A stretch of 42,882 nt of DNA from a virus, in the IMG/VR virus record IMGVR_UViG_3300050011_000065, positions 1-42,882 of that record. The stretch is one strand, 5' to 3'. The notes under the pieces were generated by a model. The model saw nothing but the letters and a program-made list of their open reading frames with translations, was not told where the DNA came from and made no database searches. Shown piece after piece: positions 1-42,882 of this stretch. Positions within the stretch are counted from its first letter, which is position 1, and each line of letters begins with the position of its first letter. The translations under genes were made by a program, and so were the position numbers.

Positions 1-48
1 ACCGAGCTGTGCCTCAGCACTCGCCCCACGCTTCGGTTCCACGCCTGA
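1..48 (+). CDS. 3' end of large terminase gene (duplicate of the right end)
   Basis: This is the 3' fragment of the large terminase gene, repeated because the contig ends overlap. It reads TELCLSTRPTLRFHA then TGA, in frame with the gene at 41457-42803. It should be merged with that gene when the circle is closed. Confidence 0.9.
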   Translation, partial: TELCLSTRPTLRFHA

Positions 49-54
49 TGCCCT

Positions 55-107
55 GCTACGCTATCGAGCCGAAATGCTACGGTAAGGGGCCGTCTGGCTA
101 CGCTAAG
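55..107. repeat. Three tandem GCTACGCTAAG-type repeats, 21-bp period
   Basis: Copies are GCTACGCTA at 55-63, GCTACGGTAAG at 76-86 and GCTACGCTAAG at 97-107, starting 21 bp apart, about two helical turns. They lie between the terminase stop and the converging minus-strand gene, and the third copy covers that gene's stop codon. Two further exact copies lie at 6696-6728. They could be iteron-like protein binding sites or clustered -10 elements. They recur at 42810-42862 in the right terminal copy. Confidence 0.6.
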
Positions 108-301
108 GCGTCGAACTCGTGAAGCGCGAGCTGGAGGCACAGCTCGGCCGTGGTGAGGTGACCGGCCTCCTCCGCCGCCTCCACCATCATGCGCACCTCA
201 GCGACCAGGTTGGCCAGGGCCTTCTTCTGGGTCTTCGGGGCTCTCAACGGCCTCGCACGGTAGTAGGTGTCGCCGGCGTTTCGGGGATCACGGGCATCCA
301 T
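98..301 (-). CDS. Small helical protein of unknown function (67 aa)
   Basis: I do not recognise this protein. It has a basic N-terminus followed by a long amphipathic helix (about residues 30-65) with many Ala, Glu and Leu. I prefer this strand to the opposing plus frame (119-319) because nearly all its third codon positions are G or C and its composition is that of a normal soluble protein. It is the only minus-strand gene between the terminase and portal genes. A TATAGT hexamer sits 7 bases before its ATG, suggesting its own leaderless transcript. Confidence 0.5.
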   Translation of the reverse strand: MDARDPRNAGDTYYRARPLRAPKTQKKALANLVAEVRMMVEAAEEAGHLTTAELCLQLALHEFDALA

Positions 302-308
302 GCGGCGA

Positions 309-314
309 ACTATA
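309..314 (-). promoter_or_regulatory. Candidate -10 element TATAGT for the minus-strand gene ending at 98
   Basis: TATAGT on the minus strand ends 7 bases before the ATG at 301, so transcription would begin at or next to the start codon. No convincing -35 box is visible. The same TANNNT-to-start spacing recurs at other operon heads in this phage. Confidence 0.35.
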
Positions 315-315
315 C

Positions 316-2703
316 ATGAGCATCTTCACCCGCTCGCGGCAGTCTGAGACGCGCTCCCTCCAACCTGACAGCGTCCGCGACCCATCGGCCGCCACCCAGT
401 CGCTCCAGTACATCAGCCCTGGGCAGCGCCAGATCCCGGAGTGGGACGCCAACTCCGCGATCAATGACGCCTACCTGTCCAGCGTCATGGTCTTCGCCTG
501 CGTCAGGACGCGCGCCTACGCCTTCGCCGGCTGCCCATTGCGGGCTGTGCTGCCAGGCCAGAAGATCGAGAATCACGACCCTAACGCACCCTTGGCCAAG
601 CTGCTCGGCCCTGCCCCCGGCGGCCCGAACCGCAACCTGAGCAGCCGCAAGCTCTGGGCCAACGCGATCACCAACAAGATCGTGACCGGCAAGCTGGCGT
701 GGGAACTGGAGATGCCGCAGGGTGCCAACCCCAGGAAGGACGATTGGGCCCCCGTGGCCATCTGGCCGCTGATCGCTCGCTTCTTCGATGCGGTGCCGAC
801 CGATGGTGGGTCTGATCTCTTCCAGTTCTTCACCTACGGCAAGGGCGGCTATCCCTACGGTGGCAGCGGTCCCACCACAGGACCGGGCCAGAAGAAGCGC
901 CTCGAGGTCAGCCAGGTCTTCTACAGCTTCACTCCCAGCCTCAATGATCCACGTCAGGCCATGAGCGCCCTCCAGTCAGCCCGCTACGACATCCTCTATG
1001 ACGTCCTCCAGCGCCAGTACGACACCGCCTTTCTGCGGAACGATGCACGTCCTGCAGGGATCATCGTCCATGAGGCGTTCGAGGAAGCCAGCGAGCGCAG
1101 AGCCTTCGAGCAGCAGTTCGAGGCCAACCACCGCGGCGTGACCAACGCCAACCGCACCGCCTTTGCTGAGATGTCTGGCGGGACCGGACCGGCTGCCGGG
1201 TCGATCTCCTGGGTGCAGCTCGGAGTGAACCAGCGTGACGCGCAGATGTTGGCCACGTCCAATGACAAGGCCAACCGCATCTGCATGGCCCTGAGCGTGC
1301 CTCAGTCGCTCCTTGACGCCTCGGGACGGACGTTCAACAACGCCGGCAACGAAGAGCGGAACTTCTGGCTGGACACGATGTTCCCAGACCTCCATGAGAT
1401 GGAGGACGACATCAACCTCCACATAGCGCCGAGGCTGGGACCGCATATCGCCATGTTCGACACCAGCCATGTCGCCAGCCTGCAACCGCCCGCCAAGTTC
1501 CTGGCCATCAAGCTCGACGAGGCGGTGGATCGTAAGATCATCACCCCCGCCGAGGCACGTTCTGAGATGGGCTTCACTCAGGACTTCCCGAAAGAAGACC
1601 CGATCCTCGGCGCGACCATGACCGAGCAGGCCCAGTTGGTCACGGCTCTCCAGGTTGCTGGCTGGGATGCAGCCACGATCGCCAAGATCATGCACCTCGA
1701 GGCGCCGCCGGTTCCCGAGGAGCCCGATCCGGTCGCCCCGATCCCGTCGCCCTTCCATGTTGGCCCCGCCGCTGTGCCCGCGCCGCCCAGCCAGAACTGG
1801 ACAGCCAGCCTCAGTGTGGTCCGCAGCCTCAGGGACGCCGACGAGCGCAAGCAGCAGCGTCGAGCCACATGGCGACAGGCCGATGCACTCACCCGCGGGC
1901 AAGAAGGCGTCTGGGAGGCATCCCTCAAGCGCCTGTTCGGTCGTCAGAAGGCTCAGGCACTCAAGCGCCTCGACGCACGCGCCGCACGGTGGGCCAAGAG
2001 CCTGGAGACGCGGGCAGAAGGCGATCCACCACCGGACATCAACCCCGACGACGTGTTCGACCCGACCTTCTGGACTACCGAGACCACCACCACAGTCCAG
2101 GGTCTGTTCGAGACGCTCTATGCAGCCTCGGGCGCACGCGTGGCCGGCTCGCTGGGCAGCCAGTTCAGCCTGAACGACCCCGCGGTGATGGCACAGATCG
2201 ACTACCGCGCCTCCCAGCTCGCCGAACAGGTGACCTCGACGACCTACGACGCCATTCGCTCGGTGATCATGTCCGGCATCGCGGCTGGCAAGGGGATCCC
2301 CGACATCTCCAAGGGGATCGAGGCGGTGTTCGAGCAGGCTGACAGGAGCAGAGCGACGCTCATCGCCCGTACCGAGACGATCCAAGCCTCCACAGACGGT
2401 GCACTGGCAGCCTACGGACAGGCCAGTGACCAAGGTCTGCTTCAAGGCTACGGCAAGGTGTGGATCGGCACTGACGACGAGCGAGAGTGCGAAATCTGCA
2501 ACGGTCTAGACGGCGAACAGGTCGCCTTCGGTGATCAGTTCTCTGACGGCTCAGACGGCCCACCTGATCATCCCCGCTGTCGTTGCACGGTTGGCGCTGA
2601 GCCGATGGACACCACGGGCCGAACCATCACCCCTGAACACGCCCGTGACGTCCTCCAGGCCATCGCCGCCGGAGATGTGCGTACGTCAGAATTGGTGGCA
2701 TGA
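316..2703 (+). CDS. Portal protein fused to Mu-F-like minor head protein (795 aa)
   Basis: The portal forms the dodecameric ring at the capsid vertex through which DNA is packaged and which carries the tail. Residues about 1-430 look like a phage portal: an ordered N-terminal part, then a region with QSLLDASGRTFNNAGNEERN typical of portals. After a Pro-rich linker (about 470-495) the C-terminal part resembles Mu gpF/SPP1 gp7 head-morphogenesis proteins: RATLIARTETIQAS, then a metal-type CEIC and PDHPRCRC motif near 720-765. Such proteins are usually separate, though portal-MuF fusions are known. The gene's ATGA overlaps the HNH pseudogene. Confidence 0.9.
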   Translation: MSIFTRSRQSETRSLQPDSVRDPSAATQSLQYISPGQRQIPEWDANSAINDAYLSSVMVFACVRTRAYAFAGCPLRAVLPGQKIENHDPNAPLAKLLGPAPGGPNRNLSSRKLWANAITNKIVTGKLAWELEMPQGANPRKDDWAPVAIWPLIARFFDAVPTDGGSDLFQFFTYGKGGYPYGGSGPTTGPGQKKRLEVSQVFYSFTPSLNDPRQAMSALQSARYDILYDVLQRQYDTAFLRNDARPAGIIVHEAFEEASERRAFEQQFEANHRGVTNANRTAFAEMSGGTGPAAGSISWVQLGVNQRDAQMLATSNDKANRICMALSVPQSLLDASGRTFNNAGNEERNFWLDTMFPDLHEMEDDINLHIAPRLGPHIAMFDTSHVASLQPPAKFLAIKLDEAVDRKIITPAEARSEMGFTQDFPKEDPILGATMTEQAQLVTALQVAGWDAATIAKIMHLEAPPVPEEPDPVAPIPSPFHVGPAAVPAPPSQNWTASLSVVRSLRDADERKQQRRATWRQADALTRGQEGVWEASLKRLFGRQKAQALKRLDARAARWAKSLETRAEGDPPPDINPDDVFDPTFWTTETTTTVQGLFETLYAASGARVAGSLGSQFSLNDPAVMAQIDYRASQLAEQVTSTTYDAIRSVIMSGIAAGKGIPDISKGIEAVFEQADRSRATLIARTETIQASTDGALAAYGQASDQGLLQGYGKVWIGTDDERECEICNGLDGEQVAFGDQFSDGSDGPPDHPRCRCTVGAEPMDTTGRTITPEHARDVLQAIAAGDVRTSELVA

Positions 2704-3087
2704 TGGATTGCTGGGAGTGGACTGGAGCGAAGAACGGCAACGGCTATGGCCGGGTGTGGTGGGATGGCCGCCTAGCCTACCCGGCACCGTGTGGCGTACG
2801 AGCTGCTGTTCGGTCCGATCGCAACCGGGCTGACCCTCGACCACCTCTGCCGCAACCGGATGTGTTTCAAGCCTTGGCACCTCGAGCCGGTCACCCGTGC
2901 GGAGAACAACCGACGTGGCCGCGGATGGAGCGGCAGGCACGCCCAGCAGACCCATTGCCTCCGTGGGCACCCCTTCGACGGGGCAAACACGAGCGTACGG
3001 TCAAATGGTAGGCGTCGCTGCAAGCAGTGCCACAGGGCACAGGAGCGCGACCGCATGAGCCGCCAACGCCAGGAGACAACCGTCTGA
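2700..3087 (+). pseudogene. HNH homing endonuclease, frameshifted and N-terminally short
   Basis: Two frames together make one HNH protein. The first starts at 2700 (4-base overlap with the portal stop) and reads CWEWTGAKNGNGYGR. The second, from about 2785, reads HRVAYELLFGP, LDHLCRNRMC, HLEPVTRAEN and a C-terminal CKQC ribbon. The frame changes near the CCC run at 2780-2782; removing one base restores a continuous reading. Compared with the relatives at 9111 and 17872 it also lacks the FWA-V N-terminus. It sits exactly between portal and protease with TGATG coupling to the latter. It could be a decayed invader or a sequencing error in an intact gene. Confidence 0.75.
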
Positions 3088-3974
3088 TGGAATACCGCTC
3101 GATCGACTCAGAGCGCATCCGGGTGGCCGACACCACGAAGCATCAACTTGAGATCGAATCGACGGTATACAACGTCGTCGATGATTACAACACCCGGTTT
3201 AGGCCGGGGGTGTGGACGCGGTCACTTGAGACACGTCGTCCGCCTCTTTGTTGGGCGCACAACTGGGCTGAGCCCATTGGTTCGCTCGCGGACTACACGG
3301 ACTCGGATAAGTCGCTGCGTACCCTCTACCAGCTCGACGACTTCGAAGCCGTTCCCCGTGCCCGTCAGGCATGGGCGCAGTACCACTCTGGAACGGTCAC
3401 GGACGCCTCGTTCGGCTTCTCCCACGGTAAGGACGAACCTGCCGCAGGTGATGGTCTTGAGGGCGTTCGTGACTACCACGAGGCCGACCTCGACGAGAAC
3501 AGCATCGTCCTCCGTGGCGCCGTCCCCGGCGTGAAGCTGGTGGGCAGCCGTGGTGTGATGCCGACCGAGTTCCTCGGTATCGCCCGTAGCCTCGAGGCCG
3601 GCGAGTTGACCCTCGAGCAGGCGCTGACCATCGTCGGCAGGGCGGTCGATTCGCCGGATCTGCGCTCCATGCACTCCCACGCCAAGCAGGGCGCGGAAGG
3701 ATCGGTCAGCCACTCTCACGTCGGCGACATCAGCGGCACCCACGCCCACAGTGGCCTGATGCCTCGTGCAGCGGGGCGCGATGGCTCGATCACCTCCACC
3801 GACCGGGCCGGCGCTGTCGGCGAGGTCAAGTGCCCGAAGTGTGGGGCGATGAACTCGGCGAACGCCAAGGTCTGCGATCAGTGCGGGGCGAAGCTCGGCA
3901 CCGGCAAGACCGAGGCAGAACACGACGCCATCGACGAAGCAGACGCCCGAAGGTTGCTCGCCGACATCGCGTGA
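3087..3974 (+). CDS. HK97-family prohead protease with C-terminal zinc ribbon (295 aa)
   Basis: This serine protease matures the capsid shell by cleaving the scaffold or delta domain of the major capsid protein. The expected catalytic set is visible: His58 in PLCWAHNWAE, Ser108 in TVTDASFGFS, and an acidic residue around 132-137. After the protease core come a Glu/Leu-rich helix, a His-rich stretch (HSHAKQ, SHSHVGD, THAHSG, about 196-222) and a zinc ribbon with Cys249, 252, 263 and 266. I start at ATG 3087, which overlaps the preceding stop (TGATG) and begins MEYRSI; an upstream in-frame start at 3027 would add HNH antiframe sequence. The zinc ribbon is an unusual addition. Confidence 0.88.
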   Translation: MEYRSIDSERIRVADTTKHQLEIESTVYNVVDDYNTRFRPGVWTRSLETRRPPLCWAHNWAEPIGSLADYTDSDKSLRTLYQLDDFEAVPRARQAWAQYHSGTVTDASFGFSHGKDEPAAGDGLEGVRDYHEADLDENSIVLRGAVPGVKLVGSRGVMPTEFLGIARSLEAGELTLEQALTIVGRAVDSPDLRSMHSHAKQGAEGSVSHSHVGDISGTHAHSGLMPRAAGRDGSITSTDRAGAVGEVKCPKCGAMNSANAKVCDQCGAKLGTGKTEAEHDAIDEADARRLLADIA

Positions 3975-4549
3975 CCACGGTCGCGGCCGTCATCCCCTCG
4001 ATCCCGCCGAGAGCTGGGAAGCTCCTCGAGGCTTTGGCCTCCGTGGCCAATCAGACCAGGCCCGTCGACCAGATCAGCGTGGCGATCGACCACGAGCGTC
4101 AGGGCGCTGCTGCTACGCGCAACCGGGCATTCGCAGCCGTGGACTGCGAGTGGACCGCCTTCCTCGATGACGACGACCTCTGGCGACCGCAGCACGTTGA
4201 GCGGTTGCTCTCCACCGCCGTGAACTGCCACGCGGACCTCGTGTATCCGTGGTTCGACGTTGACGGCGGCAGCGATCCACTAGGTCGCGAGGGTGTGCCC
4301 TTCGACCCCGACGCTCTCCGGCTCAACAACTACATCCCCGTCACTCTGCTGGTGCGCACGGCCGCGCTTCGAGATGTGGGTGGCTTTCCCGTCCCGGGAT
4401 CGGAGGCATGGCCGCACGGCGACTGCGAGGACTGGGCCGCATGGCTGCAACTGCTCAACGCCGGGGCCACGTTCGTTCACCTCCCGGAGCGGACGTGGAT
4501 CTGGCGCTGGGATGGGCGGAACACCTCAGGGCGGGCGGATCGCTGGTGA
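3971..4549 (+). CDS. GT-A fold glycosyltransferase (family 2-like, 192 aa)
   Basis: It probably transfers a sugar from a nucleotide-sugar donor. It starts at GTG 3971, overlapping the protease stop (GTGA). The N-terminus TTVAAVIPSIPPR and LEALASVANQT are typical of family 2 enzymes, and the run DDDD at residues 66-69 is the metal-binding DXD motif. ATRNRAF precedes it as in family members. It is the first of four coupled sugar-related genes between protease and capsid genes, so the acceptor may be a virion protein. Confidence 0.8.
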   Translation: MTTVAAVIPSIPPRAGKLLEALASVANQTRPVDQISVAIDHERQGAAATRNRAFAAVDCEWTAFLDDDDLWRPQHVERLLSTAVNCHADLVYPWFDVDGGSDPLGREGVPFDPDALRLNNYIPVTLLVRTAALRDVGGFPVPGSEAWPHGDCEDWAAWLQLLNAGATFVHLPERTWIWRWDGRNTSGRADRW

Positions 4550-5031
4550 GGCTGAACATCGGCTGCGGCCCGTTCTACCGTGAGGGCTGGACGAACCTCG
4601 ACACCGAGCCCACGGTCCACCCCGACGTGATCGGCTCCATCTTGGCGCTGCCCTTCGACGCGGCCTCTGCCACCGCGGTCTATTGCGGCCACGTCCTCGA
4701 GCACGTCCCCCTGCAGGACATTCCTGCCGCGCTCGCCGAAGTCCATCGCGTGCTGGTGCCGGGTGGCAAGCTCTGCGTGGTCGGGCCCGACTTCACCCGC
4801 ATCCGAGAAGACACGCCAGAGAACGAGGTCGAGTGGGTCATCTACGGCTCCAAGCGGTGGGCCGGGGACTTCCACCAGTGGGCCTGCTGCGAGAGCCTCG
4901 TGGAGCGGTTCGTGCGGGACGCCGGGTTCCTCGACGTGATCGCCCGCCCGATCATCGACCCTGACCTCGGCGAGTGGTCGATCCCTGGCACGGCCTATCC
5001 GTGGCAGTGCGTGGTGCTGGCCACCCGATGA
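4546..5031 (+). CDS. SAM-dependent methyltransferase, class I (161 aa)
   Basis: It carries motif I LNIGCGP at residues 3-9, an acidic residue at the end of the second strand (NLDTEP), and the HVLEHVP / VHRVLVPGGKL block of the Methyltransf_11 type. This group often acts on sugars or small molecules, not DNA. The GTG at 4546 overlaps the previous stop (GTGA), so it is translationally coupled between two glycosyltransferases; O-methylation of a transferred sugar is a reasonable inference. Confidence 0.8.
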   Translation: MRLNIGCGPFYREGWTNLDTEPTVHPDVIGSILALPFDAASATAVYCGHVLEHVPLQDIPAALAEVHRVLVPGGKLCVVGPDFTRIREDTPENEVEWVIYGSKRWAGDFHQWACCESLVERFVRDAGFLDVIARPIIDPDLGEWSIPGTAYPWQCVVLATR

Positions 5032-5690
5032 GGGACCTCCTCGTGATCGTCCCCACCAGGGGGAGGCCGCAGAACCTCCGCCGGCTGCTCAAGGCGTGGG
5101 AAGAGACGGAAGCCACCGCGGACCTGATCGCCTGCGTGGACACCGACGACCCCTTCCTCGATGAGTACGTGGCGATGGATCTCGACTTCCTTGCCAGCGG
5201 TCCACGTCAGGGGCTCGTGGGCTGGACGAACGAGGCAGCGATGGAGTACTGCGATCAATACCGCTACCTCGGCTCCATCGGCGATGACCACGTCCCGAGG
5301 ACGGTGGGCTGGGACCGTCGCATCTGCGACGCCCTCAAGGAACTCGGCACGGGCATCGCCTACGGCGACGACCTCATCCAGCACGAGGCACTCCCCACCG
5401 CCTGCTTCCTGACCTCCAACATCGTCCGAGCCATCGGCTACATGTGCCCGCCGTCACTGGAGCACCAGTACATCGACAACGTCTGGCTCGGCTGGGGTCG
5501 GGCGCTGGGCCTGCGCTATCTTCCGGACGTGGTGATCGAGCACATGCACCCAGTCGCCGGCCAGGTGCAGGGCGACGCGCTCTATGACGAGAGCGCGGCT
5601 TTGATGGACAGGGACCGGCGGGCGTTCGAGGAGTACCTGGCCAACAGCTTCACCTCTGACATCGCCAAGGTGGCACTCTCATCCGTGTAA
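5028..5690 (+). CDS. Glycosyltransferase-like protein (220 aa)
   Basis: It begins at ATG 5028, overlapping the methyltransferase stop (ATGA). The N-terminus LLVIVPTRGRPQNLRRLL and the later CVDTDDP and IGDDHVPR segments fit a GT-A glycosyltransferase with an acidic metal site. The C-terminal half (WLGWGRALGLRYLPDVVIEH) resembles phage and bacterial family 2-like proteins. Together with the flanking genes it belongs to a sugar-decoration cassette. Confidence 0.72.
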   Translation: MRDLLVIVPTRGRPQNLRRLLKAWEETEATADLIACVDTDDPFLDEYVAMDLDFLASGPRQGLVGWTNEAAMEYCDQYRYLGSIGDDHVPRTVGWDRRICDALKELGTGIAYGDDLIQHEALPTACFLTSNIVRAIGYMCPPSLEHQYIDNVWLGWGRALGLRYLPDVVIEHMHPVAGQVQGDALYDESAALMDRDRRAFEEYLANSFTSDIAKVALSSV

Positions 5691-5773
5691 GGGTATTCCC
5701 GTCAGACAACTCCGGCTGCGGGTGGTATCGCCTCCGTTGGGCAGCGGCCGCTCTGAGGGCTCAGGGAGAGGAC
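5681..5773 (+). other. Probable N-terminal extension of the next glycosyltransferase, without a canonical start
   Basis: The frame of the gene starting at 5774 stays open upstream to 5660 and encodes RVFPSDNSGCGWYRLRWAAA followed by ALRAQGEDV, which reads like the first strand and glycine turn of a GT-B enzyme. No ATG, GTG or TTG lies in frame before it. ATC at 5681 has AAGGTGG seven bases upstream and overlaps the end of the previous gene. A rare ATC start or a sequence error are the two explanations. Confidence 0.5.
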
Positions 5774-6727
5774 GTGACCGTCTCGCGTGGCGTCTCGGCC
5801 CAGTGGGAGTCGACGCCGTGGGGGCCGCGGCTTCACGCCGTCGCGAAGGTCGACGCCGACGTGGCCGTCTTCCAGCGCGTCTTCCGTCCTGACCTCGTCC
5901 TGCTGATGCGTGCGATCCGGGAACAGGGCGTGACCGTGGTGCTCGACCTCGATGACGACTTCAGCGCCCTCGGCCCGAGACACCCCGTCTTCGAGGAAAT
6001 CCACCCTCGTCGAGGCGATACGGTCAAGTCCACGGCAGCGCTCCGCGAAGCCGTCAAGGTGGCCGACCTGGTCACCGTGAGCACTCCCGCGCTGGCGCGT
6101 AAATACAACGGTGTGGTTGTTCGCAACTGCATCCCACGGGCCTATATGGGTATTGAGCGCAACGAGAGCCACGAAATCCCACTGATCGGTTGGACGGGGA
6201 CGCCGAAGATGCATCCCGACGACCTTGAGGTGGTCGGGGACGCCGTCCGGCGGATCTGTGCGACGGAGGCCAGCTTCCGCGCCATCGGTGACCGGACCAC
6301 CCTTGACGTTCTCGGCGTACCGGATCAGCAGCACCAGCCCGGCGCTCGCCTTGACAACCTCGATTACGCCCACCTTGTCGCACAACTGGACATCGGCATC
6401 GTCCCGCTGGCTGATTCGGCCTTCAACCGCTCCAAGTCCTGGCTCAAGGGTCTGGAGTACGCAGCCCTCGGCGTCCCCTTCGTCGCCTCGATCGTCGCTG
6501 AGTACGAGGCGCTCAACTACATGGGCGTTGGTTCGCTGGCTGGCCGTCCCAACCAGTGGTACGCCTGCCTCCGTGGGCTCGTTGAATCCCCTGACCTCCG
6601 TCTGGCGATGGCTGCCCGAGGACGGGCGGTAGCTTCCACGCTGACCATCGAGGACACGATGGCTCCACAGGTCTGGGAAGCATGGAAAGCCGCTCGCTAC
6701 GCTAAGTCGCCCGTTCTGCTACGCTAA
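5774..6727 (+). CDS. GT-B fold glycosyltransferase (family 4-like, 317 aa or longer)
   Basis: GTG 5774 is the first canonical start, preceded by GGGAGAGG, but coding sequence seems to extend upstream to about 5681. Features include LDLDDDFSALG, VTVSTPALARKY, the domain-switch segment IPLIGWTGTPKMHPDDL, and the C-terminal WLKGLEYAALGVPFVAS with the glutamate position typical of retaining GT-B enzymes that bind the donor. It is the last sugar gene of the cassette. The C-terminal codons are made of the GCTACGCTAAG repeats that precede the lipoprotein. Confidence 0.8.
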   Translation: MTVSRGVSAQWESTPWGPRLHAVAKVDADVAVFQRVFRPDLVLLMRAIREQGVTVVLDLDDDFSALGPRHPVFEEIHPRRGDTVKSTAALREAVKVADLVTVSTPALARKYNGVVVRNCIPRAYMGIERNESHEIPLIGWTGTPKMHPDDLEVVGDAVRRICATEASFRAIGDRTTLDVLGVPDQQHQPGARLDNLDYAHLVAQLDIGIVPLADSAFNRSKSWLKGLEYAALGVPFVASIVAEYEALNYMGVGSLAGRPNQWYACLRGLVESPDLRLAMAARGRAVASTLTIEDTMAPQVWEAWKAARYAKSPVLLR

Positions 6728-6728
6728 G
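6696..6728 (+). promoter_or_regulatory. Two GCTACGCTAAG repeats (22-bp period) with candidate leaderless promoter
   Basis: Exact copies lie at 6696-6706 and 6718-6728. The second contains TACGCT (6720-6725), six bases before the ATG at 6732, as expected for a -10 element of a leaderless transcript. The same element occurs in the cluster at 55-107. Whether the repeats bind a regulator, RNA polymerase or both cannot be told from sequence. Confidence 0.45.
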
Positions 6729-6731
6729 CCC

Positions 6732-7040
6732 ATGAAGAAGGTAATTGGGCTGACAGCGGCGGGCTGCACGGTCATCGGGCTGGCAGGCTGCGGCTCCTCT
6801 CAACCAGCGACGGGCAGTGCACAGTGGACGGCGGCTTGCACGTCTATCGCTACGATCACCATCCCTTGGGGCGGAGCGACCGATACGCTGCCCTTGACCA
6901 GTTACGGCTACGATGCGATCGCTACCGATGCGCAGAGGCTCGACGCGGCGCGATCGGCAGGAGACGACCAAGGCGCGGCGACTGCCATGACGCAGTTCAA
7001 CGTCGACCTAGCCAATACGAACCTCAACACCTGTCCGTGA
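6732..7040 (+). CDS. Small exported lipoprotein (102 aa)
   Basis: The N-terminus MKKVIGL plus a hydrophobic stretch ends in LAGC (Cys20), a classical lipobox, so the protein should be lipidated and held on the outer face of the cytoplasmic membrane. The mature part is about 80 residues with no domain I recognise. It has its own candidate promoter inside a late operon. Small phage lipoproteins are known to block superinfection in other systems (for example Ltp of Streptococcus phage TP-J34), so exclusion is a plausible but unproved role. Confidence 0.75.
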   Translation: MKKVIGLTAAGCTVIGLAGCGSSQPATGSAQWTAACTSIATITIPWGGATDTLPLTSYGYDAIATDAQRLDAARSAGDDQGAATAMTQFNVDLANTNLNTCP

Positions 7041-7162
7041 CGGCTCCCGCTAAGTGGCGGAAGTGCGACCAGTGCTCTAAGCCGTACCGCTGGCTCCGAC
7101 TGACGTCGAGGTACTGCGGTGCGGTCTGTCGCGTAGAAGCGCGTAGGGCTAGGGCGCGATGA
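7037..7162 (+). CDS. Micro zinc-ribbon protein (41 aa)
   Basis: It starts at GTG 7037 overlapping the lipoprotein stop (GTGA). The sequence has CDQC and, 15 residues on, CGAVC, followed by an Arg-rich tail (RVEARRARAR). This looks like a treble-clef-like or zinc-ribbon mini-domain with a nucleic-acid-binding tail. No specific function can be named. Confidence 0.6.
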   Translation: MTAPAKWRKCDQCSKPYRWLRLTSRYCGAVCRVEARRARAR

Positions 7163-7317
7163 GCGACGGACTGTACGACTTGCTCGGCTCGCACGAGCGG
7201 TGGCTGGACTTCGACGCGCTAAGCGATCGCGGCAGCGTTGTTGAGTTCGCCTACCACATGGACGCTCTTGAGGCGGTGCGCCAAGCCATCAAGGCATGGG
7301 AGGAGGAGCACCCATGA
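7159..7317 (+). CDS. Small acidic hypothetical protein (52 aa)
   Basis: ATG 7159 overlaps the preceding stop (ATGA) and its own stop overlaps the next ATG, so it is part of the coupled mini-operon behind the lipoprotein. The protein is rich in Asp, Glu and aromatic residues and probably helical (LEAVRQAIKAWEEEHP). I do not recognise it. Confidence 0.6.
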   Translation: MSDGLYDLLGSHERWLDFDALSDRGSVVEFAYHMDALEAVRQAIKAWEEEHP

Positions 7318-7490
7318 GCGGGATAACCCACATCCACTGCCTCCGGTGCCGCTGCGCCATTGAACTGACTGGGGACTGGTTCGCGGCCGATGCCTTGATG
7401 GTGGCCTGTCCGACGTGTCACTCGGAGACCTATCTGTCGCTGTCGTTGGTTACCCCAGAAGTTGCACCGAAAGGGAGAGTGGGGGAATGA
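7314..7490 (+). CDS. Zinc-ribbon protein (58 aa)
   Basis: It carries CLRC at residues 10-13 and CPTC about 20 residues later, a compact zinc ribbon. The gene starts at ATG 7314 in a 4-base overlap. Its end encodes GRVGE and a stop inside the sequence GGGAGAGTGGGGGAATGAGC, which also gives the next gene its ribosome site and start. The same junction recurs in the minus-strand array at 27.6-28.4 kb. Confidence 0.6.
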   Translation: MSGITHIHCLRCRCAIELTGDWFAADALMVACPTCHSETYLSLSLVTPEVAPKGRVGE

Positions 7491-7693
7491 GCACGGACGA
7501 TCTGGTGGTATTGGAGATGGGTCACGAGATGGATCGCCTAGAGGCCCTCTCTGAGGAGCGGCGTCAGTGGATCGAGGAGCATCAATGGCTGCCCATGGGA
7601 CCATTTGAGCACGACTACTGCGTGGGTGGTTGTGGTGCGCTTGAGCCCAAACACCACCCCGGCTGCTCCGTTCCTCACCTGATTCTCGACTAA
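7487..7693 (+). CDS. Zinc-binding protein of the WIE-CSVP paralogue family (68 aa)
   Basis: The segment ERRQWIEEH, then CVGGC, then HHPGCSVPHL matches proteins encoded in the minus-strand array near 28 kb (SEARRQWIEAH, CVQCQGC, HAPDCSVPRL). The Cys and His residues suggest one zinc site. The start at ATG 7487 follows GGGGGA and overlaps the upstream stop. The shared junction and protein family suggest that this gene moved between the two arms as a cassette. Function unknown. Confidence 0.65.
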   Translation: MSTDDLVVLEMGHEMDRLEALSEERRQWIEEHQWLPMGPFEHDYCVGGCGALEPKHHPGCSVPHLILD

Positions 7694-7703
7694 GGGTAGA
7701 AGC

Positions 7704-7722
7704 GCGCAGGGCAACCCTGCGC
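7704..7722. terminator. Strong hairpin before the capsid gene
   Basis: GCGCAGGG (7704-7711) and CCCTGCGC (7715-7722) form a perfect 8-bp stem with a CAA loop. No T-run follows, so it could be a weak terminator, a processing site or an mRNA-stabilising element upstream of the capsid message. The remaining gap to 7858 holds no gene. The capsid gene has the ribosome site GGAGG just before its ATG. Confidence 0.45.
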
Positions 7723-7858
7723 TCCCCCTAGGGTGACGGTGAGGCCACTGGACGCTCCCGGATAGCGGAGCAGAGAGTGGACCGCCCTCACCGAGGCGGC
7801 TCCCTGGATACGGAGGCCACTGAGGCAAGTTAGTTCGACTTGTCCCTGGAGGCCCCAA

Positions 7859-9082
7859 ATGGCCGAAACCGAAGTCCCGATCGACCCTCAGGTCGAGATC
7901 GTCGGGGTCAGATCAGCACTCATGGAGCGCGCCGGCCGTCTGGCCGAGATGCTCTCCCAACCCGCCGAGAAGCGCTCCGAGACGTGGGGCGTGGAGATGA
8001 AGCAGGCCCGCGACGAGGTCGGTGGCCTCGACGCCCGCTTTACAGCCCTCGAGCGCCAGATCCAGCCAGAGGCCCCTGTTGGGCAGGGACCACAGGCTGC
8101 GAACTCCGCGATCCATGGCACCGTCGAGACCCGCTCGATGGGCCAGCAGTTCGTCGAGAGCGACGAGTATCGCGCCTGGCATGGCGAAGGTGGGCGCATC
8201 CCACAGGGGAACGTCTCCTCTGACGTGCGTACCACGGTCTCCTCGACCGCCACCAACGACGCGGGCTTTACTTCGGGCGGCTCGATGCTCCCGATCATGC
8301 CGTACATGCTGAACGTCAACGCGATCCGCAGGGATCGGTTGTACGTCAGGGATCTGCTCCCGCAGACCAACACCATGTTCGAAATCATCCACTTCGTCGG
8401 AGAGACCTACGTCTCTGGTGCCGGCGATGCAGGGATGGTGGCTGAAGCCGCGCTGAAGCCCGAAGTCGCGATGAACTGGTACCGCCAGGATCAGGCAGTC
8501 CGCAAGATCGCCGCCTGGGTGCCCGCCACGCTTGAGTCCCTGGCCGACGTCAATCAGCTCCGTGGAGCCATCGACAACCGCCTCGAGTACAAGCTTCGCC
8601 GCAAAGAGGAAGACCAGCTCATCAACGGTGATGGCACCGGCCAGAACCTTCTGGGCTTGCAGAACTTCCCGAACCTCCAGACCGCCTCTGCTGGAGCCAA
8701 CGCTCTGGCCAGCTTCACCAAGGGCATGTCTGCGATCGAGAACCACGACGGTGACGCCAGTGGCGCCATCTGGAACCCGACGGACTACTGGGCAGCGATG
8801 GCTGCATCGGCCGCAACCCTGACCGGCGCGTCGCCCTTCACGGGACCGCCGGACACCATCTGGGGCATTCCGTCCGTGCGTTCGCCGCGCCAGCAGGCCG
8901 GCCACGCCCTCCTCGGCGACTTCAAGCAAGCCGCCGAACTCTTCGACCGTGAGAGCGCAACCGTCCGCGTGGGCGATCAGCACTCGGACTTCTTCATTAG
9001 AAACCAAGTTGCCATTCTGATCGAGGAAAGGCTTGCTTTGGTTTGCTACAGGGGCGACCTCTTTTGTGACGTGACCCTCTAA
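7859..9082 (+). CDS. Major capsid protein, HK97 fold (407 aa)
   Basis: It builds the icosahedral shell. Residues about 1-110 form a charged, helical delta-like scaffold domain that the protease at 3087 would remove. The body has the usual HK97-type segments: DAGFTSGGSMLPIMPY, RLYVRDLLPQT, the AALKPE segment of the E-loop and P-domain region, EEDQLINGDGTGQNLLGL, and a C-terminal RNQVAILIEER. ATG 7859 has GGAGG upstream. The last 30 codons use AGA, AGG, ATT, GTT and TTT more than the rest of the gene, just before an HNH gene. Confidence 0.92.
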   Translation: MAETEVPIDPQVEIVGVRSALMERAGRLAEMLSQPAEKRSETWGVEMKQARDEVGGLDARFTALERQIQPEAPVGQGPQAANSAIHGTVETRSMGQQFVESDEYRAWHGEGGRIPQGNVSSDVRTTVSSTATNDAGFTSGGSMLPIMPYMLNVNAIRRDRLYVRDLLPQTNTMFEIIHFVGETYVSGAGDAGMVAEAALKPEVAMNWYRQDQAVRKIAAWVPATLESLADVNQLRGAIDNRLEYKLRRKEEDQLINGDGTGQNLLGLQNFPNLQTASAGANALASFTKGMSAIENHDGDASGAIWNPTDYWAAMAASAATLTGASPFTGPPDTIWGIPSVRSPRQQAGHALLGDFKQAAELFDRESATVRVGDQHSDFFIRNQVAILIEERLALVCYRGDLFCDVTL

Positions 9083-9095
9083 CTGATTTTTAGGG

Positions 9096-9101
9096 TACAA
9101 T
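9096..9101 (+). promoter_or_regulatory. Candidate -10 element TACAAT for the HNH gene
   Basis: TACAAT ends 9 bases before the ATG at 9111, in a short AT-rich stretch with a T5 run unlike the surrounding DNA. No good -35 box is visible at 17 bp. It may give the HNH gene its own transcript. Confidence 0.35.
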
Positions 9102-9110
9102 CATCATGCA

Positions 9111-9560
9111 ATGGAAGGTATCGACGAAGACCGCTTCTGGGCCAAGGTCCGGAAGTTCGATACCTGCTGGGTTTGGACGGGCGCCCGTGACCACAACGGT
9201 TACGGGCGTCTCCGGTCCAAGCGCCCCAATCCCCGGACGTTCTACGCCCACCGCGTTGCGTATGAGTTGCTCGTTGGCCCGATCCCCGATGGCTTGGAGA
9301 TCGACCACCGCTGCTTCAACCCGCCATGTGTTCGGCCAGGGCCAGAGCACTGCGAACCTGCCAGCCACACAGAGAACGTGCGCCGCGCCCGCGGCAATGG
9401 CTGGCAGCGTAACGCCGTCAAGACCCACTGCAAGCAGGGTCACCCGTACACCTCAGATAACACCAACACCTTCCGCGGCCACCGGCAGTGCCGGACGTGC
9501 GCCATCGTCTACAAGGCGCGCCACGCGGCGAAACTCGCCGCCCAGAAGGCCGCCGACTAG
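9111..9560 (+). CDS. HNH homing endonuclease (149 aa)
   Basis: This is a free-standing HNH endonuclease that probably nicks or cuts a related phage near this site. It has FWAKVRKFDTCWVWTGA at the N-terminus, AHRVAYELLVGPIPDG, the active region IDHRC (metal histidine), and a C-terminal ribbon KTHCKQGHP plus CRTC. It is collinear with the late operon between the capsid gene and neck genes. Close relatives in this window are at 2700 (broken) and 17872 (minus strand). Confidence 0.88.
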   Translation: MEGIDEDRFWAKVRKFDTCWVWTGARDHNGYGRLRSKRPNPRTFYAHRVAYELLVGPIPDGLEIDHRCFNPPCVRPGPEHCEPASHTENVRRARGNGWQRNAVKTHCKQGHPYTSDNTNTFRGHRQCRTCAIVYKARHAAKLAAQKAAD

Positions 9561-9650
9561 CGCCTCCCCCTCCAGGGGCAGCCGGAGCGTGGGTCACGCC
9601 ACCCGCGTTACTCCCGATCCCACCGCTTCGGGCTGCCCTCTGGTGGCGTC

Positions 9651-9926
9651 ATGAGCCTGATCACTTCGGCCAGCGCTCAGGGCCAAAGCGGCGTCTGCGA
9701 CCTCTGCGGAAAAGCCGACTGTCACGACGCCGCCATGGGTAACCCGATCGCCTTCGAGGTACTGGAGTTGGAAGACCACAGCACCCCTGAGCGGATGTTC
9801 GACGAGAAGACAACGTTGGCCGACGCGGTCGCCCGTGACCTTCCCGGAGCCCGCGAGATGGCCCTGGGCCGCAAGCCCACCCAGTCGCCCGAGAACCGTG
9901 CCCACCAGCCGGAGCAGGACCGCTGA
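9651..9926 (+). CDS. Small acidic protein with CDLC motif (91 aa)
   Basis: I do not recognise it. A CDLCGKADC motif near residue 16 could bind metal; the C-terminal half is charged and likely disordered. It starts at ATG 9651 after a 90-base gap containing only a weak long-loop inverted repeat (GGGCAGCC / GGCTGCCC), and overlaps the next gene as TGATG. The position between capsid and neck genes suggests a capsid-associated or decoration role. Confidence 0.6.
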   Translation: MSLITSASAQGQSGVCDLCGKADCHDAAMGNPIAFEVLELEDHSTPERMFDEKTTLADAVARDLPGAREMALGRKPTQSPENRAHQPEQDR

Positions 9927-10519
9927 TGGCTCTCGTCGACACTTCTACCTACCAGACCCTCAGTGGCGACTTCACCACGCAGGGGCCGGAGATCGTGACC
10001 GCCCTGGCTGCGGCGCAGACACTCCTCGAGGAGCACCTCCAGCGTGGACTGGAGTCGATGAGCCGCACCGAACAAGTCCGCATCCACTACGACGGCCGCT
10101 CCTACCCGACGTCGACCCCGATCACCTCGGTGACCTCCCCCACCTACGCGGTGGTCATGGACGGGACCGTCGTCGGGTCGTTGATGGCCGATCAGAACCC
10201 GCTCTGGGACGTCCTCGTCGAGCCCTACCACTACGGGCCGGGAGGTGCCGGCGGTGAGTTCGATACCACCATGCGACCTTCCACAATCACGTATATCGGC
10301 GGCTACACACCCACCAACCTCCCCCGCAAACTGCGCCAGGCGATCGTGGAGCTGGCCCAGGTGGAACTGCGGACGTTCGATCCCGCTGCGGCCGGCGTGA
10401 AGATGGCCACGGTCGGGGACACCTCGGTGCAGTACACCGACGCGCCCACCCGCGCGGGTGTGGTCGACGCCATCCTCGCCACGGTCAAGGGCTTCGTGAA
10501 GCGGGAGATCGGTCACTGA
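9926..10519 (+). CDS. Head-tail connector / adaptor protein (197 aa)
   Basis: Its position after the capsid gene, length, and helical N-terminus (TALAAAQTLLEEHLQRGL) fit adaptor proteins of the HK97 gp6 type that bind under the portal. The middle part is beta-rich with THR and PRO turns, and the C-terminus is helical (LRQAIVELAQVELRTF). It starts with TGATG overlap. Confidence 0.65.
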   Translation: MALVDTSTYQTLSGDFTTQGPEIVTALAAAQTLLEEHLQRGLESMSRTEQVRIHYDGRSYPTSTPITSVTSPTYAVVMDGTVVGSLMADQNPLWDVLVEPYHYGPGGAGGEFDTTMRPSTITYIGGYTPTNLPRKLRQAIVELAQVELRTFDPAAAGVKMATVGDTSVQYTDAPTRAGVVDAILATVKGFVKREIGH

Positions 10520-10860
10520 TGCTCCCCTTCTCCACCTCCACGTTCACCATCCTCCGCTCTGACGCCGACCCCGCGACAGACGGCTACGCGGACACGGCTG
10601 CCAACTGGCCTGAGCAGGAGGAGGGCATCCGCGGCCACATCAGCCGCCCGTCCTTCGCTGAGGTCCGCGCTGGATCGGTGCAGACCCTCGACGTCATGTC
10701 GATCGCCCTTGACCCCTGTGACATCCGCGTCAACGACCGGGTGCAGGACGAGCGTGACCTTCAGGTGTACGAGCTGGTCGGCTCGCCGATGCAGCGCATT
10801 GGCTTCGGCCTCGAGCACGTCAACGCCCAGATCCGCCTAGTGACGGGCTACATCGGATGA
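10519..10860 (+). CDS. Head closure (stopper-type) protein (113 aa)
   Basis: A small beta-rich protein following the adaptor in the usual neck gene order. Such proteins close the head channel and form the tail-docking surface (HK97 gp7/SPP1 gp16 type). Sequence alone does not show a diagnostic motif; the call rests mainly on order and size. Its stop overlaps the next ATG. Confidence 0.55.
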   Translation: MLPFSTSTFTILRSDADPATDGYADTAANWPEQEEGIRGHISRPSFAEVRAGSVQTLDVMSIALDPCDIRVNDRVQDERDLQVYELVGSPMQRIGFGLEHVNAQIRLVTGYIG

Positions 10861-11153
10861 CCCTGATCCTCAACCAGATCGAGATCGACCACATGCTGCG
10901 AGGAAGCGGCGGGGTCGTCGACGCCGAGATCCTCAAGCTTGCCCTGGCCGTGGAACTGGAGGCCAAGCGGCTGGCTCCGGTGGACACCGGGCGGCTCCGG
11001 GGCTCGATCACACACCAGATGGGCACCGATGCCAATGGGCCGGTCGGCTTCGTCGGCAGCCCCGTGGAGTACGCGATCTACCAAGAGATGGGCACCCGCT
11101 TCCAGAGCGGCACGCCCTACCTACGTCCTGCCTTGCAGTCGGTGAAGCCGTGA
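10857..11153 (+). CDS. HK97 gp10-like neck / tail-completion protein (98 aa)
   Basis: Helix LKLALAVELEAKRLAPVDTG followed by GRLRGSI, and the end segment YAIYQEMGTRFQSGTPYLRP, are characteristic of HK97 gp10-like proteins (PVDTG..LR..I and GT...P.P.LRPAL). These act at the head-tail interface. It overlaps both neighbours by four bases. Confidence 0.82.
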   Translation: MTLILNQIEIDHMLRGSGGVVDAEILKLALAVELEAKRLAPVDTGRLRGSITHQMGTDANGPVGFVGSPVEYAIYQEMGTRFQSGTPYLRPALQSVKP

Positions 11154-11596
11154 CCACGCTCACCCTCGTCGACACCGAGGCAGTGGCCAAGGCGTGGGCC
11201 AAAGCAGAAACACACATCAACGCGGCCGTAAATAGCCGGGTCTTTTTCAGCACCCCGCAGTCGTACGGGAAAACGCCTGCCGCCACGTGGATCGTCCTGT
11301 CACTGGTTGGTGAGACCCACCAAGCAGGGGATTTGGGGCTGCAACAGCCTCTTATTCAGTTCGACTGCTGGAGCAAGCCCGTCTCGATGGGTGGGACCAA
11401 AGCCTCAGCAGCCGTCGTCGCGCTTGCGGTGCAGACCGCCGCGCGGCAGTTGTCGTTCGGTCAGTCGGTAACGATTGGCCAGTCGGTGATCAGCGTCGGA
11501 GACGTGAACCAGAAGCGCTGGTTGCCCGATCCGACGACGAACTCACCTCGCTATGTCGTCGACGTTCAGTTCGCCATGCACGGCGCTGAACAGTAG
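11150..11596 (+). CDS. Tail terminator protein (148 aa)
   Basis: A GTG start at 11150 overlaps the gp10-like gene. Size, position just before the major tail protein, and alternating helix/strand pattern (PAATWIVLSLVGE, QPLIQFDCWS, RYVVDVQFAMH) fit the gpU/DUF3168-like tail terminators that cap the tail tube. Confidence 0.68.
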   Translation: MTTLTLVDTEAVAKAWAKAETHINAAVNSRVFFSTPQSYGKTPAATWIVLSLVGETHQAGDLGLQQPLIQFDCWSKPVSMGGTKASAAVVALAVQTAARQLSFGQSVTIGQSVISVGDVNQKRWLPDPTTNSPRYVVDVQFAMHGAEQ

Positions 11597-11629
11597 CAGT
11601 AAACGGGCCTAACGGCTCAGGAGAATCAC

Positions 11630-12181
11630 ATGGCCGTCGGTAAAGACCCGAACACAGTCTCAGTCGGGGCAGGCACTCTGTATGTCGCCCCGCTTGGCAC
11701 CGCCGAACCCGCCTCCCTCTCCGGAACGTGGGACCCCGCCTTCATCGCACTCGGCTACACCGAGAAGGGCACCACCTTCACCAACGGCCTCACCGCGTCT
11801 GACGTGGACGTTGCCGAGGAGTATTACCCGATCAGCACGGTGGTGACCGCCAAGACGGGCAAGGTCGACTTCGCCCTCTCGCAGATCACCGCGGCAGCCC
11901 TCCAGATTGCCTACGCGGGTGGGACCACCACCGTGCTGGGCAGCTACGTCACCTTCGAGCCACCGCTGGCTGGAACGGAGACGAGGATCATGATCGGTTG
12001 GCAGTCCGTCTCTGGTGACGAGCGTTACCTCTGGCGGCGTTGCTTCCAGTCCGGTGCCACCGCGACCGCCCGCCAGAAGATCCTCCCCCAGGCGCTGCTC
12101 CCCGTGAGCTTCAACCTCGAGAAGCCAGCCGGCAAGTTGCCTTGGATCTGGTTCGGTAGCCTCGCTCGGACCGGCGCGTAA
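11630..12181 (+). CDS. Major tail (tube) protein (183 aa)
   Basis: It begins at ATG 11630 with a good ribosome site (CAGGAG). N-terminal VSVGAGTLYVAPLGT and GYTEKGTTFTNG, followed by a compact beta sandwich, resemble tube subunits of siphoviruses, and the gene lies directly before the tail assembly chaperones. The protein would stack in hexameric rings around the tape measure. Confidence 0.82.
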   Translation: MAVGKDPNTVSVGAGTLYVAPLGTAEPASLSGTWDPAFIALGYTEKGTTFTNGLTASDVDVAEEYYPISTVVTAKTGKVDFALSQITAAALQIAYAGGTTTVLGSYVTFEPPLAGTETRIMIGWQSVSGDERYLWRRCFQSGATATARQKILPQALLPVSFNLEKPAGKLPWIWFGSLARTGA

Positions 12182-12597
12182 TGGCACGGTTCAAGGACTT
12201 CGACGCTGCGGAGGCGGAACGATCGGACGAACCGATCGTCTTCCGTCTCGGCGGTCGGGACTGGGTCGTGGCCCACGTCAACGCCGCCAACTTCCTGAAG
12301 TTCGCCCGCCAGATCGCCAAGGGCGGCAACGACGTGATCTTCGCCTTCGACGACTACGTCACGGGAGCCCTCGAGGAAAGCCAGCGAGATGACTTCCACA
12401 AGATGTTGGATGAGAAGGACATCCAACTGTTCACCCTGACCGCGTTGGGGACGTGGATCGTCGAGCAGGCAACCGGAAACCCTACGGACGTTGCCTCACC
12501 CTCGCCGCCAGTGCGGTCGAAGCCTACGGGCAAGCCGAGGCGCGTTTCGCTCGATCCGGTATCGACCCACAAGGGTTCACTCTCCGTCGTTGGTTAG
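12181..12597 (+). CDS. Tail assembly chaperone, short product (138 aa)
   Basis: This is the first frame of a two-frame chaperone (equivalent to lambda gpG) that coats the tape measure during tail assembly. Contains FRLGGRDWVV and a helical middle. It overlaps a second open frame that lacks its own good start, the usual layout for a -1 ribosomal frameshift. Residues after about 100 are of low complexity (PSPPVRSKPTGK), as expected for a rarely important short tail. Confidence 0.8.
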   Translation: MARFKDFDAAEAERSDEPIVFRLGGRDWVVAHVNAANFLKFARQIAKGGNDVIFAFDDYVTGALEESQRDDFHKMLDEKDIQLFTLTALGTWIVEQATGNPTDVASPSPPVRSKPTGKPRRVSLDPVSTHKGSLSVVG

Positions 12598-12758
12598 TGG
12601 TGTACGAGGCGCTTCTTCGCGAGCGCATGGCCCCTGAGCAGGAAGACGAGTTCGACGAACTGCTCGACGAGGCATCAGGGATCGAACACGTCTACACCTT
12701 GGTCGAGAAGCGCGACTTGCTACTCGGTTGGGGTGGTGAAGCTGTGGTGACTGACTGA
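12453..12758 (+). CDS. Tail assembly chaperone, frameshift extension
   Basis: This open frame is -1 relative to the gene at 12181 and extends to the tape-measure start. The likely shift site is CGGAAAC at 12474-12480, similar to lambda GGGAAAG; a shift there would give a fusion of about 192 residues ending with RWLVVYEALLRERMAPEQED. The end overlaps the tape-measure ATG as TGATG. The exact shift site is inferred. Confidence 0.65.
   Translation: MDRRAGNRKPYGRCLTLAASAVEAYGQAEARFARSGIDPQGFTLRRWLVVYEALLRERMAPEQEDEFDELLDEASGIEHVYTLVEKRDLLLGWGGEAVVTD
12474..12480 (+). promoter_or_regulatory. Candidate -1 frameshift site CGGAAAC
   Basis: In the zero frame the codons are GGA AAC; in the -1 frame they are CGG AAA. 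The site lies inside the overlap of the two chaperone frames. It is not a perfect X XXY YYZ heptamer, so other sites in 12453-12597 remain possible. Confidence 0.4.
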
Positions 12759-15700
12759 TGGCCGGCCCCGGAAGTGTCATCGGTGAAGCCTGGGTAGCAG
12801 TACGCCCAGAGACGACTGGCTTCGAGTCTGCTTTGACTGGCGGACTTCAAGGTCCAATGGCCAAGGCCGAGGGAATGTTCGGCAGTCTTGGCAAGGCTGG
12901 AGCCGTTGCCGGGACTGCCATTGTGGTCGCCGGGGTCGCGGTTGGCGCGACGGCGGTCAAGATGGCCGCGGACTTCCAGAAGGTCACCACCACGATCGTC
13001 ACGGGCGCTGGAGAGTCGGTCAAGAACATCGGCATGATCCGCGACGGGATCCTTTCCCTGGCTGGTCAGGTCGGACAGACGCCGGTCGACCTCGCCAACG
13101 GCATCTACATGATCGAGTCAGCGGGCTATCACGGCGCCGCCGCGCTCGACATCCTCAAGTTCGCCGCTGAGGGAGCCAAGGTCGGCAACGCGGACCTGGC
13201 CGTGGTGGCCGATGGTGTCACCACCGCCCTCAAGGCATACAACCTCCCGGCCACCCAAGCGGCTCAGGTCACCAACACCCTGATCACCGCCGTGTCCCTC
13301 GGCAAGACCCATATGCAGGACTTGGCTGGCGCCTTGGGTGCGATCCTCCCAGTTGCCTCGGCGCTCCACGTCCCGCTCGACCAGATCGCGGGCGGCATGG
13401 CCACCATGACCGTACAGGGCACGGGCGCGGCGCAAGCGAGCACATCCCTGCGCTTTCTCCTCTCTGCCCTTGCTGGGCCGACATCAGCGGCAGCCAAGGA
13501 GTTGAAGGGGCTGGGTCTGAGCGCCAGCGCGGCGGCTGGGTTCACCAAGTCCACCACCACAGAGATCGAGAAGCTGGGTTTGCACACCTCTGACGTGGCC
13601 GCGGCGCTGGCGAGTGGAGGTGGTCTCCCTGCGGCGCTGAAGATGATCACTGACGCACTGGCCAAGACGTTCCCGCTCTGGCAGACCAATGCGGGACAGG
13701 CAGCGGCGTACGAGGCAGCCCTCAAGGGCGCAGTGGGCGGGACACGCGGCATGACCGCGGCCTTGGAGTTGAGTGGCCCGAACATGGTCACCTTTAGAGA
13801 CAACATCGCCCAGATTGATGCCAAGGTGCAGAGCGCCGGCAACTCCATCTCTGGCTGGGCGCTCGTTCAGGGCACCATGACGGAGTCCATCGCCCGCGCC
13901 AAGGCTGGCCTCGACGCTTTCCTGATCCGGCTCGGCAACTTCTTCCTGCCGATGCTGACCACCCTCGTTGATTGGATCTCTTCCAGCGTCATCCCCGCGT
14001 TGGGGAAGTTCGGCGACTGGTTCACCCAGACGGGCGTGCCGGCGATCATCAGCTTCGGCACGGTGGTCGGCAACATCGCCAGCGTCGTCATCCCGCCGCT
14101 TGTGGCCGTGTTCGGCTTCTTCGCCAACAATCTGTGGCTCGTCGAAGGCGCTCTGGCAGCCGTGGTCACACGGATGGTGATTCTCAAAGCGGTGGCGCTC
14201 GAGCAGACCATCGTGGGCTGGGTCACCAGCCTCGGCACCTACGTCGGCGGTCTGACGGCCGCTGGTGCGGCGGCGCAGGCTGAGGCAGCCACAGCCGTGA
14301 GCGCCGCGGGTGAAGTCACCGTGGCGACCGACGCGATGGCAACGAGCGGTAAGGGCGCCTTCAGCCTGATGGGTCTGAGCGCATCCGGTCTCGTGCTCGG
14401 CATCACCGCTATCGGAGCCGCCGCCTTCCTGGTGGCCACCCATTGGACGGAGGTCACCGCGGCCTTCCAGTCCCCGAGCGATGCAGCCGCAAAGGCCGTC
14501 AAGCAGATCGACGACAGCATCAAGGCTCTTGATCAGACAGCGGTCAACAGCGCCGTCAAGGGTCTGGCCACTGACACCACGGGATTCACGAACGCGCTGA
14601 AGGCCAGCAGCCAGACCATCAGCACGAGCTTCGCTCCGGCGCTGGCCACGATGCAGGCCAACATCTTCGCTGCCAACACTGCCATCGCCACCAACAACGC
14701 CAAATCGGCCAGCAGCTTCACCACCATCAGCTCTGCGATCACTGGGGTGAATCAGGTCAGCTCGAAATACAGCACGGAACAGAAGGCCGTCTTCGCCTCG
14801 GTCAACGCCGCGATGGCTGAAGTTGTCAAGCAGAACGCCGCCGCGTCGAAGAGCATGAACGACCTGACCAGCAACTTCAGCACGCTGGCGCCGACCGTGC
14901 AGGCGACGATCAACACTCTGATCGGCTACGACAAGACCGGCCACGACGCCACCCTGGCGTACCAAGCCCTCAAGGGCGTGCAGGATCAGGGTCTGCCCAC
15001 ATGGACGTCCACCGGGAAGATCACCGACGTGATCACCTCGTCAACGGACCAGTACCGCAACAAGCTGATCGAACTCGCCGGCCAGGTTGGCGCCATGCAG
15101 CCCGTGTACAAAGGACTGCTCGCCGCTTACGACGCATCGGGGGGCGGTCTCGCCCGCCAAGTCGCTGGCATCACTGGCGCGATGCCGTACTACCAGACGC
15201 TCATCCAGTCATACACCGATCAGGCGACAGCCAACGGCCTCACCGGCAAGGCCGCGCTGGCGTGGGCGACCCAGCAGGCGAACGCCATCGACCCAGCGGG
15301 GGCGAACTCCGCTGGCATCATGGGCAAACTCGCTGCGTCGATGGGGCTCACCGGCTCGGGTGCTGGCGCTGCGATTCAAGCCCTGGTCGCACAGAACCCC
15401 TCTCTGTTGTCGGCCTTCCTCCAGCAGCAGGCTGATGCCCAAACCACTGCGTACTGGTTGGGCACGCTGAAGACGGCGTGGGACAAGTTGACCGCAGCGG
15501 AGCAGGCAGCCATGACCGCGGCCCAGCTTGCCAGGAACGCCGCAGCCCTCGTACCCGGCCAGACCCACGGCATCCTTGCCGAAGGTGGCATCGTCAACGC
15601 CCCAACGTCTGGTGAACCGTGGACGCTGCACGGCGTCGAGGCTGTCGTGCCCCGCGGCAAGGCCACCCCATGGCTCTGGCAGGCGATGCAGGACGCCATC

Positions 15701-15916
15701 AAGGGGAAGGCCCCCGGCCTGCCGCCGCAGGGCTCACAGATCGCCGGTCTGATGAGTGGCGCGTCTGGTGGCAGTTCGGTGCCCGTCGGCGTTGGTGGCC
15801 CGGTTTCTCTGACGTTGCACCTCTACAACAACTCTGGATCACCGGCTGAGACACAGGCGATGATCCGTCGCGAGTTCTCCACCCTGGTCACACAGCTCCG
15901 CTCAAGGAGACAGTAG
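12758..15916 (+). CDS. Tape measure protein (1052 aa)
   Basis: It sets tail length and is ejected with the DNA. After a hydrophobic segment (about 44-64) residues about 65-300 match the TP901-type tape-measure core: TTIVTGAGES, IRDGILSLAGQVGQTPVDLA, FAAEGAKVGNADLAVVADGV and TVQGTGAAQASTSLRFLLSA. Further hydrophobic stretches lie near 460-500 and 545-565, and the rest is Ala-, Thr- and Gln-rich helix. The C-terminus ends with GEPWTLHGVEAVVPRGKAT and a Ser/Gly-rich tail. Any murein-degrading domain is not obvious. Confidence 0.93.
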   Translation: MAGPGSVIGEAWVAVRPETTGFESALTGGLQGPMAKAEGMFGSLGKAGAVAGTAIVVAGVAVGATAVKMAADFQKVTTTIVTGAGESVKNIGMIRDGILSLAGQVGQTPVDLANGIYMIESAGYHGAAALDILKFAAEGAKVGNADLAVVADGVTTALKAYNLPATQAAQVTNTLITAVSLGKTHMQDLAGALGAILPVASALHVPLDQIAGGMATMTVQGTGAAQASTSLRFLLSALAGPTSAAAKELKGLGLSASAAAGFTKSTTTEIEKLGLHTSDVAAALASGGGLPAALKMITDALAKTFPLWQTNAGQAAAYEAALKGAVGGTRGMTAALELSGPNMVTFRDNIAQIDAKVQSAGNSISGWALVQGTMTESIARAKAGLDAFLIRLGNFFLPMLTTLVDWISSSVIPALGKFGDWFTQTGVPAIISFGTVVGNIASVVIPPLVAVFGFFANNLWLVEGALAAVVTRMVILKAVALEQTIVGWVTSLGTYVGGLTAAGAAAQAEAATAVSAAGEVTVATDAMATSGKGAFSLMGLSASGLVLGITAIGAAAFLVATHWTEVTAAFQSPSDAAAKAVKQIDDSIKALDQTAVNSAVKGLATDTTGFTNALKASSQTISTSFAPALATMQANIFAANTAIATNNAKSASSFTTISSAITGVNQVSSKYSTEQKAVFASVNAAMAEVVKQNAAASKSMNDLTSNFSTLAPTVQATINTLIGYDKTGHDATLAYQALKGVQDQGLPTWTSTGKITDVITSSTDQYRNKLIELAGQVGAMQPVYKGLLAAYDASGGGLARQVAGITGAMPYYQTLIQSYTDQATANGLTGKAALAWATQQANAIDPAGANSAGIMGKLAASMGLTGSGAGAAIQALVAQNPSLLSAFLQQQADAQTTAYWLGTLKTAWDKLTAAEQAAMTAAQLARNAAALVPGQTHGILAEGGIVNAPTSGEPWTLHGVEAVVPRGKATPWLWQAMQDAIKGKAPGLPPQGSQIAGLMSGASGGSSVPVGVGGPVSLTLHLYNNSGSPAETQAMIRREFSTLVTQLRSRRQ

Positions 15917-17887
15917 ATGGCCACCTCTTGGACGTTCACCTTCATCGGCAGCCAGGGCTCTCTTGTCGTCCCCGGTGGAGTCACTCAGCTTCAGATTGAG
16001 TTGTGGGGGGCTGGTGGTCAACGAGCAGGCGGTGTCGCGGGTGATCCCGGCAAGGGCGGTTACCTCAAAGCGACGATCCCGACCACTCCCGGGGAGACGC
16101 TGTACATCAATGTCGGCGGGAGCACAACCGGCTGGAACGGTGGTGGCAACCCCTCCACAGGCGGTCCGTCAGGCGGTGGAATGTCAGACGTTCGCCAGGG
16201 TGGCACCGGGACAGGCAATATCGTGGTCGTCGCTGGTGGTGGTGGCGGCCCAGATGGCAACTCTAACCACGACGGCGGTGCGGGTGGTAATCCCGGCCTC
16301 GATGGTGAGGGCGGCCAGAAGGGCCACGGCGCGACGCAGTCGTCTGGTGGGTCTGCAACCAGCCCGTCAACCGGCGGCTCTGCCTTCCAAGGTGGCAACG
16401 GCATCGGCGGCGGTGGTGGTGGTGGGTACTACGGTGGAGGCGGTGGTGGTGGAGGCGGAGGCGGCGGCGGCGGTGGTGGATCGTCGTGGGCTGGCGCCAC
16501 CGCCTTCAACGTCATCTACGCGACCGGCAGCCAGAGCGGCAATGGCGCAGTCAAGATCACCGTCCCGGCACCACCGAGCCCGACACTGCAAACCCCGAAC
16601 TCCGGCTCGAGCCTCAACGCAGCAGGCGCCGTTCCACTCGTCTGGCTCTACAACCAGAGTGCGGCCGGAACAACGCAGCTTAGTTACCAGTGCCGCCGCA
16701 AGATCGGAGCCGGCGCCTACAGCTACTTGACCGCTCCCAACAACTGGGCAAGCGCGACGCCCGTCAACAACACCAGTTCAGCAGGCACCATCTCCCCCAC
16801 CGGCTGGGCGAACGGCAACACCTACAACTGGTCGATCGCCACCACCGACAGCAACGGCCTCGGTGCCTTCGCCAACGACTTCACGTTCGTCGCCTCCAGC
16901 GCCCCGAGTGTCAGCGTCACGGCACCGACTGGCGTGGCCACGACTGACCCGGTGGCTCATGGAACCTGGACGCCAACCACTCCGGCTGGCAGCCAGACGG
17001 CTTACAGGGCTGTGGTTTACAACGCCGCCCAGTACGGCGCTGGTGGGTTTGCTCCGGGTGTAGGGGCGAGTGCATGGGACAGCGGTGTGGTAGGTGCGAG
17101 TACCGCATCGGCGAACAGCGCAGTCCTCGTGAACGCCGTCTATCGCTACTACGTGCAGATCACCCAGACGGGTGGCCAGACATCGCCGTGGGCGTACTCG
17201 GCGTTCACGATCAACACCACTCCCCCGGCCACTCCCACGCTGGGCGCGGCCAGTGACCCCTCGACAGCCGAGACCACCCTAACGGTTTTCTCCACCGCCG
17301 CCCTTGTCGCGACGATCCAGTACAACGACGACGGAGTGACGTGGCTGCCCGTGAGGAACGGCACCTCGATCGTGGTGGGTGGCGGGAACTACGTCTCCAT
17401 CTACGACAAGGAAGGTCCACCCCTCGCCATCCGCAACTACCGGGCGATGGTGCAGACGACGCTGCAGGTGCCGTCTGCATGGTCGACCACCGTGCCAGTG
17501 AGTAACCAGACGCCCGGCTTCTGGCTGAAGGACGTCACCGGCTCCCTCGGCTCGGTGAAGCTGAAGGTGCTCAAGGGCAGTCTCTCCAGCCACTATCCGA
17601 GACAGTTGACGGAGCATCAAGGGCTCGGCAACGCAGCCGCCTCAATCATCGAGGACGTGATGGGGTTGGAGGATGGCGGGGCCACGCTGATCACGCTAAG
17701 CGCTGCGGAGGACGCCGCACTGATGCCCCTGCTGCTCAGCCAGAAGACGCTGCTGTTCCAGACGGCAGACGGACGCCAGTGGTACGTCTATATCACGAGC
17801 GCAATCCCGACCGATATGCCGTACCTGGTACTGCCCGACATGTACAAAGCGCACTCCATTGTATGGAGGGGTCAGCAGATGCCATGA
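15917..17887 (+). CDS. Glycine-rich adhesin-like protein with distal-tail-type C-terminus (656 aa)
   Basis: The N-terminal part (about 5-215) begins with a beta-strand segment (VTQLQIELWGAGG) and then a glycine-rich domain with Gly-run 16399-16489, similar in style to glycine-rich adhesin domains such as those of T4-type gp38. Residues about 215-540 look like two or three Fn3-like beta modules rich in Thr, Ser and Pro. The last 115 residues (KLKVLKGSLSSHYPRQ, LITLSAAEDAALMPLL, LLFQTADGRQWYVYI) look like a distal-tail or baseplate domain. It directly follows the tape measure, so it likely forms the tail tip and touches the host. Its 3' end overlaps an antisense HNH gene by 16 bases. Confidence 0.7.
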   Translation: MATSWTFTFIGSQGSLVVPGGVTQLQIELWGAGGQRAGGVAGDPGKGGYLKATIPTTPGETLYINVGGSTTGWNGGGNPSTGGPSGGGMSDVRQGGTGTGNIVVVAGGGGGPDGNSNHDGGAGGNPGLDGEGGQKGHGATQSSGGSATSPSTGGSAFQGGNGIGGGGGGGYYGGGGGGGGGGGGGGGGSSWAGATAFNVIYATGSQSGNGAVKITVPAPPSPTLQTPNSGSSLNAAGAVPLVWLYNQSAAGTTQLSYQCRRKIGAGAYSYLTAPNNWASATPVNNTSSAGTISPTGWANGNTYNWSIATTDSNGLGAFANDFTFVASSAPSVSVTAPTGVATTDPVAHGTWTPTTPAGSQTAYRAVVYNAAQYGAGGFAPGVGASAWDSGVVGASTASANSAVLVNAVYRYYVQITQTGGQTSPWAYSAFTINTTPPATPTLGAASDPSTAETTLTVFSTAALVATIQYNDDGVTWLPVRNGTSIVVGGGNYVSIYDKEGPPLAIRNYRAMVQTTLQVPSAWSTTVPVSNQTPGFWLKDVTGSLGSVKLKVLKGSLSSHYPRQLTEHQGLGNAAASIIEDVMGLEDGGATLITLSAAEDAALMPLLLSQKTLLFQTADGRQWYVYITSAIPTDMPYLVLPDMYKAHSIVWRGQQMP

Positions 17888-18414
17888 CCCCAACGCTGTC
17901 GGTCTCGTTCCCGCTTTCGCGCCTTGCTGGGGTGGTCATAAGGAAGGCTCGCGTACCACACTCGCCACTTCTCTCGCCGGCATATTCGGCACCAGCGTCC
18001 ACCACGAGGAGTGTAGGACGTGTTCTCCGTGGTGAACTCGTGCCCGTTGAGGCAGTGCGTCTTGCGGGCATTCAATCCTGCAAAGGTGATCGGGCTTCGC
18101 AGCGTGTTCTCTCGCGACGTCACGGGCTCAAGGTGCGCCGGGTTGACGCACGCCGTCACACGACACAAGTGGTCAAGTTCCAAGCCATCAGGAATCGGCC
18201 CGACGAGCAGTTCGTAGGCAACACGGTGAGCCCACACCCCCACGCCACCCCGCAGAAGCCTCCCGTGCCCGGCATGCTGCGGTGCTCCCAGCCAGATCCA
18301 ACAGGAGCCCTCGAACTTCTGAACGCGAGCCCAAAAGCGGACTTCAAACGTGCGTCCCCACGCAGCCTTGATAGGCCACGGGTTAGACTCGGATCGGGTG
18401 CTGGCAGGGATCAT
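17872..18414 (-). CDS. HNH homing endonuclease, antisense in the tail operon (180 aa)
   Basis: A full-length relative of the gene at 9111: VRFWARVQKFEGSCWIWLGA, AHRVAYELLVGPIPDG, the active segment LDHLCRVTACVNPAHLEPVT, then KTHCLNGHEF and CRIC. It occupies the gap between two tail genes on the opposite strand and its last codons run into the 3' end of the upstream tail gene. A TAAAAT hexamer (18427-18432, minus strand) lies 12 bases before the ATG. Confidence 0.88.
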   Translation of the reverse strand: MIPASTRSESNPWPIKAAWGRTFEVRFWARVQKFEGSCWIWLGAPQHAGHGRLLRGGVGVWAHRVAYELLVGPIPDGLELDHLCRVTACVNPAHLEPVTSRENTLRSPITFAGLNARKTHCLNGHEFTTENTSYTPRGGRWCRICRREKWRVWYASLPYDHPSKARKRERDRQRWGHGIC

Positions 18415-18451
18415 CTGCTGGCACCTATTTTACACCAACCGGTGGTGTGAG

Positions 18452-19618
18452 ATGCCTGGCACCGGAACGACCTCGATCTCGGCCAGCTATATCGCGGCCC
18501 TGAACAAGCTCGCCGCGGGCAAGGACCGTCTGATAACAGCCTCCCGCGCTGAGGTCTGGTCGGGCGAAACCAAGCTGGCCACCCTGACGATCGAAGCCTC
18601 CAGCACGGTCACGGTCGATAGGTCAAACCTCAGCCGCACGACGTGCTCCCTCGTACTGACGGACCCCTTCGCTGGGACGGACCAGGCCATCGTGCCGGAG
18701 ACCGCCGGAGACCTTCTCTACCCAGTCGGGAACGAGCTGGTCGTCTACAACGGGATCACCTACCCCGACGGTACGCAAGAGTTGATCCAGCTTGGGGTCT
18801 TCGGGCTCATTGATGCAGACTTTGACGACGGTGCCAACGACCTGGTCATCACCCTGATCGGATCAGACCGCAGCGTGGCCTGCCAGCACGCCGGGTTCAC
18901 CTCTGCGTACACCATCCCGCCAGGGACGAACGTCGGCGTTGCCATCCAGACGCTGCTCGCCTCCCTCCAGACCGGCCTCGCCATCTCCTACGCCTTCACG
19001 CCGACAGATTCGGTCACCCCGACGACGCCGATCGTCTACCTCCCTGGTGATGACCCCTTCGCGAAAGCCAACGACCTGGCCACCTCGATCGGCAACGAAC
19101 TGTTCTTCGCTCCGACCGGGGTCTGCACGATGATCCCAGTCCCCGACCCGACGCAGGCTGGGGTGAGTTGGGATTATGTCGAGGGTGCCAACCTCGCCAA
19201 GCACATCAAGCGGCACGTCAGTCGAACCAACGCGCCGAACTACATCATCTGCGTTGGGTCAGGGCCAGGGATCGCGGTTCCCTTCCAGGCGGTCGCGCAG
19301 GACACCAACCCGCTCTCGGCCACATGGGTCGGCGGGAAGTACGGCCAGCAGGTTGCGCCACCGAAGACGTCCGGGTTGTACGCCACTCAGGCCGAGGCGC
19401 AGGCGGACGCCGACGCTCAACTGCTGCTCGCCCTCGGGACGATCGAATCTGTCGAGATACAAGCCATGCCGAAGCCGGACACCCAGCCCGACGACGTGGT
19501 CTCTGTGACCCGCGCCCGTAGTGGGCTGACCGCTGTGAACTACGTCATCGACTCCTTCACTCTCGGGTTCGGCAACGCTGGCGTACTCGATTTCGTGGCT
19601 CGTCAGGTGCCGAGTTGA
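18452..19618 (+). CDS. Tail/baseplate protein (388 aa)
   Basis: It starts at ATG 18452 (MPGTGTT); the open frame extends upstream only through the antisense HNH gene. The N-terminal part reads like distal-tail or hub proteins of the DUF5047 type (RAEVWSGETKLATLTIEAS, VDRSNLSRTTCSLVLTDP), then a segment with AIQTLLASLQTGL and QPDDVVSVTRAR typical of the hub barrel. It would link the tube to the fibres. Confidence 0.68.
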   Translation: MPGTGTTSISASYIAALNKLAAGKDRLITASRAEVWSGETKLATLTIEASSTVTVDRSNLSRTTCSLVLTDPFAGTDQAIVPETAGDLLYPVGNELVVYNGITYPDGTQELIQLGVFGLIDADFDDGANDLVITLIGSDRSVACQHAGFTSAYTIPPGTNVGVAIQTLLASLQTGLAISYAFTPTDSVTPTTPIVYLPGDDPFAKANDLATSIGNELFFAPTGVCTMIPVPDPTQAGVSWDYVEGANLAKHIKRHVSRTNAPNYIICVGSGPGIAVPFQAVAQDTNPLSATWVGGKYGQQVAPPKTSGLYATQAEAQADADAQLLLALGTIESVEIQAMPKPDTQPDDVVSVTRARSGLTAVNYVIDSFTLGFGNAGVLDFVARQVPS

Positions 19619-20466
19619 GCCAGCTTCCCCCTCCAGTCTCCGTACCGCAACCAGCCGGCATGACGGCGGCCGACGTCGCCAACGCGATCACAAGCACCGC
19701 GTCGCCGGCTACGGGCCTCGCTGCCATCGCCCAACCCGTCGGAACCTTCGACGGCGTTGTCCTCTCCCTGCAACCAGGGCTGCCCTTCAACACGGTCACC
19801 GTCAGCGCAGTCGGCGATCCGACTCCGATCCCAGGGGTGCGCTACGCCTCCAGTTACAGCCCCGCTGTCGGCGACACGGTGACATTCATGCATGTCGGCA
19901 ACATGATCACTATTCTCTTTGCGCCTTCTGGTGGCACGGGATCGAGCGGTGGCGGGGTTGACATCGGAGACTGCATCTGGACGCCTGTCCAGAAGACCTC
20001 GAACCCGAACTGGCTGCTGTGCGACACACGCGCGGTCGACCCGGTCCTCTACCCAGCCCTCCACGCCATCAACGCGAACACCCCAGACCTAATGCACTAC
20101 CTCCCAGCCGGCACGGGGCTCGTCACCGCGGGAACCACGGCAGGAGCCGCAACTCATACGATGGCTGCCGGCGATCTGGTGGCGCACACCCATACCGGAG
20201 CAGCGCATGCCCACAGTCACAGCCACGCTGGGCCGTCCCACAACCACGGCTACGACCAGCAGGTGGTAGGCGGTGGCTATGGCGCTGGAGCGTACACCGC
20301 TGCCTACACCTCGTCGCACGTTGGGACGGACTCGGCGGGAACCGGGGCGACGAGCACAGACGCCACCACCACCACTCCTGGCGCTGGCGGTTCAACCGGC
20401 TCCGGGACGGCCTTCAGCATCCTCAACCCGGTCCGGGGCGGCTACTGGTATCAGCGGGCGCTCTAG
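19615..20466 (+). CDS. Tail fibre protein with collar-type domain (283 aa)
   Basis: The TTG start at 19615 overlaps the previous stop (TTGA). The middle part is a short beta domain (GDPTPIPGVRYASSY), and the C-terminal third contains a collar-like segment (NWLLCDTRAVDPVLYPALH, VDIGDCIWTP), a His-rich metal-type HTHTGAAHAHSHSHAG and the usual closing SILNPVRGGYWYQRAL. Such domains trimerise and bind iron in T4 gp37-like and gp12-like fibres. Confidence 0.75.
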   Translation: MSQLPPPVSVPQPAGMTAADVANAITSTASPATGLAAIAQPVGTFDGVVLSLQPGLPFNTVTVSAVGDPTPIPGVRYASSYSPAVGDTVTFMHVGNMITILFAPSGGTGSSGGGVDIGDCIWTPVQKTSNPNWLLCDTRAVDPVLYPALHAINANTPDLMHYLPAGTGLVTAGTTAGAATHTMAAGDLVAHTHTGAAHAHSHSHAGPSHNHGYDQQVVGGGYGAGAYTAAYTSSHVGTDSAGTGATSTDATTTTPGAGGSTGSGTAFSILNPVRGGYWYQRAL

Positions 20467-20497
20467 GGCAGCAAGGTGCAGGAGCTAATCTCAGGCT

Positions 20498-20508
20498 AGG
20501 GCAACCCC
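20498..20508. promoter_or_regulatory. AGGGCAACCC motif in intergenic gap
   Basis: AGGGCAACCCC lies 23 bases before the GTG at 20531. The same core AGGGCAACC recurs at 7708-7718, 21071-21079 and 38755-38765, in short gaps ahead of late genes. Possible regulatory or RNA-structure role; unproved. Confidence 0.3.
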
Positions 20509-20530
20509 TCGCTGACCGCACCCTGAGGAG

Positions 20531-21070
20531 GTGAGTGGCGAGACGGATCGCGATGTGTCTGGCTGGACGACTGACACCGTCCACTCTGAACTTCTCCGGC
20601 TTATGGGGGAGGCCGACCGCCGCGTCACTGGCGAAATCGCCGCCATCAATGCCGCCATGGTGGCGGCTGACAAGCGCTATGAGCAGCGGTTCATCGCCCA
20701 GCAAGAGGCGCTGGTCGCCGCCCAGAGCGCCGCCAAGGAGGCTGTTGCCGCCGCGCTGCTGGCTGCCGACCGCGCCGTGTCCAAGGCGGACCTTGCCAAC
20801 GAGAAGCGCTTCGATTCCGTCAACAAGTTCCGCGCTACGCTGGCTGACCAGGCCTCCCAGCTGATGCCACGCATTGAGGCCGAGGCGCGCATCTCCAATC
20901 TCGCCGAGAAGCTGGACGTCATGGGGACGCGGCTTGACAGGGGTGAGGGTAACGCCAGCGGGCGCACAACGACGGCGCTCGCCAACCGCGAGAACATCCA
21001 GTGGGTGATCGGGCTCGTTGTTCTGGTGGTGATCGGGGTGCTTGGCTTCCTTGTCGCCCATTACCGCTAG
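20531..21070 (+). CDS. Membrane-anchored coiled-coil protein (179 aa)
   Basis: GTG 20531 follows TGAGGAGG. Residues about 25-135 form a long charged helix with Ala/Glu/Lys heptads, and residues about 150-175 form one membrane helix (IGLVVLVVIGVLGFLV) followed by two basic residues. Such tail-anchored coiled-coil proteins are common near phage lysis genes; a holin or spanin-like role is possible but not shown. Confidence 0.65.
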   Translation: MSGETDRDVSGWTTDTVHSELLRLMGEADRRVTGEIAAINAAMVAADKRYEQRFIAQQEALVAAQSAAKEAVAAALLAADRAVSKADLANEKRFDSVNKFRATLADQASQLMPRIEAEARISNLAEKLDVMGTRLDRGEGNASGRTTTALANRENIQWVIGLVVLVVIGVLGFLVAHYR

Positions 21071-21104
21071 AGGGCAACCAGTCTGCTGGGGAACCATTGC
21101 AGCA

Positions 21105-21383
21105 ATGCACTTCAACCACCCAAGCGATCGCGACTCCCTGTCCGACGCCTTCGAAGAGCTTAAGGAGCTATTTGTGAGCACAATTTCCGATCTCGGAGCC
21201 GCAGTCGCGGCCAACACCCAAGCCGTCTCGGACCTGCAGACGCATCTCGCCAACGCCGGCACCACGCTCGACGCCGCCGATCAGGCCGTTGTGGACGGTG
21301 TGGTTACGGGACTCGAGGCCAACACGGCTGCCCTTCAGGCTATCGTCAACCCCGTCGTGGCGCAGCCCCCGCCCGTCGGCTAG
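21105..21383 (+). CDS. Small coiled-coil protein (92 aa)
   Basis: I start it at ATG 21105 (MHFNHPSDRD); the frame extends upstream but begins with poor sequence. Residues 15-70 are helical and rich in Ala, Leu, Gln and Thr (LGAAVAANTQAVSDLQTHLA), then a Pro-rich tail. No function recognised. It sits between the membrane coiled-coil protein and the candidate endolysin. Confidence 0.6.
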   Translation: MHFNHPSDRDSLSDAFEELKELFVSTISDLGAAVAANTQAVSDLQTHLANAGTTLDAADQAVVDGVVTGLEANTAALQAIVNPVVAQPPPVG

Positions 21384-21388
21384 AGCCT

Positions 21389-22156
21389 ATGACCGACTGC
21401 ATCCTGCTGCTCAGGTCCAATTACCAGGGATACCCGCAGCCTGGTGGCCCGACCGCGCACTTCGTACGAGTCGGAGCCGCCACGATGCACACCGTAAACC
21501 AGATGACCTCTGGCGGCCGCTGGCCGGGATCTGACTGCGCCGTGGCCGACATGCAGAGCGTTCTGCTCGACCGTGGCCTCCACGTCCCCGTCCTCTCGCT
21601 GGAGGCATACGCCAACACCAGCCAGTACGGGACAACCTGTGAGGGGATCGTCTACGCCCTCGCCAAGTACAAGGTGGCGTCCCACATCGTCCAAGGCAAC
21701 CCGCAGCCCGACTGGGTGATGAATCCTGCGTGGGGTGGGCTGCTGGCGCCGAGCCAGTTCCAAGCGTATCTCGCCGCCTCTCTCCGCGTCTACGTCCAGA
21801 TCGACGACGTGGCACCGGTTGGCACCACGATCCCAGTGGTAGGGCAACCGGAAGCAGCGATCAGCCTTGAAGCTGTGAATCCGAGAGACGTCTTCTGGAG
21901 AGGCGGCGCGCACACCTTCAAGATCGTGGCGAACGGCAACCTTCAACACCACTGGTTCGGCCCTACAGCGTGGAATGGCCCGGAGATCCTGGCGACTGGC
22001 CTAGTCAGCGGGCAGCACATCGAAGCCAACGTGGCCGCCGATGGCAGCTCGCTCTCCGTGAGCGTCAACCGTCCGGACGGACGCACCGCCCGCTTCACCC
22101 AGTTCCAGCCGCAGCCTGCCGGCCAGCCATCGTGGAGAGAGGACGAGATCACTTGA
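21389..22156 (+). CDS. Candidate endolysin with cysteine-peptidase-like N-terminus (255 aa)
   Basis: Residues about 50-105 (GSDCAVADMQSVLLDRG, TTCEGIVYALAKYKV) look like a C39/papain-like cysteine peptidase core, with Cys and a following helix, and a His in GSHIVQG-like context nearby. The C-terminal half is a beta-rich domain (NLQHHWFGPTAWNGPEI) that could bind the cell wall. It precedes a holin-like gene, the usual lysis gene order. The catalytic assignment is tentative; it could equally be a tail-associated hydrolase. Confidence 0.5.
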   Translation: MTDCILLLRSNYQGYPQPGGPTAHFVRVGAATMHTVNQMTSGGRWPGSDCAVADMQSVLLDRGLHVPVLSLEAYANTSQYGTTCEGIVYALAKYKVASHIVQGNPQPDWVMNPAWGGLLAPSQFQAYLAASLRVYVQIDDVAPVGTTIPVVGQPEAAISLEAVNPRDVFWRGGAHTFKIVANGNLQHHWFGPTAWNGPEILATGLVSGQHIEANVAADGSSLSVSVNRPDGRTARFTQFQPQPAGQPSWREDEIT

Positions 22157-22218
22157 TCGAAATCCTTGTGATCGTGCTGGTCGTCGTGCTTGTGCTCGTC
22201 CTCGTCAACCGCATCTAG
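22153..22218 (+). CDS. Micro membrane peptide (21 aa)
   Basis: TTG 22153 overlaps the endolysin stop (TTGA), and the peptide is almost wholly a membrane helix of Ile, Leu and Val, ending in NRI. It lies just before the holin-like gene and could be a holin antagonist, pinholin or membrane-stress peptide. Short length makes this uncertain, but coupling and composition favour translation. Confidence 0.5.
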   Translation: MIEILVIVLVVVLVLVLVNRI

Positions 22219-22226
22219 GAGAACCC

Positions 22227-22448
22227 GTGAACCTCTTTACTCAGGAACCCGCGCTCATCTCGGGCGCCCTCGTTGCCGTCATAGCTCTCGCCACCAGCTT
22301 CGGATTGCACTGGTCCGTTGATCAGGTCGGAGCCGTCACGGCAGCCTTCGGCGCTGTCCTTGCGCTGTTCGTCCGCTCCCAAGTCACCCCCACAGCCGCA
22401 GCCGTTCCGCCGACCCCCCCGCAGGTGCTCACTCCTCCGAAGGTCTGA
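22227..22448 (+). CDS. Holin-like protein, two membrane helices (73 aa)
   Basis: GTG 22227 has AGGAGAA just upstream. Residues about 10-28 (ISGALVAVIALATSFGLH) and 33-50 (GAVTAAFGAVLALFV) are membrane helices, followed by a Pro-rich tail. Size, topology and place next to the candidate endolysin fit a class II-type holin that opens the inner membrane. Confidence 0.7.
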   Translation: MNLFTQEPALISGALVAVIALATSFGLHWSVDQVGAVTAAFGAVLALFVRSQVTPTAAAVPPTPPQVLTPPKV

Positions 22449-22526
22449 GTGTCTCCCTTCGCACTGGTGGTGCTGCTTCCCTTGGTTCTCTACGCCGCCA
22501 GAGTTCTCGCTAGGCCAGAGGAATGA
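22449..22526 (+). CDS. Micro membrane peptide (25 aa)
   Basis: GTG 22449 directly follows the holin stop and its own stop overlaps the next ATG as ATGA. The peptide has one hydrophobic helix (FALVVLLPLVLYAA) and a basic tail (RVLARPEE). Together with the peptide at 22153 it brackets the holin gene. Confidence 0.5.
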   Translation: MSPFALVVLLPLVLYAARVLARPEE

Positions 22527-24844
22527 CCTTCCCCGCCCCGCCACCTGATCCCGGCAACCTCCCTGCCGTCCCTTACGGACAGGCCGCAGCGGATATGGCA
22601 CAGGCTGCCGCGGATCACACCGTCGCAGTGGCTGACCACGCCGCAGTCAAGACGCCGGGGAACGTGGTCAACAACTTCACCACTACGGTCGGCTGGAAGT
22701 CCATCGCTGCGGTGGTGATCGCCGCCACGCTCGGCTTCTTCACGGGGCAGTTCGTCCACACCGGGGTTCCTGGCAGCTCTCCACAGAGCGCCAGCAGCCG
22801 CGATCCCTACGTCCAGCCGTTCACCTCGACGTCGATCTGGAACCAGCCCATCGGCTCTAGCGCCGTCTATGTGGCCAGCGGGATCAAGCCGCTCACGCAG
22901 AAGGCGGTCACTACAGACCAGACCGTTCTCATTCAAGATCCCAGTGCGCCGTCGACCCCCGTTCTGCAGAACAAGGGGCAGCATTCCGACACATGCCTGG
23001 GTGCGGGGGCGCTAGGGTCCGACCCGATTCCGTCGGCTCTAGTGGTCCCCGCCTCGAACCACAACAACGGCTTCGCGGCCATCCAGAGCGACGGCCAGAC
23101 CATCGACGAGGGCGGAGCGTTCGCTCGCTGCGTGGCGGGTGGGACGGCAACTGCTGGTCATCTAGCCGCCTACGGCACCCTGTTCGGTGACGGGCTGACC
23201 GGTGGGGCGGGCGGCTCCAAACTGAGCACCCTCGGCGGTCTCCTGCGCCCTGGTGAGATCGCTCCCGGCAAGGTTGAGGTGCCCCACGCCCTGCGCGTCA
23301 ACATCGACTGCCCGGTGGACTGCACGCCGTCCAGTCCCGGCTTCCGTTGGCCAGCAACAAAGAAGGATAGCTATGCCTATTCGCCCGGCGGAACCGTTGG
23401 TGCTCTATCTATGGGAGCCCTCCTCGCTGTACCTCCTGCCTTCAATTGCTCAACTCTCGGACTTGCTGGCGCAGAACTGTGTCGGACCCTCCAGGATTAC
23501 GGCGGCTACGTCGCCAACGATTCCGCCCAGAGCGTCTTTGCTCTAAACACAGAGCAGGGAGACGCCAACACTGCGGCGCAGTTCCAGAGCGATTGGGGTT
23601 TCCCGCTGGCAACGGCTGGCGCCACAGGGGCTGGCTGGGCGAACGATGTTCAGACGATCGTCAGAAGTCTGGCGGTGGTCGACAACAACGGACCGAACAA
23701 TATCGGGGGCGGAGGGACGCCACGGCAGCCTCTCGCTGCACCGTTGGCAACCTCGTGCCTGACAGCGGCGAGGCTGACGGCCTTCACCTCGACGCCTATG
23801 GACCCCGACGCCGATGGCGATTCGGACTTCACTGAGGCACCCGACGCGACGGCATCGCCAAGCGCCACTCCTTCCCCGACCGCTTCCGCCAGTATGTCTC
23901 CCAGTCCCACTTCGTCGCCTTCTGCCAGCGCGTCGGCCAGTCCTTGTCCGACACCGACCGCCTCCAGTCCAACTCCCACCCCTTCAAGCACGGGGACACC
24001 TGGGCCAACTCCCACTCCGACGTCAACGGTGCCGCCGACCCCGACTCCAACTCTGGCATCAGGCACTCCCCATGTCATGGTGATCATAGAAGAGAACAAG
24101 GGCGCGGCTGCGACGCTGGGAACCTGTAGTGCAGATCCCTACGCCTGCTCTCTCGCTGCCAAGTATGCCTCGTTCTCGAACAGTCATGGAATCACCCACC
24201 CATCGGAGCCAAACTACGTCGCCTTCGAGAGCGGTGGCATCCAAGGTTGCACCACGGACAGCTCCTGCGCGGCCAACTCCGTCTCGGCCACCGACCTCGG
24301 AGGCCAACTCACCGCAGCCGGCATGCCGTGGGTGAGCTGGATGGAGTCCATGCCCTCTCCATGCTACACGGGGGGCAGCTCTGGGCTCTACGTCCTCAAG
24401 CACTCCTTCGGCGGATTCTTCAAGGACAACTACGGCGGTGCCTGCAACATCCAGCCGTATCCAGGCAGCAGCGCCGCAATCTCCACGCTCAACGGCGCCA
24501 ATGCCCCCGACTTCGTGTGGATCAGTCCCAACCTCAACAACGACGCCCACAACGGCACGGTCCAGCAGATGGACGCGTGGCTGTCTGCCAACCTCGCACC
24601 CATCCTCGCGAGCAACTGGTTCACCGGGTTCCCCTCGACAGTTGTCTGGACCATGGATGAGGGCGACGCCGGCAGCACCAATCTGATCCCGACCGTTGTG
24701 ATCTCGAACAACGGCCTCGGCAAGGGCCACATCACCACCTCGGTCAACCACTACTCGGTGCTCCGGGCGATCGAACTCGCGTACGGCCTACCGCTGCTTG
24801 GAGGAGCTGCCACCGCCAGCGACATGACGGGTGTTTTCGGGTGA
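22523..24844 (+). CDS. Membrane-anchored two-domain exoenzyme: lyase-like domain plus phosphoesterase (773 aa)
   Basis: A cytoplasmic N-terminus (about 1-57) is followed by one membrane helix (WKSIAAVVIAATLGFF). The outer part has two units. Residues about 95-430 (STSIWNQPIG, KLSTLGGLLRPGE, FRWPATKKDSYAY, DNNGPNNIGGGGTP) match a secreted-protein family I know only as uncharacterised or polysaccharide-lyase-like. A Pro/Ser/Thr linker (about 437-515) leads to a phosphoesterase/phospholipase C-type domain: HVMVIIEENKG, ITHPSEPNYV, WISPNLNNDAHNG and TMDEGD. Lying in the lysis region, it may attack envelope polymers or lipids, or be a virion or exclusion protein. The 3' end overlaps an antisense HNH gene. 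Confidence 0.72.
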   Translation: MTFPAPPPDPGNLPAVPYGQAAADMAQAAADHTVAVADHAAVKTPGNVVNNFTTTVGWKSIAAVVIAATLGFFTGQFVHTGVPGSSPQSASSRDPYVQPFTSTSIWNQPIGSSAVYVASGIKPLTQKAVTTDQTVLIQDPSAPSTPVLQNKGQHSDTCLGAGALGSDPIPSALVVPASNHNNGFAAIQSDGQTIDEGGAFARCVAGGTATAGHLAAYGTLFGDGLTGGAGGSKLSTLGGLLRPGEIAPGKVEVPHALRVNIDCPVDCTPSSPGFRWPATKKDSYAYSPGGTVGALSMGALLAVPPAFNCSTLGLAGAELCRTLQDYGGYVANDSAQSVFALNTEQGDANTAAQFQSDWGFPLATAGATGAGWANDVQTIVRSLAVVDNNGPNNIGGGGTPRQPLAAPLATSCLTAARLTAFTSTPMDPDADGDSDFTEAPDATASPSATPSPTASASMSPSPTSSPSASASASPCPTPTASSPTPTPSSTGTPGPTPTPTSTVPPTPTPTLASGTPHVMVIIEENKGAAATLGTCSADPYACSLAAKYASFSNSHGITHPSEPNYVAFESGGIQGCTTDSSCAANSVSATDLGGQLTAAGMPWVSWMESMPSPCYTGGSSGLYVLKHSFGGFFKDNYGGACNIQPYPGSSAAISTLNGANAPDFVWISPNLNNDAHNGTVQQMDAWLSANLAPILASNWFTGFPSTVVWTMDEGDAGSTNLIPTVVISNNGLGKGHITTSVNHYSVLRAIELAYGLPLLGGAATASDMTGVFG

Positions 24845-25197
24845 TGGGCGTGACGGCGTCCTCGACGCAGGTTCTCCCTATGCGTCACAGCCTCGAGATG
24901 GGCCGGATTGCAGCACCGACGGTGATGGCACGACTGTCCACCCTCGCAAGTCTGGTCGGTGTTGTGGCAGGTATGATCGATATCCAGCCACCACGGAATC
25001 GGCCCGACGAACAGCTCGTAGGCGTAGCGGTGAGCCGGAACCAGGCGGTTGTTGCCCACGTTGAAGTAGGCATACCCGCGACTGGTGGACCCACCCCTCA
25101 ACCAGCAGCCATTGCCGACCGTCAGGCTCAGCAGAAAGCGGTGGTCCGTGCTATGCCGCAGTCGGTACGGAGCACGCTTGCCAGTAGACTTAGTCAT
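24751..25197 (-). CDS. HNH homing endonuclease, antisense (148 aa)
   Basis: Contains VGNGCWLRGGSTSRGYAYF, AHRYAYELFVGPIPWWLDIDHTC and RCCNPAHLEAVTHRENLRRG, the HNH signature with metal His residues. ATG 25197 has AAGGAGG six bases upstream. The last 25 or so residues (PVMSLAVAAPPSSGRP) are only the antisense of the upstream gene's end, so the gene seems to have lost or never had its own stop codon and borrows one 94 bases inside its neighbour. Confidence 0.82.
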   Translation of the reverse strand: MTKSTGKRAPYRLRHSTDHRFLLSLTVGNGCWLRGGSTSRGYAYFNVGNNRLVPAHRYAYELFVGPIPWWLDIDHTCHNTDQTCEGGQSCHHRRCCNPAHLEAVTHRENLRRGRRHAHHPKTPVMSLAVAAPPSSGRPYASSIARSTE

Positions 25198-25257
25198 GTC
25201 GATCCTCCTTCACAGGGTCGGCAGGGGGTCCGGCGTTCACAGCGCCGCGACCCCTCT

Positions 25258-25286
25258 ATTTTACTGCGTTTCGCCTTTGCGCCTAA
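25258..25286 (-). promoter_or_regulatory. Candidate promoter for the antisense HNH gene
   Basis: On the minus strand, TTAGGC (25281-25286) and TAAAAT (25258-25263) are separated by 17 bases. Transcription would start about 50 bases before the ATG at 25197 and would be antisense to nothing on its left until the phosphoesterase gene. Confidence 0.4.
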
Positions 25287-25303
25287 CGGCTTTGCCGCGT
25301 GAC

Positions 25304-25582
25304 ATGGGATGGACGTCCTGGAAGCCACAGCAGCCGCTCTGCCAAGCCTGCCGCACCCACCACTGGCAGTCCATGTCCTGCTCATGGAAGACGGACGGGC
25401 ACCCTAACCTCGTGCCCTCCAACCTCACCACGCTCTGCGTTCTGTGCCACGTATGGCACGTTCCTGGCACCTCTTGCAGCCCGCCTCCGATCCCAGCCAC
25501 GACCGACGAACAGAAGGCCGACTGGGAAGCTGATTTCGCGGAGAAGCTGTACGAGGCCACTCGTCACAAGGGGAAACCGTGA
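25304..25582 (+). CDS. HNH-type zinc protein, probable nuclease (92 aa)
   Basis: CQACRTHHW and then LVPSNLTTLCVLCHVWHV resemble the HNH zinc-finger nuclease pattern (CxxC, N-L-LC..CH). It starts at ATG 25304 (MGWTSW); an alternative upstream GTG would not change the domain. Its end overlaps the next gene (GTGA). A small HNH of this type near terminase-like genes can assist packaging, but the terminase lies far away here. Confidence 0.6.
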   Translation: MGWTSWKPQQPLCQACRTHHWQSMSCSWKTDGHPNLVPSNLTTLCVLCHVWHVPGTSCSPPPIPATTDEQKADWEADFAEKLYEATRHKGKP

Positions 25583-25794
25583 ATGTAGCAAACCATCGGC
25601 GGCATCTCGAGAAAGCCGAGAACGCTCTGGCCTACACCGAGAAACACCTGACGCTGACCAATGAGGCCAACGCCGCGCTCCACCTGTCGGACAAGGTGTT
25701 CTACAGCCCACTCACCAGCGCCGTCCACGACGCCCTCGATGGCGTCAGGCTCGCACTCAGAGAGATGGACGATGCGGATGGCGGCGATACATGA
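25579..25794 (+). CDS. Small helical protein (71 aa)
   Basis: GTG 25579 overlaps the HNH stop and its stop overlaps the next ATG. The protein is highly charged and helical (HLEKAENALAYTEKHLTLT, LDGVRLALREMDDADG). No recognised domain. Confidence 0.6.
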   Translation: MNVANHRRHLEKAENALAYTEKHLTLTNEANAALHLSDKVFYSPLTSAVHDALDGVRLALREMDDADGGDT

Positions 25795-26027
25795 CCAAGC
25801 CAGTAAGCCCAGAGGAGTTCTTCGCCGCGGAAGTGCCGCGAGCCAAGTGCTTCCTCTGCCGGCTGTCGATCCGCGAGGAGATGGAGCGAGCCCGTCTTGC
25901 GGGAGTGAGCCTCTCGTCTCTCGCCCGCTGGGTAGCCGCTGTCCACCCTGATGTGCGTCTAGGGCAGTCCGCGATCTCGCGGCACTTCTCAGAGCGCCAC
26001 CATGAACGAAACACCTCCGTCTCCTGA
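25791..26027 (+). CDS. Small HTH-like protein with CFLC motif (78 aa)
   Basis: CFLC (about residues 20-23) is followed by a helical region LAGVSLSSLARWVAAVHPDV and LGQSAISRHFSERHH that looks like a helix-turn-helix with a recognition helix. Function unknown; it may be a DNA-binding partner of the phosphoesterase that follows, whose start lies inside its end. Confidence 0.55.
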   Translation: MTKPVSPEEFFAAEVPRAKCFLCRLSIREEMERARLAGVSLSSLARWVAAVHPDVRLGQSAISRHFSERHHERNTSVS

Positions 26028-27024
26028 GGAGTTCGTCGAGGACGAGGAACAGAAGGACACAATCAGGAGGCTCACCCGACAACTCGCCAAGGCGAAGTCG
26101 AAGACTGAGGACTTGGTTGACGCCGTCTACCGAGGCACGCGGGACTCGTGGATCGTCGAGAAGGCGATAGCCACTCCCCGCCCTGAGCGGCTCGACAAGC
26201 GCCGCAACAAGGCGGCAGAGGTGGCGCTGTGGCACATGACCGACTGGCAGGGAGCGAAGCTGACCACCAGCTACAACAGCGAGATCATGATCGAGCGGGT
26301 GCACCGCTTCGTCGACAAGGCCCAACAGATCACGGAGATCCAACGCACCGACCACCCTGTCCGCGCCGCCGTCCTCCTCTTTGGGGGTGACGTCGTGGAG
26401 GGCCTCTGGAATTTCAGCACCCAACCCTTCGAGATTGACGCCACCATCTTTCGCCAGTGGACGACCGTGTCGCGGCTGCTCACGGACGTGGTGCGCCGGG
26501 CCTTGGGCATCTACGAGCAGGTCACCGTTGTAGCCGAGTGGGGGAACCACGGACGCATGGGTTCCAAGCGTGATGCCGTGCCACGCAGCGACAACATCGA
26601 CCGCATGTGCTACGAGGTAGCGCGGATGGCGCTCGCCCACGAGACGCGACTCCACTGGGAGGACTGTCCCGAGGACATCCAGCGCGTCGAGATCGGCAAC
26701 TATCGGGCGCTCTCCATCCACGGCGACGAGGTCGGGCGCTCCGGGTTCGCCTCGGCGCCCACGATGATCCAGCACGTCAACCGCTGGCGTTCAGGTGCGT
26801 ACCCGTGGGCCTTCACAGACTGCTACATCGGCCACTACCACCGCCACGCGGAGGAGCCCCTGGCCGACGGTATCGGTGCCGTCTACTGGACGGGCAGCAC
26901 CGAGAGCGACAACCGCTATGCCGGGGTCACGATGGCCGCGTCAGCCACGCCCACCCAGCGACTTCACTTCATCAATCCCGAGGCGGGCCACGTAACCAGC
27001 CAGCACAAGATCCGGCTGGCCTAG
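26002..27024 (+). CDS. Calcineurin-like metallophosphoesterase (340 aa)
   Basis: Metal-binding motifs of the family can be seen: HMTDWQ (78-83), FGGDVVEG (GD at 129-130), EWGNHGRM (GNH at 181-183), SIHGDEVG (about 237) and GHYHRHAE (about 273). The N-terminal 50 residues are a charged coiled-coil. Related phage proteins are annotated as phosphoesterases or exonuclease-like; a DNA end-processing or nucleotide role is possible. The last 84 bases are overlapped by an antisense LAGLIDADG gene. Confidence 0.8.
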   Translation: MNETPPSPEEFVEDEEQKDTIRRLTRQLAKAKSKTEDLVDAVYRGTRDSWIVEKAIATPRPERLDKRRNKAAEVALWHMTDWQGAKLTTSYNSEIMIERVHRFVDKAQQITEIQRTDHPVRAAVLLFGGDVVEGLWNFSTQPFEIDATIFRQWTTVSRLLTDVVRRALGIYEQVTVVAEWGNHGRMGSKRDAVPRSDNIDRMCYEVARMALAHETRLHWEDCPEDIQRVEIGNYRALSIHGDEVGRSGFASAPTMIQHVNRWRSGAYPWAFTDCYIGHYHRHAEEPLADGIGAVYWTGSTESDNRYAGVTMAASATPTQRLHFINPEAGHVTSQHKIRLA

Positions 27025-27411
27025 AGCGGGCCGGCGCGCATGGGCTGGGTAGGCTCGTTCGCGCCCCGCCTTGGCCCGCGCTGTATCAATCTGCCCCTGA
27101 CGACGGGCGCCCATCAGTGGGTAAACGCAGTCCATCAGCCAGAAGGCGTCCTCGATTGCTCCAGCCGCCCACTGCCAGCAGAACTTGCGGCCGTTCCTGA
27201 CGCCCACGTCACAGATGTGACCGACCCCCGTGACGGCCTCGAGCCTCTCCAACACGTCCAGGTCGGTTGACTGCATCGACACGCGGGGTCTGCTCTGGCC
27301 GTGAGTTGTGACGACCATGAAGGAGCCTTCGCCCTCAAGCAGGCCGGCGACCCAGCCCAACTGAGCAGGCGTCATCTCCTGTCCAGTGAAAGGTCGACAT
27401 CTAGCGGTCAT
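26941..27411 (-). CDS. LAGLIDADG homing endonuclease, antisense (156 aa)
   Basis: The motif LGWVAGLLEGEGSF (about residues 18-31) is a LAGLIDADG motif with the catalytic acidic residue; DVLERLEAVTGVGHI and AIEDAFWLMDCVYPLMG are typical downstream elements. One motif only, so it would act as a dimer. The C-terminus (GQPDLVLAGYVARLG) is the antisense of the metallophosphoesterase end. The true start may be ATG 27375 (MTPAQLG), which has CAGGAG directly before it, instead of 27411. Confidence 0.82.
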   Translation of the reverse strand: MTARCRPFTGQEMTPAQLGWVAGLLEGEGSFMVVTTHGQSRPRVSMQSTDLDVLERLEAVTGVGHICDVGVRNGRKFCWQWAAGAIEDAFWLMDCVYPLMGARRQGQIDTARAKAGRERAYPAHARRPALGQPDLVLAGYVARLGIDEVKSLGGRG

Positions 27412-27438
27412 GGTTCGTTGATCCAGAGAAGGGGAAGG

Positions 27439-27663
27439 TCACGGCGTCGTACGCCGTTCAACTGCTCGGCTAGAGCGAGCGTCAATGACGTCTTGGCGCA
27501 AGGCGATCCGCTCGAACTGGCGTAGGCGGGTGACCTCGGCGAGAAGTTTGGCGTTCTCGGCGGTGGCATCCGTCAGTTCATCGCGCAAGAGTTCGCGGGT
27601 GTACTCCAGCATCGCAATCCACTGCTGCGCCTCGTAAATGGTTTCTGGCTCCTCCCGGCTCAT
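27439..27663 (-). CDS. Small coiled-coil protein, last gene of the leftward array (74 aa)
   Basis: Residues about 15-60 form a leucine-rich, charged helix (LRDELTDATAENAKLLAEVT). The start is inside the shared junction sequence (ATGAGC at the end of the previous cassette). After it there is only a short gap before the LAGLIDADG gene. Function unknown. Confidence 0.6.
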   Translation of the reverse strand: MSREEPETIYEAQQWIAMLEYTRELLRDELTDATAENAKLLAEVTRLRQFERIALRQDVIDARSSRAVERRTTP

Positions 27664-27851
27664 TCCCCCATTCTCCCACGCAGCAAACTAGGGACGGAGC
27701 ATTCGGGGCGGTGGGGTTCCTTGCCGTCCCTGGCGTCGTTCCAACACTCGCCGCACTGGTCGGTGCCGTACCCAGCCGTTGCCCCGTACTCCTCGATCCA
27801 CGCACGAAGCCGGAGCACTTCCGCCGTTAGATCGCTGACCTGATCGCTCAT
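27660..27851 (-). CDS. WIE-CSVP zinc protein (63 aa)
   Basis: MSDQVSDLTAEVLRLRAWIE, CGECW and RPECSVPSLL define it as a member of the repeated zinc family; it is nearly the same in its first 25 residues as the N-terminus of the fusion at 27848-28414. It ends GRMGE plus stop inside the shared junction. Function unknown, probably nucleic-acid or protein binding through a single zinc site. Confidence 0.68.
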   Translation of the reverse strand: MSDQVSDLTAEVLRLRAWIEEYGATAGYGTDQCGECWNDARDGKEPHRPECSVPSLLRGRMGE

Positions 27852-28414
27852 TCCCCCATTCTCCTAATGAGCCGAGGAACGGAGCAGTCGGGGGCGTGTT
27901 CGAGGGGCGTCGCGGAGTCCTCCTCCTGCATAACGAAGCACCCTTGGCACTGGACGCACTCGACCCACGGCCCCACGTCCGCCAATTGGTGGGCTTCGAT
28001 CCACTGCCGACGGGCTTCAGAGAGGGCACGGGCGTCGAGAAGGTCTCTGGCCATCTTGTGCGTCTTGATCGGACAACCGGCGTCTCCCGTCCGACATTTG
28101 CTGATCGCCGCACGAACGTCCTCATCGCTCACCCTCTCTTTCCGGAGAGCCTCAAGGTAGCGGCTCGTCTCCGTCTCCATCAGATCGCGAGCCACTCTCG
28201 CCCTGGTCGTGGGCTCCTCGCTCATTCCCCCATCCTCCCACGCAGCAAACTGAGGAACGGAGCAGCCGGGAAGGTGGCAGAAGGTGCGTACCGTGGCGTC
28301 GGAAGATACGGTACCCACGCACTCGGGGCAGTAGTTGCTCTTGACTGCGTGCTCCGTGATCCACGCACGACGACGGAGCACGTCCTCCGTCAGATCGCTC
28401 ACCTGATCGCTCAT
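27848..28414 (-). CDS. Fusion of two zinc-family cassettes (188 aa)
   Basis: The N-terminal half copies the 27660 gene (MSDQVSDLTEDVLRRRAWI, CPEC, PGCSVP) and the C-terminal half has SEARRQWIEAH, CVQCQGC and HAPDCSVPRL. At the join the reading frame passes through the usual junction sequence because of one extra base near 28252 compared with the 27660 copy, so the first cassette's stop is bypassed. The internal ATG at 28225 with GGGGGA would still allow the second part (125 aa) to be made alone. Could also be a sequencing error. Confidence 0.65.
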   Translation of the reverse strand: MSDQVSDLTEDVLRRRAWITEHAVKSNYCPECVGTVSSDATVRTFCHLPGCSVPQFAAWEDGGMSEEPTTRARVARDLMETETSRYLEALRKERVSDEDVRAAISKCRTGDAGCPIKTHKMARDLLDARALSEARRQWIEAHQLADVGPWVECVQCQGCFVMQEEDSATPLEHAPDCSVPRLIRRMGE

Positions 28415-28665
28415 TCCCCAATCCTCCCGTGCGAACTGACGTAGGTGCCGGGTGGGTAGTAGATCACTCCCCCGGTCACAATGGCCCGTGACGGCAGCCG
28501 CCCGATAGACTGCACTGCTCGCCGAATCGCCGCCGTGTCATCAGCCACTCCGTCACCGACCGCTCCGTAGTCCTTGACGTTCACCCAAAAGGGGCGTGGC
28601 CACGGACGGCGCAGAACCAACACGACTGCCGCGACGCCCAGCGCGATCCGAAGTATCCGCTTCAT
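28411..28665 (-). CDS. Membrane-anchored fragment of a pectate-lyase-like protein (84 aa)
   Basis: An N-terminal signal anchor (RILRIALGVAAVVLVL) is followed by VNVKDYGAVGDGVADDTAAI and GGVIYYPPGTYVSS, the characteristic first coil of pectate-lyase-3/glycosyl hydrolase 28-type beta-helix proteins. The helix itself is missing; the gene stops with GRIGE in the shared junction. It is either a decayed fragment moved into the array or a small domain reused alone. Confidence 0.6.
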   Translation of the reverse strand: MKRILRIALGVAAVVLVLRRPWPRPFWVNVKDYGAVGDGVADDTAAIRRAVQSIGRLPSRAIVTGGVIYYPPGTYVSSHGRIGE

Positions 28666-29066
28666 TCCGCCATCCTACCCCTCAGCACATCCTCACAGGC
28701 TCGAGCGCCTCCTTCGGGTGAGCGTCCCTCCAGCAGCGAGATGGGGAGGGTCTCCGCTGCACAGAGGCGCACAAGGCCCACCCATTGGAGCCTGGACCGC
28801 AAGTCGGGGTTCAAGCCTCGGTCGATCGACTGGTGGTCCGCCTTGCACAGTCCCATCGTCAGCGAGGGCGAGCTGCACCACGGCTCTCCGATGATGTGCC
28901 GGCGGCCGAATAGGTGCGCCCACTCAGTCGGAGCCTCATGGCATTCCTCGGCCTCGCACTTGGCCCCTGCCCTACGCATCACTGCCAGACGACTGCGTGC
29001 GTGGTGATCGGCCCACCTCTCCTTTACTGGCCCGCGTGCAGGGAGACGACGGGGAAGGCTGGTCAT
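28662..29066 (-). CDS. Zinc protein with HNH-like motif (134 aa)
   Basis: I start at ATG 29066 (MTSLPRR), which overlaps the previous stop (ATGA). CEAEECHEAPTEWAHLFGRR and LCKADHQSIDRG resemble the metal-binding scaffold of HNH or treble-clef nucleases (C-C, then LC..DH). It ends GRMAE plus stop, as other cassettes. Nuclease or recombination accessory role possible; not proved. Confidence 0.55.
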   Translation of the reverse strand: MTSLPRRLPARGPVKERWADHHARSRLAVMRRAGAKCEAEECHEAPTEWAHLFGRRHIIGEPWCSSPSLTMGLCKADHQSIDRGLNPDLRSRLQWVGLVRLCAAETLPISLLEGRSPEGGARACEDVLRGRMAE

Positions 29067-29275
29067 GGCTCTCGTTTGGGACACGGTCCCTCGGGTTGAT
29101 GGCGGGCCGGGTGACCGAGAACTTCGGGACCGTGACCCGGCATCTGCTCGCCATCCCAGCTAGCCTGCGACGATCCCCTGATCCCGCACCAGCAGCACTG
29201 CACGGGATAGATCGGCGGGTTCATGTCTAGCACCACCCCCGCGACCCCGTGCCAACAGTGATCGGTGTTGCTCAT
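29063..29275 (-). CDS. Small Cys/His protein (70 aa)
   Basis: CWHG near the N-terminus and CCWCG about 20 residues later form a likely zinc site. The rest is Pro/Gly-rich. ATG 29275 overlaps the upstream gene's stop. Similar CWH...C-x2-C proteins are found in many actinophages, but no function is known to me. Confidence 0.55.
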   Translation of the reverse strand: MSNTDHCWHGVAGVVLDMNPPIYPVQCCWCGIRGSSQASWDGEQMPGHGPEVLGHPARHQPEGPCPKREP

Positions 29276-29652
29276 GTTGCTCCCGGCTTCCCGGTAGAGA
29301 GGGCATCAAGGGCGAGGATCAGGTCGCGATGGGCGATGCTGGCCAACGTAACCGCCTCTTCGTCGCCACCGAAGTACGTGCGGTAGTACACGGTCGCAGC
29401 CCTCGCCGCCTCCACCACTACCCTCAGGCGCTCGATCTCGGAGCGGGCATCGAGGAGGAGGTCGGCGCTTCTTTGGAGGATCGCAGCCGCGACCGGGTTG
29501 TGCAGCAACTCGTACTCGACGGCTCTGCGGTTCTCGGGGGTCAGCGCAAGGCTCGACACAATCTCATCACTCACCCGTCGTCCTTCCCCGGACCGACCAA
29601 TGCCGTCGAGCGCTTGGTCTGGCGTAACGATCTTCCGCCCTTCCTCGCTCAT
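29272..29652 (-). CDS. Helical hypothetical protein (126 aa)
   Basis: Start ATG 29652 (MSEEGRK) lies in a 4-base overlap and carries the ATGAGC start common in this operon; a longer frame upstream is the antisense of nothing useful. The middle is a helix rich in Ala, Leu and Glu (AAILQRSADLLLDARSEIE). Not recognised. Confidence 0.6.
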   Translation of the reverse strand: MSEEGRKIVTPDQALDGIGRSGEGRRVSDEIVSSLALTPENRRAVEYELLHNPVAAAILQRSADLLLDARSEIERLRVVVEAARAATVYYRTYFGGDEEAVTLASIAHRDLILALDALSTGKPGAT

Positions 29653-29777
29653 CGTCGCTTCTTCCCACAGCGCAGACACACGGACTCCAGTACCCACATC
29701 GGGGCGATCCACGGGTGGCTCTTGAGTTGGTACTGATGGAGTGCGTACTTGTGCCAGCAGAGGCGGGGGAGTTTCAT
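29649..29777 (-). CDS. Micro zinc protein (42 aa)
   Basis: CWHK at residues 7-10 and CLRCGKKRR at the end form a compact zinc site with a basic tail. ATG 29777 overlaps the Gam-like gene's stop. It resembles the 29063 product in its CWH element. Confidence 0.55.
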   Translation of the reverse strand: MKLPRLCWHKYALHQYQLKSHPWIAPMWVLESVCLRCGKKRR

Positions 29778-30280
29778 TCGGTGACCTTCCCGGTCGTCTC
29801 GCAAAAGAAGGTGCGCTCCCCGCGTTCTACACGGATACCGGGGATGACGTCTGGTTGAGGGAAGTGGTGCTTCACGGTGGGAATGTCCACGCGCAAGGTC
29901 TGACGCACGCAGTCCATGCCGTCGCGGTTCTTCATCAGCCACTGCATCGCTGCGTCCTCGTCCTCCACTACCACCCGCTCCCTCCCCTCTCGGAACCCCG
30001 CCCTGCCGGCCACCAGCTCGACGCTCTTGCGCTTCAACGGATCAGCAGCGGTGATCACGTCGATGTACGGGCGCATCTCCAACTTCAGCCGCTCCACCTC
30101 TCGTACGTGCTTGCCGGACTCCTGGAGGAACCACTGCTCGATTTCGCCGATCTGATCCTTGTAGTCAGCGGTGAGGCGGTCGATGGCTGCGAGGTGCTCT
30201 CGGAGCTTCCTCATCCGGTACTGGGCTTCGTGACGTGCTTGGATGGGATCGAGGATGCTCTCGGGTGCTTCCACGTTCAT
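29774..30280 (-). CDS. Gam-like host-nuclease inhibitor (168 aa)
   Basis: The Gam family of Mu binds double-strand DNA ends and protects them from host exonucleases. The long N-terminal coiled coil (YRMRKLREHLAAIDRLTADY, LFLQESGKHVREVERLKLEM) and the C-terminal beta-core with ERVVVEDEDAAMQWLM and VERGERTFFCE fit this family. ATG 30280 (MNVEAPES) overlaps the preceding stop. It is next to the ERF recombinase, forming a recombination module. Confidence 0.82.
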   Translation of the reverse strand: MNVEAPESILDPIQARHEAQYRMRKLREHLAAIDRLTADYKDQIGEIEQWFLQESGKHVREVERLKLEMRPYIDVITAADPLKRKSVELVAGRAGFREGRERVVVEDEDAAMQWLMKNRDGMDCVRQTLRVDIPTVKHHFPQPDVIPGIRVERGERTFFCETTGKVTE

Positions 30281-30453
30281 AGCCGGAACTCCGGGTGTCG
30301 GATAAAAACACCCTTGACGAGGCTTCCGAAGAAGATCACGAGGGCGTAGAGGGTGAGGGTGAACTTCGCCCACTCCAGATCGCCCCAAGGATCGCTAAAG
30401 GCCGACCACGCCAAGAACGGGACCATGGCCGCGGCGAAGAGGTAGTACCTCAA
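30277..30453 (-). CDS. Small membrane protein (58 aa)
   Basis: TTG 30453 overlaps the ERF stop (TTGA) and the stop overlaps the Gam ATG. Hydrophobic segments about 3-17 (YYLFAAAMVPFLAW) and 31-50 (FTLTLYALVIFFGSLVKGVF) predict two membrane helices. Function unknown. Confidence 0.55.
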   Translation of the reverse strand: MRYYLFAAAMVPFLAWSAFSDPWGDLEWAKFTLTLYALVIFFGSLVKGVFIRHPEFRL

Positions 30454-31253
30454 GACATCACCGAACTGCCGTCGTCGTACAGTTCGATCGGCACTCGGTC
30501 AGCCTCTGCACTCACCGCTGCACCGACACCGGACAAGGCGCGATGCAGGCCCGGTTCGATCAGCGGGTGGTGAAGGGCAACCCCGGCAGGGGTTACCCCG
30601 TCGCAGTCGTTGCGATCGGGCCAGAACACCGCCGGGTAACCCTTCTTGTTCTTCATGTCATCGGCAGCGCACAACGCACACGGCACCTTGCCTCTGCCAC
30701 CAGACGGCGTTGTGCCGCTCTGTGCGGCCTGTGGTGAGGATGTGGGGGCGAACGTGCGGCGAACCACATCACCGACCGTGTTGCCCCCCTGAGCGGTCTC
30801 ACCCTTGGCCTCGTCCGCTTCCTCGGCGATATGGAAGAGAGCCTTGTAATAGCCCTTGCGGTTGAACGAGGCGGCGGCTGCCGGGTTGGTGCCGATCTCG
30901 ATCCACGGATCCTCGAAACTCTCCCCGCTGGCCGCGTCGATGACCTTGACGAGCATGGAGCCGAGCCACATCCGCATCTCGCCCTCCTTGGTGGCCTGCT
31001 GGTAACTCTCCAGCGACACCATCGACCAGCGGGTGACGATGCCGTACTCGGCGCAGAGCTTGCCGACCTCAGCCTCAACGTCACCGATGGAGAACGCCGG
31101 CTTCCCCTGCTGCGTCTGCCCGGTGGGCTTGACGTGGATCTTCCCGGTGATCTCGCAGATCTTGTCGTGGAGGCTGAGCGGTGGGGAGGAGACGGCTGCA
31201 CCATCGTTCCCCCCCACCGCGTTGGCGACCTCCTTCGTTGCGTGCGTTGTCAT
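30450..31253 (-). CDS. ERF-family single-strand annealing recombinase (267 aa)
   Basis: ERF proteins anneal complementary single strands during phage replication and genome circularisation. The core (about 30-160) has LHDKICEITGKIHVK, FSIGDVEAEVGKLCAEYGIV and SFNRKGYYKALFHIAEEAD. A C-terminal Cys pair (CALCAADDMKNK) adds a zinc element. I start at ATG 31253 (MTTHATK), which overlaps the upstream stop. Confidence 0.85.
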   Translation of the reverse strand: MTTHATKEVANAVGGNDGAAVSSPPLSLHDKICEITGKIHVKPTGQTQQGKPAFSIGDVEAEVGKLCAEYGIVTRWSMVSLESYQQATKEGEMRMWLGSMLVKVIDAASGESFEDPWIEIGTNPAAAASFNRKGYYKALFHIAEEADEAKGETAQGGNTVGDVVRRTFAPTSSPQAAQSGTTPSGGRGKVPCALCAADDMKNKKGYPAVFWPDRNDCDGVTPAGVALHHPLIEPGLHRALSGVGAAVSAEADRVPIELYDDGSSVMS

Positions 31254-31399
31254 GCTGCCTTCTCCACCTTGGCGGGTGGCCCGTACTGCTCTCGCAGCGT
31301 GTTCGCCCCGCGTTGCTTGACGAGACAGGCGTAGGTGTGGTTGATGAGCGCCTCGTGCCTCGCCTTCTTCTCCGCGAACCGTGGACATTGGCAAGTCAT
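31250..31399 (-). CDS. Small basic protein with CQC motif (49 aa)
   Basis: ATG 31399 has GGAGGTGG upstream. MTCQCPRFAEKKARHEA and HTYACLVKQRG include three Cys; the protein is basic and could bind zinc or DNA. Its stop overlaps the ERF ATG. Confidence 0.55.
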   Translation of the reverse strand: MTCQCPRFAEKKARHEALINHTYACLVKQRGANTLREQYGPPAKVEKAA

Positions 31400-31542
31400 A
31401 TCCCACCTCCATGAACAGGAGCCACTGCCCCGGCAAGCACGATGAGCGCCAGCACCACCAGCGCAATCAGGACGGTGTTCACCAAACGGACGGTGCTATC
31501 AAGGGCTGCGAGGTACTGGTCGATGTCGTCGTAGTCCTTCAC
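31396..31542 (-). CDS. Single-span membrane protein (48 aa)
   Basis: GTG 31542 overlaps the upstream stop (GTGA). A charged N-terminus (KDYDDIDQYLAALDSTVR) is followed by one membrane helix (NTVLIALVVLALIVLAGAV). Function unknown. Confidence 0.6.
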   Translation of the reverse strand: MKDYDDIDQYLAALDSTVRLVNTVLIALVVLALIVLAGAVAPVHGGGI

Positions 31543-31691
31543 AGCAGCACCGTCCTGGCGCAGTCACGGCAGACCCAACGATCCGTCTCGGGGTCCAGGA
31601 TGTCCGCCGTCTGCCGCGCCCCACACTCCTCGCAATCGTGCCAGGGGTTCGGCTCGCGGGCGTCGTCCACCCAGTCATCTCGGTCGCTCAT
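31539..31691 (-). CDS. Zinc-ribbon protein (50 aa)
   Basis: CEECG (about 20-24) and CRDC (about 42-45) form a typical ribbon. ATG 31691 is inside a TGATG overlap. Acidic N-terminus (SDRDDWVDDA). Confidence 0.6.
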   Translation of the reverse strand: MSDRDDWVDDAREPNPWHDCEECGARQTADILDPETDRWVCRDCARTVLL

Positions 31692-31978
31692 CAGATGGCC
31701 GCCTGCTCGACGGGAAGGTCGGCGTGGTAGGCGCAGAGAAGGCCCGGAGCCTCGGCATCACTGACGCATTGCGAGCACATCGGGGGCTGGCCGGCCAGCG
31801 TCAACAGCTCGTCGTTCAGGAACGTGCAGATCCCGGTCGCCACTCCTTCCTGACCGACCCTGGTGTAGGCACTCGCTCGCATCGCCGCCTGCGCCAACTC
31901 GAGAAGGTCGCCTCGCTTAATGGCGAGCAAATCCGAGGGGTCGCGCACAGGGATGCCGAAGCTCGTAAACTCAGTCAC
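31691..31978 (-). CDS. Hypothetical zinc protein, first gene of the left operon (95 aa)
   Basis: GTG 31978 has GGAGG six bases before it; a longer frame from 32074 would include promoter sequence. VTEFTSFGIPVRDPSDLLAI and a C-terminal CSQC...CAYH site are seen. It is preceded by a consensus-like promoter at 32046-32074 and heads about fifteen overlapping leftward genes. Confidence 0.65.
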   Translation of the reverse strand: MTEFTSFGIPVRDPSDLLAIKRGDLLELAQAAMRASAYTRVGQEGVATGICTFLNDELLTLAGQPPMCSQCVSDAEAPGLLCAYHADLPVEQAAI

Positions 31979-32007
31979 GTCGATCCTCCAACTCAGGATT
32001 GGCCACG

Positions 32008-32034
32008 GGGAGGGCGGTTCGCGCCGCGCCTCCC
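32008..32034 (-). promoter_or_regulatory. Hairpin in the leader of the left operon
   Basis: GGGAGG-GCGG and CCGC-G-CCTCCC pair with a single bulge around a 6-base loop, just inside the predicted transcript start. It may act on stability or translation of the first genes; no T-run follows. Confidence 0.4.
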
Positions 32035-32045
32035 TTCTCCATGCG

Positions 32046-32074
32046 ATGATACAGCGGCGGCTGGTACTTGTCAA
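32046..32074 (-). promoter_or_regulatory. Leftward promoter, TTGACA-17-TATCAT
   Basis: On the minus strand TTGACA (32069-32074) and TATCAT (32046-32051) are 17 bases apart, close to the sigma-70 consensus. Its -35 box overlaps the -35 box of the rightward promoter for the HTH gene, so the two are probably mutually exclusive or share one control. Confidence 0.75.
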
Positions 32075-32096
32075 GTTGAATGACTAGGCGTACACT
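32068..32096 (+). promoter_or_regulatory. Rightward promoter, TTGTCA-17-TACACT
   Basis: TTGTCA (32068-32073) and TACACT (32091-32096) are 17 bases apart. Six bases separate TACACT from the GTG at 32103, so the HTH message would be leaderless. It overlaps the leftward promoter in the same TTGTCAAG core. Confidence 0.7.
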
Positions 32097-32102
32097 GCGG
32101 GG

Positions 32103-32288
32103 GTGGCGAAGCCGATCCGTCCATTTCGGCAGGCGCGTGGCTTGACTCAGAGCGAAGTCGCACGCCTCCTCAATGTCAGCGAAGCGACGGCCGCGCGGTG
32201 GGACAGGGGCGAAGTGACTCCCCGCGGCAAAGCTAAGAAGAAACTGGCGCGCCTGCTCGGGGTGGATGTGGCGGAACTCGATCCGTAG
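32103..32288 (+). CDS. Cro/CI-type HTH regulator (61 aa)
   Basis: The classical HTH_3 fold is clear: RQARGLTQSEVARLLNVSEA, TAARWDRGEVTPRGKAKKKL, and a final LLGVDVAELDP. It has only the DNA-binding domain, like Cro. It is the sole rightward gene between the two leftward operons and lies next to the divergent promoter it likely controls. It could be the switch between early gene programmes. Confidence 0.85.
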   Translation: MAKPIRPFRQARGLTQSEVARLLNVSEATAARWDRGEVTPRGKAKKKLARLLGVDVAELDP

Positions 32289-32293
32289 CCCGT

Positions 32294-32641
32294 TCATCGC
32301 AAGTACCCGTGGGCTTCGAGGATCTGCAACATCTCGCTGTACTCGGACAGCGACGTGATGACGTAGGCATCACCAGCGGGCTTCTGCCGCCGCTTGAACA
32401 CGACCGCATGCCAGCGTGCTTTGGCGTTCTTCTGCTCCTTCTCCGCCTCAGCCACAGCCGCGCCCATCTGCATCACTCCGGTGGCCTTGCACTCCAGCAC
32501 CACCCCAGGCAGCCCAGCGATGTCCCCAGCGTCGAGCGTTCCCCGGAGCGCCCTTCGCTCGCAGTTCTCCCACCCGTCGCCTTGCAGGAACGCCACGACG
32601 GCGGACTCCCAGGCGGTGCCCTTCCGCTTATTCACGCTCAT
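32294..32641 (-). CDS. PD-(D/E)XK nuclease, VRR-NUC/resolvase-like (115 aa)
   Basis: KGTAWESAVVAFLQ, then RALRGTLDAGDIAG and GVVLECKATG provide the glutamate, D...ExK active site of the PD-(D/E)XK fold. Small phage enzymes of this type act as Holliday-junction resolvases or flap nucleases. It is the last gene of the right leftward operon and ends six bases from the HTH stop. Confidence 0.75.
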   Translation of the reverse strand: MSVNKRKGTAWESAVVAFLQGDGWENCERRALRGTLDAGDIAGLPGVVLECKATGVMQMGAAVAEAEKEQKNAKARWHAVVFKRRQKPAGDAYVITSLSEYSEMLQILEAHGYLR

Positions 32642-32802
32642 GCGCGCTTCTCCAGATACTCATGGAGGGCATGACGGATGAAGGCGCTGATCGTCCAGCC
32701 CACGGGACGGAACGCTCGCGCCTGTTCCCATGTCTCGCGCCGCACCCTCGTCCTCGATGTCGGCACGCCCCGCACGTCGCAGACTGCACAGCGGTGCCTC
32801 AC
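32638..32802 (-). CDS. Small Cys/ribbon-helix-helix-like protein (54 aa)
   Basis: GTG 32802 has GGAGG upstream and overlaps the previous stop (GTGA). CAVC near the N-terminus and a C-terminal region WTISAFIRHALHEYLEKR that resembles an RHH DNA-binding helix pair. Function unknown, perhaps a regulator. Confidence 0.5.
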   Translation of the reverse strand: MRHRCAVCDVRGVPTSRTRVRRETWEQARAFRPVGWTISAFIRHALHEYLEKRA

Positions 32803-33017
32803 CTCGAGGACCTCCGCCGCCAGTCGGTGAACGCTTCCATCGCAATCCATCTCGCCTCACACAGAGAGCGGCGCAGGGATGTCTGGGCGACAGCTTCGAG
32901 GTAGCCTTCCGAGCTTCTGCGCTCCATCTGCCAGATCGTGTCGCGGCGGTTGTCGGCGAACTCCCACGCTTCCTCGCCCTCGCGGACGTACTCTCGCCAT
33001 GCTTGGAGATCGGTCAT
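32799..33017 (-). CDS. Small helical protein (72 aa)
   Basis: ATG 33017 (MTDLQAWREY) overlaps the methyltransferase stop. Helical and rich in Arg, Glu and Trp (AWEFADNRRDTIWQMERR). Not recognised. Confidence 0.55.
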   Translation of the reverse strand: MTDLQAWREYVREGEEAWEFADNRRDTIWQMERRSSEGYLEAVAQTSLRRSLCEARWIAMEAFTDWRRRSSR

Positions 33018-33694
33018 GCGGCAGCCTTCATCGAGGCGAGCAACTGGGTGCCGATCCATTCGGTGTAGGCCGGGGGGATTGCTTGTGACAACTCCTCAGC
33101 GTCCATCCAATCAATCTCCATGCCAACTCGCCAGTCAGCGAAGGTGCCGCCGCCCCACTGAGCTTTCGCGCCTCGAGGGTTGCCGTAGACGCCCAGGGCC
33201 GGCTTGTTGTGGTGGCACGAGAACCCCGTCCACGGACCGATCGGTTCGGAGAACTCAAACCACCGGTGGCGGTAAAGTTGCCACCGCCCAGCCTCCAGTC
33301 CGAACATGGTTCCGCAGAGCATCACATCAGCACGCATAGGCGCTCCGGGCACATTTTCGATCACCCAAGGGACGCCGCTGGTCCGAATTAAGTGTCGTGT
33401 CGGCGTAAGCAGGTCCGTATGAAGTGTGCGGTCGAACATGCCCGACCTAATGAAGTGTTGACACGGCGGGGAGGCATGGATGGCGTCGAAACCAGCCAAG
33501 CCCTCGCGACTTCCGTGGGTCGCGCCGCTGATGTCGCACGCTTCCAAGACTTCGAGAGCCTCACCTAGCACGAACTCAAACGGGTAGTGAGGCTGTGGCT
33601 TGATGTCCACCCCCACCACCTCGAAGCCGGCCCGGTGGTAGCCCATCGCCGCACCGCCGGCACCGCAGAACAGGTCAAGCAACCGCGGCCTCAT
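33014..33694 (-). CDS. DNA (cytosine-5) methyltransferase (226 aa)
   Basis: Motif I LLDLFCGAGGAAMGY, motif IV SPPCQHF with the catalytic Cys, and motif VI ENVPG are present in the usual order; a short protein without an extended target domain, so a small or atypical target is likely. I start at ATG 33694 (MRPRLLD), overlapping the 33691 gene. It may protect phage DNA from host restriction enzymes. Confidence 0.88.
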   Translation of the reverse strand: MRPRLLDLFCGAGGAAMGYHRAGFEVVGVDIKPQPHYPFEFVLGEALEVLEACDISGATHGSREGLAGFDAIHASPPCQHFIRSGMFDRTLHTDLLTPTRHLIRTSGVPWVIENVPGAPMRADVMLCGTMFGLEAGRWQLYRHRWFEFSEPIGPWTGFSCHHNKPALGVYGNPRGAKAQWGGGTFADWRVGMEIDWMDAEELSQAIPPAYTEWIGTQLLASMKAAA

Positions 33695-33879
33695 ATCCCC
33701 CCACCCTTCCTCACCGACTCGTACTGGAATTCGAGAACAGAGTCGGGCGGTGCTACATGCGCGCACTTCCGACGCTCACACCCAATGCCCGGATCGTAGG
33801 AACGATGCCCGCACGCTGGACACTTAGCGAGCGAGCCGTACAGAGTCCGATCGCTATGACAGCGACATGGGGCACTCAC
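33691..33879 (-). CDS. Zinc-type small protein (62 aa)
   Basis: CRCH, CPAC and CERRKC motifs lie within the first 40 residues. ATG 33879 overlaps the next gene's stop. No family recognised. Confidence 0.55.
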   Translation of the reverse strand: MSAPCRCHSDRTLYGSLAKCPACGHRSYDPGIGCERRKCAHVAPPDSVLEFQYESVRKGGGI

Positions 33880-34364
33880 AACTCTCTCCCCTTCCTCACC
33901 GGCTGGGTCACCTCAACAGCGATCCCATGCGAAGCAAGAAACGCCTGCTCTCGCGGCCCGATCTCATCCACCCAGGCGTCGATCTCGGCAAGCTTCTGTT
34001 GCGTGATGTTCCCGGCGTAGGTGCGCCAGTATTTGATGGCGTCCTTGCGGAGCTTCGCCCGGTAGACGGTGTCGGGGCCGGTGATCTGGCCGCGAGCCGG
34101 ATGCGGGAGGAACAGCGGAGCCGGGTGCATCTTGCGCCGGCCGGCGTGGAGGACATCGAGCAGGGCGTTGAGTGCTGGCATCCGGCCGCCTGACTTCGCG
34201 CACTCTGTCAGCGCCGCGTACAGCTCGTCGATCGAGAACGGCGCGAGGATCGGAGCCCACGCGATGAGCGTTCCCTGGCTGGCTGTCTTGGCGTCGTCTG
34301 GCCAGAGGCTGTGAGCGAAGCGGAAGGCCATTGTCACGTTGTCGGGCGGGGCTGCTGTGGTCAT
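33876..34364 (-). CDS. Hypothetical protein next to a replication gene (162 aa)
   Basis: The first half (RFAHSLWPDDAKT, LIAWAPILAPFSIDELYAAL, GGRMPALNALLDVL) resembles N-terminal domains of helicase loaders such as G39P in pattern, but this is weak. The C-terminal half has a helical KYWRTYAGNITQQKLAEI. It overlaps the DnaD-like gene stop. Confidence 0.5.
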   Translation of the reverse strand: MTTAAPPDNVTMAFRFAHSLWPDDAKTASQGTLIAWAPILAPFSIDELYAALTECAKSGGRMPALNALLDVLHAGRRKMHPAPLFLPHPARGQITGPDTVYRAKLRKDAIKYWRTYAGNITQQKLAEIDAWVDEIGPREQAFLASHGIAVEVTQPVRKGREL

Positions 34365-35101
34365 GCGGGGTGATCTCCGAACACGCCGATCTGGAGGATC
34401 TCTGCGTCGATGCGATTGAGGCGCAGCGCCGGGGCCGTCTCCGGCACCCCAACGCGGACGAAGTCGCGGAACCTCTCCACGCGAGCCGCGTCTCTGAACG
34501 TCTGCTCGAAACTGTTGAAGCGGACGCGCTCAGGCCACGGGTCGATGCCAACGCCACGCGCAGCGTCCATCAACTCTCCCTCGTCGAAGCCCTCTCTGAT
34601 GCGCTGCGCGATGAGCCGGAAGCGTGGTTCCGTCAACTTCGCTTGGCGGTGGCCCGTAGCCTCTTGCCACGCCTCAAAGACTCGACGAGAGATAGAGTCA
34701 CCTTTAGGTGACTTAAGGGGTACGGGTACGGGTACGGGGGCATTTATGCCATGGCTTTGCTTTGGCTTTGCCATACCTTTGCCATTCCAGCGAGCAGCCG
34801 CGCCACGTTTCCCGGCCTCCGCCCTCTTCTCACTGATCTCTTGGCGTTTCTCTTCGGGCATCCTGATGGCTTCCCACAGGTCGGGGAACACGCGATACCC
34901 CAGGGTGTCCGTCTCCCATAGCCCAGCCATGAACACGTCGTGGGCCTCTGGGTACCCGTTGGCAATAGCCCAGGGGATCAGGTTGTCATCCTTTCGGAGG
35001 CACCTCGGCAGGGTTCGGAAGAAGATCCCCAGGGCGGTGGTCGAAGCCACCATGAAGCGCGGGTCATCGTCGAAGTGGTCGTCGATCTTCCCCCAGGTCA
35101 T
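34361..35101 (-). CDS. DnaD-like phage replication protein (246 aa)
   Basis: MTWGKIDDHFDDDPRFMVAS at the start is typical of the winged-helix N-terminus of phage replisome organisers; a basic low-complexity linker (about 110-140) precedes a helical C-terminal region (RRVFEAWQEATGHRQAKLTE, FRLIAQRIREGFDEGEL) of DnaD type. It likely binds the origin and recruits host helicase. I start at ATG 35101. Confidence 0.72.
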   Translation of the reverse strand: MTWGKIDDHFDDDPRFMVASTTALGIFFRTLPRCLRKDDNLIPWAIANGYPEAHDVFMAGLWETDTLGYRVFPDLWEAIRMPEEKRQEISEKRAEAGKRGAAARWNGKGMAKPKQSHGINAPVPVPVPLKSPKGDSISRRVFEAWQEATGHRQAKLTEPRFRLIAQRIREGFDEGELMDAARGVGIDPWPERVRFNSFEQTFRDAARVERFRDFVRVGVPETAPALRLNRIDAEILQIGVFGDHPA

Positions 35102-35538
35102 GCCGCGGCCACCACGCTGGCCGACAACCCCAACTCCTCGACGCACAGAGCACAGAGCCCGTCGATGACGTGCGAGTCTTTGAGGTCACAAACCCAGCAC
35201 TGGGGCAGCGTGGCGAAGTACGCGGACAGTCTCGCTCGCTCCTCCTTTGCCACCTTCCGGTGAGTGGCGAGGATGCACGCCGCACAGCGCTTCCGCCCCT
35301 TCTTGGTGAACTTCTCCGGCTCCGTCGCGCCACACATCAGGCACAGGTACGGCGCCTTCAGCTCGGGTGGGTTGGCCCGGAGACAGGTGATACACATCCC
35401 CGTCTTGCGTTTCGAGTGGCCCGGTAGGTACCTCCCCTCTCCGCAGACGGTGCAGTACTCCCAGCCCTTGAGGCGAGTGGAGCGGGCCAACTTGCGTTGA
35501 GCGGGCTTGGTCAGCGGAACGGCGGGCAGCGGCCTCAC
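35098..35538 (-). CDS. Multi-zinc-ribbon protein (146 aa)
   Basis: GTG 35538 has GGAGG upstream and overlaps the previous stop (GTGA). At least six CxxC-type pairs occur in order: CTVC, CITC, CLMC, CAAC, CWVC and CALC, so three zinc sites are likely. No specific function. Its position ahead of the replication gene suggests nucleic-acid contact. Confidence 0.65.
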   Translation of the reverse strand: MRPLPAVPLTKPAQRKLARSTRLKGWEYCTVCGEGRYLPGHSKRKTGMCITCLRANPPELKAPYLCLMCGATEPEKFTKKGRKRCAACILATHRKVAKEERARLSAYFATLPQCWVCDLKDSHVIDGLCALCVEELGLSASVVAAA

Positions 35539-35804
35539 AAGGCCAACCTCCGTTGAGCCCTTAGCTCGTCGAAGTTGCGTTGCCACATTCCGAGCCGCAC
35601 GCCGATATCGACGGAGCACCACACGGCAGTGCAGTTCGGGCACACCCACTCTTGGCCGGGCGGGACGTTGATCGGTAGTTGACAGGAGTGCTTGTCCTCG
35701 GCGGACGGGGACGGCACCACTGTTCCGCAGTCGCGGCAGACCCATTCACCGTTCAGCATTGCGACGTCGTGTATGTGCGAAGCCGGGGCGCCCCTGGATC
35801 CCAC
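35535..35804 (-). CDS. Zinc-ribbon protein, first gene of the right leftward operon (89 aa)
   Basis: GTG 35804 gives 89 residues; ATG 35759 (MLNGEWVC) is an alternative start. CRDC, a distant C and H (DKHSC), and CPNC define one or two zinc sites. The control region 35820-35925 lies upstream. Confidence 0.55.
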   Translation of the reverse strand: MGSRGAPASHIHDVAMLNGEWVCRDCGTVVPSPSAEDKHSCQLPINVPPGQEWVCPNCTAVWCSVDIGVRLGMWQRNFDELRAQRRLAL

Positions 35805-35834
35805 TCAGCCAGCGCAGAAGTATTGTCGATACAA

Positions 35835-35869
35835 ATACTCACTTATGAGTATCCATATTCTCAGAATAT
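35835..35869. promoter_or_regulatory. AT-rich operator region with two palindromes
   Basis: ATACTCA (35835-35841) and TGAGTAT (35846-35852) form an inverted repeat with a 4-base gap. ATATTCT-C-AGAATAT (35855-35869) is a perfect 15-bp palindrome. Together they sit in an AT-rich island that is unlike the GC-rich genome and lies between divergent operons, so they are good operator or origin candidates. The stretch 35805-35926 holds no gene. Confidence 0.6.
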
Positions 35870-35892
35870 AGAAGCACGTGGGCCGCCGCGGA

Positions 35893-35921
35893 TTGTACCT
35901 CAGCGAGGTACCCGTTAGAAT
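35893..35921 (+). promoter_or_regulatory. Rightward early promoter with overlapping operator
   Basis: TTGTAC (35893-35898) and TAGAAT (35916-35921) are 17 bases apart. GTACCTC-AGC-GAGGTAC (35895-35911), a perfect 7-bp inverted repeat, covers the -35 box and half of the spacer, so a repressor bound there would block the polymerase. On the other strand TACAAT (minus) could give a weaker leftward promoter. Confidence 0.7.
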
Positions 35922-35955
35922 GGCGCATGTTGGGAGCTGAACCTCCTGACCAATG

Positions 35956-35994
35956 GGCCCGGTCCTCGCCAGGGGACGCGGGCCTTCTTCTATT
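35956..35994 (+). terminator. Intrinsic terminator/attenuator just after the promoter
   Basis: GGCCCG-GTCC (35956-35965) pairs with GGAC-G-CGGGCC (35974-35984) around an 8-base loop, followed by TTCTTCTATT. Transcripts from the promoter at 35893 would be stopped after about 65 bases unless antiterminated. From here to 36212 I see no convincing gene, only a repeated CTGTGCA (two copies near 36105-36123). Confidence 0.65.
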
Positions 35995-36199
35995 CAATCG
36001 GCCAACTATGCGCCTACCCGCGCGACCTGTCAACCACCAGCACCCAAGCTGCCTAATGCTGCCCCAAGCCGCCCCATCCTGTCAACCGAACATCTGCGCC
36101 TACTACCTGTGCATAACCTGTGCACGGGGAGCCACTAGATGTGGTGACCTAGGGCAGTCTACCGCAGGTGCTACCCGCGTGCGCATAGGCAAGGGTGTG

Positions 36200-36205
36200 T
36201 ATTCT
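36200..36205 (+). promoter_or_regulatory. Candidate -10 element TATTCT
   Basis: TATTCT ends 7 bases before the ATG at 36213, the same leaderless spacing as at other operon heads in this phage. No clear -35 box. Confidence 0.4.
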
Positions 36206-36212
36206 CCGTCGC

Positions 36213-36461
36213 ATGGTGGCTGTGCTGGCCGAGACCGGCATCGAAGCGGACCCAGTCGAGGAGTGGCTGCTCGACCAGATCGCCTATCTCGTTGACGAGT
36301 ACCTGGAGCGCGTGCTCCGCCCTCAGCAGCGGATGTGGACGCGGGCAGCCTGCCCCTTCTGTCGCCGACTCCGCGAGTTGCGCCTCAGCCACATCCCGTG
36401 CCCGGCGTGCCGCCAGATCAAGCGTAGCCGTAACCAACCCGAATACGAGGATGACGATTGA
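36213..36461 (+). CDS. Zinc-finger protein, first gene of the rightward accessory operon (82 aa)
   Basis: I start at ATG 36213 (MVAVLAETG). After a helical half (VEEWLLDQIAYLVDEYLERV) it has CPFCRRLREL and CPACRQIKRSR, a zinc finger with a basic tail. Its stop overlaps the next TTG. Confidence 0.65.
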   Translation: MVAVLAETGIEADPVEEWLLDQIAYLVDEYLERVLRPQQRMWTRAACPFCRRLRELRLSHIPCPACRQIKRSRNQPEYEDDD

Positions 36462-37093
36462 CCACCACCATTGCCGTTCAAGCCGACCTCGCCGTACTCG
36501 CTGGCCGTATCCACTCCATCTGGGGGATGGCCAAGGCCAACCAAGTCCAGGCTTGGGACGGCTACCTTGAGGTGGGCTCCCTGCTGAGGCAGGCCCGCGA
36601 GAGCATCCCCGGCGACCATGAATACGGCGACTGGCTGGCTGGGCAGGACTTCGGTTTTAGCCGACAATGGGCCAATCGGCTCTGCCGGCTGGCCGAAAAT
36701 GGACCGGCGGTGCGAGCCGCTCTGGAAAGTGCGCTTTCGGGTAGCGGCAAACTGCCGGGGGTGGACGCTCTGCTAGCGCTCCTCAATCCACCAACCCCAC
36801 AGACCGAAGGCGACGGCCTCGAAGTCGACCGCCCCGAGCCCGTCTACCAGCCAGACCACCTACGCTCGGCCATCGTCGAGATCCTCGTCACGTACCCGAT
36901 CGGAACAACCAAGCGAGAAGAGGGGTCGGGCCATGGGTCAGGGGCACCCCGCGCGGAATGGCACTGTGAACTAGTGATGGGCACGGACATTCCGGACTCG
37001 CTGATGACCCTCGAACCCTTCGTCTCAGAGATGGCACGCCGGTTCGCTCAGGAAGTCAGAGCCCGGAACTTCAAGACGATGGAACGCCGATGA
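36458..37093 (+). CDS. DUF3102-like protein (211 aa)
   Basis: TTG 36458 overlaps the previous stop (TTGA). YLEVGSLLRQARESIPGDHE and FGFSRQWANRLCRLAENGPA fit the DUF3102 pattern often seen in mobile elements and phages. The C-terminal half is charged and unlike any family I know. Function unknown. Confidence 0.55.
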   Translation: MTTTIAVQADLAVLAGRIHSIWGMAKANQVQAWDGYLEVGSLLRQARESIPGDHEYGDWLAGQDFGFSRQWANRLCRLAENGPAVRAALESALSGSGKLPGVDALLALLNPPTPQTEGDGLEVDRPEPVYQPDHLRSAIVEILVTYPIGTTKREEGSGHGSGAPRAEWHCELVMGTDIPDSLMTLEPFVSEMARRFAQEVRARNFKTMERR

Positions 37094-37149
37094 ACGTGAT
37101 CGTGGACTTCCCCCACCCTGAGCCCGAACCCGAGGAGGACGACGAGTGA
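37090..37149 (+). CDS. Acidic micro peptide (19 aa)
   Basis: ATG 37090 overlaps the previous stop (ATGA) and its end overlaps the next GTG (GTGA). It reads a short strand then PHPEPEPEEDDE. Could be a genuine acidic peptide (for example a DNA mimic) or a coupling device; its short length lowers confidence. Confidence 0.35.
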   Translation: MNVIVDFPHPEPEPEEDDE

Positions 37150-37355
37150 GCCGGAATCACAACTTCAACGCTAGGGCGGACGACATCCACGACATTTGGC
37201 ACAGCCATAAGCCGTGGATCGCGGAGGAGGCGGCCCCCGTGGTTCCCGAACTGCACACCCACCAACTCTGGGGCGACAACCTTCCGACACTCGCCGACCA
37301 TCTCCGTCTACACACGCCTGAGCCTGACAGCGAAGAGGAGACGGAGGGTGACTGA
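37146..37355 (+). CDS. His-rich hypothetical protein (69 aa)
   Basis: GTG 37146 in a 4-base overlap. Many His and Asp residues (IHDIWHSHKPWIAEE, LHTHQLWGDN) suggest metal binding. Acidic C-terminus. Unrecognised. Confidence 0.5.
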   Translation: MSRNHNFNARADDIHDIWHSHKPWIAEEAAPVVPELHTHQLWGDNLPTLADHLRLHTPEPDSEEETEGD

Positions 37356-37524
37356 GGACGAGGTCCGCCGGATCGTGCGGGAGGAGATCTCCAAGGAACG
37401 TGCCGCCGTGCTCGACGCCCTCCGCGCTGGGACGCCCGTACTGGCCCACCTGCCTCTACGTCTGGGTACGACCACCACAGACCCGATGACCATCATCAAG
37501 CAAGGCGCCGGTCCCGCCGGATGA
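37348..37524 (+). CDS. Small hypothetical protein (58 aa)
   Basis: GTG 37348 overlaps the upstream gene by eight bases. A charged helix (EDEVRRIVREEISKERAAV) and a Thr-rich tail. Not recognised. Confidence 0.5.
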   Translation: MTEDEVRRIVREEISKERAAVLDALRAGTPVLAHLPLRLGTTTTDPMTIIKQGAGPAG

Positions 37525-37640
37525 CCACTCCCTTCGTCCTGGCAGCCTTCGGTCTTGGAGTGGTGGTTGGTGCCCTGCTCATCATCGAGGCGAGCTTGTT
37601 CCAGGAAGGGCGTCGGCAGTGGTGCGAGGCTGGGCCGTGA
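37521..37640 (+). CDS. Single-span micro membrane protein (39 aa)
   Basis: ATG 37521 overlaps the previous stop (ATGA). One membrane helix (FVLAAFGLGVVVGALLI) and a short polar tail with GRRQWCEAGP. The first of three consecutive peptides of this kind. Confidence 0.6.
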   Translation: MTTPFVLAAFGLGVVVGALLIIEASLFQEGRRQWCEAGP

Positions 37641-37729
37641 GCGAGTTCCTCGCGGGTATCGTGATCGGTTGCCTCCTCGGAATGGTCGTTATCTTCTTGG
37701 TGGCGTGGCGGGATGGAGCCTTCCGATGA
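37637..37729 (+). CDS. Single-span micro membrane protein (30 aa)
   Basis: GTG 37637 overlaps the previous stop (GTGA). Its helix LAGIVIGCLLGMVVIFLVAW is followed by RDGAFR. It differs in sequence from its neighbours, so it is not a simple tandem copy. Confidence 0.6.
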   Translation: MSEFLAGIVIGCLLGMVVIFLVAWRDGAFR

Positions 37730-37830
37730 TCCGCCGCCTCCCCGGCTTCGCCCTCGGCTTCATGGCTGGAGTTCTGCTGGTCACCGCTACCAGCCTCTTC
37801 CATGACGTCCACCGGGGAGGTCCGTGGTGA
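37726..37830 (+). CDS. Single-span micro membrane protein (34 aa)
   Basis: ATG 37726 overlaps the previous stop (ATGA). A basic N-terminus (MIRRLPG) and helix FALGFMAGVLLVTATSLF, tail DVHRGGPW. Its end overlaps the next GTG. Confidence 0.6.
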   Translation: MIRRLPGFALGFMAGVLLVTATSLFHDVHRGGPW

Positions 37831-38009
37831 TCCCCGCCGGCTTTCATGGGCTGATCGGTGAGGTGAAGCCAGCCACGATCCGCATCCGTACCGCCTGCCC
37901 AACCTGTGGGTTTGCCGTCCGCTTGGAGAAGGCACAGCGTCGAGGCGTCACAGTTCCGCTCGTCTGCCACGAATGCGAGTGCGAGTATTGGGTGCGCACC
38001 CCAGCGTGA
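37827..38009 (+). CDS. Zinc-ribbon protein (60 aa)
   Basis: GTG 37827 overlaps the previous stop. CPTCGFAVRLEKAQ and CHECECEYW form a ribbon. It follows the membrane peptides in the same overlapping series. Confidence 0.65.
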   Translation: MIPAGFHGLIGEVKPATIRIRTACPTCGFAVRLEKAQRRGVTVPLVCHECECEYWVRTPA

Positions 38010-38161
38010 ACCCCAGCCTTCGCCGCTTCCTCGCAGCCGCCCTCTACAACCTTGCTGGCACGATTGCAGCAGGAGCCCAAGAGGTCATGCCCCCTCGTCC
38101 CAAGCGCATCCCCAAGCCTGTCACCCCTCAGCCTTCGTGGATGGACAAGCTCGAGCAGTGA
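38006..38161 (+). CDS. Small hydrophobic protein (51 aa)
   Basis: GTG 38006 overlaps the zinc-ribbon stop. A moderately hydrophobic helix (LRRFLAAALYNLAGTIAAG) and a Pro/Arg-rich tail (PPRPKRIPKPVTPQP). May associate with the membrane. Confidence 0.5.
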   Translation: MNPSLRRFLAAALYNLAGTIAAGAQEVMPPRPKRIPKPVTPQPSWMDKLEQ

Positions 38162-38301
38162 AGCCACACACTTGCCGCAGGCCGAGAGCGTTGAGCCGGT
38201 TCTGGATGCTCTACGGCGATCGCTGGCCATGCCCAACGTGTCTCGCCGTGTGGGAGAACAGGCGCAGTGGGTGGGTACTCGTCAAGGACGCCACTCGATG
38301 A
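38158..38301 (+). CDS. Small Cys protein (47 aa)
   Basis: GTG 38158 overlaps the previous stop. CRRPRALSRFWMLYGD then CPTCLAVWENRR: one CxxC and another Cys could form a zinc site. Basic overall. Confidence 0.5.
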   Translation: MKPHTCRRPRALSRFWMLYGDRWPCPTCLAVWENRRSGWVLVKDATR

Positions 38302-38483
38302 AGCCGGACATCGAGTACACGGCCACGCTGATCTTCTACGCCAGCAGCGACAGGAAGGCTTGGCGGACGCTCGACGCAGCCACCGCTGTGATCGTGGAAC
38401 TGGAGGACGTGTGCGGCTCCCACCTCGAACGCGGCGCGACTGGCCCTCGCGTGAAGCACCCTAAGGCGGCGAAGGCCAAGTGA
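38298..38483 (+). CDS. Small hypothetical protein (61 aa)
   Basis: ATG 38298 overlaps the previous stop (ATGA). A beta-strand and helix arrangement (EYTATLIFYASSDRK, DAATAVIVELEDVC) and a basic C-terminus. Not recognised. Confidence 0.55.
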   Translation: MKPDIEYTATLIFYASSDRKAWRTLDAATAVIVELEDVCGSHLERGATGPRVKHPKAAKAK

Positions 38484-38665
38484 AGCGCTGTATCGGCTGT
38501 ACCACCACATGGATCCCAGCGGGGGTCAGCATGTGTGACGCCTGTAAGGACCGCTGGACCCAGAATGGGGGCGGCTGCCCATCGTGCGGTCAAGCGACAG
38601 CGGACCAGCGACGTGCGGATGAGGCCGAACTGAGAGCGTATACTTTCCGCAACCTCACCGAGTGA
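38480..38665 (+). CDS. Zinc-ribbon protein, last gene of the accessory operon (61 aa)
   Basis: GTG 38480 overlaps the previous stop (GTGA). CIGC, CDAC and CPSC pairs give two probable zinc sites; C-terminal helix (ADQRRADEAELRAY). Confidence 0.6.
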   Translation: MKRCIGCTTTWIPAGVSMCDACKDRWTQNGGGCPSCGQATADQRRADEAELRAYTFRNLTE

Positions 38666-38698
38666 AGGTGCCCGTGGGCCTGCCGGACGGTGATGCTA

Positions 38699-38747
38699 GG
38701 GGCGCGGGGCGTGTACGACCCTTCGGGGCACAGCGTCGCCGCGCCTC
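38699..38747. terminator. Structured RNA hairpin with UUCG loop at the end of the operon
   Basis: GGGGCGCGG (38699-38707) pairs with CCGCGCCTC (38739-38747), nine bp with one G-T pair, enclosing CCC-TTCG-GGG (38719-38728), a stable tetraloop stem. There is no T-run, so it may be a rho-type or stabilising element between the accessory operon and the tail spike gene. Confidence 0.5.
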
Positions 38748-38754
38748 GTCACAG

Positions 38755-38765
38755 AGGGCAACCCT
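38755..38765. promoter_or_regulatory. AGGGCAACCCT palindrome
   Basis: Exact copy of the 11-base motif at 7708-7718 (inside the hairpin before the capsid gene); related sequences are at 20498 and 21071. All lie in short gaps before late genes, here 23 bases before the spike start. Confidence 0.35.
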
Positions 38766-38775
38766 GAACCCTCGG

Positions 38776-38781
38776 TAGCGT
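38776..38781 (+). promoter_or_regulatory. Candidate -10 element TAGCGT for the spike gene
   Basis: TAGCGT ends 7 bases before the GTG at 38789, again a leaderless spacing. This suggests the spike and terminase genes are transcribed separately from the accessory operon. Confidence 0.4.
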
Positions 38782-38788
38782 CTAGGCC

Positions 38789-40804
38789 GTGAGCCTGCGC
38801 AACCTTCAGTACTTGGTCTCCGATCTGGCGGGCAACCCACTCATCGGCGCCACGGTCACCTGCGACCTAGCGGTTCCAGCGGCGCTCACCTCGACCGGCG
38901 TGATCGTTCCTGGCGAACTGGTCACCCTCACCAACGCCAGCGGGATCGCCGCCTTCTCGGTCTACGCCAATGCCGACCTAACCCCAGCGAACACGTCATA
39001 CGTCCTCACGGTCCATCACACCACCCTGGTCCCCGTCTCGATCGTGGTGCCGAGCGGCGCGTACAACGGAGCCCGCCCGACGTACTTTGACGTGGTGCTG
39101 GACAACCTGATCGTGGCTGTCCCGGCGACACCGGGGAACTACCAGGTGGGACCAACCGGCGCGCAAGGGCCATCCGGCCTGATCGCGCTGAATGCCGCGA
39201 ACACGTTCACGGCGCCCCAGACGATCCCATTGGTCGATCGTGGCGGAACGGTCTACAACGCCACCGGCGCGATCGCTGCCAACGGCTCAACGGACGATCA
39301 GGCTGCCTTGACGAGCTTCGCGGGCACGATCCCTTCGGGTGGGACGTTGCAGCTTCCGGCGAGCACGATCGTCCAGATCGCCAGTACCTTCCGCATCCCA
39401 CCGGGCGTCAACCTCGATCTCAATCACGCCACCCTGCGCTATACCGGGTCAAGTGTCGCTCTCGACTGCAACGTGGCGGGCGGAGCGACGAACCGCAATG
39501 ACCTCCTCCGCGTTCAGAACGGGACAGTAGACCTCACCACGGCGGGAGGCGGTGCGATCGGGGTGCGAATCGACAATGTGTCACGGTCGAAATGGAGAAA
39601 CGTCTGGGTCAACGGCAATGGCGTCTCCTGTACAGCCCTGCAACTTCTCGGTTCCGCGGCCAAATCTACCTACTTCAACGCCTTCCACGACTGTGACTTT
39701 TCGGCAGATACCGCCGTGGTTACGATCGGGGACCAGTGCAACGCCAACGAGTTCTGGGGTGGTGTCTGGGAGGGTGGCGCCGCGGCCACCGGGTTGACCT
39801 GTAACCCGACCACCTCAAACAGTGGCCAGTGCAAGTTCTTCAGCGTCTCCCTGCAGACGGGGGGAGCCGCGCTTATGTCCCTCGGGACTGGTGCCGCCTA
39901 TGTGCAACAGTTCGAGTTTCACGGCTGCCGCTTTGAGCCGACCAACCCAGCCTCGCTGACGCTCGGCGCCGAGGCGTATGACCCCCTGTTCGTGGGTGGG
40001 ATCTACGCCTCGGTCACCATCTCGGACTCCACCCCTGCCGGTCACTCTGCCGTCTTCCTGATGTCCCCAGGCGTCGGTGCCGGAGGTCTCGGCACCCTCA
40101 AAGTCGGGCCGAACACCATTCAGAACACCTCTACCGGGGTCAATGGGACGCTGCTCAAGGCCGCCGATACTGGCCAAGCCGCACAAATAGTAGCCCAAGG
40201 CCAAGACACCAACATCGGTTGGTACCTCCTCCCCAAGGGCACCGGGGCCGTGCGTGTGGCCGACAGCACTGTCACCTACATCAATGAACTCACCGACAGC
40301 GCGGGTAATGCGACGTTTTCGGGAGCCGTTCGGACGCAGGGCACCAGCACCTCCACGGGCTTCACCGCCGGCTACGGAGCGGCCACCAACACTGTCTACG
40401 CCGCCGCAGCTGTTGCCATCGGTGGGTCGGTGACCAACCAGAACCTCTACGTTGACGCCAAGGGGACTGGCGCCATCGCTTTCAACACGCAGAACGGAGC
40501 CACCGGCGGCGTACAGGTGCAGGGTGGCTCCGTCGACGTGACGACAGCGGGCAAGGGGTTGAAAGTTGCCGAAGGCTCCAACGCCAAGCAGGGCCTCACG
40601 GCCGCTCTCGCTGGAACTCCTGGGACGCTCGTGGTGGCCAATACCAGCATAACGGCCAACTCACGAGTGATGCTGACCAGAGCAACGCCAGGCGGGACAT
40701 TGGGACATATTTCGGTCACGGTCATCGCCAGCACCAGCTTCACGATCCTATCGACCGCGAACGAAACCTCAACCTTCAACTTCCAGATATTCGAGCCGGG
40801 GTGA
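38789..40804 (+). CDS. Tail spike/fibre with beta-helix domain (671 aa)
   Basis: Residues about 1-115 form a carboxypeptidase-regulatory-like beta domain (NPLIGATVTCDLAVP), then a short collagen-like GPTGAQGPSG. Residues about 160-430 resemble pectate-lyase-type right-handed beta helices with inserted turns (GTVYNATGAIAANGSTDDQA, FRIPPGVNLDLNHATL). The C-terminal third is a Gly/Thr/Ala-rich beta region ending TLGHISVTVIASTSFTIL and FNFQIFEPG, like trimeric fibre tips. It probably recognises or degrades host surface glycans. No clear catalytic pair could be assigned. Confidence 0.75.
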   Translation: MSLRNLQYLVSDLAGNPLIGATVTCDLAVPAALTSTGVIVPGELVTLTNASGIAAFSVYANADLTPANTSYVLTVHHTTLVPVSIVVPSGAYNGARPTYFDVVLDNLIVAVPATPGNYQVGPTGAQGPSGLIALNAANTFTAPQTIPLVDRGGTVYNATGAIAANGSTDDQAALTSFAGTIPSGGTLQLPASTIVQIASTFRIPPGVNLDLNHATLRYTGSSVALDCNVAGGATNRNDLLRVQNGTVDLTTAGGGAIGVRIDNVSRSKWRNVWVNGNGVSCTALQLLGSAAKSTYFNAFHDCDFSADTAVVTIGDQCNANEFWGGVWEGGAAATGLTCNPTTSNSGQCKFFSVSLQTGGAALMSLGTGAAYVQQFEFHGCRFEPTNPASLTLGAEAYDPLFVGGIYASVTISDSTPAGHSAVFLMSPGVGAGGLGTLKVGPNTIQNTSTGVNGTLLKAADTGQAAQIVAQGQDTNIGWYLLPKGTGAVRVADSTVTYINELTDSAGNATFSGAVRTQGTSTSTGFTAGYGAATNTVYAAAAVAIGGSVTNQNLYVDAKGTGAIAFNTQNGATGGVQVQGGSVDVTTAGKGLKVAEGSNAKQGLTAALAGTPGTLVVANTSITANSRVMLTRATPGGTLGHISVTVIASTSFTILSTANETSTFNFQIFEPG

Positions 40805-40914
40805 TGAACGGCAACTTGAAGCTCTCCCCCACCCTCCAACTGGTCTTCCTGGGGATCGTGATCGGTATTCTCGGCCTTGCTGCTCTGGCAGTGACGTTCC
40901 ACCCATTCCGATGA
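40804..40914 (+). CDS. Single-span micro membrane protein (36 aa)
   Basis: ATG 40804 overlaps the spike stop (TGATG). One membrane helix (LQLVFLGIVIGILGLAALAV) and a short tail TFHPFR. Its stop overlaps the next ATG. Confidence 0.6.
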   Translation: MNGNLKLSPTLQLVFLGIVIGILGLAALAVTFHPFR

Positions 40915-41105
40915 GCCACCGTTGTGATCTCCCCGCCTCGTGGCAGTTCAATGATCCTGGCTGGGTCTGCCCCTGTGGTCTCATCTGGGTTCGCCGTGAC
41001 GGAAGGAATTTCTTGACGCTCTCTGGCGCGCCACCCTCCGTCGCTCCGTTTTGGGAGCAGTGCGGCTCCCTGCCCACGGCAGATATGAGCGTCCGCTTCC
41101 GATGA
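40911..41105 (+). CDS. Small Cys protein (64 aa)
   Basis: ATG 40911 in a 4-base overlap. HRCDLPASWQF and CPCGLIWVRRDGR suggest one zinc site; the C-terminal half is Ser/Pro-rich. Its stop overlaps the small terminase ATG. Confidence 0.55.
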   Translation: MSHRCDLPASWQFNDPGWVCPCGLIWVRRDGRNFLTLSGAPPSVAPFWEQCGSLPTADMSVRFR

Positions 41106-41488
41106 AGAGGAACGCAACCTCTCAGCCCGACAAGATGCGTATAGCGGCTGAATTCCGATTCGCGAACCCAGAGGCTAACTGGGACCAGATCGCCGCCCAT
41201 GTGGGTACCAGCACCGTCTCGCTCTGGCGCTGGCGCAAGCTCGAGCAGTGGGAGATCATCTGCCGGGAGGTGGCCTCTGAGCACATCGGAGACCTCGCCC
41301 CGGACGCCATCGCCGCCCTACGCAGGGCGTGGAAGAAAGGCAACCCAGCCGGCGCCCTCGATGTCCTCCGCGCTCTCGCCTTACTCCGCAGTGCTGAGCT
41401 CAACGTGACCCACAGCATGGAGCCCGACCTGGACGCCGAGCTGTCCCGCCTGTTCGGTGAGATCCGTGCCGACAGCCCCAGCACCTGA
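41102..41488 (+). CDS. Small terminase subunit (128 aa)
   Basis: ATG 41102 (MKRNATSQ) overlaps the previous stop. An N-terminal HTH (MRIAAEFRFANPEANWDQIA, HVGTSTVSLWRWRKLEQW) is followed by a helical oligomerisation region (DVLRALALLRSAELNV). It lies directly before the large subunit, the usual order; it recognises the phage DNA for packaging. Confidence 0.8.
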   Translation: MKRNATSQPDKMRIAAEFRFANPEANWDQIAAHVGTSTVSLWRWRKLEQWEIICREVASEHIGDLAPDAIAALRRAWKKGNPAGALDVLRALALLRSAELNVTHSMEPDLDAELSRLFGEIRADSPST

Positions 41489-42803
41489 GGCGATCGCCCA
41501 ACTCACCCCAGCCCTCAAGCACCGGCTGAAGTGGCGCCTGAGAGCGCGGCCCAACCAGCTCACCCCGGACGGCGACTGGAACACCTGGCTGATCCTCTCG
41601 GGTAGAGGCTGGGGGAAGACGGAGGTTGGCGCGCAGGACATGGCTAAGTTCGGACAGGAGCATCCCCGCTCGCGGCTGGCCATCATCGCCCCCACCTTTG
41701 GTGACGCTCGGGACACTTGCGTGGAGGGCGAGACGGGCTTGCTCACCGCGCTGCCGCCGAGTGCAGTCACCAACTGGAACCGCTCACTGGGTGAACTCAC
41801 CCTCACCAACGGCACCCATTACAAGCTGTTCTCGGGCGCCGAGCCAGAACGGCTCAGGGGACCACAGCACCACCGCATCTGGTTCGACGAGTGGGCGGCG
41901 TTCACCTATCCACAGGCTGCTTGGGACATGGCCCAGTTCGGCCTCCGTCTCGGCGTCCATCCACAGGTGGTGGTCACCACTACACCGAAGGGCATCAAGC
42001 CGATCCGCGACCTGCGGCGCAGGGAGGACGCTTTCGTCACCGTCGGCAGCACCTTCGACAACGAGGCCAACCTGCCCGCGTCGACAGTCGCAGCTCTCAG
42101 GGAGCGCTACGAAGGCACCAGGCTGGGGCGGCAGGAGTTGTACGGCGAGATCCTCGACGAGGTGGAGGGTGCGCTCTGGAACATGGCCATGCTGGACGGC
42201 AAGCGCGTCGCCAAGCCACCCCAGAAGCGCTGGCTCAATAAGGAGACGCAGGACTGGGAATACGCCGACGACATGGCTCGCGTGGTGATCGGGGTCGATC
42301 CAGCCTCTACCAGCGGGCCGGACGCCGACCACACCGGCATCGTCGTCGTGGGCAGATCAGCCTTCGACGGCCGCGCCTACGTCCTCGGTGACCGCACCTG
42401 TCGGCTCTCACCAGACGGCTGGGGGCATCGCGTCATGCAGGCTACGCTGGACTACCACGCGGATGTCGTTGTGTTGGAAACGAACCAGGGCGGTGAGATG
42501 GCGGAGCAGGTGATCAACTCAGCGGCTCGTGCCATGAGGCTGCCGATCCCCCGCCTTCGCAAGATCCACGCCAAGGAGAGCAAGCGCCTCCGCGCCGAAC
42601 CGATCGCAGCCCTCTACGAGCAGGGCCGAGTGAGCCACGCCATCACCGCGTCAGGCATGGCGGCTGATCTCAGTCAGCTCGAGGACGAGATGATCAGCTT
42701 CACCCCCGACAGCGGCTTCTCGCCTGACCGCATCGACGCTCTCGTCCATGCTCTGACCGAGCTGTGCCTCAGCACTCGCCCCACGCTTCGGTTCCACGCC
42801 TGA
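41457..42803 (+). CDS. Large terminase subunit (448 aa)
   Basis: This is the packaging ATPase and nuclease. Walker A is ILSGRGWGKTEVG (about 46-58), Walker B is RIWFDEWAAF (141-145 IWFDE), and TTTPKG is the coupling motif. The C-terminal RNase-H-like nuclease has GVDPASTSG (first acidic residue), VVLETNQGGEM (second) and RIDALVHALTEL (third). GTG 41457 overlaps the small subunit by 32 bases; GTG 41466 is an alternative start. Its 3' end is repeated at the left end of the window. Confidence 0.93.
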   Translation: MRSVPTAPAPEAIAQLTPALKHRLKWRLRARPNQLTPDGDWNTWLILSGRGWGKTEVGAQDMAKFGQEHPRSRLAIIAPTFGDARDTCVEGETGLLTALPPSAVTNWNRSLGELTLTNGTHYKLFSGAEPERLRGPQHHRIWFDEWAAFTYPQAAWDMAQFGLRLGVHPQVVVTTTPKGIKPIRDLRRREDAFVTVGSTFDNEANLPASTVAALRERYEGTRLGRQELYGEILDEVEGALWNMAMLDGKRVAKPPQKRWLNKETQDWEYADDMARVVIGVDPASTSGPDADHTGIVVVGRSAFDGRAYVLGDRTCRLSPDGWGHRVMQATLDYHADVVVLETNQGGEMAEQVINSAARAMRLPIPRLRKIHAKESKRLRAEPIAALYEQGRVSHAITASGMAADLSQLEDEMISFTPDSGFSPDRIDALVHALTELCLSTRPTLRFHA

Positions 42804-42882
42804 TGCCCTGCTACGCTATCGAGCCGAAATGCTACGGTAAGGGGCCGTCTGGCTACGCTAAGGCGTCGAACTCGTGAAGCGC
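42756..42882. repeat. Terminal direct repeat, right copy
   Basis: Exact copy of bases 1-127. It contains the last 48 bases of the terminase gene and the three GCTACG-type repeats (42810-42862). Removing one copy gives the closed 42,755-bp map. Confidence 0.95.

Follow-up and report, generated by a model that had tools for sequence, protein, structure and literature searches.

A phage-encoded fusion of an unnamed exodomain and a predicted SapM/AcpA-type phosphoesterase has a chromosomal counterpart in Dormibacteria

Results

Architecture and gene setting of the fusion protein

What would a phage gain from an apparently membrane-anchored protein that joins an unnamed exodomain to a phosphoesterase, and where did such a gene come from? 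These questions are raised by an open reading frame (22523-24844, + strand) in the window, which is the whole stretch of 42,882 bases of viral DNA (an IMG/VR record) analysed here and is probably the complete genome of a soil phage, because it carries a 127-base direct terminal repeat. The frame has an ATG start and runs without interruption for 773 amino acids. It is judged not to be a chance frame, since copies occur on two other viral contigs. A full-length copy with 73% identity lies on a 40 kb contig (L001) whose gene order is that of the window, and a third copy is carried by an unrelated 37.7 kb phage contig (the G004 phage), whose two ends share a 134-base overlap at 99% and which has nothing else in common with the window over the 8 kb compared.

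The protein can be divided into five parts, all encoded on the + strand. A tail of 58 residues with AADH repeats (22523-22696), predicted to be cytoplasmic, ends in K58 just before the only clear transmembrane candidate, residues 60-78 (22700-22756; mean hydropathy 1.82), a predicted signal anchor. This bears out the single N-terminal membrane helix proposed in the initial annotation of this DNA. In the G004 copy, which was read at the start of its contig, a similar AADH-repeat tail and a hydrophobic segment likewise stand ahead of the exodomain, so the N-terminal anchor looks like a conserved feature of the phage copies. The exodomain (residues 98-412, about 315 amino acids; 22814-23758) belongs to an unnamed family that we call the SIWN domain after its invariant motif. 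It is followed by a linker (residues 413-513; 23759-24061) that is rich in Pro, Ser and Thr, as had been noted, and also in Ala, and by a C-terminal domain (residues 514-773; 24062-24841) that matches the Pfam phosphoesterase profile PF04185.

The initial annotation had placed the gene after endolysin and holin genes and suggested a third-stage lysis enzyme, which would open up an additional layer of the envelope once the endolysin has acted. In the window, a putative endolysin of 255 amino acids resembling C39 peptidases (21389-22156, + strand) and a holin-like protein of 73 amino acids (22227-22448, + strand; phrog_9752, E 1.2e-9) do precede the fusion gene, and L001 is arranged alike. The fusion start codon is overlapped (ATGA) by a gene with a GTG start for a hydrophobic peptide of 25 amino acids (VSPFALVVLLPLVLYAARVLARPEE; 22449-22526, + strand), presumably a transmembrane peptide, which is conserved in L001. 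The holin-like assignment thus stands, but the endolysin matches Peptidase_C39 only below the cut-off, and the G004 phage departs from this position: there, the fusion gene follows the major head protein gene and precedes that of the head-tail adaptor. We therefore rejected the lysis-cassette position as an informative or conserved feature. With a chromosomal version present in a cell as well (see below), we consider a third-stage lysis function very unlikely. A search for promoter-like sites around the fusion gene came up empty, a result that carries no weight either way.

Several other features of these genomes were recorded. A hydrophobic peptide of 21 amino acids is encoded at about 22153-22218 (+ strand), so that it and the 25-residue peptide flank the holin-like gene; both have L001 counterparts. 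The putative endolysin of L001 ends in repeats common to secreted Dormibacteria phosphoesterase and SIWN proteins (E ~1e-21). In the G004 phage, the fusion gene adjoins a gene for a protein of 786 amino acids (L154:15146-17506) that consists mostly of AAGAAxASG-type repeats and has no family match. The head module of the window contains a methyltransferase-like gene (4408-5031) and a glycosyltransferase gene (5774-6727, + strand; phrog_7162, E 1.8e-38). Downstream of the fusion gene, on the - strand (28411-28665), lies a frame of 84 amino acids in which a hydrophobic N-terminus leads into a segment that resembles a pectate-lyase-type domain over roughly its first 45 residues (KDYGAVGDGVADDTAAI) before the frame stops; it may be a truncated protein or an anchor.

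The C-terminal domain carries a complete set of SapM-type residues

The initial annotation had described the C-terminal domain as a phosphoesterase with EEN, HPSEPNY and DEGD-type metal motifs. The Pfam profile search confirmed this assignment: residues 539-757 match PF04185 with E 1.2e-13 and 51.5 bits against a cut-off of 23, and the L001 copy scores 74.2 bits. The motifs are found at residues 523-525 (EEN), 559-565 (HPSEPNY) and 711-715 (MDEGD), together with LKH at 625-627 and DAHNG at 674-678. In SapM, E59, N60, S95 (in a PSE motif), H160, H204, D238 and E239 are essential, and K159 is important (PMC6635428). All eight of these catalytic or substrate residues have counterparts in order in the fusion, where the mapping follows motif order relative to PMC6635428 rather than an alignment to the SapM sequence. 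E524-N525 (24092-24097) and D712-E713 (24656-24661) correspond to E59-N60 and D238-E239 and form the predicted metal site, which is assigned from motifs alone. S561 of the PSE motif P560-S561-E562 (24203-24205) is the predicted nucleophile, corresponding to S95; K626-H627 (24398-24403), corresponding to K159-H160, would bind substrate; and H676 (24548-24550) corresponds to H204. These codons are all on the + strand. The eight residues are invariant among the three phage copies, whereas the position after the serine is E or Q. A structure model of the domain built with AF2 from three sequences reached a pLDDT of 36, too low for use.

Judged from these motifs, the C-terminal domain is a SapM/AcpA-type phosphoesterase with the full set of predicted catalytic residues. 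It shares with these phosphatases the Pfam family and the ordered EN, PSE, KH, H and DE elements, but differs from them in being phage-encoded, membrane-anchored and joined to a second exodomain. No match to the domain was found among the phage records of INPHARED.

The SIWN exodomain is widespread and matches no solved fold

The exodomain had been called lyase-like, with about 335 residues. An exodomain of roughly that size is present, but the lyase-like character found no support. The exodomain has no Pfam or NCBIfam match in profile searches, and among its relatives (31 members) the sole Pfam match has an E of 0.28. The AF2 model obtained from an alignment of these 31 sequences has a pLDDT of 91.8 and a pTM of 0.90, yet a fold search with it against the PDB found no matching fold (best E 4.7), and sequence and profile searches of the PDB found no relevant match. 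A known polysaccharide lyase or glycosidase was therefore rejected as the identity of the exodomain. Near-invariant residues of the family are P99, S104, I105, W106, N107, P109, I110, D190, G224, R242, E245, H255, P277, D282, Q324, G327 and Y329.

SIWN domains occur in secreted-looking proteins of Actinomycetota, Bacteroidota, Acidobacteriota, Myxococcota, Cyanobacteriota, Armatimonadota, Pseudomonadota and Chloroflexota. A remoter branch, which we refer to as NxWN proteins, is found in the phylum of G001, a Candidatus Dormibacterota metagenome-assembled genome (the genome behind L021). By eye, some NxWN proteins carry regions resembling GH114 or LamG, and other SIWN-superfamily proteins have regions resembling GH114 or lectin repeats.

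In the BFVD, fold matches of the SIWN model were proteins of Gordonia phages and uncultured phages, one of which bears the name of a parallel beta-helix repeat protein. The domains from Gordonia phages are ~33% identical (BFVD E 8e-18), and in many of 54 Gordonia phage records the proteins are annotated as minor tail proteins. These matches raise the alternative that the fusion belongs to the virion, as an appendage of the tail or head that attacks the host surface at adsorption, and the location of the G004 gene between capsid and head-tail genes fits such a role. The Gordonia proteins (for example, those of Guillaume, Confidence gp29 and Trax gp22) share the SIWN domain and its predicted fold with the fusion, but no phosphoesterase domain and no such anchor were found in them, and they lie on a very remote branch of the SIWN tree. 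The outcome that had been named as refuting the initial reading, homologues that are consistently virion tail proteins, is thus not what the searches show. The conserved transmembrane helix, the cytoplasmic-type tail and the linker of a type seen in secreted proteins do not suit a virion component, nor does a closest cellular relative that is chromosomal and has a signal peptide, and a tail fibre and a tailspike are encoded separately in the window. In trees of both domains, secreted Dormibacteria proteins come closest once the phage fusions themselves are set aside. A virion tail protein was rejected as the main reading; we regard a virion role as quite unlikely. The tailspike-like protein of the window (38789-40804, + strand) has a K1-lyase-type C-terminal chaperone domain (PF24146) and is encoded far from the tail genes, directly before the terminase gene.

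A Dormibacteria chromosome encodes the same domain arrangement

The phosphoesterase domain was found in 91 of 110 genomes of Dormibacteria, the class of G001 within a little-studied group of soil bacteria, with a best identity of 64%. In the phylum of Actinomycetospora, where the phosphoesterase domain was the only query, 27 of 247 genomes had it, mostly at 30-42% and at most at about 42% identity. One Dormibacteria contig (G206:C149) contains a frame of 702 amino acids made up of a signal-peptide-like start, a SIWN domain (E 6e-111), a linker and a phosphoesterase domain (E 9.5e-129), with 52% and 63% identity to the phage SIWN and phosphoesterase domains, respectively. Its other genes, named from reading the sequences rather than from profile searches, include rpoB and genes for ribosomal protein L10, sulfotransferases, a glycosyltransferase, a polymerase and a flippase. 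On the same contig (L118, L123 and L124), several genes with a phosphoesterase domain lie clustered together, and some of them include lectin-like repeats.

With this chromosomal copy, a phage-specific invention of the fusion was rejected. The cellular protein has the SIWN-linker-phosphoesterase architecture of the phage fusion, but begins with a signal-peptide-like sequence instead of a cytoplasmic-type tail and transmembrane anchor. In the phosphoesterase tree, it forms a clade with the three phage copies (support 96/99). In the SIWN tree, the corresponding clade also includes one further Dormibacteria protein (support 98/99), and the Gordonia phage domains are remote. On the evidence of these trees, the phage and G206:C149 fusions share ancestry. 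The direction of transfer was presumably from cell to phage, because both domains are widely spread in cells. Because the phage copies group with a cellular homologue that has their architecture and lies on a contig with an rpoB-like gene, the fusion qualifies as a host-derived auxiliary gene. This gene affinity points to Dormibacterota as the likely phage host; no close prophage in Dormibacteria came up in searches with the terminase and one tail-gene probe.

The phosphoesterase recurs with glycan-active partners in cells and viruses

In the 110 Dormibacteria genomes, four of the 11 GH99 genes lie ~1 kb from a phosphoesterase gene (in G124, G148, G240 and G242), and two more, both in G265, share a reading frame with one. 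A rough binomial estimate for this proximity within 5 kb is 3e-10, a value that overstates independence, since it draws partly on related genomes and paralogues. G068 encodes a cellular phosphoesterase-GH16 fusion, and SIWN-superfamily genes adjoin phosphoesterase genes at G172:C92, G250:C222, G250:C217 and G252:C119.

Viral contigs show all three pairings of the cellular type: SIWN-phosphoesterase (three contigs), phosphoesterase-GH16 and phosphoesterase plus GH99. The viral genes were sought with a narrow, GC-biased pattern, which may have missed others. In L149, both domains of the GH16 pair are in a single protein, and portal and head-protease genes are present; in L152, a GH99 gene overlaps the phosphoesterase gene, and a DnaB-like helicase is encoded close by. 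The hosts of these two contigs may lie in or outside Dormibacteria. L149 also encodes, near its head genes, a phage RNA ligase family match (7834-9036; E 2.9e-109). Because unrelated phages carry similar pairs, the combination of a phosphoesterase with a glycan-active partner looks like a recurrent means of altering the host surface or slime.

These partners also bear on a further alternative, that the fusion is an auxiliary metabolic gene for phosphate scavenging, whose exported phosphatase frees phosphate from organic matter for more phage DNA. Precedents exist, since soil phages carry phoD and other phosphorus-acquisition genes and one phage PhoD is active, according to the sections of PMC10987575 considered here, and SapM is a phosphatase of broad monoester range (PMC6635428). 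However, the SIWN domain and the repeated GH99 and GH16 partners have no obvious place in scavenging, and in each of the three phages with the fusion, its gene has late lysis or structural genes as neighbours. We consider phosphate scavenging unlikely.

Discussion

The explanation that we favour, with moderate confidence, is that the fusion is a host-derived, membrane-anchored exoenzyme of the infected cell whose target is a phosphorylated glycan of the surface or matrix. Among the possibilities first put forward for this gene, an enzyme that alters the surface of infected cells remains the best class of explanation. The glycan is preferred as target because the phosphoesterase is repeatedly fused to, or located beside, GH99, GH16 and SIWN-superfamily proteins. 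The infected cell would make the fusion late, together with structural or lysis proteins, and insert it with its N-terminus inside and its C-terminus outside, so that both domains would lie outside the cytoplasmic membrane. For an export signal, 58 residues ahead of the transmembrane helix make a long tail, which counts against this insertion. The SIWN domain may bind or cut the surface or matrix glycan, and the phosphoesterase would use Ser561 and a metal held by E524, N525, D712 and E713 to strip phosphate from the polymer itself or from fragments of it. A phosphorylated envelope or slime would thereby be loosened or altered, and the phage might gain because its progeny escape more easily or because superinfecting phages bind less well. 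A wider proposition, which we advance only tentatively and hold to be doubtful, is that Dormibacteria phages repeatedly take over host pairs of phosphatase and glycan enzyme (SIWN-phosphoesterase, phosphoesterase-GH16 and phosphoesterase plus GH99) and use them to break down or reshape a phosphorylated glycan of the host surface, and that SIWN is a new, glycan-cleaving fold found across bacterial phyla.

Like the phosphorus-acquisition genes of soil phages, such as phoD, the fusion is a phage-borne phosphatase gene presumed to be host-derived, but the protein families differ. PF04185 phosphatases, which our results suggest are carried by soil phages, are absent from the phage phosphorus genes named in those sections of PMC10987575. 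The SIWN domain emerges as an unnamed, widespread secreted domain without a recognisable solved fold, whose partners give it a testable glycan-related role. Finally, the fusion offers a gene-based link between soil phages and Dormibacterota, a phylum for which a text search turned up only four papers that mention phages and viruses as well.

Follow-up and report, generated by a model that had tools for sequence, protein, structure and literature searches.

Why should small genes that look unlike each other be joined, one after another, by nearly the same 20 bases? The question is raised by a minus-strand array in a 42,882-base virus record from an uncultivated phage (the window, by which we mean the whole stretch of DNA analysed; G+C 64%), both ends of which carry 127 identical bases. 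The repeated seam, J (GGGAGARTGGGGGAATGAGC), occurs in the window in five copies with at most two mismatches, four in the array and one at a second locus (Table 1), and such copies were found in none of 100 dinucleotide-preserving shuffles. The five near-identical junctions reported in an earlier note on this DNA are thus reproduced, and the weaker copy that it listed at the head of the array, J1, is real but degenerate, with 67% identity over 36 nt within the same repeat family and differences from J3 at 5 of 18 compared positions. The 10-mer GGGAATGAGC is found at the five J places and nowhere else in the window, which implies that J is not the general start signal of the phage.

Table 1 Features of the array, the adjoining gene and the second locus; mismatches are counted against GGGAGARTGGGGGAATGAGC.
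Feature	Position	Strand	Remarks
Endonuclease-like gene	26941..27411	minus	phrog_5046 (named HNH endonuclease), E=9e-15; PF00961 LAGLIDADG, E=0.023, below cut-off
Coiled-coil-like gene, last of the array	27439..27663	minus	74 aa; 3' end ERRTTP-stop is the right border
Seam copy J5	27658..27677	minus	0 mismatches; the 31 bp of its extended form (27658-27688) recur unchanged in the J of the relative
Cys/His paralog c	27660..27851	minus	63 aa; ends CSVPSLLRGRMGE
Seam copy J4	27846..27865	minus	1 mismatch; conservation begins at AGGAG and the upstream extension is missing
Cys/His paralog b	27848..28225	minus	125 aa when started at the ATG of J3; forms the last part of the 188-aa ORF 27848-28414
Seam copy J3	28220..28239	minus	1 mismatch; over the 35 bp of its extended form (28216-28250), 97% identity with the J of the relative
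Cys/His paralog a	28222..28414	minus	fused in frame to paralog b
Seam copy J2	28409..28428	minus	2 mismatches; upstream extension aligns with a 3-nt gap
Pectate-lyase-like fragment	28411..28665	minus	84 aa; hydrophobic N-terminus; seam tail SSHGRIGE; PF12708, E=1.9e-14; tail spike PHROGs
Seam copy J1, degenerate	28659..28678	minus	between the HNH-like gene and the pectate-lyase-like fragment
HNH-like gene, heads the array	28662..29084	minus	3' end (tail LRGRMAE) is the local degenerate seam form
Zinc-ribbon-like gene	7296..7490	plus	seam tail GRVGE at 3' end; Pfam zinc-ribbon matches all below cut-off
Seam copy, second locus	7473..7492	plus	0 mismatches; absent from the relative
Cys/His paralog d	7487..7693	plus	absent from the relative at the corresponding place

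J places an SD-like GGAG(G) in the last codons of the upstream gene, followed by an ATGA stop-start overlap and an ATGAGC start, so that the junction supplies the ribosome site and the start of the next gene, as had been proposed. ATGA is present at all six seams, and each of the six window copies sits at a start. Only one of the three reading frames of J contains a stop, and mutually unrelated upstream proteins share the same tail: GRMAE at J1, GRIGE at J2, RRMGE at J4, GRMGE at J5 and GRVGE at the second locus. The claim that every upstream protein carries a GR(M/V/I)GE-like tail therefore holds at J2, J5 and the second locus, with the variants RRMGE and GRMAE at J4 and J1, and fails at J3. 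There the upstream frame reads ...FAAWEDGGMSEE... through the seam, giving a single 188-aa ORF in which a 1-nt difference before J3 has fused paralogs a and b. This ORF could reflect a genuine fusion, a frameshift or an error in sequencing; as a fusion it means that the seam does not separate genes in every case.

Small genes lying between repeats also recall integron cassettes, with J as the attachment site, and phages have been reported to carry integrons (PMC9892861). This explanation is hardly credible for the present array. J overlaps coding sequence and is not an inverted repeat, no attC core was seen, and no integrase was found among those 29 of the window's proteins that were scanned against PHROGs. 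Folding of four of the seven copies gave no consistent RNA structure (z-scores -0.57, 1.03, -0.03 and -1.90): three fold no better than shuffles, and the fourth, the copy of the close relative described below, was matched by 10 of 200 shuffles.

The array is the last part of a minus-strand DNA-metabolism operon that runs leftward through replication-initiator-like, methyltransferase, RusA-like and Mu Gam-like genes, all on the same strand as the five seams, to the HNH-like gene and the array. It terminates against a convergent exonuclease-like gene (26002-27024), for which no Pfam match was found. The endonuclease-like gene that adjoins the array is absent at the corresponding place in the relative, as judged by alignment; it overlaps the 3' end of the exonuclease-like gene. 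The gene at the head of the array we take to be HNH-like from its Cys/His spacing together with a weak match to phrog_8446 (E=0.058); this assignment is weak, and the AlphaFold model of the protein is poor (mean pLDDT 56.2). Of the 213 profile positions of the pectate-lyase/tailspike domain, the pectate-lyase-like fragment matches 1-48 alone, and no source gene for this orphan N-terminal piece turned up in the window or in the 40,000 bases (of 40,108) examined in the relative. Towards the other end of the window, glycosyltransferase-like genes lie at 4974-6727, between the portal/protease genes and the capsid gene.

Several of the genes between the seams are related to each other. Paralogs a, b, c and d of the window and paralog e of the relative form one family of small Cys/His proteins with R.WI, H and CSVP in common; nine of the ten pairs beat all 500 shuffles, and the b-a score was reached by 1 of 500. 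All five clear paralogs in the two genomes directly follow a J, and the J copies are identical at 17-19 of 20 positions between the five units. The start region of paralog a recurs in paralog c (80 nt, 86%), and the unit bodies range from clearly similar DNA (a-c) to DNA barely or not above shuffles (d-c, e-c), where the identities skip gaps and are thereby inflated, with shuffled baselines of about 0.67-0.74. A short gene at 7159-7317, which has no J, is a possible but doubtful distant paralog (profile search E=0.031; E=0.0072 with paralog d as query). No clear relation to the paralogs was detected for the pectate-lyase-like, coiled-coil-like and 7296 zinc-ribbon-like genes, nor for the HNH-like gene, which stood outside the shuffle test; the best score of the coiled-coil-like protein, with paralog c, was reached by 7 of 500 shuffles and is a weak hint. 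The description of the genes as unlike each other is thus only partly true, since the genes after J2, J3, J4 and the second-locus seam are paralogs. Since four of the six genes that follow a window seam belong to one family, tandem duplication accounts for much of the array and exchange between phages is not needed for that part.

A single close relative was found, the viral contig IMG/VR 3300048800_000013 (40,108 bases), which matches the window along most of its length, with 74-95% DNA identity in the longer blocks. A search that tolerated up to 3 mismatches showed one J in it, at the syntenic position, where it separates the orthologous HNH-like gene from paralog e; here too the junction marks a gene boundary. 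The bases that recur unchanged at J5 are GTTTGCTGCGTGGGAGAATGGGGGAATGAGC. Between the same two borders the relative has one gene and the window five, and the array matches the relative at the borders only, the outcome that the earlier note had named as support for cassette exchange. At the right border, positions 27418-27460 are 93% identical to 16817-16859 of the relative, where the last gene ends EPHTTP-stop. The DNA of the coiled-coil-like gene beat 30 of 30 shuffles against unit e, which is expected from the common 3' border. At the other border, the HNH-like genes share 53% of their amino acids and 61% of their DNA (247 of 402 aligned bases). The gene of the relative ends LLRGRMGE, and that of the window ends with nearly the same peptide in diverged DNA, 20 of 27 bases being identical in the last nine codons. 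At the second locus, the zinc-ribbon-like gene and its counterpart in the relative differ from about 7450 onwards. The similarity between the two genomes breaks off near 7448 and is back by 7739, and the block of J plus paralog d (7449-7738) has no counterpart in the relative. Because this comparison involves two genomes, in which gain and loss look alike, we infer the direction of any change.

The origin of J is suggested by its longest conserved stretch, 31-35 bp, whose upstream part corresponds, in the relative, to the 3' end of the HNH-like gene. Ahead of the SD stands the extension TTTGCTGCGTGG, which in the relative forms the end of that gene and which recurs at the ends of paralogs a and c. 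The end of the pectate-lyase-like fragment aligns with it with a 3-nt gap. The copy in paralog a is frame-shifted: at J3 the extension is read as FAAWEDGG instead of LLRGRMGE, and the identity there is consequently not explained by protein constraint, while copying explains it. The ends of paralog b and of the 7296 gene have only the part from the SD on in common with the end of the HNH-like gene. As the same gene-end sequence recurs at a, at c and at the pectate-lyase-like fragment, once in another frame, J is best read as a boundary seam made of a copied gene end and the next start, and neither as a protein motif nor as an independent site.

On this basis we think it probable that the seam formed by the tail of the HNH-like gene was copied to added genes through duplication, capture, replacement and placement at a second locus, by recombination between short repeats. 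J would correspond to the last ~30 bp of the HNH-like gene (LLRGRMGE-stop with the SD-like GGAG(G)) plus the ATGAGC start of the next gene, and the ancestral order was likely that of the relative: HNH-like gene, J, one small Cys/His gene, right border. In the lineage of the window, recombination between short repeats would then have added genes. Tandem duplication of the J-plus-Cys/His unit may have given a, b and c, a fragment of a pectate-lyase gene may have been captured, the body of the last gene may have been replaced by the coiled-coil-like gene, and a J-plus-Cys/His unit may have been placed at 7473. Each addition would bring all or part of the tail of the HNH gene to the boundary, so that the upstream gene ends there, which is the case at five of the six seams, and a restart on the ATGA overlap becomes possible for the next gene, presumably by coupled translation. 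Several observations argue against this model. The final nine codons differ between the two HNH-like genes as described, so that J1 in the window has drifted while the copies have not; J4 and the second-locus copy are conserved only from the SD on, so that no uniform single unit fits all copies; J5 precedes a gene that is not clearly related to the paralogs; the possible paralog at 7159-7317 is without a J; the HNH assignment is weak; the 188-aa ORF crosses a seam; and some other phages have repeated junctions too.

The part of J from SD to ATG could be conserved by selection on the start signal alone, and this leads to another account of the whole seam, in which J is kept as a strong signal for coupled translation (SD plus ATGA overlap) under selection on the expression of small early genes, perhaps read by a phage factor as suggested for the start-associated sequences (SAS) of mycobacteriophages. 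The shape of J is indeed that of a general junction signal. In 99 loci chosen independently of the motif, 37 of 120 GGAGG-N4-8-ATGA sites separate two open frames of 40 codons or more, as do 6 of 23 GGGGG-N0-3-ATGA sites, compared to 817 of 9526 ATGA sites overall. In unrelated viral contigs the exact J stands at a gene junction in four of five cases, for which the commonness of the stop-SD-start shape may be the reason, and a sibling motif in 8 of 15; those 15 and 5 loci, selected for motifs of this kind, make up the whole set of 20 GGGGGAATGA sites and hence provide no independent control. Against this account, J is unused at the other starts of the phage, its conservation starts ~30 nt ahead of the ATG, within the coding sequence of upstream genes and in different frames, and the four copies folded gave no consistent RNA structure. 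We consider a translation signal as the whole explanation possible but doubtful.

To see how unusual the repeated junctions are, we took the 18 positions around each ATGA overlap that joins frames of 40 codons or more, and counted pairs within 5 mismatches. The window has 11 such pairs; two 20-kb pieces of the relative have 0 and 0, lambda 0, the right part of Pixie 3, Island3 3, Faith5x5 0, SunnyD 1 and Stromboli 2. A set of 39 other records or loci, with lambda and four parts of the relative among them, gave none. At 35 codons, a scan of 79 loci that carry the flanking exonuclease gene gave one locus with a pair, a weak one. Repeated near-identical ATGA junctions are uncommon. In Curtobacterium phage SunnyD, two nearly identical 20-base start contexts lie in a small-gene region (at 32607 and 36343).

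The alternative raised by the earlier note is that the array is an exchange site, in which recombination at J between different phages would exchange unrelated genes. The two genomes have different content within the same borders, the pectate-lyase-like fragment and the zinc-ribbon-like gene carry seam tails while being unrelated to the paralogs, a J-plus-gene block at the second locus is absent from the relative, and RusA-like resolvase and Mu Gam-like genes lie in the same operon. Searches for a third genome with a related J had no success. The five other exact matches to J in viral contigs are all single copies, at loci in which no Cys/His or HNH-like proteins were found. The phage collection contained no near DNA match to positions 12-30 kb of the window and no relatives of paralog c or of the HNH-like protein at E 0.01, and paralog d gave 10 records with a best E of 0.3; a distant search with the array returned one 60-bp piece, from Synechococcus phage S-SRP01, inside the pectate-lyase-like fragment. 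In all collections the patterns used were exact or degenerate ones, which could miss distant donors. In genome contigs no exact match to the extended J was found, and the capsid query gave one short match, to a Spirochaetes MAG. In viral contigs the capsid protein is present at 15 loci, one at 95% and the others at 29-39%; alignment searches with the Cys/His and HNH-like proteins returned the same relative only, and single-protein searches with them returned no match. In viral contigs 329 relatives of the exonuclease-like gene were found, and the best 80 of these, minus the close relative, are the 79 loci scanned above: they contain one J-like site within 5 mismatches and no match to the Cys/His or HNH-like proteins. 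Their G+C is 38-56%, with one exception at 64%, the value of the window. Overall, seam-associated gene gain or loss is supported, and cassette exchange between phages is possible, though unlikely. The idea of swappable genes stands insofar as gene content differs and the second-locus block is absent from the relative; it is weakened by the paralog duplication, which explains much of the array, by the extension of the conserved stretch into the end of the HNH-like gene, which the earlier note does not mention, and by the commonness of the stop-SD-start shape.

We also considered J as a target of the adjacent HNH-like nuclease, which would cut at the 3' end of its own gene, with repair from other copies of J. 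This would amount to homing-driven gene capture, in which genes headed by a stop-SD-start sequence accumulate and tend towards translatable operons. We regard it as quite improbable, and any role for the neighbouring endonuclease-like genes is speculation.

Copying of the seam to added genes remains the reading that we prefer. The array would then be a readable record of a phage lengthening a set of small genes without loss of translation: because the seam unites stop, SD and start, most additions could be expressed at once. It is a clear but probably ordinary example of gene addition that does not break translation, and the analysis names a seam that can be tested.

A literature search gave no paper on tandem paralogs with intergenic repeats in phages. 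The array can be set beside three published systems. The SAS of cluster K mycobacteriophages are a 13-bp sequence (GGGATAGGAGCCC), of which 11-19 copies are reported over the non-structural half of the genome (PMC3203893). Like them, J is short and repeated, and its SD core precedes the starts of different small genes by a few nucleotides. About half of the SAS copies are described there as having extra inverted repeats, and the upstream stop sometimes lies within the SAS. Our scan showed GGGATAGGAGCCC at many starts in the right part of Pixie; the repeat of the window is instead J at six seams, a different sequence, confined to one array and one further site and reaching into the upstream gene end. 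The resemblance to SAS noted earlier thus extends to position and SD content and not to sequence, and we consider the link analogous. The lambda nin genes are likewise linked by ATGA (PMC8022706; also Kroger and Hobom 1982 as cited). As there, the window has a chain of tightly packed small genes joined by ATGA overlaps, within an operon of replication and resolvase genes, whereas the ATGA junctions in the lambda record are not near-copies of each other. The closest parallel is phage Island3, whose gene 68 is reported to end with a copy of the end of gene 67 where Brujita has one copy, a case tied by its authors to the short boundary sequences proposed for lambdoid phages (PMC3029335), conserved borders suggested to be recombination points (Clark 2001, Susskind and Botstein 1978, cited in PMC3029335 and PMC8022706). 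In the Island3 record we see both tails, each ending GATGA at the stop, and an annotated 1-nt overlap of the two genes. In the window too the 3' ends of added genes copy that of an upstream gene (paralog c, paralog a frame-shifted, the pectate-lyase-like fragment gapped), and the one near relative, with its single copy, is without the added genes. Island3 has one added gene and a common stretch of ~50-60 bp, compared to at most 31-35 bp here, where four good copies and one degenerate copy stand in an array, with amplification of paralogs and a second locus. A new class of element is not established by these differences: the window is the published single-gene case of Island3 extended to an array and a second locus.
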